Assembly: GCA_034670405.1 (NCBI GenBank) | Contig: JAXDDX010000039.1 | Span: 3,562,001-3,626,000, forward strand | Direction: 5' to 3' | DNA length: 64,000 nt | Origin: Hoplostethus atlanticus | Lineage: Eukaryota > Chordata > Actinopteri > Trachichthyiformes > Trachichthyidae | Part shown: one piece after another, positions 1 through 64,000 of the stretch | How the letters are laid out: every line of letters begins with the position of its first letter | Numbering within the stretch: the first letter of the stretch is position 1 | Notes under the pieces: model-generated | What the model saw: only the letters and a program-made list of their open reading frames with translations | Database searches by the model: none | Told to the model about the DNA's origin: nothing | Made by a program: the position numbers and the translations under genes

Positions 1-532
1 TATTGAACTTAGCTGCCATTTGAACTATACAACTTAGACAGACTAGAAGATTCTAAGTGTAGGAAATGGTTAAAACTAAAAAGTATGATTTTGTGTCACC
101 CACAATTGACCTATAAGTACACAGTAGTTTACTGCATCTGGCTCATTTTAATCTGTATGTACTTACTTACTGTAATGTACTTATGCCAACTGTCTCCCAC
201 CTTTTCTGCCAATCTCCCTTGTGTAGTATCTAATATAGTAGCAACGCCTTAAGAATACGTTTTGAAATGGTCTTGAACCATCAACCATAATTCAAAACAC
301 TGTGTTTACAGACAGTAAAGAAACCCTTTGCGGGATGTCCTAACGTAAAGCTAAAATGTATGTTTAACCAGTTACTTTTGTACCTTGCATTAAATGCTCA
401 AACAATACATTTCAATGTGAAAATCAAGTCTTCAATTGATTAAATTAAATATGGTGATATTACTTAATCACTATAATACTGAACAAAATTAAACATGTAT
501 AAATAGTGAGTACAAAATATAATATAAAGCAC
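1..532. other. Left-edge flank, no gene seen
   Basis: AT-rich sequence with no OR exon, transposon motif or convincing ORF. The TM5-TM7 exon of the neighbouring minus-strand OR gene is expected on this side but is not present, so it must lie beyond the window or be lost. Confidence 0.5.
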
Positions 533-2450
533 CTGAACAACCACAGTTTGGGTTTTGGAGTATGATGATGTGAAAACGTTGTTGACAAAGCAATGCACAG
601 TCCCAGAGAAGAAAGACACAGGCTGGGTGGTGAGTAGGATGATGATGTCAGTAAAGGCGGGGATGAAGGAAACTCCCCAGATGAGTCCAATCAGAGCGTA
701 GGTTCGCTGCACCGTGCAGATCTGGGTGTGGTGAAGAGGATGGCACACGGCGATGTAGCGCTCCACAGCCATGCCAGCCAGGTTCAAAGTACTGTTCCTA
801 GAAGACTGGAGCTTGAGTGTTGAGAAATACTCACGTGTTTGTGGCAGTTTAGTTGTGAAGATGCGGACATAAAATTGATTCATATTCAAATACCATTTCT
901 CCCTAACCTAAACTCCTGTCTCTCTCTTTCTCTGTGACCCTGAACCTAAACTTAACCTTTAGCTCCAACAAAATTACCTCACAGATGAGAGAAAGGAATG
1001 GCTGACAAGGTCGGAGTCAAAGTAATAATCTCCATATAAATAAATGTCCATTTTGCTATTCTGTATCGCAGATTGCTATAACACAATAGTGATTCAACAT
1101 ATACCCAGTTCATGAAAGCTTTTACATTTGCTGCTGTAAATACCCAGTGTCAGGTAAATCTTTCCTGGGAAAAATCCCCTGGAGACAGGAAGTGATGCGT
1201 TTTATGTTTCTGGTTTGTTTGGAATAAATAGAACTGGGTAGTTAGCATGAGCAGCAATAGCCACCATGGCTGAACAGACAAAGAAAAGAGCGCCACCTAC
1301 AGAAACTCAAATTCCATCAACAGAAAATCCAAGGCGAAAGACGTCACAGTACTGGACACACTGTTTGATCTCAGGGAGGTGCACTTGCAAAAACCACAGC
1401 AATGAACCCTTAGCGCCAAAGATGTTGTGGATTACCACTTTAGTATAGGGTTACAAGTGCAAACACACTTACTTGTTGGTGGTGACAAGAATGACAAGCA
1501 TGATGCAGCAGATGGTCATGTTGAGTTTATAAAAAATGGCATGGAGAATGATCTGCAGCGACACAGATGTCGTTAGTATGATCATGTCGTTGAGCATAAA
1601 ATGGATGTACAGTATATACCTGGAGGAGACGAGAGGAGGAGGGGCAGATTATTCATAGCGAGTCAGAATGTTTACATGCACTCTAATAATTTGATTTTAA
1701 CCCAATTAAGGCAATACTCCGACTATTGAAATCGTCAGGTAAATATCTTAACACAGCTAGATTTCTGCTCAATGTTTCAATGTATTAGGGCATGTAAATG
1801 CCTTAGTCAGCCTTTTGGCTTTTTCAAACTGCACACATTTCTCACCAGACACAGTAACCTGGATGTTGTATTCAAAAGCAAACATTGGAGTGGCAAGTGG
1901 CAGACAGATTATTAAATTAATCTATTCAAATGGGGTTCTTCAAGAAATTGTCTTCCACCGTAATCAGCTCCATGACATATCACAAAGGTATCACATTAAT
2001 TCATCAATACACAGGATAAGGGCAAACACTCGTAGAAGCCCAATTCAGATGTTATAAGAATGATACAAGAACCACCAAATGAACACCGTAGCATACATCA
2101 GGCCACACCGTCAGTCATTCGTCAGTTGGCACCATTCGCCAACTACCTATTCTGGCCAACAGCGTTATGCGGGTTTATCAAGTGGGCACCTTCCTTCACC
2201 GATCCAGTCTACCTTAATTCATACTTACAATACAATACAATACAATAGATTAATTCCAAATTATATCAATGTATGTAGCCTGTAGCCTACCAACTCAGTT
2301 TACCATGCAGTCAATATTAGTTGGCTAGTAATAGTTCAAGGGCTAACCCTAACCCTAACTACTGGCAGCACCATGCCACATGACAAGACACGGGTAACAC
2401 AATAAGAATATTAGATCAAACCTGACCTTTTGGACTCTTTTTGTGGGCAG

Positions 2451-2481
<31 letters not shown>

Positions 2482-2812
2482 ATATTATTATTAAGTGATA
2501 CATTTTGATCCACATCTATGCACACATCTCACCAGAATTGTTTGACAAACCATTTATAGAGTCTAGAAATACACTCAAACATTATAGACGTTTAGCTGAT
2601 CCTCTTATTCAGTGCCACAAACCCACACACACACACACACACACACATACACTCCTTTCCTACCTGGGGTCACGCTGGAACACCTCATTCTTAAAGTAGG
2701 TGTAGACAAAAGAGCCATTGATGGAGTTGATGATGACGCCGAGGGTAAAGTTGACGAAGCTCTTAATGAAAGAGCTATTACTGACACTTTCTGGTCTTCC
2801 GGTTGAGTTCAT
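533..2812 (-). CDS. Odorant receptor 131-2-like, partial, three exons visible
   Basis: Seven-transmembrane olfactory receptor of the fish OR131-type family; only TM1 to about the second extracellular loop are in the window. Exon 1 is 2812-2664 (ATG of MNSTGRPES, donor CCCAG|GTAGG), exon 2 is 1619-1473 (acceptor TCCTCCAG, donor AACAA|GTAAGT) and exon 3 is 797-533 (acceptor CTTCTAG, possible donor CAG|GTGC). Joined in frame they give N-glycosylation sites, TM1, an RYILYIHFMLND TM2 start, MAVERYIAV at the end of TM3 (ERY kept), TM4 and ECL2. An in-frame ATG two codons upstream (2818) is an alternative start. The introns are both phase 2 and sit at positions no other OR here uses: inside the DPR-Y junction and just before NSTLNLAGM. 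The 3' exon or exons would be left of base 1; a truncated pseudogene cannot be excluded. Confidence 0.72.
1350..1441. repeat. Dispersed repeat, partner at 4878-4981
   Basis: This stretch inside OR intron 2 shares an interrupted match (by eye about 70%) with 4878-4981, including cactgtttgat, caaaaac, cttagc.ccaaag and accacttta in the same order. The short ORF at 1266-1448 crosses it and is not taken as a gene. Family unknown. Confidence 0.4.
1998..2215 (+). repeat. Interspersed repeat, copy 1 of 2
   Basis: Same order of blocks as 18551-18832: aatacacagga, tagaagcccaattcaga, accacca, acatcaggc, ggcaccattcgcca and caagtgggcaccttccttcaccgat. It lies in intron 1 of the first OR gene. The two copies differ by small indels. 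No coding frame or known terminal repeats recognised. Confidence 0.65.
2454..2494. repeat. (TTA)n microsatellite
   Basis: Nearly pure TTA repeat of about 40 bases inside OR intron 1, followed 130 bases later by a CA repeat next to the exon 1 donor. Confidence 0.9.
2624..2648. repeat. (CA)n microsatellite close to OR splice donor
   Basis: About 12 CA units on the plus strand, read as TG on the transcribed strand, 15 bases downstream of the exon 1 donor of the first OR gene. Confidence 0.9.
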
Positions 2813-3009
2813 GTCCATCCACTGTCTGTTAAGTATGCCAAGGATTAAACTCTCACTCATGTCATCCCTCTCTTTCCCCTCACTCTCCACTGTATAATGT
2901 ATAAAATGGCAGAAATGCCTTCAAATTAAGCTTTTTTGAACCCAATAAAATATGGAGGGGGAAGAGAGACAGAGGTGAATCTTCAAATATTCTGACACAT
3001 CTTGTGTAA

Positions 3010-3476
3010 ACTGTATACTCTATGAAATGGATTTCCAGAATAACTGAAAAGAAGGTTAACATGTCTTTCATTGTAAAGGCTTTTAATGCAAGAATAAACC
3101 CACCTCAACTCAGTTTACAGACCTTGTTAGGCTGAAATAAATCCTCATGACATAAGGTCATAGAATACAGTATATTATATTAAGTAGTATCAAACTGATG
3201 TAAGCTATTGAAGGTAAGGTCTTTGAAGGGGAAAAAAAGCATTTAATGCATAATTGATTTGTTGGTTGTTGTCCTCACGGTGATCACTGACTGGAGGACC
3301 TGTATTATGGGTTATAATGGGTTAAGAAACTATACTGAGCTGGATCTTTAATGGTACAATCCAGAATTCATGTGAACATTTACATTTTTATGCATGTTTC
3401 CTTGTTCCATGGTATGTAAGTGATGAAGCTTTTGACTGGTAGATGAAAAAATAAATAAATAAAATAATAATAATAC

Positions 3477-3507
<31 letters not shown>

Positions 3508-3850
3508 CTTATCCCATTATAACCCAAAATATAGTTTTACTCCAGATGGCATCCTCAAAATACAGCAGAAAACTCATCATCGTAAGCCCAACAACCACCA
3601 ATGTCATCATAAATAATTGCATTTTCAGAAAAAAGTTTTTTCCCTTTCTCTCATATAGCTTACTACTATATTATCCAATATACTATGAATTTATGTCAGC
3701 CTAACAAGGTATGTAAACTGAGTTGAGGTGGGTTTACCCACTACTACATCCCTGGTCCTAAACAATTCATTTCATAGTGAAAGACATGTTAACTTCCTTT
3801 TCAGTCAATTCTGAAAATACAATTCATATAGTTCATATAGAGTATACAGT
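3010..3850. repeat. Long imperfect inverted repeat (fold-back element)
   Basis: Arm 1 (about 3010-3165) reads as the reverse complement of arm 2 (about 3665-3850). Shared blocks include gttaacatgtctttca, acccacctcaactcagttta, accttgttaggctga and tgtatactctat. A 0.5-kb AT-rich spacer with an (AAT)n tract separates the arms. This is typical of a fold-back or MITE-like DNA element; no transposase and no clear target duplication. Confidence 0.7.
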
Positions 3851-4877
3851 CAGAAGCATAAGCACTAGGACAGTAATTGCACATTTTTTATTTAAATCTG
3901 AAATAGAAAAATACATTTTAAAAATCTATTTTATAGCCCCCATTACAGCATTACAAAAACAGAATTCAATCGCATTATTTTCCCTTGGCAGTATAGGAGG
4001 TCTTGTAGGTAGATGGGGGCCAACAAATTTGAATGGCTAGTCATTTGTAAAATAGACTCCAAAACTCAACAGATACAGTACTGTGGAGTGCAGTACATGC
4101 AGGCACCATGGCTATCAAATTTGATGTGATGTGATTCAAATCAACACATACCTTGAACACCTCATAGTACATTATAGTAAATACCAGGTACCATATATCA
4201 AATACCACCAAAACTCATTGACACTGTATATCAATAATGGCGAATTGTGTATTTTCCATGATAAGAGTAAAAAAACATCTATATATTTTATAGTTATAAT
4301 TAGTCAAATATACTGGAGATATTGGGATAGATATCACTTATTAGGCAAATATACACACCAATAGACATGCACTTACCTGTCAGTGTGTTCCTGACTAGAT
4401 TACTGTCTAGTAAGAGAAGCAGGAAGAGAAATAAATTATATAGAGTTTCAAGGCAAGGAAGTTACAAGCAGTTACAATGGTTTATGGGTAATCTAGTTCT
4501 ACAGCAAAGTAACAAGTGATGGCCTGTATGCTACAAGCACGTTTCCAGTAGACACTACCGCCTTAGTCTCAGGTAAAGACATAACATGGGCATGCCACAT
4601 ACAAGCCAATGTAAATGTCTAAATTTGTGTCATCATTTCTCCACCTTTATTTCATTTTAGAATGTAAAATAATCATGACAAATATATAATCCATGATTCA
4701 AAAGTACATATGGACTGATTATATCCTAAACTAAAAGTTACAGTACAACACAGTCACAGAGCATTGTGTTCGTCTGGGGGCCCACCAGCACCCACCACCT
4801 CCCAAATCAATCTTATGTGTGTATGCATTGTGTATCGATCTAGCCCAAGAGTCTGGTAGGCCTTTCCCAGGAAAACC

Positions 4878-4981
4878 CACTGTTTGATTACCAAGTGATC
4901 TCTTGGAAGTGCAGTGCAAAAACACCACCGAAATGACCGCTTAGCACCAAAGTTCTTAAGATCTTGCCAATCACCACTTTA
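4878..4981. repeat. Dispersed repeat, partner at 1350-1441
   Basis: Second copy of the short repeat in OR intron 2, in the same orientation with small insertions. Confidence 0.4.
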
Positions 4982-5379
4982 AACTTCAGTCTGAGCATTA
5001 TGCGGGGTGTTTTAAACTGTTTTGTTCCTAGCTGCTGAATCAGAAAGTCTCTTAGCTGCATGATTAAAACATGGTTCTTTTAATATATGAGGTCCACCAG
5101 CCTGCAACCCATTAAAGAAAGCAAAATATACACTACATTCAGTCCAAACACCACTGTGCCAAAAGCACCAAAGCACTGTGATTAACTTGCATTGTGCTTT
5201 GACTTGATCATACAGTATCTGAATTAGGATAGGGAAATGAAGCATGAAGCATGAAGTTCATCATGAGCCAAATAAATAAAACTTCTCACCATGTGTCCAA
5301 ATAAAAGATTTTTGACCTTGATGAGGTTATTTAAATATCACAATAAAAGTGAAAACTTTAATGTTAATTTCAACCATTA

Positions 5380-6535
5380 CAGGGGTCCGTTCCAGGAAGC
5401 AGGTTCAACAAACTCTGAGTCTAACCTTGAACTCTGAGCTGATTAACTCATAGATAGGAAACTCTGGGTTTTTGGTTCCAGAATGGCTGATCTGAGTTAG
5501 TACAATCAACTCTCGGTATGTTAACCCTGAGTTAAGCGCGTGCCTGACGACAAAAAGCCATCATCAATGGAGGTCCGATACTACGATTCACCATGGCAAC
5601 CGGCAAGCAGAAAAGGTCGTCGTACGTCACCCCCCTGGAGTTGGAAGTGCTACTACGTGCTTTTGGGGAGTATTAACAAATTTTCAAAAAGAAGAGCAAC
5701 ACAGCTGCAGCGGCAAAGGAGAGGGAATTGGCGTGGGAGAGAATCGCTGCCCGAGTCAATGCGTACGTTTGAATGCAGTAGTGTATTCATTTAACATTTA
5801 ACCACACTTTCTTATAATATTACCTACATGTGAGAAAGTGGTGGAATGGTATTGGAAAAAAAATATTTTCATTTAGGTGCAATCCCACGGGCGCAAAGCG
5901 CACTTGACAGCAGCTGAAAATGAAATATAAAAACATACTTCAAATGGTGTACTTGGGGCAGCAAATTAGAAAGGCAGATCTAGAAATGTAATTACTGGAA
6001 CATAAGTTAGAGGTGGGTGCATGGTCACAGGTGAAATGTGTTGTTGGAACAATATAAAAATACTAACTGTTGCTTTTGTATTTGTAGGAAATAAAGAAGA
6101 CCAAATGAAAGGTGTCTTTATTTGACTGCTCGGGGTGGTGGTAGCTTAATCCGTGAAGTGTAAACGGCATATTATATCTCGGACAGCTCTTCCATCCTGG
6201 ACATAGAACATCTAATCGGGGTCTCAAAATCCTCTCCCGACATAAGGCTATGCAAATTACTTCGGCTTGAATATCGATCGAGTTACCGAGGAAAGGACAC
6301 GCCATGTCCGACAGCTGCTTCAGGTTCAGCAGAGGGAGGAGACAGGGAGAAACTCAGGGTTTGTTCAAGAAAACCTGCCAGCGAGCAGGTTAGGTTCACA
6401 GAGTCAGTTACCATGGTAACTGAATCAGAGTTTGAGTTACCTCTCTTTCTGGAACGGAAAACCCAGAGTTTCCCTCATCTCAGGGTTAACAAACTCAGAG
6501 TTTTCACTAAACCCGCTTTCTGGAACGGACCCCAG
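5380..6535 (+). mobile_element. PIF/Harbinger-like element with Myb/SANT ORF, copy 1
   Basis: 1,156-bp element bounded by inverted termini: CAGGGGTCCGTTCCAG on the left and the reverse complement CTGGGGTCCGTTCCAG on the right, followed by gttcaacaaactctgag-like subterminal repeats. It carries a decayed Myb/SANT-like gene but no transposase, so it is non-autonomous. A second copy with the same ends lies at 46550-49014. Assignment to PIF/Harbinger rests on the Myb/SANT partner protein typical of that superfamily; no clear 3-bp target duplication could be read. Confidence 0.65.
5590..6030 (+). pseudogene. Myb/SANT-like DNA-binding ORF (transposon-borne), broken
   Basis: Reads as the same gene as in the 46.7-kb copy: ATGGCAACCGGCAAGCAG, a frame-disrupted first exon with KKSNTAAAAKERELAW-type codons, a donor AATGC|GTACG, a short intron ending TTTAG, then exon 2 with CNPTGAKR. 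Exon 2 has a TGA in place of the Trp codon that follows (TGG in the other copy), and exon 1 is frameshifted by indels near 5610-5690. The family is the small DNA-binding partner protein of Harbinger transposases. Not expected to be functional. Confidence 0.6.
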
Positions 6536-6733
6536 GTCTTCTTGTTGCGTCATCATTGTCACATTGCTGTCATTTGTGATATGCTTGCATTGTAAACCCT
6601 GTGTGCAAACCAAATTTACTTACACGGGGCAATAAAGATTTGAACTGAATCAGCAGCTTCTGTGGAGAAGACTGATGGTCAGTTGGGCCATGGATTGATG
6701 TATAACGCTGGACCTTGTAACTCGCTGATGAGG

Positions 6734-9372
6734 TCATTTCCCCTTGAGGTTCACTTTCAGCAGCACTGGCCTGACCCTGATGGTCCTGCTGGTGCAACAG
6801 GTCAGGTACTGCATCCAGTACTTCCTGAACCTTTCATCCCGGAACCCGTAGATCATGGGGCTGAGAAAACGAGGGATGATGTAGACAAGCAGGAAGAAGA
6901 TGTAGCGTATCTCCAAGCTCAGGCGGGGGAAGAGGGAGATGAGAGCAGCCTGAAGGGAAGGAACCACGAAGGCGAGCATGCACAGCAGCAGCTGAAGCAC
7001 AAGGAGAAGAGAGTTTGAAATATTTCAATGGTTATTGCGATAACCATGCTGAACAGTCGCATATGTATCTTGATTTAAATTGAAATATTCACCTGCACCC
7101 AATGAAGCAGCACAGTGTTCCTAGCCTTCTTCACTGAGGCCAGGCCCATGGAGGCGGCCCGTGCTGTCAGCATGATCTTACAGTAGGTGTACAACAGCGT
7201 CAGCGCCACGAAGGAAAAGTAGGTCCCATCGAACACGCAGTTCTTGTAGTAGATGGAGCGGTCGCGGAACAGGAGTGTATGGTCGCAGAAGATGGACGAG
7301 TCAAAGAAGTGCGGGGGCTCCTTGACGACAGTGATGAGGAGGTCGGTGATGGGCGGGGTGGCAGTGAGGATGAGGATGACCCCGATGAGGAGGAGGGTGC
7401 GCCGAGTGGTGCACATCTGGCTGTAATGCAGGGGTAAGCAGATGGAGATGTAGCACTCCACGGCCATGCCGGCCAAGATCAGAGGTGTGGAGCGGACGGT
7501 CAGGACTGCTGTCATTATCTGGAGTAGAGCGCGGTGGTGAGAGGACAGAAATAAGCCAAGCCCTTAATCACGGTTACAGTCTCAAAGGGCTTCACAGTGT
7601 CCACATTATGAAAACAATAAATGACAGCACACAACACCCCCCCAACCTTGGACCGTCGCAAGGGGACAAGGAAAAAGTCCCACAAAACCTTTTAGGAAAA
7701 AATGGAAGAAACCTTGGGAAGAACTACCCAGAGAGGGATCCCCCTACCAGGACAGTCGGGTGTGCAATAGTTGCAGAGGGTGGGCTCACTATACTCCTGT
7801 TTAACATTCGTATATTTGTCTTCTATCCCTGCATTGATTATTGGTTTTTGTGGTGATTATAGTTTTTGGTGATCGCCTCTCTTTTTCATGCTAACTTGTT
7901 CACATTTTTGGCAAAAAGGTGCATTTGTTTACAAAACAAAGCAAAAGCAAAGCAAAACTTCAGATCTGCAGAAAGACATATATGTATCCAGAAGAGGTAA
8001 CGTGAAACTGTCATAATGCAATTTGAATAATGGAATTGGAAGCAATTTGTGTAAGCATGCAAGTTATTGTCAGATAAGATGGTTCCACGATCCACCCTCA
8101 TTCTGTTCATTCAAAGTGAGGCAGTCCTGTTTTGGTTGATGCACTTCCTTTGTGCCATAACTCACACATAGAATAAATATAGAAAGCAACACATAGAATA
8201 AACCAATTTTCTGCAGCCATTATACAATACTAGAAAAAATAATTTGATATGGTTATATTGGAGTAAATATTCCACACGTAGAAGCTTTAATGTCACAATT
8301 TTTATAAGTTTAAAATACACTGTAATTGGGAGTTTGATTCTTCTCCACTCAAAGCAGTCATAGTGCAGGAGCGGAGCAGGTAGAGGTTCAGTGTCTTGTT
8401 CAAGGGCACTTTGCCAGGGATGGACAGATACATACCTTCCAGTTACAGGACAGTCTCTTTAACCACCCTGCTGCATCTGACAGTATAAAACTTGAACTCC
8501 AGACCAGCCATATCTTGCTGAACCCAGTGTGTATGACTCATTAAAAGCTGCTCTACTGTAGACAAGAGCGCTTGCTACAGTAAAGCCTGAAATGTAAAAT
8601 ATAAATGACGTACCAGCAGGCAGCAGACAGAGGTGTGGATCTGCCTGAAGATGTAGCTGACCACGTAGAGAGCTGTTACTAGGCTTAGCTGGAGAGCATC
8701 ATTAATTACCATGTAGATGAACATGATGTAGCGGGGGTCCTCGTAGAAGAAACTAGGGGTGGAGATGGATCAGAGTGGGTTAGGGCTGTGTGTGTTTGTA
8801 TACTAGAGATAGAGAGTGAGAGAGAATCCCCCAAGGCTACTGGCTATACCCTGCTCAACTAATCAGCGTTTGTTTGACATGACCGCAGCTACACGTTGTT
8901 GAGATTTGGGAGATGTGCGCCTCTCCCGTCTACGAGCATCTGCGAGCTACGCTTACCCATAAACCCCTTCTCTGCGTAGCAATGCGTAGATGTTTACGTG
9001 CATCTACACAGAAGTATAACTCGGCCTTAAGGGTTAAGCATGCAGAGATGAGGGTTAAGGTTAGGGGTTGGGGGTTAGGGAATGGATGTAATCAATGGAA
9101 GGTCCTCACTAGTATAGTAATACAAAGTTTGTGTGTTTCAATGTGCACATTTCCCACTGTGACTGTGTATACCTATGTCGTAGAAAGGTGTGGACCATGC
9201 TGCCGTTGATGATGCTGAGGGCCAGCCATACCAGCATGGCCACAATGTTCTTGGTCAGAGCATTGGAGAAGCTATCTTTAGGAATACCCACGGCGTCCCA
9301 TGGGAGTGAAGAGCTGGTATTGTCCATCAGCAGGCCCAAAGGGCCGGAGGAGGTGGAGTTCAGCATCATCAT
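6734..9372 (-). CDS. Odorant receptor 131-2-like, four exons
   Basis: Predicted 340-residue olfactory GPCR. Exons: 9372-9173 (ATGATGATGCTG start; donor CATAG|GTATAC, phase 2), 8752-8614 (acceptor CCCCTAG; donor CTGCTG|GTACG), 7518-7093 (acceptor CTCCAG; donor GTGCAG|GTGAAT) and 6991-6734 (acceptor TGCTTCAG; stop TGA). Introns are 420, 1,095 and 101 bp, and all joins keep frame. Features are an N-terminus with NST and NTS glycosylation sites, TM1 NIVAMLVWLALSIINGS, TM2 YIMFIYMVINDALQLS, a TM3 end of MAVECYISI (Cys in place of the usual Arg of the E/DRY motif), KKARNTVLLH before TM6 and a TM7 end of SPMIYGFRD. The intron positions in TM3 and before TM6 are unusual, since vertebrate OR coding regions are usually a single exon. 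All four exons lack stops, so it looks intact. Likely a chemosensory receptor in olfactory neurons; ligand unknown. Confidence 0.85.
7560..7800. repeat. Repeat-like sequence in OR intron 2
   Basis: Contains motifs common in dispersed fish repeats (aaccttgggaagaac, agagggatccccct, caataaatgacagcac). No second copy is visible in the window, so this is recognition from general experience only. The plus-strand ORF at 7485-7856 across it is not taken as a gene. Confidence 0.35.
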
Positions 9373-10979
9373 CGTCTCCTCCTCTTAATCTGAGGGAATA
9401 CAGAAATTAAATCTGATAGATAACATAAACAGCATTTATATGACATATAAACATAACATATTCATTTTGTTTTGTCTTGTATTAAAGAATACACAACAAT
9501 ATAAACCTTTTAAAAATGAGGCACTGATCAGATTGCTAATCACGAGATAGTATATATTTTACATATAGATATCTACATATTTGGATTACATTTTGTTATA
9601 AACATATAGCAGGTGCATCTCCTCGTTTAGCCTCCTTCTGGTTGGTTGCTCAGTCAAAAACATCACTCCAAAAAATATATTTTATATTTTATATGTGTAT
9701 ATATATGTAAAAAAAAAAAAAAAAGGACTTATTCAAAAAGATTTGCCAAAAACACCTTCATCAGAGCATCACAATGCCAAAACCTGTTGCCCATCAATGA
9801 ATAAGTAATTTTTTCCAATTAATTTTTGTTTTTTCATGGAGTCACTTAAAGTGGACATAAACATTGATATACATCATCTAATATCCTTTTTCAAGTCACA
9901 CAAGGACACGGGGAACAGTGCTTAGCAGAGTATAACGAATATAGAACAATAAAAAGTTGCATTTAAAGATAAACCTCTTCATATATGCGTATATACATAT
10001 GCAAGAATTATATTTTTTGCCAAGTTGCACTTAATTAGTGTGTTTATATATACACAATGGAGAAATGTTAACAGAAATACATACTTTATATTTGCAGATG
10101 TTCAGATATCCTCACCATGGGATGCAATGGGAGCAGTACACACCTACGACTACAGAGGAAGGAGCCGTTCCATCCACACTTTGTCAGGCAGTCATGGCTA
10201 AAAAAATTAGTTTGCTTGAGTCCTTAAAATTGAAGCTGTCAAAAGTGCAGCAAGATAAGAGGAATGTCATTAAATTTCAAGCATGAGGAATTTTAAAAGT
10301 AGCATGGCAAGCTTGTTAGTTTGGAGATCACTTTCTGAAAATATAAATCAGATATTGTAAAAGCAAAAAGAAAAGAATATAAGGGGAAAAAAATACACAC
10401 AAAACATTTTACACACATCCTACATTTTGCCAGCACCTGAAAGAGCTGTGTGAGAAACATCATATTATCCAGAAATATGTACACAGTAACGTGGTTGTGT
10501 TACGGGACTCATGTACAAATACTTACTTAGTTCAGCAGCTCTTGATTATGCACCTTTGGCAGCTAACTTAAGTGACGTGCAGGCTTCTAGATCAAATGCA
10601 GGTTTATACATCTTTCTTTCTTTTGGGATGGGGTAAATTCATCGGCTTCCTGTCATTGCAACCAAACACTGGAGAAATACATCAAACAGGAAAAAAAACA
10701 TTATGGAAATAATCATCTACAATGTATGTTACACACACAAATTAAGAGCTAATGTACATTGTAAATACAGTCAGAAATCTTTTTAAAACAAAAAAATAGT
10801 ATTTTTAATATTTTTCTGTTTTAACAAATAATGAAAACATCAGCTCTATTGCAAAGGAGAAAAAAAGGAAACATGTAATCTGAAAGTATGTTCACAGACA
10901 ATAAAACATACATGTTGAGTCACTGTGTTAGTGACAACCTCTAGCAGACTGTTGTCTCATATATAAGGATTTGTAGGGA

Positions 10980-11072
<93 letters not shown>

Positions 11073-12664
11073 TCAGGTTGTCATGATGTCACTGTTTACG
11101 TTATGGATCCTTATAATGAGCATCAGGAGACTTCTGGCCCTTTAGCCAATAAGGAAGAAGAATAGGAGAAAAACAGAATAATAGAATAATTAGAAAAACC
11201 CTAAAATACATTAACCTAAAGGCCAACAAGCTATCAACTAGTATTTCCTTGCATGATTTCGAAAATCTAACAATGCTGTTTTGTACAGAAAGTAAGTCTA
11301 GAAAAGTCATGCAGGGACATTTTGAAAGCTGAGTTATTTCATTTCAACACTTGAAAAGCAAAGCTTTTCAGCTTTTTTTTGTTAACCAATGAAAAAGGTA
11401 AGTGACCTGCATATTTAGCCAATGGTAAAGCAGAATGACCTGTACGGTAAAGCAGAGGATCTCAGAATCTACCACCAACAGTTTCTTGTGAACTGTGCTA
11501 ATTAACACTAGTAACTAGTATTGTATTAGTAATTAAGCTTAGCGCAAGTTCAATCAGGAAGACTACCTGGCTTTTATTTCCTTTCACTAGTGTTACTCCA
11601 GGTAGTCTCACACCCATCAGTCTTTGCTTATAGCAATTATTCAATCAGCTTCCTAAGCAAGGACACACATTCTTTCCCTTCCTCTTCAAGAACCAATCAC
11701 GAAACTGTCGCATCCCTACATACACAGCTACCTCCAGTTGGTTCCTGCTCTTCAGTGATTCATTGAGTATTCTTTATACCCCATGAATACTTTCATTCAA
11801 TTGGAGCCACAGCCTATGCCCATTTGGTTTATTTTCACTGTCTATAAAAGCTTGATTTGAAACTTGCAAAATTAGTCTCTCCTGATTGAGCTAAAAGAAA
11901 ATGAGGAAGTGACATAATAATGACTGTAAGCGTGTAAGTGTAAGTGTAAGTGTGTGTGTGTGTGCAAACATTAGCATTTTGTTGATGTTTGTATGGTAAT
12001 TACCACCCTGCATACCCGTTTTTTTCAGTATAATCCAGAGTAAAAGAACCATTTGAATATCACATTAGTAATGAATGCAGTGCTTCATACAATGTTATGT
12101 ACTGAAATAAATTCTGGTCAAAAGCTGTTGGCAAGTCTTAACTTTTTTACAATTGGAAAAAAGTCTTACTTTTATCAAGATATATTGCTTATTATTATAG
12201 GAAAACATCTATCTAACGTTGGTGAGTCTAGCTTTCTCTGGACGAAGCACTCGCTCGCTGCTGATTAGGAAACAGTTTGTATTCCTGAAGTGTTGATTTG
12301 TCATTTCCTGTACACCAAGAAGATTTCCTTCCAGTGACCATACCCGACACCAGAATTTAATTTGGGCAAATAGGGCAAACCTACAGAGTCTCAATTAGAT
12401 GGTATTGGTCAATCTTGGCTCTAATCTTGCCTAGTACAGCTTTAACTGAAACAAACAAACAAAAATTAGGTTCTTATTTCCTTATTTGCTTACCTTACCA
12501 GACATTTACACAAATTCAAGCTTAGACAGTCTTTCTTTATTTCAGCAGGCTTGCCAGGCTGTCAATGTAACAAACCAAATTGAAATTACAGTTATGCATT
12601 TCTAATTTCTTTATAACAACTTAGCAATACAAATCAAATAGTCTGGCTAAACGGTTGAATCAAT
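9373..12664. other. Intergenic stretch between second and third OR genes
   Basis: AT-rich with a poly(A) run near 9709-9724, a block at 9740-9770 (ccttcatcagagc) typical of dispersed repeats, and the long (TG)n at 10984-11071. The ORF at 10038-10286 has no recognisable domain. No gene or further OR exon seen. Confidence 0.5.
10984..11071. repeat. (TG)44 microsatellite
   Basis: About 88 bases of uninterrupted TG, the longest pure dinucleotide tract in the window. Confidence 0.97.
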
Positions 12665-14583
12665 TTAATTAAAAATTTTAATTAAATCTTTATTGTCTCT
12701 CTCAACGCCTTCGTCCTGGTTGGCCACTTTCTGCGACTTGGCCCTGAACCTGTTGCTCACAAGGTACTTTCTGAGGTACTTCCTGAATTTTTTGTCCCGG
12801 ACACCGTAGATGATTGGGCTGAGAAACCGGGGCAGGATGTAGACGATCAGGTAGTTAGCAAATCGGATTTCTAGGATTCTGCCGGGGAAGATTAGACGGA
12901 GAACAATTTCTACGCTAGGGGAGATATAGGATAGCATGCACATGGCCAGCTGGCCGCCATGGAGTAGGATGGTGTTCCTGGCTCTCTGTGCTGACGTCTT
13001 CTCCGTTGAAAGGGCCCTGGCTGCAAACAAGATCCTCAGGTAGGTGTAGACCAGAGTCAGAAACACGCAGGAGAAATAGATAGCATCAAAGGCTTGTCTT
13101 TTGTATGCCAGGATGGGGTCTTTGAACACATTCTGGCGTAAACAGAATACCGACTCGTGGAAGAAGCTGAGGGACTCGGTCGCCAGCGTCACAAATAGAT
13201 CTGTAATATCTGGCGCCACGCATATAAACCAGATCAACCCTATCAGAATGTATGTCCTCCTTACTGTACAGATCTGGGCGTGGCGTAACGGGTTGCAGAT
13301 GGCGATGTAGCGCTCTATGGCCATGCTGGCTAAGTTGACAGGGGTGTTTCTGGTGGTGAAGACCGCCACGAGGATGAAGAAGCAGCAGAATGAGACGTTG
13401 ATCTTGTAGAAGATGTAGCTGAGGACAAAGAGTATGATGGTGACGGTCAGTTGGATGGCATCGTTGATCACCATGTGGATGAAGAGGATGTAGCGAGTGT
13501 CCTCATAGAATGCCTTGAAAAAAAGGGAGGGGGGGGTGAAAAATGTGGAGCTGGAGTTGGTTGAAGATGTAGCTAAAATTCTTGTGCTGCATTTAGAGGA
13601 AGAGGAAGGGAAAAAAGGGTGTCATTGACCAATGTTGAGGAATAATAATAATAATGTGATACACCCCATAGGGAAATTAAATTTCCGCTCGCTTGTGTTA
13701 GTTGGATGGTGTTGTCGGTCATCAGGTAGATAAACACAGAAACCTTGAGTGAGGAAGAGAGGGAAGGAAGGATAGGGCGGTTGGTCACCACATAGATGCA
13801 GAACATGTAGCAGAGGTAACGTGGAGAGAGGGAGGATGGGGATGAAGAGGAGAGAGAAACGTGTGGACAGACAAACAGCCTTCAGCAGCCTCCCTGCTGA
13901 ATTGTGCTTCAGCAAGACACTGAATCCCTACCAGCTCTAGGGGTACCGTACTATAGCTGACCCTGACCTCTGACCTCCCTGTGGAGATGAATGCCTCCTC
14001 CATTCAGACACCTGACACAACTTGGTCGTGGGTGCTGGACCCTGGCTGATCTGGGACATGGGTGCTGGACCCTGGCCAATCTGGTACACGGATGCTGGAC
14101 CCTGGATAATCTGGCGAGTGGGTGATGGACCCTGGTGGAATTTAGGCTGTTGGCACTGGCCAGGCCAGGCACTACCTAACCTACCAAGCAGATTAGGAAG
14201 CCTCACTATGTCCACCTCTTTGTCCTTTCAGTCCTCAACCTGTTACTCTGTTTTTATGGCTTTTGTTCTGATCATATTCTGTAACCATCACAATTGTCAT
14301 AATTTGATTGATAATTTATAACTGACTGTCATAAATCTGATTGTCTATCAGCTTGACCTAGTTAGGCCTGTAAAGTCCTTTGAGGCTTGTTTGTGATAAA
14401 GGGCTATATAAATAAATAAACTTGACCTGACCTTTAGTTTTTTTTATCTCAATTTGACTTTTTTCTCTACTGATCTTCAGTTTTTAGCACTTCACCTCTG
14501 TTTTATCACTATGCAAATAAATTAAACTACTGCATGTCATTCCTAAGTGAGTACCTGACCACCTGCCTGCCTACGTATGTGTG

Positions 14584-14614
<31 letters not shown>

Positions 14615-14733
14615 ACCTGGTGTCTAAAGAAGGTAGCCACCACAGTCCCGTTGATGTAACTGAGGATGAGCCAGACCAGAACCACGATCAGGTTCTTCAC
14701 AAACGCTGTGGTGAAGGTATCTCTGACCAGCAT
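12665..14733 (-). CDS. Odorant receptor 131-2-like, two exons
   Basis: Predicted 321-residue OR. Exon 1 is 14733-14617 (MLVRDTFTTAF..., ending CGACACCAG-type HQ, donor CAG|GTACACAC) and exon 2 is 13513-12665 (acceptor TTTTTCAAG, AFYEDTRYIL...). The intron is 1,103 bp, phase 0. Features: TM1 NLIVVLVWLILSYING, TM2 RYILFIHMVINDAIQL, TM3 end MAIERYIAI with ERY intact, ARNTILLHGGQ before TM6, TM7 SPIIYGVRD and a 40-residue basic C-tail. The N-terminus is only about four residues before the conserved RDTFTTA block, against 15-20 in its paralogues. A CATCAG acceptor-like site just upstream allows an additional 5' exon, and the open frame also extends upstream through non-ATG codons. An AATAAA falls inside the last codons. 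The intron carries a decayed TM2-like exon and a LINE 3' end. Confidence 0.85.
13681..13825 (-). pseudogene. Decayed OR TM2-like exon relics in intron
   Basis: On the minus strand two short blocks read like the start of an OR second exon: PRYLCYMFCIYVVTN (about 13775-13820) and FIYLMTDNTIQLTQA (about 13700-13745). Compare PRYILFIH and FIHMVINDAIQLT in the intact genes. They are separated by non-homologous sequence and share no continuous frame. Best read as a dead duplicate of exon 2; similarity by chance between short hydrophobic stretches is possible. Confidence 0.4.
13990..14440 (+). mobile_element. LINE 3' end with 30-bp internal repeats
   Basis: Holds four 30-bp units (14030, 14060, 14090 and 14120; core GGGTGCTGGACCCTGG) after a cctcctccattcag block. 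It ends with the retroposon-like tail gggctatataaataaataaacttgacctgacc. The same order, on the minus strand, is seen at 39915-41255, where it follows a LINE C-terminal coding stretch. So this is a 5'-truncated LINE 3' UTR inserted in the OR intron. Confidence 0.7.
14586..14614. repeat. (TG)n microsatellite abutting OR splice donor
   Basis: On the transcribed strand the intron begins GTACACACAC..., so the CA repeat starts two bases inside the intron of the 12665-14733 OR gene. Confidence 0.92.
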
Positions 14734-14939
14734 GAACTGATGGAACAATGGGAGGGAGACAGAGAGGCGGAATTAAATAGGAAAAAATACCATTCTTTAA
14801 ATCCTCCTTTATCTTATATAATTTCTGTCATCATGTCTACCAGCAGACCCACCAGCGTAATTGACTGTGTTTGCATTTCATTCATTCAAATTCAGCATTT
14901 TTAATACACGCTCCTCCTCCCAACGTGTGAAACCCACAG

Positions 14940-16846
14940 TGAGGACAGTTTAAGTGTGGTCAGAGGGAGCAGACTGTACTACAGCAGTGGTTTGAAGATA
15001 CAGACTGGAGTATGTTTGCCACTCAGGCCACCCTGGACTCCCACATGGACATTGATATTTATGCCTCCTCCGTTCTGGACTATATCAACACTAACATCAG
15101 TAGTGTTACCACCACCAAACAGATCACACCGTTCATAAACCAGAAGCCGTGGATGAACAGAGAGGTCCACCTGCTGCTGAAATCACGAGACACCGCTTTC
15201 AGGTCAGGTGACGCGCAGGCCTACAGTTCATCCAGGGCTAACCTGAAGAGGGGCATCAAGAGGGCCAAACACAGCCACAAGCTGAGGATTGAGGAGCACT
15301 TCAACAACTCTGATCCCCGACGCATGTGGCAAGGCATCCAGGCCATAACGGACTACAAGCCCACCAACACCTCCCCCACAACCAGCGACACCTCCCTCCC
15401 TGATGAGCTGATGGCATCCCCGGACGCGAATTCAGGGTCTGTGCTGGGCAGCTGTCTGAGGTCCTGACTGACCTCTTCAACCTGTCACTGGCCCAGGCAG
15501 TTGTCCCCACGTGCTTCAAGTCCAGCTCCATCATGCCGGTGCCAAAACACTCCACCGCCGCGAGCCTTAATAAATTTCACCCTGTTGCACTCACCCCCAC
15601 CATTATGAAGTGCTTCGAGGGGCTGGTCATGGCTCACCTCAAAACCTCCCTACCACCTACAATGGACCCCTTCCAATTCGCCTATCGCCAGAACAGGTGT
15701 ACGGAGGATGCCATCTCCATGGCACTACACTCTGCCCTCTCCCACCTGGACAACAACAACACCTATGTCCGAATGCTGTTCATCGACTACAGCTCAGCAT
15801 TCAACACCATCATCCCCTCCAAACTGATCACCAAACTGGCAACAACACCTCCCTCTGCAACTGGATACTGGACTTCCTAACCAACAGACCGCAGTATGTT
15901 AGGTTAGACAACCACACCTCCACAACCCTCACCCTGAACACTGGCGTCCCACAGGGCTGTGTGCTGAGTCCTCTCCTCTACTCCCTCTTCACCTACGACT
16001 GCACACCTGTACATGGTTCCAACACCATTATCATGTTTGCAGACGACACAACGGTGGTTGGCCTCATCAACAACAACGATGAGTCGGCCTACAGGGAGGA
16101 GGTCCAGCACCTGGCAGCATGGTGCACTGACAACAACCTGGCCCTCAACACCAAGAAGACCAAGGAGCTTGGCCCTGGTCAAGAAGGCTCACTGGCGTCT
16201 CTTCTTCCTGAGGAGACTGCAGAAAGTCCACCTGTCTCCTCAGATTCTGGTGAACTTCTACCGCTGCACCATCGAGAGCATCCTTATCAACTGCATCACA
16301 GTCTGGTACGGCAACTGCTCTGTTTCAGACCGGAAAGCACTGCAGAGGGTGGTGAAAACCGCCCAACGCATCACCGCGGTACCTCACTCCCCTCCATCGA
16401 GTCAGTCCAGCACAAGCGGTGTCTGCTAAGGGGGCGCAGCATCGTCAAGGACTCCTCTTACCCCAACCTACAAGTCCCTGCGTTCCAGGACCAGCAGGCT
16501 CAGGAACAGCTTCTTCCCCTCAGCTGTCACCTTGCTGAACTCGGCACCACAGTGATATCAGCACACACCCCCCCCCTGCCATTATTGTTTATACTGTACA
16601 TATCTAGAGTATTCATTTCACACTGTTCATACTGTCAATATTGTCCATACTCTATATATCTTAGCATATTAATATCTATCCATTACTGTTTATTTAATAT
16701 TTATATTACCACTATAGATATGTACATAGATATGTACTCTGCACTTTACTGCTATTTGCACTTCTGGTTAGATGCCAAACTGCATTTCGTTGTCTCAGTA
16801 CTTGTACTCTGTGCAATGACAATAAAGTTGAATCTAATCTAATTTT
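14940..16846 (+). mobile_element. Non-LTR retrotransposon (Jockey-group LINE), broken
   Basis: 5'-truncated LINE carrying reverse transcriptase in several frames: KPWMNREVH linker (15140s), [10 protein letters not shown] (RT motif A, 15780s), [14 protein letters not shown] (motif B, 15940s) and FADDTTVVG (catalytic motif, 16035-16060). A C-terminal [18 protein letters not shown] block and a 3' end with aataaagttgaatctaatctaat follow. The short terminal TCTAA repeats are typical of CR1/L2/Rex1-type elements. Frameshifts (near 15450, 15830 and 16170-16430) make it inactive. It lies 0.2 kb upstream of the 12665-14733 OR gene, so it may affect that promoter. Confidence 0.8.
15012..16560 (+). pseudogene. 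LINE reverse transcriptase, frameshifted
   Basis: Coding part of the LINE above. Open pieces are 15012-15467 (linker before RT), 15533-15880 (RT fingers and motif A), about 15890-16190 (motifs B and FADD) and 16013-16429 in a different frame (thumb and C-terminal region). Conserved residues of motifs A and FADD are present, but no continuous frame exists. Confidence 0.75.
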
Positions 16847-16932
16847 TCACTAATTCTTGTGACAGTTATAGAGTGCAGAGACATTATGTGCACTAACTGG
16901 TACTTACTAGTGATGGGAAGACTGACTCTTTT

Positions 16933-17236
16933 GGTAAATGGACTGCACTTATATAGTGCTTTTCTAGTCTCTTACGACCACTCAAAGCGCTTTACATTAC
17001 ACTCACATTCACCCACTGATGGCAGGGGGGTACCATGTAAGGTGCCAACCTGCACATCAGGGGAAGCTAACCATTCATACACATTCACACACCGAAGACG
17101 CAGCTTCGGGAGCAATTTGGGCTTCAGTATCTTGCCTAAGGACACTTCGACATGCGGACTGGAGGAGCCGGGGATGGAACCTCCGATCTTCTGATTAGAA
17201 GACGACTTGCTCTACTTCCTGAGCCACAGCTGCCCC
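16933..17236 (-). mobile_element. tRNA-derived SINE, ~300 bp
   Basis: On the minus strand it begins GGGGCAGCTGTGGCTCAGGAAG (A-box-like tGGCTCAGg). This is followed by a B-box-like GGTTCCATCCC, then a body (cacatgtcgaagtgtcc-like, aagcgctttgagtggtcg) and a tail ending in tatataagtgcagtccattta. A shorter copy of the same SINE is at 21456-21671. Pol III boxes are degenerate. Confidence 0.75.
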
Positions 17237-17329
17237 TTTTAACTAACTCTATTCTTTTGAGCTGTCCGATAGAAGTGAATCGATTCATTATGATTCACCA
17301 ATAAAAATGGCCAGTGCGGTGATAACTAA

Positions 17330-17404
17330 TACTATATAAGGTTTGACCTCACGACCCTCAGCATAAGAGTCTGATGATCTGCTAACTAACTGAGCTAAAT
17401 AGGC
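17330..17404 (-). ncRNA. tRNA-Lys-like relic (tRNA pseudogene or SINE head)
   Basis: Minus strand shows a tRNA-like D-arm (TAGCTCAGTTAGTTAG), an anticodon arm around CAGACTCTTATGCTG and a variable/T region (GGGTCGTGAGGTCAAACC). It resembles tRNA-Lys, but the acceptor ends do not pair (5' GCCTATT has no 3' partner) and the B box is damaged. Not a working tRNA. Confidence 0.4.
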
Positions 17405-18356
17405 AATGGAATTACATGAGCGCCATCCCCTGTCAAACCAGAGTGTGTTCTTGCTTTATGGTGCAGTACGTTTTTTTTATGCTTGTAAAAATCTAAGTCT
17501 TTTATATCTACAACTTGTTTCGCTGCATCTACCCTACATGTTTGGGCAAATGATGCTTTCATCAGGGGCGTCTTAGCAAAGCAGAGAGGACAGTCTGTGC
17601 ATGATACAAATGAGTTGTCTTGCCTTTGTGGTTCAGCATTTGGAAAACATGGAAGAAATGAGTCTAGTGGGTTAAACTGATCTAAGCCGCAGTACTAGAC
17701 CAGGCAAAATGATTGAGGATTGTTTTTATAGTTTGTTATGAAAATAAAATTTTCATTTGGGATATGGGTATGATGAAGGAAAGTATGATGACAATATATT
17801 CATCATTATTCTTAAGCAAAATTAGCTATTTAACTTGGCTAAAATGTGTAGACTTTGAGAAATTAAGGTTTTATATTCACATCATTGATGAACCTTATAA
17901 CTCCAATCTTGCTGATTTTTGTCTTTTACGAGTTAAGAAAATTCTACCACCCTTGGTCTTATGAAACCCTTTCAAAATCCATTGGATAAACTCAAAAATA
18001 CCAAGCTGAAAACAACATTATGGAAATGTGATGTTTTCACTGGACAGCGACGATATGGAGGTTTCTTGATGTTTTCATAATGAGGTTTGTACTGATTTAA
18101 TGACCTAGAAATTACGGTCTTTTACAAAGCAAAGGTTGTATGTTCACATGAAAGTTATATATACTATAAGACGAGCAAACCAATGAGACTTGATGCAGAA
18201 ACACATTTCCAAAAATAGGAAAATAACAGCAATTTGACAGAAACAAGAATATGTGAAGATATGGGAGGTAGGCTTGTGCTTCATCAGACCTGAGGAGGAA
18301 AGGTCATGTTGCCTCCTGGACTGATCGACAAATTCATACTTCACTGAGATCCTCCT
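17405..18356. other. Intergenic, nothing firm
   Basis: AT-rich; a gatgctttcatcagggg block (17550s) resembles a common dispersed-repeat motif. The ORFs at 17713-17964 and 18144-18545 show no domain. Confidence 0.45.
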
Positions 18357-18389
<33 letters not shown>

Positions 18390-18428
18390 GGGGGTGACAG
18401 AGAGAGACAGAGAGAGAGAGAGAGAGAG
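18357..18428. repeat. (GA)n with a 16-base G run
   Basis: Two GA tracts flank an uninterrupted run of 16 G (18379-18394), a possible G-quadruplex or polymerase-slippage site. Confidence 0.9.
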
Positions 18429-18550
18429 GGGTAGAGAGGGGTAGAGGCAGACAAACGGCAAAGAAGCAGTAAAACTGACTGACTGGTGGAAGGATGTAAA
18501 AAGAACAACGAATATGATGGAAATACTGTGAAGCTCACTATACATGTAGT

Positions 18551-18832
18551 TGAATTCATTAATACACAGGACAAGATGTTACTATCCCCTGTGCCATAAT
18601 CCAAGGTAAACACATGTAGAAGCCCAATTCAGATTAAAAAAACAAAACAAACGAGTGATATAACCACCATCAGATGCAACACCATAGCAGACATCAGGCT
18701 AGATCTACAGAGTCATTCCTCAGATGGCACCATTCGCCAGTTACCTACCCTAGCCAACAGCGGTATGCGGCACGTCATTGGGGTTATCAAGTGGGCACCT
18801 TCCTTCACCGATGTTTCGTTGAGTTAGGCCCA
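18551..18832 (+). repeat. Interspersed repeat, copy 2 of 2
   Basis: Matches 1998-2215 in block order, with about 60 extra bases (18580-18650). It may continue to the right past gatgtttcgttgagttagg. Followed by degenerate cctagcatta-type short repeats at 18940-19020. Confidence 0.65.
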
Positions 18833-19792
18833 CGACACCTCAAGAAGGCTCAACTGTGTATTCCAGCGTCCTGGAAACACCCCCCTCTATGCCCCCACCT
18901 CACAACTCCCTTTTACCCTCGCCATCTATTGCCTGCCATCAACCTAGCATTACCCTAGCCTTGGTTATCCTTGATCCTAGCCTTGACCTAGCATTAGCCT
19001 AGCTATACCAGTACAAGCCTGCCTAACTGATACAACAACACAACTAGACAACACAACTAAACAGTGTGTGTGAGTGCGAGGGGAGGGGAGGATTCAAACC
19101 CTGTGTAGGGTAAGGGGTGGGGGTTGGATACTATTCCCGGGTTAGGGAAAGGAGTGGTCGCCCCTGGTTCGGGTACGAGGACTGTGTGTGTGTATGTATG
19201 TGCCACCATATACTTGACTGATGGGCACTTCCCTAGCTAGCAGTACAGACCCCCCCTCAATACCACAGTACGACACAGTACAATCACATAAATACCAAAC
19301 AGTGTTATGTTTGGCCGTATTATGAAACCAATATTTGAGAAAAAAGATGCAATACGTCATGCTGCTACAAGAAGGATCTGGAAATATTCTAGTATTGCAC
19401 ATTTTCACAGAATATGTAAAAATGCATTTTATCAACAATAATTAAATTGAATGAGATCTTCACCTGAGAAAAACACACTTAAAGATAAAGCTATAGTCAG
19501 CATATCATATCATGGTAATTCACATTCTATTCTAGTCACATACCTCAGCAAATTAACAGTATAAATAGCTTTCTGTTTCTTGCTGTTTCTCTGTTTTGTT
19601 TTTTTAGTACCGAATGTGAATGAAAGACAATTACAAATGTCTGAATGGTATAATTTGGGGAAAAAATGATATTTCAAATCAAGCTTTACATGTGGTGTGG
19701 TGGTGTTGGAAAAAAAAATCCAGCCACACATACAGCAGTCTTACCACCCCAATGATTCAAATCAATATCATATAAAATATTAAATCATACCC
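18833..19792. other. Intergenic, nothing firm
   Basis: Degenerate CCTAGC-rich repeats near 18940-19020; otherwise unique-looking DNA with no supported gene. Confidence 0.45.
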
Positions 19793-20025
19793 AAAACCCA
19801 CCTCTTCAAGAAATACTACCCTGACCCTTCTTCTTAGCACTTTCCTATTTGTTTCATTTGTTTAAATAAAAAGTAGTAGCTTATTGCAGTTTTTTCTGCA
19901 GCACTGGTTCTGCTCTTAGATGCTTGTTTAGGAAGGAGATGCACTGATTTCTGGTGACTAGTAGTTCTCTTGCCTAAAAAGAATAAAAGCATCTGCTAAA
20001 TGACTGTAATGTAATGTAATATAAT
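19793..20025 (+). mobile_element. L2-clade LINE 3' end fragment
   Basis: Starts within the last codons (aaaacccacctcttcaagaaa, as at 37338) and runs through ggtgactagtagt to ataaaagcatctgctaaatgactgtaatgtaatg. It is the same 3' UTR and TGTAA-repeat tail as the long L2 at 34800-37737. Severely 5'-truncated. Confidence 0.85.
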
Positions 20026-21153
20026 TATATTCATTCAAATGTAATAATATTTGCAGACTCTGACAGAATGATTGCTGGCATGAAAATAAAACACTAGGCT
20101 TGTAAAAGAGTTACATTTTAACAGAAGGAATCAAATACATTTTGGAAATATGTGTACCATAGTGTTAAATAGGTTAAGAACCACAGCCCCTGCTCCTCTC
20201 CATAACAACTTTCACTGAACTCCCTGCCTCTCACCATCCCCTGTCCTTCCCCACTTACCTGAGTCCAGGTCAGATACACAGAAGGCAGACAGCTGAGTGA
20301 GCGAGCCTTTATAAACACTTCATAGCAGGGCCTAATTGATTTCTATGTTATCATCCTCCTTAATGTTAGCAGAGCAAGGGAAAAAACATCTAAATGTCAG
20401 TGATTTCTTTGAAGTGTAAACACGGATGATAACTGATGATAAATAATGATATGAAGTTGATAAATGGTAATAAAAAAAAGTGATTAGTAAGATCTTATTT
20501 AAAGGGCCAGATGGCAAAAACTGCCTGACCCTGCGCCCTCCGGCCGAGAACGGTTAGCCACAGCTTGAAAATTTTGCAATCATCGGCTGTCAGATTTCCA
20601 TGTTTCCTTGTTTCCCTTGTGTGTGATTTTGTTAAACTTGTTAAACTGTGTTAAAATGACGTAAGGTTATGACAGGCAACACCAGAGCAGAAAACAATAC
20701 ATTATTAGCCTGTTCAAAACTTTATAGACTGCTATATAGATGCAATCAGAGCCTCTCAGATCACATACGGTCAGAATAGAGCAACTATCAACCAAGTCGC
20801 TCAGTATGAACAGCTTCTCCCAGCAGCAAATTAACAGTATGCATCCAGAAATGTAATATAATAATAATAATAATGTAATACATAACCTTATAGGCCTCAT
20901 GCACAGACTAGGCAATTACATGGCAGTCAAGATATAGACTAATGTGCATAGGCATTTATGTAGAAGTAATTCTGTATTAGCATATGTATTTATTATACTA
21001 CATATATTATCTTAACATAAAATAAAATATAACATTTATTTTATTTTTGTTGTTGTTGTTGGAGGTGAGTGCAGATTCATGAAGAAGAAGCAAAGGAAAA
21101 AGAAGTCACCCACATTTTCTAATTTTCTTCCAACAGTCCAGTGGCATTTTCTT
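20026..21153. other. Intergenic, nothing firm
   Basis: AT-rich; no domain-bearing ORF, RNA gene or repeat end recognised. Confidence 0.45.
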
Positions 21154-22018
21154 CAAACAGCCCCATACGAAATGTAATATATGACATATATGCCCCTATA
21201 TCAGCGAGCGATATTGCCATATATGTTACATATAAGGCAATATATTATTACCACATACATACATCCTCTGGATGTATGACGATATATGTTTTTAACATAT
21301 ATGAAATATCCATAGTAAAATTTGTATATGTACATATATTAAAAATTTGTATATGGTATTATATGATGCAACCATATGTTAACAATATATGTTTAATTTA
21401 TATATGCAAGTTTATTAAAACTACATATATACAACATATATAACATAAACATATGCCTCTCCTCGTTAGTATAGGGGGTGGTAGAGCGGCATGGCCTCCA
21501 ATCAGAAGATCGTAGTTTGGTCCCCGGCTCCTCCAGTCCACATGTCGAAGTGTCCTTGGGCAAGACACTGAACCCCAAATTGCTCCCGATGGTCAGGCAT
21601 GGTAGCTCACTGCCATCGGTGTGTGAGTGTGAATGGGTGAATGAGAGGCATATACTGTAAATGCAGTCCATTCATATTTGTATGGGCTAGACATATATGT
21701 CACATATATGTACATAATATTCTGTGCATATATGTGTAATTTGTATATTATACATTTATACAAATATATATATGTTATATGTATAAATAATTATATACGT
21801 GACATATATGTCACAAAATGCATTATACATACATAAACATATATATTTGTATGGGCTAGACATATATGTCATATATGAAATTGTTCCAATTTCTAATAGG
21901 TTTCATATATAGTTTGTACATACATGTACATATATGTTTTTCCTTCATATATACATATATTTCATATATGGAAATTTACTATATGTACATATATGACATT
22001 TCCGTATGGGGCTGTTTG
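21154..22018. mobile_element. AT-rich MITE-like element with terminal inverted repeats
   Basis: Left end CAAACAGCCCCATACGAAATGT; right end, reverse complemented, CAAACAGCCCCATACGGAAATGT, giving a near-perfect ~22-bp inverted repeat. The interior is built of short palindromes of the type acatatatgt in both directions and carries a nested SINE copy (21456-21671). No transposase; target duplication not evident. Confidence 0.75.
21456..21671 (+). mobile_element. tRNA-SINE copy nested in MITE
   Basis: Shares ccccggctcctccagtcc, catgtcgaagtgtcctt, caaattgctcccga and atgcagtccatt with the SINE at 16933-17236, with internal deletion. Its 5' part, tcctcgttagtatag, looks like the start of a tRNA-Asp gene. 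Confidence 0.65.
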
Positions 22019-23573
22019 TTTCCCAGTACAGCATTTCTCAGCTTACTGTCTTTATTATTGGAGCTGAGAGCAACAACATTTTAAAAGCCAGTTGGGTGAT
22101 GCTAGCTGGGTATCCAGTGGAAAAATAACTTGTTAACTATAAATTAACACAAGCTAGCTAACTAATTTGTTAAGTTAGCTACTGTAACCTATGTGCTAAA
22201 GATTCTGTGCATGGCAAGATTGGTGAAAGGCTATTACTGCTAGCAAGCTAGGTGAAAGACTATTACTGCTACCAAACTAGTTTGCTGGTAGTCAAAAATA
22301 GCTAGCTTGCTTTCCAGCCTACAATTAACGTTAGCAGCTTCATTTTATAATATGGGTATCTAGGCTAATGCTGAGATTGCTTAGTTAGCAAAGTTAGCTG
22401 GATGCAGTTGGTGTGAACCAAACAACACTGGTTATCAAGCTGTAGTAACACTGTATCAACCTTGCTAACTAGTTTTGGCTAACACTGACTTCTCCACAGG
22501 AACTTTTGTGTGTCTCTGTATATGTGTGCTTGCGTGAGAGAGAAAGAGAGAGAGACAATCCAAGAGACGACAAGAAGTTTTACATTTTAGGTTTTCATTT
22601 GTCCTTCAGATCAGATATAAAAGCCAAAGTGGAGATGGACAAACCACAAGGTTTGTTCACGGTCGCCAAAGATCCATGATAACCCCAGGTAAGACAGGTT
22701 CAAATTTCCTTTATATTGTATGTGTGGTTGGTATGGTTGGTTATCACACTAATGTACAGTATTAGTGCAAATTTCAAAATTGGTTGAAGGGACAGCAAAT
22801 TTTTAGATGACGCAAAATAGGATTATCGCCAATGGTGACAAATCACCTCAGATTTGTCAGACAACTCACATATTGAATATGACTTTTGAATGAATATGAA
22901 TATTCATGATTTTTTATTGAGAATAAAGGTGTGTAATATAACTAGGTTTGCGGGTAACGGGTACTGCCACCCCTTTGGTTTCCCAGTGAGGTCTGGGTAT
23001 AAGAGGATTAGAGTTGGGAGGCTAAGGATAACAATGTGTTATCTAGTGTAGTTAAGGTACAGTAAAATGGCCACCAACCACACAACACAAAGTAAAAATA
23101 AGCAATATTTATTTTACAAGCATAAAGCGTTAAAATTTGCATTAAAAACCAAGGGCAATAAGTGTGCAAGGCAAGATGCAGCAGCAGAGAATTAGCAAGT
23201 GAGTTAAATACACCGCCCGATTGGCGATGGCAGTACGCCAGCTCAGCTGACACATCAGCTGATCCAGGGCTGTAGCATCACTCATCACTCTTCCTGAACT
23301 GTCTTCATTAAGTCAAACTCTGCAGAAATCTGTACAGGTTACTCTGTTACTTGTCAAAGTTCCTTCTAGTTAAGTAATGCTATACATTTTTGATAGGCCA
23401 TGCTAGGGTTTCTTCCAGTGTATTCAACATGATTACTTGACAGATGGTTTCTCAGTTTGAAGAACACTTAGCTACACCAGACTGGGTAGAATACTGAAAT
23501 AACAGCTCGACACAAGAAATTATCTGAGCTCACCGCAAGAAATGGTCTGAAATTAGTGCTCCATTTACATCAT
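22019..23573. other. Intergenic, nothing firm
   Basis: Rich in gctagctaa and gttagct motifs (22100-22480). A short ATG frame with a following GTAAG site occurs at about 22635-22690, but no continuing exon was found. The ORF at 23008-23253 has no domain. Confidence 0.4.
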
Positions 23574-24531
23574 CTAAGCCTTGGTCGGACTTGAGGTTTC
23601 TTGAACTGAAAGCACTTTCATTCGGCCAATGTGCAACACCCAAACTAGAAACATCAAGCCATCAACAGGATCTGGATCAGGATCTGAGATCAGTGATTCT
23701 GTGCTGGCCTCAGCTAAGTAGCTCTCAACTATGTTGATGGAGGTCACAGCACCAAATGAGGCAGACTTGGCCTGTGAAAGATCATCTATTTGATACAACT
23801 CTCTATCCACCTCTGAAGCCACATCTGCCTTGAGCCTGTCAAACTCTGATGGACTGAGTAGTGACTTGGGCAAGCTCTTAAACCGGGGGAACCAGGAGGG
23901 TGGCCTTATAGTAATGACCCAAAGGATGATCAAAGACAGTCTGGAAGCATTCATCCAACTGAGACTGCAATGTGGTCAAAGTTTAAGAGCCTCTGGTAGA
24001 CCCTGTACTGCCTCATCCCTCTTTAAGTTTGTCACTGCAGCCTTAAGAGCCTGCACACTAGGGATCACAGAGGACAGATAAGCTACATCCTGGCACACAG
24101 TACATGTTGCCTCCTCAAATGGTTGTAGTATTTTCACCAAGGCCTGCACCAGCTCCCATTGATGGTGTGACAGTACACCTCCCAGATCCAGCTCTGCACT
24201 CATGGCAGTCAGTGCCCCGTCTCTGCTCCAACAGCTGCTGAAGCATGTGGTAGACACATCATGCACCAAAGTATTCATGGGAAGGCCAAGCTCTTCCTGG
24301 ATCTGGGGAAGTTTGTTCACAGCTTTGTTTGATCTATGTACAAACCCAGTTATCTTGCGAGCAATCACTATCACATTGGTCACTCCCTGGCATTCTTTTA
24401 GAGCAGTTGTTACCACTAGGTGCAGGGTGTGAGCCATGCACCTGATGTGTGCACATAGTCACCATCAGCCATTGCCCTGACCATGTTGGAGGGATTATCT
24501 GATACAAAATACTCAACAGAAAATTTCCCTC

Positions 24532-26117
24532 GAGCACCCAAAGTGTGAAATTACTCAGGTATCTACACCTACCTCACCACAATTCATAAATATGACTGAA
24601 TCTCAGGGCCGTTCTAGCAGTGTTCTCGAGAAACTTAATTGTCTACCAGCTTACGACGAGGAATTGATCCAGCCGCCTGCAATTGGCAGGAATCCCTCCC
24701 GACAGCCAACCATGTTGACCCCGCCAGGTCAGAACCCTCAGTGTTTACAGCCTGGGTCCCGTTCTCCTGGGGATGCCCTTGGGTATCTTACCGATCCCCC
24801 TGCGCCACAGGCAATTCCGTATGGTGGAGCAACAGGAAGAGCAGCATCACGGATCACTCAGGTCATGCCTGAAATCTTTGACCCAATGTCTGTATATGGT
24901 GAGCTTGGGGTGCGAGGCCTCAGATCTGGCAATACACGGGTCATGCCACGGAGAAAGCCCCAGGCCGGGAGAGATGATAGCAAAATGGAGGAGTATCTGC
25001 GGAGACCAGAACTCCCCGCCCTGCCAGCTGGCATGGCAGCAAGCGGGTCAGGAACAAGACTCGGTGAGAGGACCCCCTACGCACCAGCTACGGCATCCAT
25101 GCACCCCCAAAGCACAACCCAGAAGCCTCGGATCATAGTCCGCAGTTCTGCGGAACCCAGGAGACCAGGAGAAACAGGAGCCCCAGGAGCCTCTAAAGGT
25201 CCCGGAGATGACGGAGCACGGATGGCAGACATACCAGTTGCCGCCCCCCTCAGGGACTCCGCCATCGGTGACGATCCAGGAGACCCGCTTGGTAATTCTG
25301 TGACACTCATAATGATTGATCTAGCCAGGATCAAGACTGCTGTCTACTCGATGCACCACGACATAACACAGTGGCAGGGAACATGCGGAAACATCTTAGA
25401 GACCATGTCTCAGGAGATCTTACAAATCAAAAGATCACTGGGAAACCAATCAGCGGCTGCTGATCGGGATCAATCGCTGACCATGACAGTGACCTTACCA
25501 AACGCTTCGGTCTACTGACTGGGGGTATAGCGGGAGATCAAGGGCCAACTTATTCAGCTGCAGGGTTCCGGGTTCCGGCAGGAGGGAAGCCGATAAATCC
25601 GCCGATAAATCCGAGAGCCCCCGATCCGTATACTTCCGAGCCATTCAGACCTGGTGGGTTTGCTCAACCAACCGCCTCTCTTGCTGCATATAAATGTGAG
25701 CTCAAAACGACGATGCGACGTGTGAGTTCAATTGACCACGAGGGAACTGCTGCAGTTATAGATAGCTGCACCGATGCCGACTCACTCTCGGTGTTGGCAG
25801 CCGAGATCCAGGGGTTGATCAGTAATCTGGGAGTCACTGCTCAAGCAGCGTCAACAACTGAGGCAATCCACCCACCTCAGAGTGGGGTGAGTGCATCTCC
25901 TCCAACTCCCCTTACACCCCTGAAAATGGATGAAAAACCCGCCCTCGCCCCTGATCAGGGGCCCGTAACTCCCGCACACGGTCGCCATGCAATTGAACCC
26001 GATTTGAGCCACGATTATGCATAAGTTCTTATACCCTACAGAGGCACCTAAGTTTGGTTAAGTGGTCTTGATGTCTGACAATCTTTAGTTTGATTTAAGA
26101 AAAAAAATTTAAAAAAT
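24532..26117 (+). mobile_element. Retro-inserted mRNA-like sequence (candidate endogenous viral element)
   Basis: A 1,586-bp intron-less insert in the hAT transposase, flanked by a perfect 12-bp duplication AAAATTTCCCTC (24520-24531 and 26118-26129). It ends in an A-rich tail, tttaagaaaaaaaatttaaaaaat, so LINE machinery inserted it as a cDNA. It has a 60-base 5' leader, about 1.43 kb of near-continuous coding sequence and a ~93-base 3' leader-like end. The last transcribed motif TTTAAGAAAAAAA resembles the gene-end/polyadenylation signal of mononegaviruses, and the start gagcacccaaag resembles some paramyxovirus gene starts. An ordinary host processed pseudogene remains possible. Confidence 0.55.
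24592..26024 (+). pseudogene. Phosphoprotein-like ORF, one frameshift (candidate mononegavirus P relic)
   Basis: Frame A runs 24592-25518 (308 codons from ATG). It is a hydrophilic, Pro/Gly/Ser/Arg-rich, probably disordered region (residues 1-230) followed by a heptad-like coiled-coil stretch (about 236-284). Frame B, open from 25464 to the stop at 26022-26024, continues with another linker, a compact helical-looking segment (about 25690-25830) and a Pro-rich tail. The break lies between 25464 and 25517. Disordered N-region, central oligomerisation helix and C-terminal helical module is the layout of mononegavirus phosphoproteins. No strong sequence motif proves this, no editing-site-like purine run is seen at the break, and the helical module is not at the very C-terminus as in paramyxoviruses. 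Described as found; not functional as it stands. Confidence 0.45.
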
Positions 26118-27699
26118 AAAATTTCCCTCCAACATCATCTTGCCATTGCTTCACAAGGCCCTGGAGGTGATGCAGAATGTTGGCTGCTGTGTGATCTACA
26201 TTAATAACCTCCATGTTGAAGTGCTCTCACACAACTATGCCCTACTATCCCTTGTGTACTCTGTTTCCGTTCTATCCAGTGGCCAGTGAGAGAAAGATTT
26301 GTTGATTTGAAGATTTGCATTTGTCCGCTTGTCCAGATGTCTGATGTGCAGTGCACAACTTTCCCTTCCATTTTTAAGAGGGATATCTTTGTTTTCACAT
26401 CTTGGTAAAGTTGTGGTACAACCTTACGAGAGAAGTGCCAACGAGATGGTAGTTGATAGTGAGGTACAACCACATTGAGAAGCTTGCGAAAACCTTTATT
26501 CTCCACTATTGAGTAGGGCACCAGGTCAAGACAAATCATTTCTCCCACTGTGTCTGTTATTTGCTTTGCTGTGGGGTGGTTTGGTGGGTAAACCTGTTTT
26601 GCATTAAAAGCAGCTAAGATAGGTGATGTAGAAGAGTGACTTGCAGGGATAGGACATGGCTGTGTTGTTGATGTGGTACTTGTGGGGGGTTGGGGATACC
26701 AGGGTAGGATGCTTGAAATGCAAGTGATTGTACATTGCAGATGTTGACAGATGTTTAACATCTTTGCCTGAATCACACAAAAGGTAGACCTACTTCTACA
26801 CTGCCAACAATATAGGCTAAGTTACAGGGCTAACAGGCGAACGCTAGCCTAATCTCCTCCCAGTCAAACAAGCTCCGCTGTGTCTGCGTCTTCTAAGTTG
26901 AAATAGTGGCACAGCAACTTTTCTAGAATAGCTATAAACAGCGCTCTATTTCTCCAGTGTGATATCTGCAACCGTGTGACACACAGGCTGACTGAGCAGT
27001 AAGCACAGCGCGTAGGTGAACTAGCTAGTAACTACACTGCCAGAGTTAACGTAGGCTAATCTCCTACTCCCGGTCAAACAAACTCTGCTTCACATATTGC
27101 AGGTCTAACAGGAAAACAAAAGACAAGTAACATTATAATAAACTACCTCAGCAAATCAGTTAAGGTAAAAAAAAAACGAATCAAAACAAAATAGTGGCGT
27201 GGAAATGTACTACGTTTTGCCTATATTTTAATCAGGCTGCGCTGCTCCTTTTCAGTCTGTACGTCAGCACAAGCAGGCGGAGCACAAATACCCACCGCGC
27301 TCACAGTTATGAGGAACACCAGCTATTTGACTTTTTTTTTTTCTTCCCGAAAACAAAATATTTGTACAAAATAAGTATTTGTAAAAACCCACTATTTGTG
27401 CTTTGACGAATACCGGATTCGGCTCCACCCCTACAAGACATAACACCAAAACATTTTCAGTGATACAGTTTTGATGCTGTGCAGTTTTGCACTTGTAGCA
27501 TATGCCTGAAAAGTAATTTGTGACGCAATAATTAAAAAAAGAAAAAAAAGAAAGAAATTAACCGATAAACATTTTAATTGACTGCAAGTTGATCTTAACA
27601 CAACGGAAAAAAAGCTTGAAAAGGATCCATGCAGGTAATTGTAGGTAGGTAGTAAATGGCGTAAAAGCTACAAGAAAATGCACCAGACAGCTTACTGTA

Positions 27700-28046
27700 A
27701 GGCCTTACCTTAATGCCCTGAAAATACAGACTATATAGTGTAATGCAGGCCAGTAGCTAGGGCCCAAGAGCAGAAGCACACAGAGGCAGGCAGTTTAAGG
27801 GAAAAAAGACTTTACTTGGGAAAACTCAAAAATCCAACACTCATTAAATGCAACAAAAAAAAAAAAAACAATCAAACTAAAGCAAACAAGAGTAACAAAA
27901 GCTCACGAGAACAAACTGGAGCACTAAAATGAGAGCAGAGAAGGGTTTAAAGGCTGGTCCACACGTGCACAGAATTGCTAATGAGCCTCAGTTCCTAGAG
28001 CTCCTCCTAGGAGGGCGGGATCCTCTCCCCTGGCCACTACCCATGA
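27700..28046 (-). mobile_element. 3' LTR of decayed Ty3/Gypsy element
   Basis: On the minus strand the LTR begins TGTCATGGGTAGTGGCC, directly after a purine tract (GGGGAGGGGG, 28050-28062) as expected for a polypurine tract. Blocks agagcagagaagggttta, ctagagctcctcctaggag and cactacccatgaca are shared with 39410-39639. The outer edge is uncertain. Confidence 0.7.
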
Positions 28047-28099
28047 CAGTACCCCCTCCCCGAGGAACATCTCCAGATGTTCCACACCTGCCGGCGTTG

Positions 28100-28550
28100 G
28101 AAGTCGCTGACCAACTCAGGATCCAGGATGTGGCATGCTGGAATCCAGGAACGTTCCTCAGGACCATAATCCTCCCAATCAACCAGATACTGGATGCCTC
28201 CTCCTTCAAGCTGAGAGAAGGGGACTGATAACTGTATGGAAGACTGCATATTACAGAGATTTTTGTTTCTTTGAGACTTGTACAGATCTGTGCTGTCACA
28301 GCAGCAACCTACTCTTCATTAAATGTGCAACCAGTACACGTCTGTGGTCCTGCTCTTTTCTTCAAGTAGTGCAGCAGCATCAAGAACACAACACAGAAAA
28401 CACAAGTTAACGGATGTGCAGTCAGTAATACACAAGACTGTTACAGCATAAGCACACCTGTTACACAACTTCAAGGTGGGCCGATGGGAGCTTAGGCAGA
28501 GCAATGAAATGTGCTGCTTTGGAGAAGCAGTCTAATACCACCATGATGAT
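28100..28550 (-). pseudogene. Gypsy integrase core and chromodomain fragments
   Basis: Chromodomain-like [18 protein letters not shown], followed by [13 protein letters not shown], lies immediately upstream of the polypurine tract. An integrase core block with the LDCFSKAAHF motif is at 28478-28550. About 230 bp of unrelated sequence separates the two. Chromodomain integrases define the chromovirus branch of Ty3/Gypsy. Confidence 0.75.
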
Positions 28551-28722
28551 GTGACACTCTAAAATGGTTAGTCACATTTTTGGTTTAATTTAATGTAATA
28601 TATGTTATTTTGTATGAGTCATTAATTTTCAATAATAATTGGTATAATAGTATCAGAGTTGCAGTTCACGTTTACACCTGTGAGGGAGGAGCTGTGGATT
28701 TAGGGTCACGTAGGTTCATCTT

Positions 28723-28797
28723 CCAATGACAGCCATGATGAACATACACTAACTCTCCTGTCATCAATGTTTCCCTGTTTACCTGTAAATACGGGTT
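28723..28797 (+). repeat. Direct repeat, copy 1 (partner 31163-31235)
   Basis: About 73 bases almost identical to 31163-31235 (gacagccatgatgaaca, actaactctcctgtc, gtttccctgtttacctgtaaatac). The copies bracket a 2.4-kb block containing the hAT element at 29547-31042. Confidence 0.8.
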
Positions 28798-29546
28798 GGT
28801 AATAAATCATAATTTCAGATGGTCAATTTCGGATGTTAAACATCCCGATTCTTGAGTTTGGTTTGAAAATGAATGTTTATATGTGAATTAAGTAGCTTTC
28901 TCATTGAGCTGGTTTAGCCACGGGAGCTTACAAGGGAAGTGAATGGGACAAAATGGCCGCCCATATTTTTTGGTATTTTATTTACCTGATTTCAATATCA
29001 GTTTTCATGACCTAGCTGAGGTTTTATGAGTGTATCATATACTGTGCACATTGTAGAAAAGGGGAACAGTGACACACCATGATGCAGAGCAGATTTAGTG
29101 GTGTTTTAAGGTGTAAAATGAACATGCAAATTCCGCTAGCTTAATGCTAAGCTATTAGCCATTTTCAATGTGTTTCTAAGGGGTTTGGTTAAGCTAATAA
29201 CCTATACAGGTTAGCCTATTGTTTTCTATTGTGGAGATTAGTTAAAAGGAAATGTTTATGTTTTGGTACTACTGCAAGTCACTCTTAAATCATTACTGTT
29301 TTATTTGGGTTTATTATTCATTGCTCATTTGTTTATAAATGCCTACTGTAATTGAAGTAGCCTACAGGCATAGCATAAATGGCTATTTCTATGAAAGGTA
29401 AAGTACCACTGAAAGTGCTGTATTTGACTACAGTGTATTGCTGTAAAGAAAGGAAGCTATATTAAAGGTGTAGCTATAGTAATGTGATTATTAACTGCAG
29501 TATTAGAACAGATGTACTGTGATATTAACAAGTCATGTTTTGGTAA
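28798..29546. other. AT-rich non-coding sequence inside Gypsy interruption
   Basis: No ORF or motif recognised; part of the block between the two direct repeats that interrupts the Gypsy integrase. Confidence 0.4.
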
Positions 29547-31042
29547 GGTGACCAGAATTCTGAAATGAAAACTGGGGACATTTCCAGTTCGGCGGTCAAT
29601 ATATCATTAAAATATGCAACGTTATTATCTATGAAATAAAAAAGGGGGACAATTCCGGTTTCATGTATTTTGACCACTGTTGTACTGTAATAAACTATGG
29701 TGCAGGCCGACTGATAAAATTGGGTACTAACTTTTACAAAGTAACTTTGTAAACCATGTCAGAAAACCATAGTTTACAGTACCATGGTGAGTGAAGCTAT
29801 GGAAACTATGGAACACACAATAAAGAAAATGGTCCAACTACAATGGTTCAATACAGTGTATTTAATTAGGTATACGTACAAGACAGAGAAGACAGACAAG
29901 CAACACTACCAGACTGACACACTGTAACAGACACACTATGACAGACAACACTAACAAGCACTATATTACAGCAACACTACAGACAAGACAGAACTATCCA
30001 ATCTGAACAGCCATTCAGTGGTCCTGGTAGTCTGGGTAGAATAAGAGCAGAAGAGAGCAAATGAGCAAAATTTTAAAAAACAGAGACAATAGTATGTGAA
30101 ATACTAAACATAATAAAGAAATAAGATGATGATGCGATTGGTGACTTCATAATATACTTATACCAACCTAATCTGTATATTTACTTCTCTTTACCTTTTC
30201 ACCGTCACTCTCTTTACTCCCTTAATTTTTCCTTGTCACTCTCTTCTCCTTCCTCTCCAATCTTTAATAATAAATAGTACACTATCAGATAAAATACTTT
30301 GCTTAACAGATTCCCATTGCTTTTTGTATTTTATCTCAAAACATTGTTTGGAATAATAAATTGGCAGGCTCTGTAATCATGTCTTTACCTTTCCTCCTCT
30401 ATCTCCTTCACTCTTCTTCTTATCCAGTCTTCCTCCTCTCCCTCCTCTCCACTCTCTAACAGAAAACATTACGCTGTTGTGTGGCGCGGCAGCAGCAGTG
30501 AACTATGTATCGGCTCTGTGTAGTAGAGCAGCTCCGTGTGTGGCTGCCTATCGCGGAACGATGTGGACACAGCTACCCAATGAGGATTTTCCTTCATCAC
30601 GAGTACAGATATTGACACATTTTACTCGGAAAGTACATTATCCGTACCGGATACTCGTTTCATCCGAGTATTCGGCTCAACCCTATTATCTAGCTATATA
30701 ATACATTTTGACATTATAACATCACTAGCTAGTATCTCAAACGATTGTAATTTACCTGGCTTGAAACGACGTTTGGGGATAGTTAGTAGAAGAAGAAGAG
30801 TGATATATATAGCTCTAGCGAGCAGCCCCCTCTGTTGGCCAAAACAAGCACAACGCGATTGAGACGTCAACCGGTAGGCTCTGCTGCCCGGTCTTTCTTG
30901 CCACTTAAAATATTATTTCACTTTGCGGTCTGTTTTTAACGCACAGTTAAAAACGGGGACATTTCCGGGGACAGCTCCAGCCGGGGACAGGCCACCAAAA
31001 ACGGGGACTGTCCCCGGAAAATGGGGACGTCTGGTCACCCTA
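29547..31042 (-). mobile_element. Non-autonomous hAT-like element
   Basis: Left end TAAGGTGACCAGA; right end reverse complemented TAGGGTGACCAGACGT; flanked by an 8-bp duplication TGTTTTGG, the hAT hallmark. The interior has GGGGAC-rich subterminal repeats and a second transposon end at about 30640-30690 (AGGGTTGAGCCGAATAC on the minus strand, related to the end near 27435), so it is composite. No transposase. Confidence 0.7.
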
Positions 31043-31162
31043 TGTTTTGGTGACTGGATTATTGGTTATTATTTTCATACAAAGCAAAAGGATGAAGATG
31101 ATTTATTGTTTATTTTTATACAAAGAAATATGTTTGATATAATGTCAAATAAAGAGTTGACG

Positions 31163-31235
31163 ATGACAGCCATGATGAACACACACTAACTCTCCTGTCG
31201 TCATGTTTCCCTGTTTACCTGTAAATACAGGTTCA
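31163..31235 (+). repeat. Direct repeat, copy 2 (partner 28723-28797)
   Basis: See 28723-28797. Differences are a few substitutions and one base of length near gtcatcaatg / gtcgtcatg. Confidence 0.8.
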
Positions 31236-31297
31236 ACACAACAACAATTATTATCTGTTTATAAAGCCCAACCCTGGGACTTGTAACAATGACCCCG

Positions 31298-32670
<1,373 letters not shown>

Positions 32671-34059
32671 ATAAAGCTCTGCCAATTAGGGTTGGGTATC
32701 GTTTGAATTTTATCGATTCCGGTTCCGGTTCTGCTTATCGATTCCGGTTCTTATCGATTCCGAGTTTCGATTCCAATATGGTAAAAAAAAAGAGGTCAAA
32801 TGTTTAGATAACAAAAACATCTTTATTCTTTTAACGAAAGAAAGAAAATGTTCTAATCTCTCATATATTCCACCCAACAACAACACAGTGGAAAGCAGTA
32901 ACAGTTGAACCATTTGTGGATAATAACATTTTGAGCTGCTTGTTGCTTGTAAGATTAACTCAACAGTTCTTGTTAAGAAAGATCACCATATCAGCCTTTT
33001 CCGGTAGTATGCGTGACCTTTCTGGGCAAATAGTGTTTCCAGCAGTGGAGAAAACCCTCTCACTTGGGGTTGAGGAGGCCTGCACGCACAAATACGAAAA
33101 TGCCAAAGGATATGTGGTTCTGTTCCACCACCAGGCAGCAGGGTCATCAGATGTCATTGTTGGTGGCATCTCTTGGTACATCTTCAGCTCTCTGTCAGTC
33201 TGGTGCTGGATGGACGTGGTGCTGTTTGATGATGAGATTTTCATCTTCAGGTCGTCTTCAGCAGCAAAAAGCTCCTCCAGCGGAGACATTATAGCCCTCT
33301 TGCAGGGAGGTGGCTGCTCCTCCTCTTCCTCACTCTCCTGAGTCTCCTCACCTTCCTCATTCTCTCTTTGTCTTTTCTCCTCTGACTGCATTGTTACACC
33401 ATCTTCTCCATGGGCATGCTCTGTTGGCTGCTCGGACTCAGTCAGCTTTCCTACCATCAATTTTTCCTTGACGCGGTCCCAGACAGTGCGGTCCTCCACT
33501 TTGTGCTTGAAACGTGGGTCTAGTACAGTGGCCTCTTCAAGGAAGTGTCTGATGCCATCACTCTGGTACCGCTTGGACAGGTTTCCCCAGACAGCCTGCT
33601 TAAGGTTGCACACAAACACTGTGTCTCCCTCTTCAACAGTGAAGTGCTTCTCCAGCTTCTGAAGAATTGGAAGGACCTGGCCGCATGTGAGGCTCTTTTC
33701 GGATGAAACACAGAGTGTAGATGTGAATAACACTCTCATCAGCTGGATGAACTCCTCTGCCTTTCGGAAATCTTCATCCGTGAGTCGAGCAAGTCGGTCC
33801 CTCTCCATGGGCTTTCTCAGACGCTGATCTAAGCTGGTTGCTTGAATTGCAGGATACTGCTCAATGAATCGTTCCAGCATCATGTAGAGGGAATTCCAAC
33901 GAGTTCTAACATCAAGGATTAGGGAGTGTTGAGGCAGATCTATGACACAAAGAAGGTCACACATGGACTTAATATTGATAATGCATAGGAAATTAGATTA
34001 TTATTATTATTTTTTTTTAACCGTTTTAGTCCTATTCTGTGTGTGTGTGTGTGTGTGTG

Positions 34060-34260
34060 TTTTAAATGAATTAAAATGAATTAAATGAATTTCTGTTGCT
34101 TTGTGACAGACAATAACGTTATCTTATCAATATGAGATCCAGTTTTTATGTGTGTGTATTTAAATGTGTTTTAAATTAATTAAAAGGAATTAAATTAATT
34201 TCTGTTGCTTTGTGACAGACAATAAAGTTATCTTATCAATATGAGATCCAGTTTTTATTT
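34060..34260. repeat. Tandem duplication, period 109 bp, in hAT intron
   Basis: Two copies of a ~109-bp block (ttctgttgctttgtgacagac, cttatcaatatgagatcc) follow a (TG)n tract at 34038-34060, in the intron of the ZBED-type transposase. Confidence 0.85.
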
Positions 34261-34799
34261 GGTGTAGTTAGTTGCATAGTAAGACATGAGATGTATGTTA
34301 TGTTACTTGCATTGTGTTAACAAATTAATTTTTTCCTATAAAATGTACATAATACTTCAGTTTAAATTAGCTGTCCTGTAAAAGGGTCAAATGAAGTGAA
34401 CTGAGGGATGCTTACTTAGGACTTGTTGCTTCTCCCGGAGCACAGGCTTTGCCATGGATGACCGCTTCATCCAGACGACAACATCCCTGATCTTGGCGGT
34501 CCATTTTGCCACTGATGCCAGAGAATAGACACTTTGTGCAGCAAGATTTAGTGTGTGGGCAAAACAGCCTAGCTTTATGAATTGTAGCTTTTTTATTGCC
34601 ACATCCATGTTCCATTGTCAACTGTTACAGCCACTATTTTATCCACTATGCCAAATTCTTGCAAAATGTCACTAATTTCTTCAGCCACCGCTGGTCCTGT
34701 TTGTGATGTATAGACTGCTTTTGTTTTGAGTACTTTCTGTCTCATCTTTCCCTCAATGGCATAGTGTGCTGTCACTGTAAGATAATGAATTTGAATTTC

Positions 34800-37737
34800 A
34801 TGCTGTCACTGTTTCTCATCCAGTCAAGCTCACCATCGCGGTTGTGTACCGCCCACCAGGCCCTGCTGGTGAGTTCCTGGAGGAGCTTGACACACTAGTC
34901 TCCCACTTCCCTGACGATGGCTCTGGACTCATCCTTCTCGGTGACTTCAACATCCAGACTGAGAAGCTTGACCTTCTTCTTTCGTTCCTCGCCTCCTTCG
35001 ACCTAGCCCTCTCCCCATCTCCTCCTACCCACAAGGCTGGCAACCAACTGGACCTAATCTTCACCAGACACTGTTCTACTGCCAACCTCTCCGTCACTCC
35101 TCTTCATCTCTCTGACCACTACTTCATGTCCTACACTCTCTCTCTCTCCTCTCCCCCCTCACATCCTCTCCCTACCCACACGGTTTCTTCTCGTCGCAAT
35201 CTCCGCTCGCTCTCTCCCACTGATCTTTCCTCTTCTGTTCTCTCTGCTCTCCCTGCCCCTGAATCTTTTTCTCTTCTATCCCCTGATACTGCCACTGATC
35301 TTCTTCTCTCTACTCTGTCCTCTTCTCTGGACCATCTCTGTCCCCTCACCTCCAGGCCTGCACGCCAAACTCCACCTGCCCCTTGGTTGTCGGACTCAGT
35401 GCGTACTGAGAGACGGAGCCTGAGAGTGGCTGAGCGCAAATGGAGAAATGGCAACCTCCCGGAGGACCTTCTTACCTTCCAATCTCTCCTTTCCACTTTT
35501 TCCTCCTCTCTATCTGCTGCTAAAGCTGCTTTCTTCTGCACTAAAATTCAAACTTCTGCTTCCAACCCTAAAAAACCCTTTGAAACTTTCTCTTCCCTCC
35601 TCCAACCCCCACCCCCTCCTCCCACCTCCTCCCTCCGCCCTGACGACTTCGCCAACTTCTTTGACAAGAAGGTCAACGATATCCGATCCTCCTTCCCTCA
35701 CCCCCCGGCTGGTGCCCTGCGCACCAACCACACCTATCTGCCTTCCACCCATCCCTCTCTACCACCCTCTCCACCTTTTCCCTCCCCACCTCCCTCCCTA
35801 TCCCATTTTTCTCCCCTCTCCCCAGACGAGGTCCTTCACCTGGTTACATCTAGCCCCCCCACCACATGCTCCCTTGACCCGGTCCCATCCACTCTGCTTC
35901 AGTCTACTGCACCTGAACTCCTTCCCTTCCTGACCCACCTCATCAACACGTCTCTGGTGTCTGGATGCTTTCCCTCTGCTTTCAAGACTGCCAGAGTCAC
36001 CCCCCTTCTGAAGAAACCAACACTTGACCCCTCTGAGGTCAAGAACTACAGACCGGTTTCCCTTCTACCCTTCCTATCAAAAACTCTTGAACGTGCTGTC
36101 TTCAAGCAACTGTCCTTATACCTCCACCAGAACAACCTCTTGGATCCCCACCAGTCTGGGTTCAAAGTGGGTCACTTGACCGAGACTGCCCTCCTGGCAG
36201 TGACAGAGTCGCTCCATGCCGCTAGAGCGAACTCTCTCTCCTCTGTCCTGATACTCCTGGACCTGTCTGCAGCATTTGACACGGTGAACCACCAGATCCT
36301 CCTCTCCACCCTTGAGGGGATGGGTGTCTCAGGCTCTGCACTCTCCATGTTTGCATCCTACCTAACGGATCGCTCCTACCAGGTGACGCTGAGAGGGTCT
36401 GTGTCAGAACCACGCAGGCTCACTACTGGGGTTCTGCAAGGCTCGGTTCTAGGCCCTCTCCTCTTTTCCCTCTACACAACATCTCTTGGTTCTGTTATCC
36501 ATTCACACGACTTTTCCTACCACTGCTATGCAGATGACACCCAGCTGATCCTGTCATTTCCCCCCTCTGACACACAAGTGGAGGCACGCATTGCTGCATG
36601 TCTGGCAGACATCTCGGAGTGGATGTCGATGCACCACCTGAAGCTCAACCTGGACAAAACTGAGCTGATGTTCCTCCCGGGGAAGGGCTGTCCGCACCGA
36701 GACCTGGCCATCACCATTGATAATGCTGTGGTGACGTCAACTCGGACTGCGAGGAATCTGGGTGTGACCCTGGACGACCAACTGTCATTCTCGGCAAACA
36801 TCGCATCAGTGACACGCTCCTGCAGATTCCTCCTCTACAACATCAGGAGGATTCGCCCCTTCCTCACTGACAAGGCAGCGCAGGTGCTCATCCAGGCTCT
36901 TGTCATCTCCCGCCTGGACTACTGCAACTCCCTCCTTGCTGGTGCCCCGGCGTTTGCCATCAGACCTCTGGAGCTTGTTCAGAAAGCTGCAGTTCTGGTG
37001 TTCAACCGCCCCAAGTTCTCCCATACAACTACCCTTCTCCGTTCTCTACACTGGCTCCCTGTAGCAGCTCGCATCCAGTTCAAGACCCTGGTGCTAGCCT
37101 ATAGGGCAGTGAAAGGAACAGCTCCTTCTTACCTCCAGGCTATGGTCAAGCCTTACACCCCCGCCCGACCACTTCGCTCTGCTGCCTCGAGGCGACTGGT
37201 TGCCCCGTCGCTCAGAGGGCCCTGCGGCCGATCTACACGGTCACGGCTCTTCTCTATCCTGGCCCCGCAGTGGTGGAATGAACTCCCCACTGATGTCAGG
37301 ACAGCAGAGTCGCTGCCCATCTTTCGCCGCAGGCTGAAAACCCACCTCTTCAGGAAACACTACCCTGACCCTTCCCCTTAGCCATGCCTATTTGTCGTCA
37401 ATTATGTGTCTGAGCTCTTGTTTATTGGCTCTTGTTCATTTGATACACTTATTTGTCTTAGCTCTTGCTTATTTGGTTCACTTATTTGTCTTAGCTCTTG
37501 TTTATTTGATTATCTTATTTGTCTCATTTGTTTAAGATATAGTAGGTTACTAACTTATTGCACTCTTACCTTAACACTAGTTATGCTCTTAGTTGCTTGT
37601 TTAGGAAGGAAATGCACTTACGATTTCTGGTGACTAGTAGTTTTTTTGCCTACCTATGTTGAATGCACTTATTGTAAGTCGCTTTGGATAAAAGCGTCTG
37701 CTAAATGACTGTAATGTAATGTAATGTAATGTAATGA
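34800..37737 (+). mobile_element. L2-clade LINE, 5'-truncated, long open frame
   Basis: Contains the C-terminal part of the endonuclease, the full reverse transcriptase and a 0.35-kb 3' UTR. The 3' UTR ends in a hairpin (37680-37696: stem CGCTTT/AAAGCG, loop GGATA) and TGTAATG repeats. This hairpin-plus-TGTAA tail is the 3' signature described for UnaL2-type L2 elements. The element is inserted in the ZBED hAT gene. Other copies of its tail are at 19793-20025 and 52803-52858. Confidence 0.9.
34844..37381 (+). CDS. L2 ORF2: endonuclease (partial) and reverse transcriptase
   Basis: Uninterrupted 845-codon frame; the first codon is GTG because the 5' part is missing, so this is not a true start. 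Endonuclease motifs LGDFNIQ (residues 32-38) and LSDHYF (about 90) are followed by a Ser/Pro-rich linker. RT then shows KNYRPVSLLPFLSKTLER, LLDLSAAFDTVN (motif A, Asp near 473), GVLQGSVLGPLLFSLY (motif B, with Leu where Pro is usual) and YADDTQL (562-565, catalytic). The C-terminal end has SALHWLPV-like and FSILAPQWWNELP motifs. It ends at a TAG before the 3' UTR. Intact RT motifs with no stop suggest a young insertion, but without its 5' half and promoter the copy is probably immobile. Confidence 0.88.
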   Translation: MYRPPGPAGEFLEELDTLVSHFPDDGSGLILLGDFNIQTEKLDLLLSFLASFDLALSPSPPTHKAGNQLDLIFTRHCSTANLSVTPLHLSDHYFMSYTLSLSSPPSHPLPTHTVSSRRNLRSLSPTDLSSSVLSALPAPESFSLLSPDTATDLLLSTLSSSLDHLCPLTSRPARQTPPAPWLSDSVRTERRSLRVAERKWRNGNLPEDLLTFQSLLSTFSSSLSAAKAAFFCTKIQTSASNPKKPFETFSSLLQPPPPPPTSSLRPDDFANFFDKKVNDIRSSFPHPPAGALRTNHTYLPSTHPSLPPSPPFPSPPPSLSHFSPLSPDEVLHLVTSSPPTTCSLDPVPSTLLQSTAPELLPFLTHLINTSLVSGCFPSAFKTARVTPLLKKPTLDPSEVKNYRPVSLLPFLSKTLERAVFKQLSLYLHQNNLLDPHQSGFKVGHLTETALLAVTESLHAARANSLSSVLILLDLSAAFDTVNHQILLSTLEGMGVSGSALSMFASYLTDRSYQVTLRGSVSEPRRLTTGVLQGSVLGPLLFSLYTTSLGSVIHSHDFSYHCYADDTQLILSFPPSDTQVEARIAACLADISEWMSMHHLKLNLDKTELMFLPGKGCPHRDLAITIDNAVVTSTRTARNLGVTLDDQLSFSANIASVTRSCRFLLYNIRRIRPFLTDKAAQVLIQALVISRLDYCNSLLAGAPAFAIRPLELVQKAAVLVFNRPKFSHTTTLLRSLHWLPVAARIQFKTLVLAYRAVKGTAPSYLQAMVKPYTPARPLRSAASRRLVAPSLRGPCGRSTRSRLFSILAPQWWNELPTDVRTAESLPIFRRRLKTHLFRKHYPDPSP

Positions 37738-38675
37738 TCTTGGGAAATGCTTGTCCAGCCGTCGCTGGTTAAGGCAACTTTGCTAACATCACTGAGCTCA
37801 GATATGTTAGACTTTTCCACCTTGTACCATGCTGGAATCAGTTCATTACTCAAACTATCTCTGGAGGGAGGAGTGTACTTTGAATTTAGGGCCTTGGTCA
37901 TCTCCCTGCAAATAAAAATTAAACATAACAGCAACTGTTACTGGTTGCACAAGTACCCTAACTTACCATCATCAAATGTTTTTTTTTTCCAATTTATTTA
38001 TTTTAAACCTTGCCTACCTAAATGACGGAGATTCGACAACTGAGAACGGGTGTAGCCCTTTCACCACAAATGCCGTTACCGCTCTGTGACACTCGTCAGT
38101 TTTCTCCTGGGTCATTTTCCCCGTCATTGCCAAAGAGAACGGTGTCTCACGGCTTGCTGTCCCTGGCTCTAGTGGAGGCATGACTGGAGGTGCTTGCGAG
38201 GTGCTCGCGCTGGCTGACACACTCGCACTCGGAGACCGCAAGACATCAAACACGGTACATTTTTTCAAATCAATGCCGTGCTGCCTCAAATGTTTGGTGA
38301 GATTTGACGTGCAACCTGCCTTGCAGCTAATACATTTACCACATTTACTGCACTTAGCCTTGTCGTCGCTTTCTTTTACATAATGAAGCCACACTTGTGA
38401 CCGTTTACCGCGGTCCATCTTTCACACTGCTGACATTAGCATGAACACGTTGCGTTGATGCGTCACGTAGACAGGTCCTGGTAGATTAAAAAAAAATGGC
38501 AGGTAGCCGCCACGTCCTTGCAGACATATAGCCTTTGTTTGCAATAATAAAGATTTATATCTCTTTTAGGAACCGATAAGCAGAACCGAAATTCAACTTT
38601 TTCTTTCGGGTACCCGGTACTCGGCATTCGGTTCTAATTTGGAACCGAGTTTCGGTTCCCAACCCTACTGCCAAT

Positions 38676-39409
38676 CAATAATGTAATCATGTATGCTACT
38701 TTTGAAAAGTCTGTGGGAAACTGAGGGCTGCCCTAAAATTGAGTTTAGGGCTGCAACGATTTGTCAACGTAATAGGTTATGTCGATTATGAAAATTCATA
38801 AATTACAATTTCTGTAGTTGAGGAGTTGTCACGTGGACAACACATGACCACCATCAAAACCGCTCTGTGGTGCAACGTTACTTTGGGCAATGCGCATCCA
38901 TCAAAATTTCCACCTCGCCACTGCGCTCAAAACTACTTACTCTGGAAGTCTAGGTCTTCGAAAACTGCGGCGATGTCGGCAATGCACCCTTGAAACATGG
39001 GCGTGAGTCAGAGGGGGAAACAAACCCTGTGGCACAATGAAAGTGATGGCCAGGGCGTACCAGCTGAGGGGGGAATCTTGGCCCTGCGGGTGTCGGGCAC
39101 ACCACCGCATTGAGTAATAAAACTCTGGCACTGGCCTGGGTTACCGTCATAGCAGGGCAGCTGAGCGAGCAGTCTCACTGAGGTTTTGTCCTCCAGATGG
39201 AAAGACAGGCACCGGTTGAGAAGGTGGAGCTGCCTGGGTGGACTGGGGACTCTGAAGAAGGGATCTTATCTGCCGTAGTGCCTCACAAAGTCCGGATGTT
39301 TTTGTGAAACCAAAAACAACCGGACCAAAGCTGGGCACAAACTGACAAACAAAGAACTACTAGACCAAAGCTGGGCACATACTTACAATCACAGAACTAC
39401 CAGACATAA
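38676..39409 (-). mobile_element. Gypsy gag region with a short insert
   Basis: Left part (about 38750-38950) looks like a foreign insert: gggctgcaacgatttgtcaacg with an inverted-type end is typical of small hAT elements. From 39338 leftward the minus strand reads a Pro-rich gag-like N-terminal region (GLCEALRQIRSLLQSPQSTQ). Confidence 0.5.
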
Positions 39410-39639
39410 GCTGAGAAAACTAAAGCAAACAAGAGTAACAAATGCTGACAAGAACAAACTGGTGGCTTGCAAAGTGGCTGTGTCATCCAGGTAGTAATCT
39501 CAAGACCAAGCACTGAAATGAGAACAGAGAAGGGTTTAAATAGGCTGATCCACAGGTGCACAGAATCATTGCTAATGATAATGTTCCTAGAGCTCCTCCT
39601 AGGAGGGCGGGATCCTCTACCCTGGCCACTACCCATGAC
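39410..39639 (-). mobile_element. 5' LTR fragment of Gypsy element
   Basis: Shares aaactaaagcaaacaagagtaacaaa, ctagagctcctcctaggagg and cactacccatgaca with 27840-28046. It carries about 60 bases absent from the other LTR (39460-39520). The right edge, TGTCATGG on the minus strand, is clear. Confidence 0.65.
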
Positions 39640-40182
39640 AATATAGTGTGTGTACACAATATACACGTGCTGTAGTGCACTGAACCTGCAATGAAAATAC
39701 ACACACACTACATATTCAGCATAGAAACAAGCCCACACAAGTAGGGACAGAGGGTGAATTTTGAGGACACATTCATAGATTGTTTCACATTAACACTATA
39801 CAGAGCTCCTAAAGCCCAAACTGAAACAAACAGAACGGTACCTAAACCCTTAATGGAGTTCTGCCTCTGCCTCCGTTTCCTGTGTTCTAAATTTGTTAAT
39901 CTTGTTTTGTGTTGTCAAGTCAAGTTTATTTATATAGCCCTTCATCACATATGGAAGCCCTGAAAGGCAATGAAAAAAGTAATTTCATATTGACCTGTAA
40001 TCGAGGTGCAGGCTGAACTAGTGTACTAGTCTAGTTGTCCCTAACTTCGTCAGGGCATCAGAGATGCCTATTTGAGCCACAGCAGAAATCAGCCATCTAT
40101 ACAGCAGACTAAACAATGGCTACGGCATGCACTATGGAACTTTCAAATTGGTATTATTCACAATCTAGTGGTATTGCTTTTT

Positions 40183-40365
40183 TTTTTTTTTAAAGTATAT
40201 TTTTTTGGTCTTTTATTGAGAGAGAGAGATAGTGAGGAAGGTATGGGAGAGAGAGGGGAGGACATGCAGCAAATGACCGAGAGCCGGATTCGAACCCTGG
40301 TCGGCTGCGGGAAGGACTGAGCCTTATGGTACGCGCTCTACGCGGTGAGCCACTGGTGCGCCCCA
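40183..40365 (-). mobile_element. tRNA-SINE with 14-bp target duplication
   Basis: Minus strand starts GGGGCGCACCAGTGGCTCACCG (A-box region) and has a perfect B box GGTTCGAATCC, then a GA-rich body and A-rich tail. It is flanked by TGGTATTGCTTTTT at 40169-40182 and 40366-40379. Confidence 0.88.
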
Positions 40366-40390
40366 TGGTATTGCTTTTTAACGAGCAAGG

Positions 40391-40797
40391 TGTCAGGGTT
40401 ATGGTTTGTTACTGGACCCAAAATGCACACCACGACAAGGGAGTAGGAAAAGAGGGTTTAATGAAGGAGCGGGTGACGGGATGGTGGAGGGTGAAGAGGC
40501 TGGGCTGGTTGGAGCTGGGGCAGGCAGGCAGGTGAGAGGGAAGCAGGCAGGCTGGTGGGTTGCGGCGAGGAGACACAGGAAAGAGACGTTCAGGGGATCC
40601 TGGGAGATGGGAGAATGCGGTTAGTAGAGCAGGGAAGCACACAAGGAAATAACTCAAGTACAAAAGTCAAGAGCTGCCGAGAGAGTGACTACCACTGTAG
40701 TTGGCGGAACAATCTCGCGATGAGTGGTTGAAGAGCCGGGGTATACATCCTGCAGGGCTGATGGGCTGATGGAGAACAGGTGTGGAGGGAAGGCAGA
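40391..40797 (+). mobile_element. LTR fragment (same family as 49799-52802)
   Basis: Begins TGTCAGGGTTATGG and shares gacccaaaatgca, gaggctgggctgg, gcaggcaggctggtgggttgcggc, gtagttggcggaacaatct and gaagagccggggtata with the solo LTR at 49799. Its right end is lost after ggaaggcag. Confidence 0.75.
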
Positions 40798-42180
40798 TCT
40801 GTGTGTCTAGTTCAGTTCAGTAGAATAGGTCAGTATCCATGCTCACCCTATAGTAGGGCGTATGTAATTCAGGCCATACGAGTCAGACTAGTGTAGATAG
40901 ATCTGGTAATAAAACCAGATCAGCCAGGGCCCAGCACCCACGTACCAGATTTGCCAGGGTCCAGCACCCACATCCCAGATTGGCTAGGGTCCAGCACCCA
41001 CATCCAGATCCACTTCCAGGGAGGGTCATTGTGTGCCGCAGGTGCCTGAATGGAGGAGGGAAGACACACAGCCAACACACATACAGATACACTCAACACT
41101 GATGACAGGGAGTTAGCTTCCCTGTTTGAAAGAGGGTGTTGGTTCCAGCGATGTGGAGCTCGATAGGAGAACATTCTGCTGCCTGCCGATTTCCTTTTAA
41201 TTCTTGGAACAGAAAGGTAGCCAGCATCTTGTGCGTGGGTGTACATAGAGCCCATGCAGCACTTTATAAGTTAGTAGCAGTACATTGAAATTAGATCTGG
41301 CCTGGATTGGGAGCTATAAGATATTTGTAATAAAACATTACAGTAGTCTACAGAGTCTCGATGAAACAAAAGCATGTATCAGAATTTCAGCGTCACTCTG
41401 TGTTAACATAGGGCAGACTTTTGCAATATCGCAAAGGTGGAAAAACGTTACCTATACCGTAATATTTTTGATTCACAAAAAATGAACATCATGTTTATGA
41501 ATAATTTTGCTGAGATGGATGCACTGAAAACTACTTTGAATAAATGTAGTTTGATCAACAAGCCTGTGTATTGGAGACAAAATAGGCAAAATGGTGGCAT
41601 ATTTGTGTATGTATCTCTTTACTTTGCTTTTCTATTCATTTTGCAATTTGAATATTTGAGGTGTTCAGATGTCAACAGTAACAATCAGAACCAACCATTG
41701 TGATATAAAGTTTAAGGTTCAATCGTCCATATCCTTGTATATTTTTTTGTAATATTTATTTTTCTTCTTGAGATGCGGGTGTGGTCATTTTTTGTGAGTC
41801 ACGTTTAGTGATTATTTTAATGGAAGATTTAAGGTATAGATTACGTAAATGTGCATACCCTATGATGGAGGGCACCCTGAACTAAGCATCTTGCTGTCAC
41901 TGTCTTGAGGCTTTGACAACATAAAAGAAAACATTGCTACATGTATATTCATGCCTCATAAATTTACTGTCCAACCTTTATCTGGATATTGTGGATATAA
42001 TGAGCAGAGATAACATGCCTTTTAAAATTGGCCATGGCAGTGTTGTAGTTAGTATCATTATGTTTTAAAACTAATATCACAATAATTCCAAACACAAAAT
42101 ATTGTGTTGCACATTGTTCTAGATAACAAATTATATCTTATTTATTGTCTGTGTATGCTGCTTTTAGGTTAGGTGGTCAA

Positions 42181-42715
42181 TGCCCTCCAAAATATCCTTT
42201 GGGGGAAGATATTTAAAAAATTCTAGAAATGAGCTAAATTCTGTGCTCAGGAAATTTGACTCACATATTAAACCATGAGACTGACTTTAACATAATACAT
42301 TCAGTAAATGTTGGTTTACAGTCAATAAACCTGCCTCATCTAAATATAATTTTACATTTTTACTTTGCAGTTTCCTGTCTCCGTGGGCCATATTTTCTGG
42401 CTATGTCCTAACCTATACAACTTAAAGCTGTCTAAATTTCAAACCTTGTCTGGTATTTTGGGCAGATGGTACAGCCTGACCCAATGTTGGTTTTGTTTGG
42501 GGTTCTGGCAGAGGATAGTCCTCTTAGAGGAGCCACCTGAATTGTAGCAAGGTTTAATATTATTATTATTTATTGATAAAGTTACGCTGATCAAGAATGA
42601 GGACTTTGATTATGCTGGGGCTAAACTTTAATTTCCCTCTCAACTCTCTGTAATATAAAAGAAACATGACACCGAGAGCTGTTACATGTCAAACAGCTTT
42701 TTATCTACTTTTTAT
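42181..42715 (+). repeat. Duplicate of OR upstream region, copy 1 (orphan)
   Basis: Matches 44860-45170 from tgccctccaaaatatc through ttctagaaat, aaaccatg.gactgac, cagtttcctgtctcc, caactctctgtaata and aaagaaacatgacacc to ttttatctactttttat, with about 200 extra bases at 42388-42590. No OR exon lies on its left, where the gene it would serve should be. Confidence 0.85.
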
Positions 42716-43211
42716 CAGTGTTGGGCAAGCTACTTGGAAAGTGTAGTGAGCTACGCTACCAGTTACTCTACATTAAATTAAGCTTCACTACATTGAAGCT
42801 ACCCCCCAGAGAAATGTAGCAAGCTAAGCTACAGCAACATGGCAAAAGTAGTAGTACTACATCAAAGCTATTTTTTTTTTTTACATTGAACCAACTTCAT
42901 TCCAAGTCAATGCTGATCAGTCAAACAGATAGGCAGGCAAAACTGTTCAGTTCAGTTGTTTATTAAATTAGTGTTTGAGGTCTTGGAAGTTGAGAGCAGC
43001 TTCTTCTTGGGGTTGCACAGTAAGCACCTGAACGCATCATTTTTCTCTGTTGTTTCACTTAAACTCATGTATTAGCTCGAGGTACGGCCACGGCGACTCC
43101 CTCGGGATCAATTCCTTTATGAGTAAAGGAGAAGTAGAAAGCCTGGTCAAGAAGAAAACAAAAAACAAGAAAATCTATAACTGTTTTTAACTTCATGATC
43201 TTTATCTTCTT

Positions 43212-43217
43212 TTTATT
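43212..43217 (-). terminator. Candidate poly(A) signal of OR gene
   Basis: AATAAA on the minus strand, 22-27 bases past the stop codon of the OR at 43239-44792. Confidence 0.45.
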
Positions 43218-43238
43218 GAGATGAGGAAACAGGTCTTT

Positions 43239-44792
43239 TCACTGCGTTTTCACAGCAGGCCCAGTGCTTGACTTGGTGACATTTTGTGGATGATTTCTTA
43301 TGCTCACTTTACACAAGAGGTACCTTTTCAGATATGTCCTGAAGGTCTTGTCTCGTAGGCCGTAGACAATGGGACTAACAAACCGTGGCAAGATCTGAAT
43401 AATGACATAGCAGGTGAAGCGTGTTGCCAGGTGCTGCTTGGGGAAGAAGTACAGGATGCCTTTCTCTAACATGGGCTGCACATAAGTGAGCATACATAAC
43501 AGCAGCTGAAAACCATGGAGGAGGATAGTGTTCCTGGCTTTCTTAACATCTGTGGTAGCCTCCTTGGCAGCAAACAGAATCCTGAAGTAAGTGTAGAAGA
43601 GGGTGAGCCAAACCAAGACAAGAAAAACTATATGGGATGCATCCCTCTTCTTAAGGCTGTAGGTGCTTCTGAACACGTAATCCCTGGCACAGAACACTCT
43701 GGAATGGAAGAACTGCAGAGGTTCTGTGGCCAGGAGGATGAACACATCTGGTAGGATAGAGACCGCACTTGTCACCCAGATCAAACCAATCAGTACATAG
43801 GTTTTCTTGATAGTACAGATCTGGCCATGGCGGAGGGGGATGCAGATTGCAATGTAGCACTCAACTGCCATACCAGCCAAATTTAGTGGAGTGTTGAAGG
43901 AAGTGAGGACAGTAATAATCAGCAGGAAAATGCAGAATGACACATTGATGGTGTACAGGGCATAGCTGATGACGTGGAGAAAGCCTGAGAGGGCCAGCTG
44001 CATTATGTCATTCATCACCAGGTGGATGAACAGAATGTAACGAGGGTTCACATTGAAGATCTGGAGGATAAGGTTGGTGAAGACAATAGAATCAAAAGGA
44101 ATATAACTGAATGAACCTACAATTTGAAGAAATGCTTTTTGAATCTGGTACCCAAATCAAGTAAATTTATGAGTCAACGGTTAGGATCCCTTGTACTACT
44201 CAACTATTAGACTAACTTCCCTATGACAGAATTTGCAGTCCCTCCCTATTGTAGTTTGGGCCATATAGAGCTCAAGTCCTTCATATGTCCATATCTTGAG
44301 TTTGAGTAATTCAGCTTTCTATTCTCACTATTTCATAGCAGTCCTTTACTTCAAATACTCCTTGTGTCCTTCATAACCCCTGCTTATCTGATATATTGAA
44401 ATGGGGAACAGGTTGTCCCAGACCACAGTCTAGGAAACGTGTATTAAAAGAAATACATATATTTCATTCCCTCATTTGAAAATGAATGTGTTTAAATTCT
44501 TCATCATAAAGTATCAAGAGAATGTAAAGTGGTTTCAAATTTGTTGTGTTAGAATATCCCTGTGGTATTATTTCATAGTCCCCTGTATATCTCACTTTTC
44601 TTTCTTAAAGAGAAAGATAAATAGCAGATTTCTGACCTGGTGTTTTCTGAAGGTGTGGACCAGGGTACCATTGATGTAGTTAATGGAGATGCAGAGAGCC
44701 ACGACAATCACATTCTTGGTTACAGCTGTGGTGAAAGTGTCCCGGTAATTCTCAAGTGAGGTCACATTACCACCAACAGATGAAAAATTCAT
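43239..44792 (-). CDS. Odorant receptor 131-2-like, two exons
   Basis: Predicted 325-residue OR. Exon 1 is 44792-44637 (MNFSSVGGN..., 52 codons, donor CACCAG|GTCAGA) and exon 2 is 44060-43239 (acceptor ATCCTCCAG, IFNVNPRYIL...). The intron is 576 bp, phase 0. Features: N-glycosylation sites in the first 15 residues, TM1 NVIVVALCISINYING, TM2 YILFIHLVMNDIMQL, conserved Cys near residue 95, TM3 end MAVECYIAI (Cys120 in place of the DRY Arg), KKARNTILLHGFQ before TM6, TM7 SPIVYGLRD, and a hydrophilic tail. Closest in the window to the 60256-61301 gene. No break seen; likely a working chemoreceptor. Its upstream flank is duplicated downstream of the gene. Confidence 0.9.
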
Positions 44793-44859
44793 GTCTCAAA
44801 TGGCAGGATCCTCCAAATCTGTTGCAACATTGAGAGAGAAATACTCATAGATTATGTAT

Positions 44860-45170
44860 TGCCCTCCAAAATATCTACTTTGAAAAAGATTTACCAAAGA
44901 ATTCTAGAAATAAGCTAAATTATGTGCTCAGAAACTTTGACTGTAACATCAAACCATGTGACTGACTTTTATATAGTACATCTAAAGCTAATTTAACATT
45001 TTTACTCTTCAGTTTCCTGTCTCCTTAATCCTTGCGCTCAAGGATGAGGACTTCATTGATCTTGCAGGGGCTAAGCTCTAATTTCCCCCTCAACTCTCTG
45101 TAATACAAAAGAAACATGACACCAAGAGCTGTTACATGGCAAACTGCATTTTATCTACTTTTTATAGTTC
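44860..45170 (+). repeat. Duplicate of OR upstream region, copy 2
   Basis: Lies 68 bp upstream of the start codon of the 43239-44792 OR gene, so it probably includes its promoter; partner at 42181-42715. Confidence 0.8.
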
Positions 45171-45914
45171 AGTTTGTGAAATACATACATTTTGTTTTTG
45201 CATGCATGGTAAGGGTTACATCATATGAATGCAATGCCCTCTGCCCTCTGTTTTTATGTGTTGTTACTGACCAAAAAGCCAATAAATATGCTTATAAAAA
45301 ACCTACTTTGCAGCAGTTTAGGTAGTTTTGTAGCAAAGTAGGGTAATGATATTGATTCACTATTCTTGTATTCTTGCATCAATAATCTGTTAATCAAGAA
45401 CCAGCAACACAAGCAGTCACTGGGTCAATTTGAATGAAAGCCACTCATCACTGAGCACACAGATTACTGAATAATACAGAAAAATAAATTAAACTACAAT
45501 GCTAATATCTACATAAATGGGGCTACACCATAGTGGAGTAGAAATGGTAAAAGATAAATACTTAAACAATACAGCAAACACACCACACTCCTCCATTACA
45601 CTGGAGCCCCATCTTTGCTCAATATGACAAAGGCAAAGCAGCAATTACTTTAGATAATAAATCTAAATCAAAGAAAGAAGTAAAAGAAAAAAAACAACTC
45701 AGTGTTGCACATAATGTAGTCATATACCGTTACCATATACCATTACTATGCCAAATGCAGTACAATGCAATAACAACAGTAAGCATATGTAGATATTACT
45801 AACCCAAGATGTCAGGTATCGCCAACCTGATATGTGTGTGATGTCCATGTGATGAGTTTATATAGGTTCATAGATGACATCTGGTTCAGCAGAGGCCCTG
45901 TTGGTATGTGTTTA

Positions 45915-45950
<36 letters not shown>

Positions 45951-45961
45951 TTGAACTTGTG
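45171..45961. other. Intergenic, nothing firm; (TG)n at 45917-45949
   Basis: AT-rich, no ORF with a domain. Confidence 0.45.
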
Positions 45962-45995
45962 ATCAACTGAGTGGATGTTGATGCACTACCTGAAG

Positions 45996-46524
45996 ATTCA
46001 AGATTCAAGATTCAAGAAGTTTATTTGTCACATACACACACGAGGTGTGCAGTGAAATGTAAAGTGGCAATGCTCAGCACAATATTTACAATGTTTACAA
46101 TGTCACAGTAAGATTATATAAAAAACAACACAATATTTACAATAAGAGCACTTTATAAAAATATAGTAAAAAAGGGAAATTGTATGTATAATATAATATA
46201 AATTATAAATTATGTGTAGTCTTTACCTAAGTGTGTGTGTGTGTGAGTGTGTGTGTGCATAAGAGGGGCAGTGTGTGTGTCTTGGTGGGGGCCCTGGTGA
46301 GGTCAGAGTTCACAGTCCTGATGGCCTGAGGAAAGAAACTCCGTCTCAGTCTCTCTGTTTTGGCAGCATGACTACGGAGGCGCTTGCCTGACCGCAGCAG
46401 CTGAAACAGTCCGTTGTTGGGGTGGTGAGGATCCTTCATGATCCTGCAGGCTCTGGTTCTGCACCTCCTGGTGTATAAGTCCTGCAGGGTGGGGAGTGTA
46501 GTTCCAATACCGAACGCACTATTG
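45996..46524 (-). mobile_element. LINE 3' fragment inserted in L2
   Basis: Flanked by GAAG (45992-45995 and 46525-46528). Minus strand: C-terminal LINE coding (LRSHAAKTERLRRSFFPQAIR), then a 3' UTR and tail aataaacttcttgaatcttgaatcttga, whose short repeats suggest a CR1/L2/Rex1-type LINE. Confidence 0.7.
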
Positions 46525-46765
46525 GAAGCTCAACCTTGATAAGACTGAGCAGGGGCCCGTTCCAAGAAGCAGGTTCAGCAAACTCTGAGTCTAACCCTGC
46601 ACTCTGAGTTGATTAATTCCGAGATGGCAAAGTCTGAGTTTTCGGTTCCAGAACGGCTGATTTGAGTTAGTTCAATCAACTTTGAGTATGTTCACCTTGA
46701 GTTAAGCGCGTGCGCGACGACAATAAAAAGCCATCATCAATGGAGGCTCGATACTACGATTCAGC

Positions 46766-47085
46766 ATGGCAACCGGCAAGCAAAGATCGGCGTACTTCAC
46801 CCCACTGGAGTTAGAACTGTTATTAAATGCTTATGGGGAGTATGAACCAATCTTTAAAAAGAAGAGCAACACAGCTGCAGCGGCAAAGGAGAGGGAATTG
46901 GCTTGGGAGAGAATCGCTGCCCGAGTCAATGCGTACGTTTCAATGCAGTAGTGTACTCATTTAACATTTAACCACACTTTCTTATAGTGGTGGAATAGTA
47001 TTGAAAAAAAAAAAATTAATTTAGGTGCAATCCCACGGGCGCAAAGCGCTCTTGGCAGCAGCTGAAAATGAAATATAAAAACATT
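46766..47085 (+). pseudogene. Myb/SANT-like DNA-binding ORF, copy 2
   Basis: Exon 1 begins ATGGCAACCGGC and reads through YFTPLELELLLNAYGEYEPI and KKSNTAAAAKERELAWERI to VNA, donor AATGC|GTACG near 46932. Exon 2 (from about 47026) reads CNPTGAKR, then Ser-Trp, then QQLKMKYKN, after which a SINE interrupts it. The Trp kept here is a stop in copy 1. Trp/Phe spacing fits a Myb/SANT-like fold used by Harbinger accessory proteins. Confidence 0.65.
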
Positions 47086-47218
47086 ACAATAGAGTCATTT
47101 AGCAGACGCTTTTATCCAAAGGGACTTAGAAAGGTGATAGTTAACACTATGTGTGGATCGAACCCACAACCCTGAGACTGAGAGTCTAATGCTCAACCAA
47201 TTGAGCTGTCTGGGCCAG
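47085..47218 (-). mobile_element. tRNA-SINE sharing the L2 tail
   Basis: 134-bp insert flanked by ACAT. Minus strand: tRNA-like head (AGCTCAATTGGTTGAGCA; B box GGTTCGATCC), then directly the L2-type 3' end TTTGGATAAAAGCGTCTGCTAA. Absent from Harbinger copy 1 at the same point (gaaatataaaaacat|acttc). Confidence 0.88.
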
Positions 47219-47430
47219 ACATACTTCAAATGGTGTACTTGGGGCGGCAAATTAGAAAGGCAGATCTAGAAATTTAATTACTGGAACATAGGTTAGAGGT
47301 GGGTGCATGGTCACAGGTGAAATGTGTTGTTGGAACAATATAAAAATACTAACTGTTGCTTTTGTATTTGTAGGAAATAAAGAAGACCAAATGAAATGTG
47401 TCTTTATTTGACTGCTCGGGGTGGTGGTAG

Positions 47431-48624
47431 TGTCACCAGGTGACACCGCATAGCAAGCGGAACTGAACTATGGGGTGGAGTTCCCACTCGGGGAAGACTC
47501 TAGTGACGGACCACAACACTGCCATGATTCCAGGCTTGATGCCATGATTGATTGATTGATTCATTCACCTTAACTACCCACAGGTGTGCAGCCTGGGCGG
47601 AGTGCTGTGATTGGGAGATGGGGGATGGGCAATGTACTTTTAAACCCATGCCTTTCAGTCTGAGACAGATTTGGCAGGGGTGAGACGTGAATCCGTGGAG
47701 AGTTCTGGGGAGCCTACAAGAGCTGTGCTACTACAAGGAGAGTGGACCAAACACTCTGGAAATCCCCCGACTGAACTGGGCAAGGAACTGGACAACAACG
47801 ATTGAATTAAGGACCGGATTGCCTCCTACCAACCGTACTGTCGAACTGGGCGAGCACACTTGGGCTTCAATGAGTTAAGTAAACCCTCTCCTCCTCGTTA
47901 TTGTTGCCCAGCTAAAGTGAACTAGCCATCGTTACCCTGATGCCCACGTTTCCCCTCCCCCCTTGCTCCTCTGTACTCTCAATTTAATATTGATGTCATA
48001 GAATGCCCACAAGCCCTCTCCGCTGTCATATTGAACCCCACATTGGATGTTGCTGTAGCCCTGCCCACAGGTGCCCTACTACCGCCCCCCTGTGTGCTGC
48101 CCCCTTAACTACCGTGCCCCGGCAGTAGAATTGTTGCCCATCTGCCATTTCCTTGGATCAACTGCCTGCCTATGTGTGGATATATGATTCATGTGTGCCC
48201 TCACCTGACCTTTCGTGTACTGTGGTGTGCTGTGGTGTCCCCTCTGCTAGTGTGCCCCACGTTTGCAGTGAACCCCTATCTCCAGGCCCCGTTCACAAGG
48301 TGGTGTCGGACGCGGCCACCAGCCGGAGCGCCGGGAATCTAACATCAAGCCTCATCAACAGAGCAGCAGTGCCCATTGAGTGGGGGAGTGTGGAGGACCA
48401 AATTGGGATTAGGGAAGCCCAGCCAAGACACCTGGGCCCAAGAACGGCGCCCTCCCTTGTCCTTTTTTTAAAGACTCCTTTTTTTTTCCTTTTTTTGCAT
48501 CCTGGGACTTGAAATAAAAACGAACCTATTTTAACGGTGCCTCTGAAACTCATTGACAGGTGGGTGTTGCTCCTTGGGGTGGAAAGGTAAACGGTGGTCG
48601 GACTAGCGCCGCCACCAGGTCACA
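47431..48624 (+). mobile_element. Solo LTR, 1,194 bp
   Basis: Starts TGTCACCAGGTGACACC and ends ACCAGGTCACA (TG...CA), flanked by a 4-bp duplication GTAG (47427-47430 and 48625-48628). Copy 1 of the Harbinger element has the empty site ggtggtggtagcttaatcc. An AATAAA lies near 48513. No internal domain, so it is read as a solo LTR left by recombination; the orientation is inferred from AATAAA. ORFs inside (e.g. 48153-48512) are not taken as genes. Confidence 0.75.
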
Positions 48625-50084
48625 GTAGCTTAATCCGTGAAGTGTAAACAGCATATTATATCTCGGACAGCTCTTCCATCCTGGACATAGAACATCTAAT
48701 CGGGGTCTCAAAATCCTCTCCCGACATAAGGCTATGCGAATTACTTCCGCTTGAATATCGATCGGGTTACCGAGGAAAGGACACGCCGTGTCCGACAGCT
48801 GCTTCAGGTTCAGCAGAGGCAGGAGACAGGGAGAAAGTCAGGGTTTGTTCAAGAACCTGCCAGCGAGCAGGTTAGGTTCACAGTCAGTTACCATGGTAAC
48901 TGAATCAGAGTTTGAGTTACCTCTCTTTCTGGAACGGAAAACCCAGTTTCCCCTCATCTCAGGGTTAACAAACTCAGAGTTTTCACTAAACCCGCTTTCT
49001 GGAACGGGCCCCTGGTGTTCCTCCCGGGGAAGGATTGTTCGCACCGAGACCTGTCCATCACCATTGACAATGCTGTGGTGATGTCAACTTGGACTGCTAG
49101 GAATCTGGGTGTTACCCTGGACGACCAACTGTCATTCTCAGCAAACATTGAATCGGTGACACGCCCCTGCAGATTAATCAGGAGGATTTGCCCCTTCCTC
49201 ACTGAGGAGACGGCACGGCTCTTGTCATCTCCCGCCTGGACTATGCAACTCCCTCCTTGCTGGTGTCCCGGGGTCTGCCATGAGACCTCTGGAGCTTGTT
49301 CAGAAAGCTGCAGCTCGTCTGGTGTTCAACTGCCCCAAGTTCTCCCACAACTTCCCTTCTCTGTTCTCTACACTGGCTCCCTGTAGCAGCTCGCATCCAG
49401 TGTAAGACTCTGGTGCTAGCCTATAGGGCAGTGTAAGAAAAAAGCTCCTTCCTACCTCCAGGCCATGGTCAAGCCTTACACCCCTGCCCAACCACTTCGC
49501 TGTGCTGCCTCGAGGCAACTGGTTGCCCCATCGCACAGAGACCCCTGAGGACTCACGGCTCTTTTCTGTCCTGGCCCCACAGTAGTGGAATTAACTCCCC
49601 ATTGATGTCAGGACAGCGGAGTCGCTGCCTCCTAGCACTTGCCTATTTGTTTTATTTGTTTAAAAAAAAAATAGGTAGATAGCTTATTGCACTTTTACTT
49701 TAGCACTGGATATCTTAGATGCTTGTTTGGGAAGGAGATGCACTTATGATTTTTGGTGACTAGTAGCTCTGTGTCCTACCTATGTTGAATGCACTTATTG
49801 TCAGATGTAGCAGTTTGTGTAGGACCCAAAATGCAGACCAAGACAATGGAGTAGAAATAAGCGGTTTTAATGGTGAAGCAGGTGAAGGGATGGTGGGGGG
49901 TGCAGAGGCTGGGCTGGGTGGAGCTGGGGCAAGCAGGTGAGGCAGGAGCGAGGGAAGCAGGCAGGCTGGTGGGTTGCGGCGAGGAGACACGAGGAATGAG
50001 GCGTTCAGGGGATCTTGGGAGACAAGAGAGACAGTTAGAACAGCCCGGAGGCACACAAGGGAATATAACTGCCAATAGGTCTAG

Positions 50085-52559
50085 GGGCAATTATTTTTCC
50101 CAAGGGGCCACATGAGAAACTGACTTTTGTGGAGGGCCGGACCAATAAGCTGAACTCAATTCTGCTCAACATTAATTTTATTTCTTTATAAAAAGCAGTA
50201 AATTGTGTGGTTTTGATAAGATTAGATGTTACAATTAGGCTATGAAAATGTGGAGCAGGCATAGTAAAAACGCCAACATTATATCACTTTCATCAACATT
50301 CACAAAAACAATTTTGAAAATGAGCATGTTTTTGCAGTATTTCAAAGACCAACATTAAATTAACTTTATACAAAAAAGTAACAAGTGCTTTTGCTCTTTT
50401 GTTTATAGTCCAAGTGCTTTTTTTCAGTTATTTTTTTTCTTGTTCAGTGAGAGAAATCAAGTCTTTGTTGGGCTTGAACAAGTGCACTGAAGTCAGGTTG
50501 AATGTCTGAGGTGCATATGCGAAGGACAGCTGACAGGTGATCATCAGTGAGAGAGGATCTGTATCTGGATTTGTTAAACTTCATCACTGAGAATGTTTGT
50601 TCACATATGTAGGTAGATCCAAAGAGAACCAACATCTTCTGAGCATGCCTCATGTGTGGAAAGTTCTCCTCTTTGAGAGAAGAAAAAAAATCCAGCAGTG
50701 ATACTGACTTAAAGTGCTCTGCCAGTAGTGCATCAGACTGCAGGTCAATGAGTTCGAGCTGAACATCACTGAGTGCATTATCCACACTGCAAGTGAAGGG
50801 AGAAGAAATTATGTGCATTTCACTCAACTGTTTTGAAGTCTTCAAAGCGCCTTGAAAACTCACCATGCAGTGCCCCTAACTTGGATGAGTACCTGTGGAG
50901 GTGATCAGCTGATATGGCTTCTCTTAGTGTTGGCATGTGGGTGAAAATGTTGCCCTCTACTTGACTTGAAAGCAACTGCAATTTTCTCATGAAGGCCTTC
51001 ACCAGACTGTACATTTCATGTGCAAAGAGTCCCTTGTTTTGCAGTTTGGTATTTAGTTCATTCATTAGTGCAGTCACATCAACGGCAAATGCAAGATCGG
51101 CCATCCAGTCTGCATCTGAGAGCTCTGGGATGTCCTTGCCTTTCTTCTCACAAAACTCTCGAATCTCAGCTCTCAGGTCCCATACTCTTTTAAGCACTTT
51201 GCCCAGGCTGAGCCATCTGACAGCTGTGTAGTAGCCTATGTCACCGTGTTCAGTCTCATGCTCCTCCAAAAGTGCAACAAACTGTCTGTGATTCAATGCT
51301 CTTGCCCTGATGAAGTTAACTATTTTAGACACATCATCAACAACATGGTTAACTTTTAGCACTGACTTACACAACACCTGCTGATGTATAATACAATGCA
51401 AAAATACCAATTTCTGTTCAGGGTTCATTTCAGTCACTTTATCTTGCATCCGCTTCAAAAGTCTGACATTTTTTCCTGTCAGGTTTGGACAACCATCAGT
51501 GGTAACACCTGCCAGTTTGTCCCATTTCAGTCCCACCTTGTCCAAGCATGCATTTACCTCCGTGAACAAATCACTCCACGTCGTCGTCCCTTTCATTGAC
51601 TGCATTGCTGCCAGCTCCTCCGTAATCTCAGTCTTTCATTATCCCACGTACAAAGATGAGTAACTGGGCTGTGTCGCTGACATCACAGCTCTCGTCCAGA
51701 GCTAAGGAGAAAGAGTCAAAATTGTCCATTTTGTTTTTAAGCTGAAGCTCAAGATTTCCCGCGATGTCCTCGATCCTTCTCGTTACGGTCCGCCTGGAGA
51801 GGGGCACATTCTCAAATGCTTGTTTTTTCTCAGGGCATATTAGCGCTGCAGAGTCCACCAAACACTCTTTGATAAACTCCCCGTCAGAGAATGGCTTACT
51901 GTTTTTAGCGATTTTGTGGGATATCACAAAGCTGGTTTTGACTGCTTCATTCCTGGATGTGTGAAGCTTGGTAAAAAGTCCTTGTTGATTTTGCAGTGTA
52001 GCTAGCAAAGCTTCAGATGTCCGTTCCCGCTCTGCATCAGTCAGGTTCTTGTATTTCTCTGCGTGTTTAGTCGTGTAATGGCGATTCAAATTGTAATCTT
52101 TAAACACAGCGACCTGTTCTCCACAAACTAAGCACACGGCTTTACCTTTGACTTCAGTAAATAAATATTTAGAAGTCCATGTTTTGTTAAAAACTCTACA
52201 TTCTGTATCAATCTTTCTTTTTTTACCGTGAGCTGACATTTTGAGGGCTAACAGCCCTAGCTAACAGCTAACTCCCATCTCTCGTAAACGTATGTTCGCC
52301 AAAACGGCCAAAACACAGTGAAGCCGCATCAGCCGCATACGCTGGCAGGCACGCTCGCAAGCACGCCCACACGCACGGACGTACGTAAATTAAGAAAATA
52401 GCAGACGCCTTCAAAATAAAAGCAATGCTCAGTTGTATTGCGTGCATGATGTACACTTTTTTTATGTTTGATTCCTAATTTGCCATTGACCTCTCACGGG
52501 CCGGTCAGGGACAGCCAAAGGGCCGGATGTGGCCCGTGGGCCGTACAATGCCCAGGTCT
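50085..52559 (-). mobile_element. hAT transposon, GTF2IRD2/Charlie-like
   Basis: Flanked by GGTCTAG (50078-50084 and 52560-52566; 7 of the 8 expected bases identical). Subterminal 'ggggccacatgaga' and 'gggccggatgtggcccgtgggcc' motifs are typical of this hAT group. Carries one decayed transposase gene. Inserted in the solo LTR. Confidence 0.85.
50444..52239 (-). pseudogene. GTF2IRD2-like hAT transposase, two frameshifts
   Basis: Three open pieces in coding order: 52239-51628 (MSAHGKKRKIDTE start, zinc-finger CLVCGEQ...NRHYTTKH, FSLALDESCDVSDTAQLLIF with the first catalytic Asp), 51605-50820 (GVTTDGCPNLTG second Asp block; FLHCIIHQQ; YYTAVRWLSLGKVLKRVW) and 50866-50444 (LFGSTYICEQTFSVMKFNKS dimerisation block). 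Frames change near 51615 and near 50835. Only two breaks in ~600 codons indicate a fairly recent death. Confidence 0.88.
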
Positions 52560-52859
52560 GGTCTAGAGTGACTACCACAGTAGTTGGCGGAACAATCTGG
52601 TGACAAGTGGTTGAAGAGCCGGGGTATAAGTACTGCTGGGCTGATGAGGTGATAGGCGGCAGGTGTGGAGGAAAGGCAGGGCCAGGAGAGGGAGCCACAC
52701 CCACGCCACACAGACAGACAACGAGAGACAGACAGGGGAGATGGAGACACAAGGGAGGTAGGAACACAGGGAAAACCCGGGGTCGGGGCTGGAGCCGTGA
52801 CACTTATTGTAAATTGCTTTGGATAAAAGTGTCTCTTAAATGACTAATGTAATGAAGGT

Positions 52860-53150
52860 GTCTGCTGTCCTGAACTACCCAGTGCCTTCTATGCAGTGTT
52901 CTTGTGCTGGCCGCCCCTGACTTCTCTCACCCTTTCAAAATGGAGGTGGATGCGAGTGCCTCCAGGGTTGGAGCGGTGCTGCTCTAGGATGGTACCAACG
53001 ACCTTTGCCACCTGGTGTCGTACTTCTTCACCAAGTTCAAGCAGCACCAGCTGGGGTACTCGACCACTGAGAAAGGTCTTGCCATGTTGCTGGCCCTGCA
53101 GCATTTTGAGGTGTGCCTGGGATCCATACCGACCATAACCCATTGGTGTT
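52860..53150 (+). pseudogene. Gypsy RNase H fragment
   Basis: Reads VLAAPDFSHPFKMEVDASASRVGAVLL (catalytic Asp block), a TAG, then HLVSYFFTKFKQHQLGYSTTEKGLAMLLALQHFEV. Ty3/Gypsy RNase H-like; flanks lost. Confidence 0.75.
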
Positions 53151-53164
53151 TTGGTTTGGTTGAT

Positions 53165-54780
53165 CGTTATCAACAAAAGTGCTGTTGATCAATGATCTGA
53201 ATAATATAGAAATGATGGTTCTCTGCGAAACCTGGCTGAAGCCAAACATTTTTCTCCCTCTTATTGAAGCCTCTCCTTCAAACTATGTTAGTTCTCAGGT
53301 TGCCTGGGAGATGAAAAAAGGTGGGGGTGTTGCCTTGATATTTAACCCTATCCTTAATCCCAACAGTAACAACAAATTTACATCTTTTCAAGTTCATATT
53401 CTGTGCCCTACAACTACGAATCTCTCGTCATTCTATTTAGCAGTACTTTACCGCCCACCTGGGCCCGTGGCAATTCGCTCTTCTTAGAAGAGTTCTCTGA
53501 TTTCATCTCAGACTTAGTGACCAGAACTGATAATATTCTCATCATCGGTGATTTTAACATTCACCTAAATAACTCCAGTGATCCTCTCAGTAAGGCCTTC
53601 CTATCCTATTGATACTTGTGGCCTCAATTTGTACATGAACCAACCCACCATGGCGGCAACACACTTGACCTGGTTTTGGCCCGTGGCATTCCTGCATCTG
53701 CTTTAGTAGTCTCCTCTTATGTACCTGCCTTATCTGATCACTATCTCATTAAATTTGAGATCGAATTGATCTGCCCACGCCAAAAGTGTGATGATACGTA
53801 TAGCAGCCATCGTATTAATACTTCCAAAGCCTCGTTACTTTCTGAAAAACTTGTCTCGCACCACTCTCTGGTCATGTTGGCTATATAATTAGTTAGATAA
53901 TTTCACTAACTAACTAAACTCTGCACTTGATCGACCCATTACAGTCACAAGAAAACACAGCGCTAGGAAATTTAAACAAGCCTGTAGAAAATTAGAGCGT
54001 AAATAGCGATTGACCAAACTAACAAACAAATGCGCACTCTCGTCAGCCAAAACTGTATACTTCTCTAGGTTAATCAGTGCAAATAAAAACAACCCGAAGT
54101 TTCTGTTTCACACTGTCACTAAATTAACACGTAATCCCTCCCCCTCTGATATCCTAGGACACTCAATTGCAGTCTCTTAATGATCAATCGGTCGCTCTCC
54201 ATTGGCACTGTGCCTTCCGCCTTTAAAATGGCCGTAATCAAGCCATTATTGAAAAAAACAAATCGTGAAGTACTTCAGAACTACAGACCAATATCAAATC
54301 TGCCGTTCCTCTCCAAAAAACAACTTTCAATTTTCTATCTATATGTTATCACTCAGTGACATCTTTCGCAAATTCGGCATTAACTTCCACTGCTACGCTG
54401 ATGACATTCAAATTTACACAGTCGTTAAACCAACCGATCACACCCAATTCCACAAATTAGAGGCCTGCCTATCGGAAGTCAAATGCTGGATGTCGCTGAA
54501 CTTCCTACTTCTTAATGCCAACAAAACTGAGATGTTGATTGTAGGACTCTAAATTTTGATAATTGTGTAATCTCCCAGAGCCCATACGTCAAAAACCTTG
54601 GGGTTAAATTCGACCCTACCCTCTCATTTGAGTTACATATTAAGGAGACTACTAAAACAGCGTTTTACCATCTTCACAATATTGCCAAGATTCGACCCAT
54701 ACTAACAAAGGCAGACGAAGAAATTTTAGTACATGCCTTTGTATCATCGAGAATTTCGAGAATTGAGATCTGATCAAACC
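53165..54780 (+). mobile_element. Non-LTR LINE fragment (endonuclease and RT pieces)
   Basis: Endonuclease: LCETWLKPN (53220s), GGGVALIF, LYRPPGP, IIGDFNIHLN (53545s), LSDHYLIKFE (53735s). RT is represented only by LKKTNREVLQNYRPISNLPF-type codons near 54250-54300 and CYADDIQIYT (54390-54420), with a large internal deletion between. Frameshifts throughout. Confidence 0.8.
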
Positions 54781-54794
54781 ATATAAACCGTGTG

Positions 54795-55120
54795 TACACT
54801 ACCGCTCAAAAGTTTGGGGTCACCCAGAAAATGTCATGCTTTCCATGAAAACTCACTTTCTTTCATCAAATGAGTTGCAAAATCAATAGAAAATATAGTC
54901 AAGACATTGACAAGGTTAGAAATAATGATTTTTACTTAAAATAATAATTTTGTCCTTCAAACTTTGCTTTCGTCAAAGAATCCTCCATTTGCAGCAATTA
55001 CAGCCTTGCAGACCTTTGGCATTCTAGCTGTCAATTTGTTGAGGTAATCTGAAGAAATTTCACCCCATGCTTCCTGAAGCACCACCCACAAGTTGGATTG
55101 GCTTGATGGGCACTTCTTAC
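54795..55120 (-). mobile_element. Tc1-like transposon end with transposase C-terminus
   Basis: Left end acactaccgctcaaaagtttggggtcaccc is a Tc1-type terminal repeat. The minus strand codes LQEAWGEISSDYLNKLTARM followed by PKVCKAVIAANGGFFDESKV, the C-terminal end of a Tc1-like transposase. Right part missing. Confidence 0.8.
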
Positions 55121-55690
55121 GTACCATACGAGAATAAAGGTGTTCAGGCTAGGCTGCTTCAACAGAACTCAAGAGCCTTTTTTGTCTCATGTGGTGCCCA
55201 CACTTTAAATCTGGTGGTAGCTGATGCTGCTAAGAGCTCAACAGATGCCATTGGCTACTTTGGATATTTGATGAAATTATTCAAACTCTTCTCAGCCTCC
55301 CCCCATAGATGGGATATCCTCCTGAAACATGTCAAAACCACCCTGAAATCATGGTCAGAGACCAAGTGGGAAAGCAGGATAAAAAGCATTCAGGCAGTAA
55401 GCTACCAGGCTGGGCAAGTCAGAGAGGCTCTTCTGGAGGTGAGAGAAACTACTGCAGACCTTGTGGTGAAAGTTGAAGCCCAGTCTTTGGCTGAGGAGAT
55501 TGGATCCTACCGCTTTTCTATTTGCACAGTCATATGGCATCCTCAACAAGATCCAGCATGTGAGTAAACTGTCAGTCACCCTCCATGCAGCTAGATGTGG
55601 CTGTCGACTTGCTGAAGAAAACCAGAGATTCCCTCACCTGCTACAGAAACACTTTTCTGATGCACAACTGCAAAGGAGATGAGATTTTCC
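55121..55690 (+). pseudogene. hAT transposase fragment, ZMYM1-like
   Basis: Reads GVQARLLQQNSRAFFVSCGA, HTLNLVVADAAKSS, FKLFSASPHRWDILLKHV and TKWESRIKSIQAV, typical of the hAT transposases annotated as zinc finger MYM-type 1-like. A frameshift near 55480 moves the rest (FLFAQSYGILNKIQHVSKLS) to another frame. Both ends lost; abuts the Tc1-like fragment. Confidence 0.75.
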
Positions 55691-56374
55691 GAACCTGAGC
55701 TGGAAATGCAATTTTAGGGGATGGTGATCACCGGTCATCAAGTTGTAAATCTGATGCATGCAAATAAGGGAAACACCTACCACTCCTGACATACCATAAA
55801 ACCCTCTCAGCCCTTGACCCTTGGGCTCAGCTCATACACGAAATCTCACAAACTCGAACGAACAAAGGAGGACAACTCCTGCAACGGGCGGACGGGCAAA
55901 AACTCAGGTGGAAAGACATCAAGGAACATCAAGGAACATCAAGGAACATCAAGAAACTCAACTCAACCCTCCTGCAGCCCGTCCTCTAACTAAGTTTGAA
56001 CCTGGCTCAAAGCTCTTCTCTCAGCTCAAGTACCAGACCCGCTCCAGAGTGAATCTTGCCGAGACGGCGATTGAGTTCACTCAACCTGATCCAGAAGACT
56101 ACGAAACCACGTCAGAAGCCAGCCGCTACTCTACTCCGCTTCCTGAATGACGTGAGTCAACACATCGAGCGATACCTCTATCTCCACTGAGGTGAACTGT
56201 TGGCACAACGGCCCTGGTCCAGACCAACACGTGCGTGTTTTTACCTGTCCACTGCGACGGTTACCACGGAGACAAGGACGCCGCAGACACCCTGCAAACC
56301 AGACGGTAACCAACTTGCTTGTTGATGCACGGGTGATACAAAGGCAGTGTTGAACTGTGAAAGTGAGATTAGAA

Positions 56375-56456
<82 letters not shown>

Positions 56457-57000
56457 TTCTCTGTCCTTCTGTCCCAAGTCTCCTGGAAACTGTCAGCTGT
56501 CCTCCAAGCCATCTTTCGCTATTGCCGCAATTAGACGTATTACAGCTCAGATCGTTTTGTCGGTGCCAACTTCCTTGCAATAGCTATTTGCAATATTCTC
56601 TGCCATTGTTATTTACCATACCGTTTGTCAAAATATTACCTGCCCTCATTTCGTTTAACTTTGTTGTACATATTGTACATACATTTATCTATCATTATTC
56701 TTTGTGTTTAATCAGTTAATAAATCTTTGTATTTATAAAGAACTGCCTATTGTGTGTTATTGATATATCCTGGACATGAAGGTAGAAAATCACTGAAATC
56801 TAGAGCTCATTACTTCTGATTATTAGACTGATACCATTATAAAGAGACTATTCCAGTGTAAACTGGTGGTGCCCCGCGAGTGTTAATTAATATGTTATTA
56901 ATTACTAAGAATAATTTTAATAATTGTCAATTTTCAGAATTTACCAAATAGTCTCATCGTTCATAACGAAGCACAACACGCTACAGGTAGAACCCTATTG
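55691..57000. other. Unassigned sequence, LTR-like in places
   Basis: Short tandem acatcaagga repeats (55915-55955), a (CT)n tract (56375-56452) and an AATAAA near 56719. A region with CG-rich coding-like text at 55821-56150 has no recognised domain. Could be an LTR or a retroelement leader; not proved. Confidence 0.35.
56375..56452. repeat. (CT)n microsatellite
   Basis: About 78 bases of CT with one short interruption; generates spurious RE- and LS-repeat ORFs on both strands. Confidence 0.95.
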
Positions 57001-57009
57001 TTTTTCACC

Positions 57010-57995
57010 TCGGTTTATTAGGGTTCAAACCCCGAAGGGGGATTGTTTTCCACCTATTATTTATTGTCTTATGCCGCGTCGCAAATTGCCGTGAGCTGGA
57101 ATGAGGTAAAACCATGAAACTTGGCCCAATAACTGGAAATGATGTGCAAATGCTTCCCAAGAAACATGGGTCAAATCGGCGCTGTAATTAAGGCCCAAAA
57201 ACGCGATTTTGGAAAGGCCACGCCCCTCACACCATGACTAGATTTTCCACCATTTTTAATTTTTTGAAAAACACATTTTTGACATCTCCTCCTAAACCGT
57301 AGGTCCGATTGCTACCAAATTTTCTGTGTATAATTATTGGACCAGGCTTATCACAAGTCATCATAAAGCTTGTTGATACCTATTTAGTTTTCAAGAGATT
57401 AACCAATGAACTTCAAAAGGGCGTGGCCCAGCACATAAAAGTCAACAACCATTGGGCTAATCATCACAAAACTTGCAGGATATGTCCACGTAAGTACCTG
57501 AAACATACCCTGAAAGTTTCATTGAAATCAACCACTAGGGGGGGGTGCTATATTTGCAAAAGAAATGGGCGTGGCATAACACAAATCGGACTATAAATCA
57601 GAAATTGTTTGTCCAATCACTCGCAGGATATGTTTCATAACAATGTTGAATCACGTGTGTAAAATTATTTTGAAATCGCTCAATAGGGGGCGCCACCAGT
57701 TCCAAACATGTGCATGGGCCGGGTGCAAATTTGGCCTTAAATCAATGACACTTTGTTCATACATCACCACACTTGGTGGACATTTTTAATTAAGCTGTTG
57801 AAACATGTCCCCAAAATGTTTTTGAAATTGACCAATAGGGGGTGACGGCGTTACCGAACAAGGGCGTGTGCCTGGCACACATTGTGCCATAAATCAATGG
57901 GTTTGTCCAATCATCACAAAACTTGGTTGATATTTATGTTGAACTAAGTTTGTAAAATTATCTTAAAATTGTACAATAGGCAGCGCCACAAATCT
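57010..57995. repeat. Degenerate tandem array, period about 148 bp
   Basis: Four related units start near 57452, 57608, 57750 and 57900. Each has a 'ccaatcatcacaaaacttg' block, a 'gttgaa...gtaaaattattttgaaat' block and 'caatagggggcgcca'. The leading part (57010-57450, accccgaagggg, gccacgcccct) belongs to the same dispersed family seen in many fish genomes. The ORF at 57309-57596 is not a gene. Confidence 0.7.
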
Positions 57996-59134
57996 TTTCC
58001 ATATGGCCTTACATTATAGTATTTTTCTGGGGCTTTTATTTTGAAGCTGGGCTTTGTTGTTTGAGAAAGGAAGCCTCTGTCCTAGTGGCCTTGCTTAAAT
58101 AAACATACAGTTAACTGCATATATTTGTTTGTGGAATTTATCTTCTTCAGTCACTCTGCATGCAGTTTGCAGTAACAAAATGGTTTGAACCTGCAAATTG
58201 CCGCTTGTGGCTATATTTTATATTGTATTTATAATTTGTTTTATGTCACCTGTTTCTTTAATACTGTTTTCATTTTGTGGGGTTTTTTGTTCTAAAATAA
58301 AGAAAATCTCAAAGACATAAAGCTATGCAGTTTCTGCGTGAGTGTATGAACACAATGATTGGTGGTGGAATTGGCTGCGATGCAAGGGGCACCAGCTAAA
58401 ATCTTGCCTAGGGCACTAAATTGGTCAGGGCTGGCTCTGGCACTAGTCCTCTGTTAGTACTTAGATCTAACAAGTTGCAACTCAATTTAGGCACTGGCCC
58501 AACATAATAATAAAGTTACACAATGTACAAAACAAAAAGAGCCACATCTGCATCACTCCTCAGTCCCTTGTTTGAGTGCTTTTCACTCCACTTTTGGCTC
58601 GAAGACGCTTTACTTTTGAGTGATGTTGTTGCACTAGATTATGAACATTATTTTATTTTTATTGGTATGTGCATTGGAATAATGCTACCTTATTTGCATA
58701 GGTATTTTATTTTGAAGGACAGGGTGAACATGTCATTGTTTGAGGGTGATTTCCTGGTTAAAAAACATTTCTAAAAGACATTGCGCAATATTGATGTCTT
58801 AAATTGTTTTTCAGAATATATGCCTAAACAATTGTAGTTCACTCATAACTTTTCTAAGCAAGTATTTTGCGTTCAGGAGGATTAAGTATAACAGACTATT
58901 CCATTGTGGGCAGAAACATTTCGCACAACTAACATTCGTCCTCTTGGCTACTTGCATTCAATGCAGAAGATGCAGTAGAGCACCTTGAGCAAGAGTGACT
59001 GTGAGCCTGTATCAACATCATTGTTTTCTACTATTCCAATGCAGACCATTGTGAATAAAACCCATTCATCGAACCAGTCATGGCAGTGTCTGTTGTGATT
59101 GCCAGGTCTGTGAAGCTGTGAATACAGCACTAAA
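57996..59134. other. Intergenic, nothing firm
   Basis: AT-rich; the ORF at 58523-58774 has no recognisable domain. Confidence 0.45.
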
Positions 59135-59456
59135 GTACACTGCACGAATGTGATGAAGCCTCTTATCAAACAAACTCTTCTGGCTCACCCCGATTTCTCT
59201 AAGCCGTTCTTGCTCTCGGTCGATGCATCCAGTAAGGGGTTGGGGGCCATGTTATCTCAAGTGCAAGCGGATCATGCAACCGCTAGACCAATTGCATTCG
59301 CTAGTAAATTTCTAAATCACGCTCAGTGTAAGTATCCTGCTCACAGACTTGAGGTTGTGGCAATGAAGTGGGCTATCCATGACAAATTCAGCCATTGGCT
59401 TCGAGGGCATAGGTTTACTGTGTGGGCCGACAATAATCCACTTAAATGTCTTCAAT
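59135..59456 (+). pseudogene. Ty3/Gypsy RNase H fragment
   Basis: Reads LAHPDFSKPFLLSVDASSKG (catalytic Asp), then LGAMLSQ, RPIAFASKFLNHAQCKYPAH, EVVAMKWAI and FTVWADNNPLKCL, i.e. a near-complete Gypsy RNase H domain in one frame with both neighbours lost. Confidence 0.85.
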
Positions 59457-60255
59457 AAATAACACAACACAGAATGAAACCCGTTACACTGCCACTGGGC
59501 GATTAATCTGTTTCTTTTTCCTTAGATTTTCCACTGATGGATTTAGATTTTCTTTAGGTCGTTTCATTGTCTCATTGTCTCTCATTTCTACTGTCTGTTG
59601 TCTGTTCTGTACTACCCAGTTCTTCTATGTATTCCAAACAAACCGCTGTTGCTGCTTCTGGAAATGTACAATACATTGCTGTGTGATGCATGACATTTTA
59701 TAATTTGTCCTCCTATAAGGATTCTGACTGATTGACTCCAAATGTTTATTTTCTATAAGGTTTTCTCAGTGGCTTCCAGTAGCCTTATATCCATTCCTAA
59801 TAGTTATGACCCTCACTGCCCTACAATGGCGTACATCAGCAATTTTTTACATCAAGACTAGGGTGTGAATTTCAAATTAACATACACTATACCCATAAAT
59901 GGTAGTAAATAATATAATAACCACTAGACTAGTACTAGCCTACCAGAAATACTTTTGCCAGGACAGCAGATAAACATGAATTATTTTGCAAAACATTTCT
60001 CTCAATTTCACAATGAAAAGTGTTTCAGTGTGATGTTTTGAAACATCCCATCCTCACTACATCATTGAAAACAATGATGTTGACACCTAGGATTTTTATG
60101 GTGCATGGCCAAGAGTAGGCAGCCTATGAATTACTGTAAATTTAGAAGAACTCGGTATCGGTACTGGGATTGGCCAATCTACTTAACAAAGTACTCACTT
60201 TGTTAAAAATTGAGTACTAAATTGGTATCGGTGCAGCACAATTTAAGACTGTTTT
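59457..60255. other. Downstream flank of last OR gene, nothing firm
   Basis: No gene or clear repeat end; acttggtatcggtac-type block near 60150-60240 only. Confidence 0.45.
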
Positions 60256-61301
60256 CTATGGATTCATGCTTGTGCTCACAGAACACAGCAAGTGCCTTTT
60301 CAAGTACTTTCTGAATGTCTGGTCTCGTAGCCCGTAGACAATAGGACTGACAAACCTTGGAAGGATTTGGATGATGATATAACAAGCAAAGAGTGAGTTT
60401 GAAGAATTTTTAGGGAACCATTCCAACAGAGCATTTTTTAACACAGGGCCTATATAGGTTAGCATGCACAACAGTAGCTGAAAGCCATGAAGCAGGATAG
60501 TATTCCTGGCCTTCTTAGCATCTCCATCAGCTGCTTTAGCAACAAAGAGGATCTTGAAGTAAATATAGAGGTGAGTGAGCCAAACTATAACTAGTAAAAT
60601 TATGTAGGACACATTCGTCTTCCTTATGATTAAGGGGTTTCGGAATATCCTAGTCCTCTCACAGAATATTCTAGAATAGAAGAATTCTCGAGGTTCTGTA
60701 GCTAACATTACAGACAGATCTGGTAGTATGGACATGGCAATCGTGGCCCAGATGAAACCAATCAGAATGTATGTTCTCTTGACTGTACAGAGCTCAGCGT
60801 AGCTGAGTGGAAAACAAATAGCGATATAGCACTCTACTGCCATGCCAGCTAAATTTAATGGATTGTTCTCACTGGTAAAGCAAGCAAGTACGATGAGGAG
60901 GCAACATAAGGAGACATTAATTTTGTAAAAAATATAGCTGAAGATGAACAGGGTGATCGTCACAGTAAGCTGGATCATATCGTTGATCACCAGGTGGATG
61001 AACAGTATATAACGAGGATTCACGTAAAATATCTGGAGAGGAAAAGAAAGGAGAGGAATTTATCACAGAGAAAGGAGCATATCCATTTTTGTTTCTCCTT
61101 TCATACATCTTCACCTCTTACTTGCACATAATACAAAAGGCTTCTGACCTGGTGTTTGTTAAAGGTGTGGATCAGGGTACCATTGATGTAGTTGATGATG
61201 ATGCCAAGAGCCAAAACAATCACATTCTTGGTCACAGCTGTGCTGAAATTGTCCCGATAACTCAGAGTAATCGACACATTATCATGAGATGAAAAATTCA
61301 T
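60256..61301 (-). CDS. Odorant receptor 131-2-like, two exons
   Basis: Predicted 309-residue OR. Exon 1 is 61301-61149 (MNFSSHDNVS..., 51 codons, donor CACCAG|GTCAGA) and exon 2 is 61032-60256 (acceptor CCTCTCCAG, IFYVNPRYIL..., stop TAG). The intron is only 116 bp, phase 0. Features: N-glycosylation sites NFS and NVS, TM1 NVIVLALGIIINYING, TM2 YILFIHLVINDMIQL, TM3 end MAVECYIAI (Cys instead of Arg), KKARNTILLHGFQ before TM6, TM7 SPIVYGLRD, C-tail short. Very similar to the 43239-44792 gene but without its duplicated flank. No break seen; likely working. Confidence 0.9.
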
Positions 61302-62289
61302 GAGGCCGGTTTGAGGATGCTACAAGCCTGAATATCGACATGTTAAGTGAAAGTTAGTTCTGCATATCAGATGGAACATTTTGATCTATTTGATCTATTT
61401 TGTGCCAAAAGTAATCTTGAAATGTGAACAAAATTGAATTAGACAATAGTGTATGTCAAAGATTCAAATTATACTGTACTGACAAGACGATAGTTAAAGT
61501 TAACACCAACTTATCCACACTTATATATGAAGGGTTTCAGTCCACAATGCTATCCATTTTGGAAGCGTTTTTCTACCTGTCATTCATCAGTCAATATTTC
61601 AAAACTACAGATGATTCTATCCTCAGAATCATAACTGTTTTGTAAGCAGAGGTCTTAGGATGACACTAGTACAAAATATGCTTTACTTTCATGGCAGCAA
61701 TCATTTTCATAGAGTGAAAGGCATCATAGAGGCATCAGTTTTACCAAATGATGGATACCTAATTTTAGAATGAAACTGTCTAGACCAACAGCAATAGAAA
61801 ATGTATTCATGGGAAAGAGTAAAGTGGAACAACAAATTAGCTTTTCTTAAGACACAATTAATTCCCAGTTTACAATAGGATCATCAAATCTTTGAATGGC
61901 TGGATAGATGAAATACACATTTTAAAGTATCATATGGAATGAACATATTTAACAATACATAAATACAGAATTAAGTTAATCATTTGTGTATTTCAGTAGA
62001 GATCAACAATGTTTTCCTTCTTTGGTGGCTAAATCTATGCCAACAACTTAAGTTTACCATCTGCAATTGTTGCTGCATGTGAAAAAGGTGACGTCTGAAA
62101 GGTGATGCCTGAAGTATCAGGGAATTTCAGATTTTTCCAGAGGAAATGGTGCTTTGACATTTTATACACATACAGTTTAAAAGCAATACAATACTATATG
62201 CAACACATAATTCAATATTAAAACACTGTAAGTGTAAGTGTATCCTTACCTCAGATAAGGAGTCTAAGACATGATATGAGTCTGAAATT
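61302..62289. other. Upstream flank of last OR gene, nothing firm
   Basis: Would contain the promoter of the 60256-61301 gene; no TATA-like or other element could be assigned with confidence. Confidence 0.4.
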
Positions 62290-62740
62290 AATTTGAAGAC
62301 TTTATATACATTAAGTTGGACAGCCATTGGATGCTGTGCATGCTGCTGCGAGTAACTGTAGATGATGATGTCATCCAGATATTCAGCAGCATATGAGTTA
62401 TGAGGTAGCAGGACTCCTTTGGTCATTGGTCATTGGATTGATGGGTGCCCCAGTCAATCCAAATGGAGTGGACAGTGCCATTTTATCCCTAGAGTCTGGC
62501 AACAAGGGAATCTGACCGTAGCCCTTGGTCAAATCGATTTTTTAATAAAATAAAAAATAAAACATGATAAAAAGCAATAACCAACAGATCCAGGACTTTA
62601 ACGACCCTGGAGAGCTATCAAACTTGGACACTGCATTCACCTTGCGATAGTCTACATTTTGTGCCGTGTATAGAACCGTATAGTGCCATCGGGCTTGAGC
62701 ACAAGCAGTAGCAATAGGTGTACACCACTTTTTTTTCCGA
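62290..62740 (-). pseudogene. Ty3/Gypsy RT fragment, heavily decayed
   Basis: Minus strand: LKPDGTIRF (62670s), KVNAVSKFD (62620s), STPFGLTGAP (62470s) and PHNSYAAEYLDDIIIYS (62400-62340), the catalytic YLDD block. Each is in a different frame. Confidence 0.75.
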
Positions 62741-64000
62741 TTATTGCGGCCCAAAATGATTGAATTTGCAGCGGCTTTTATCAAAAATTGCGATGCAATT
62801 TGCGATATTTTTCGTGTTATCTTGTGGTAAAACAGCAGGTATTGATGAAAATTTCAAGCCCCCCCATCCTCCCCAAAACATTGTAAACTGCCCACTCTGT
62901 TTTTTAAGTTGTTTTTTTAAAGTAGTAGAGTAATCGTCACACATTAATACCTCCTGGGGCCGCCGGCTGAAAACTAGTTTTACTACGATCTCTGTCTAGT
63001 GCCCGTTACGTCCCCGGTAACTGCAGGGGATGAGGGGAGTAACCGTAGATGTTTGGGATTAAGGAAGAACGGGAAAACTGATAGATCGTCACAATTAAAA
63101 GGGTTTTTATTTACCGAACACAAAACCACCAAAAGGATTTCAATAAACTCCCACATAAAGCGAGCTCCTTCGCACTGAGGAGCCGGTTTGCCGGTCTGCC
63201 GATCGCAGTCTAAACCTCTCACAGGTATTTGGCAAACCTGCCACACGCAGTTCCACACACTGCCAAAATGGCCCACTGGCCCTGACTGCAGCGCTCCTCA
63301 GGTATTTATCCCAGCAAGCTCATCATTGGACACAGGTGCCATCAATGAGCAGGACGGAAGAGGGCGGAACCTGTTGGAAAGAGGCAGAACAGAACACACA
63401 CCCACACACAGGCCACAGGGCCTTAACAGTGCCTTTCTTTGTCTTTCATTCCTTTTTAATCCTAGTTTTCTTTACATTATTTTTGTTAGTTTTTTTCCCC
63501 TTTAGGCTGCAATGCAGCATATCTACAGTTTGCCATTGTAGCACCTGTAAAGATATTTTTTTGATACCTGCCCAATCCCTTCAATGTTTTGTTTAATAAT
63601 ATACTGTGGCATGTAGTTATTTGGTCAGTTCCAGGTTTATTGCACCTGCCAGTAGGTGGCGGAGTGAGCGGTTTGTAGTTAATTTTACTGGAAGACATAG
63701 AAGAAGGCGAGTGGGAGTGGTTGGTCTGTGCCGATAGTGGGGGAATGGTCTGTGTCCGGTGCTACCTTATAGCCAACTTGCATGCTTTACAAAAAGTAAT
63801 AAAATTAACGTTTTCTACACCACTAGCAGTCGCTGTGTAAATGGTGTAACACCATCACATCATTAATTGACCCGTCACGTTCCCGTCTCGCTCTAATCTG
63901 TCAGGTCTGTCAGTGCTGCCAGTTTGACACAGAGAAAAGGAGGGAGAGGTCCGGAGCGGAGAACGCACATCTAACTAGTTACCGGCCTGTTAGCAGCAAA
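62741..64000. other. Right-edge flank, possible LTR-like segment
   Basis: 63060-63430 (cacaattaaaagggtttttattta, caataaactcccac, ggtatttatcccagc) resembles a fish Gypsy LTR on the minus strand, but no pair or target duplication is visible. No gene supported. Confidence 0.3.

What the first reader, a model, noticed from the sequence alone, without database searches (positions are those of the whole stretch)
24532..26117. mRNA-like insert in a hAT transposase: possible endogenous mononegavirus phosphoprotein relic
A 1,586-bp intron-less sequence sits between perfect 12-bp duplications (AAAATTTCCCTC) with an A-rich 3' end, so it is a LINE-mediated retrocopy of an mRNA. The protein has a long disordered Pro/Gly/Ser-rich N-region, a ~50-residue coiled-coil segment and a helical C-terminal module, the layout of mononegavirus P proteins. 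The mRNA ends in TTTAAGAAAAAAA, like a mononegavirus gene-end signal, and starts with gagcacccaaag. Layout, length and signals agree, but no diagnostic motif was found.
Basis: partly seen in the sequence, partly recalled or inferred. Interest (0 to 1): 0.85.

Follow-up and report, generated by a model that had tools for sequence, protein, structure and literature searches.

The report
Possible fossil virus P gene, fish
A fish genome carries what looks like a recent DNA copy of a messenger RNA for which no parent gene was found, which ends like messengers of some relatives of mumps virus and encodes a protein laid out like a viral polymerase helper, so it is probably the relic of a past infection by an unknown virus, although no sequence relative proves it.

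Summary
A 1,586-bp insert (24532-26117) lies between perfect 12-bp duplications and has an A-rich 3' end: a LINE-type retrocopy of a compact mRNA. It has a 60-nt leader, a first ATG opening 308 codons, one frame break, a second frame of 186 codons, and 69 nt before TTTAAG plus A-tract, with no AATAAA or ATTAAA. A host source is disfavoured: in the fish's own 632.8-Mb genome each frame matches only itself, and ORF1 has no relative at E<=1 in a 5.8-billion-protein collection that gives a neighbouring gene 993 hits. The 3' end equals, over 12 bases, the P-gene end of a pararubulavirus. The protein has a Pro/Gly-rich N-region, a 42-residue coiled coil (12 of 12 core positions hydrophobic; 0 of 5,000 shuffles) and a module modelled, at low confidence, as three helices. 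Against: no sequence or fold homology, no V zinc finger, no edit site above chance, no matching gene start, no paramyxovirus N match (weak). Verdict: probably a retrocopied mononegavirus phosphoprotein mRNA, paramyxovirus-like; family unproven.

The parts
24520..24531 (.). 5' target-site duplication AAAATTTCCCTC; starts with AAAA after CAG, as for a LINE-type endonuclease nick (that preference is recalled)
   Evidence: exact copy at 26118-26129; the script found these two places only in the window
24532..26117 (+). retrocopied mRNA, 1,586 bp
   Evidence: lies between the duplications; GC 0.531, CpG o/e 0.63 against GC 0.39/0.40 and CpG o/e 0.26/0.36 in the left (4.5 kb) and right (3.9 kb) flanks
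24532..24591 (+). 5' leader, 60 nt, no upstream ATG; begins GAGCACCCAAAG
   Evidence: only ATG in 24532-24594 is at 24592
24592..25518 (+). ORF1: 308 codons plus TGA; long Pro/Gly-rich N-region then coiled coil
24770..25138 (+). overlapping +1-frame ORF (122 aa from its ATG; 139 codons stop to stop), C-protein-like only in position and frame
   Evidence: 92 of 2,000 synonymous-codon shuffles have as long a +1 frame; no family match
25288..25413 (+). coiled-coil segment, residues 233-274 of ORF1
   Evidence: 12 of 12 a/d hydrophobic, 0 of 5,000 local shuffles
25464..25518 (+). stretch open in both frames, inside which the reading frame changes once
   Evidence: ORF1 ends at 25518, ORF2 opens at 25464
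25464..26024 (+). ORF2: 186 codons plus TAA; Pro/Gly-rich linker, helical module, Pro/Ala-rich tail
25680..25829 (+). helical module; three helices in the single-sequence model (25680-25727, 25737-25763, 25776-25829)
   Evidence: AlphaFold2 of 25635-25856, mean pLDDT 51.6, pTM 0.28; low confidence. The model of all ORF2 had only two helices and two strands at pLDDT 46
26025..26093 (+). 3' untranslated region, 69 nt, no AATAAA or ATTAAA
26094..26117 (+). gene-end-like TTTAAG followed by interrupted A-tract
26118..26129 (.). 3' target-site duplication AAAATTTCCCTC
23574..24519 (-). left flank: broken open frames of the interrupted older element (hAT-like by inspection)
   Evidence: CpG o/e 0.10 in 23577-24458; no Pfam match above cut-off
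26130..26821 (-). right flank: the other part of the interrupted element
   Evidence: CpG o/e 0.18 in 26201-26821; junction frame of 70 aa after joining the flanks

Best explanation
[quoted passage not shown] In the virus the protein would have worked as the polymerase co-factor: disordered N-region holding free nucleoprotein, coiled coil forming the oligomer, C-terminal helices tethering the polymerase to the nucleocapsid. Shown here: the retrocopy anatomy, the compact mRNA without the two main poly(A) signals, the viral-type 3' end, the coiled coil, and that no parent gene was found. Inferred: viral origin, P identity, paramyxovirus-like lineage, the helper functions. In the fish today it is a broken pseudogene; function and expression were not tested.
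For: Duplication, A-rich end and restored junction frame. Both frames match only themselves in the own 632.8-Mb genome: ORF2 1 match (E<=0.001), ORF1 1 match (E<=10). No protein at E<=1 for ORF1 among 3,803 candidates in a collection that gives a neighbouring fish gene 993 hits at E<=1e-10. No premature stop in the two in-frame pieces analysed (1,404 bases), which bounds neutral divergence since insertion to about 0.08 (P=0.05), and CpG o/e 0.64 inside against 0.10-0.18 in the flanking frames: a young insert in an old element, so a host parent should still be recognisable. TTTAAG plus A-tract equals the printed P-gene stop TTTAAGAAAAAA of Achimota pararubulavirus 3 and is in a printed hPIV2 junction; the six bases before the A-tract have a chance of 1.4e-4 to 4e-4 at one fixed place (for a motif chosen after seeing it). 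A perch rhabdovirus has a different end signal (3'-AURC[U]7, passage). Coiled coil 0 of 5,000 shuffles; Pro/Gly-rich sequence on both sides. Three-helix prediction. Paramyxovirus elements are known in teleosts.
Against: No Pfam match above a cut-off, and no NCBIfam (a bacterial and archaeal library), significant PDB, protein-collection or viral-contig match. The structure models are low confidence and their fold matches are not significant. The 5' end does not match the gene starts printed for AchPV3 (GGGCCCGA) or APMV-4. No V zinc-finger frame; AAAGG at 25195 is the only match to the printed P-mode edit pattern, and about two such matches are expected from the base composition (my arithmetic). 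The modelled helices are followed by a 64-residue Pro/Ala-rich tail, whereas the paramyxovirus X domain is C-terminal. No Paramyxo_ncap match in this genome (its control rang nowhere either, so weak). The polymerase (L) and insert-DNA searches of the genome did not complete.
Confidence: 0.62

Rival explanations
1. Retrocopy of the P-like (VP35) or another mRNA of a different mononegavirus family, for example a fish filovirus, not of a paramyxovirus.
For: Fish filovirus VP35 has no significant similarity to the other VP35 (PMC11398700 passages), so a lack of profile matches says nothing. Some filovirus P-equivalents also have coiled-coil oligomerization domains (PMC7913705 passages). Filoviruses leave elements in fish genomes. 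A TTAAG plus A-tract end is also filovirus-like as far as I recall (one search did not print the signal).
Against: The exact 12-base 3' end is printed for pararubulavirus genes. The ebolavirus VP35 C-terminus is a helical subdomain packed on a sheet subdomain (PMC3293882 section 20), while the module here is modelled as helices only (low confidence).
Confidence: 0.18
2. Processed pseudogene of a fast-evolving, lineage-specific fish gene whose parent is lost, unassembled or too rare to be in databases.
For: Retrocopies of host mRNAs are common, and some host mRNAs lack the two main poly(A) signals (both recalled); CpG o/e 0.64 equals that of one of three neighbouring odorant receptor frames.
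Against: No parent exon found in the own genome, no protein at E<=1 for ORF1 (control), short 69-nt 3' UTR without AATAAA/ATTAAA, and low divergence since insertion, so a parent should be near-identical.
Confidence: 0.15
3. A retroelement of its own (for example a LINE ORF1-type unit with disordered region and coiled coil).
For: LINE ORF1 proteins can have coiled coils (recalled); the window holds a LINE with reverse transcriptase at 34781-37378.
Against: Single copy by protein search in 632.8 Mb (the DNA search did not complete); no Pfam domain and no terminal repeats inside the insert beyond the target duplications.
Confidence: 0.05

Closest known systems
Paramyxovirus endogenous elements in teleosts (17 RdRp, 2 nucleoprotein; PMC11521997, passages read)
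   Same: Teleost host; proposed mononegavirus source; some with large open frames.
   Different: Those were found by similarity to L and N; here the proposed gene is P and no sequence similarity was found. 'phosphoprotein' has 0 occurrences in that main text.
P gene of Achimota pararubulavirus 3 and paramyxovirus P in general (PMC7692193, one table passage; PMC8708338, passages)
   Same: Identical 12-base gene end TTTAAGAAAAAA; disordered, coiled-coil and helical parts in the same order.
   Different: Gene start GGGCCCGA not matched; no edit site above chance or V frame; no detectable identity; a tail follows the helical module.
Filovirus VP35-like elements in vertebrates (PMC11398700, passages read)
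   Same: Copied P-equivalent gene of a mononegavirus in vertebrate genomes.
   Different: Those are recognised by similarity to VP35; this insert has none, and its end signal is shown here only for paramyxoviruses.

Membership tests
Non-retroviral endogenous viral element made by LINE activity | target-site duplication, A-rich end, no sign of introns, single gene | tested here: met
Non-retroviral endogenous viral element made by LINE activity | recognisable similarity to a virus | tested here: not met
   P proteins share no similarity beyond subfamily or family (PMC7913705 passages), so the failure is weak evidence
Paramyxovirus phosphoprotein | coiled-coil oligomerization domain between disordered regions | tested here: met
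   heptad test with shuffles and composition of the regions; disorder judged by composition only, oligomerization not tested
Paramyxovirus phosphoprotein | C-terminal three-helix X domain | tested here: inconclusive
   three helices modelled but pLDDT 51.6, followed by a 64-residue tail; the model of all ORF2 differs; fold searches without significant match
Paramyxovirus phosphoprotein | soyuz1 motif in the first 40 residues | tested here: inconclusive
   five proline-free 11-mers with a tiny residue at position 4; the residues allowed at positions 1, 8 and 11 were not in the text read
Paramyxovirus phosphoprotein | gene-end signal | tested here: met
   12 of 12 bases as printed for the AchPV3 P gene; six of the 12 are As that any tailed mRNA would have
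Paramyxovirus phosphoprotein | gene-start signal | tested here: not met
   GAGCACCCAAAG against pararubulavirus GGGCCCGA and APMV-4; resemblance to other genera is recalled only, not tested
Paramyxovirus phosphoprotein | edit site and V zinc-finger frame | tested here: not met
   AAAGG 25195 at chance level, no Cys-rich alternative frame; some paramyxoviruses have partly or completely lost V (PMC8204654 passages)
Paramyxovirus phosphoprotein | profile or sequence similarity | tested here: inconclusive
   no Pfam match above a cut-off for ORF1, ORF2 or four pieces (best Octopine_DH, E 0.095, on the coiled coil); the ORF2 protein search could not see proteins above about 324 aa, the ORF1 search above about 539 aa
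Host processed pseudogene | parent gene in the same genome | tested here: not met
   one match each, itself
Host processed pseudogene | AATAAA or ATTAAA upstream of the A-tract | tested here: not met
   0 in the insert; five rarer variants occur, the last at 25689, over 400 bases upstream
Filovirus VP35 | coiled coil plus C-terminal helix/sheet domain | tested here: inconclusive
   coiled coil met; C-terminal fold undecided

The most novel reading that the evidence does not exclude
The insert is the phosphoprotein gene of a mononegavirus lineage not yet known, which infected this fish's ancestors recently in evolutionary time, and it would be the first endogenous P gene recognised by the anatomy of its mRNA instead of by similarity (first as far as the searches go).
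Probability: 0.4. Interest if true: 0.65.

Novelty: new member of a known kind. Interest (0 to 1): 0.5.

Why it matters
Surveys of endogenous mononegavirus elements depend on similarity, and those read here report mostly nucleoprotein and L genes (passages); P proteins diverge too fast to be seen that way. If this reading is right, P relics can be recognised from mRNA anatomy (duplication, compact UTRs, no poly(A) signal, gene-end signal, coiled coil), which opens a hidden part of the fossil record and points to an unknown virus of fishes.

Full report
What is there. The window comes from a teleost: the open frame at 12668-13621 is an odorant receptor whose named matches among the 120 rows listed are fishes (one row also bears a ferret label), for example 92% identity to Diretmus and to Centroberyx over 86-87% of the frame. 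It is G000:C39:3562001-3626000 of a 632.8-Mb assembly. At 24532-26117 an insert of 1,586 bp lies between two perfect 12-bp copies of AAAATTTCCCTC. Joining the flanks at one copy gives a 70-aa open frame across the junction on the - strand, so the insert broke an older open frame. The flanks look like a hAT element by inspection, but Pfam does not name them; other frames in the window do carry hAT and BED domains.

An mRNA copy. The insert has one ATG in its first 63 bases, at 24592, and it opens 308 codons. A second frame, 186 codons, takes over between 25464 and 25518 and stops at 26022-26024. Then come 69 nt, TTTAAG and an interrupted A-tract. AATAAA and ATTAAA are absent from the whole insert. 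None of 2,000 dinucleotide shuffles has a frame of 328 codons stop to stop (longest 325), while 108 have one of 186, so ORF2 is not remarkable by length alone. A-rich tail, duplication and the AAAA start of the duplication fit LINE-type target-primed insertion (endonuclease preference recalled).

A young copy for which no parent was found. There is no premature stop in the two in-frame pieces analysed (1,404 bases); under neutral decay this bounds divergence since insertion to about 0.08 at P=0.05. CpG observed/expected is 0.64 in the coding stretch and 0.10 and 0.18 in the two flanking frames. A host parent gene should therefore still be close in sequence. Six-frame searches of the own genome found only the insert itself, for ORF2 (E<=0.001) and for ORF1 (E<=10). 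In the protein collection ORF1 had 3,803 word-sharing candidates and none at E<=1, ORF2 363 and none (that search could not see proteins above about 324 aa). The same collection gave the neighbouring receptor 993 hits at E<=1e-10. This speaks strongly, though not absolutely, against a processed host pseudogene.

Viral marks. Achimota pararubulavirus 3 prints TTTAAGAAAAAA as the stop of its P, HN and L genes (one table passage of PMC7692193), and an hPIV2 vector paper prints a junction that contains it (passages of PMC8596570). The insert ends with these 12 bases, their only occurrence in the window. Because A is expected there, the informative part is TTTAAG, with a chance of 1.4e-4 to 4e-4 at one fixed place; the motif was chosen after it had been seen, so this is not a clean P value. 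The 5' end does not match the gene starts printed for AchPV3 or APMV-4 (passages of PMC2577636). A perch rhabdovirus has another end signal (passage of PMC8632185). The filovirus signal was sought in PMC9601197 and not found in its text.

The protein. Residues 1-232 of ORF1 are 14% Pro and 11% Gly. Residues 233-274 form a heptad pattern with 12 of 12 a/d positions hydrophobic and 5 of 30 elsewhere. ORF2 has a Pro/Gly-rich linker, a helical module and a Pro/Ala-rich tail. Mononegavirus P proteins share this order of parts without sharing sequence beyond subfamily or family (passages of PMC7913705; passages of PMC8708338). The soyuz1 motif could not be decided from what was read of PMC3293882 (outline, passages and sections 11, 14, 19, 20; test). 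There is no V zinc-finger frame, and the only match to the printed P-mode edit pattern is at chance level.

Verdict. It works like, and is most simply read as, a retrocopied phosphoprotein mRNA of a mononegavirus; the end signal points to a paramyxovirus-like source. It is not filed as a member of Paramyxoviridae, because gene start and V/edit features were tested and not met, and no similarity was found. In print, teleost paramyxovirus elements were reported for L and N (passages of PMC11521997), and the other survey lists the attachment-protein (HN) gene among paramyxovirus-derived elements (passages of PMC11089739). No endogenous paramyxovirus P turned up in the searches (12 of 22 papers listed; 2 of 3 listed); apart from the passages named here, I saw only listings.

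Noticed in passing
464-907, 7075-7563, 12665-13621, 43239-44156, 60256-61059 (all -): A row of fish odorant-receptor-like open frames; only 12668-13621 was tested by search (131-2-like), the others are by inspection.
   Followed up: partly
34781-37381 (+): 866-codon open frame with endonuclease and reverse transcriptase domains: a LINE with an open frame, possibly of the kind that made the insertion.
   Followed up: partly
32960-33997 (-) and 38014-38421 (-): hAT dimerisation domain and BED zinc finger: separate hAT material in the same window.
   Followed up: partly
25589-25612: Perfect tandem duplication of 12 bases (GCCGATAAATCC) inside ORF2; it keeps the frame.
   Followed up: no
24719-25138 (+): 139-codon overlapping +1 frame in the N-terminal part of ORF1; slightly longer than expected (92 of 2,000 shuffles reach it).
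   Followed up: partly
59114-59458 (+): RNase H-like piece of a reverse transcriptase, LTR-type by recall.
   Followed up: no
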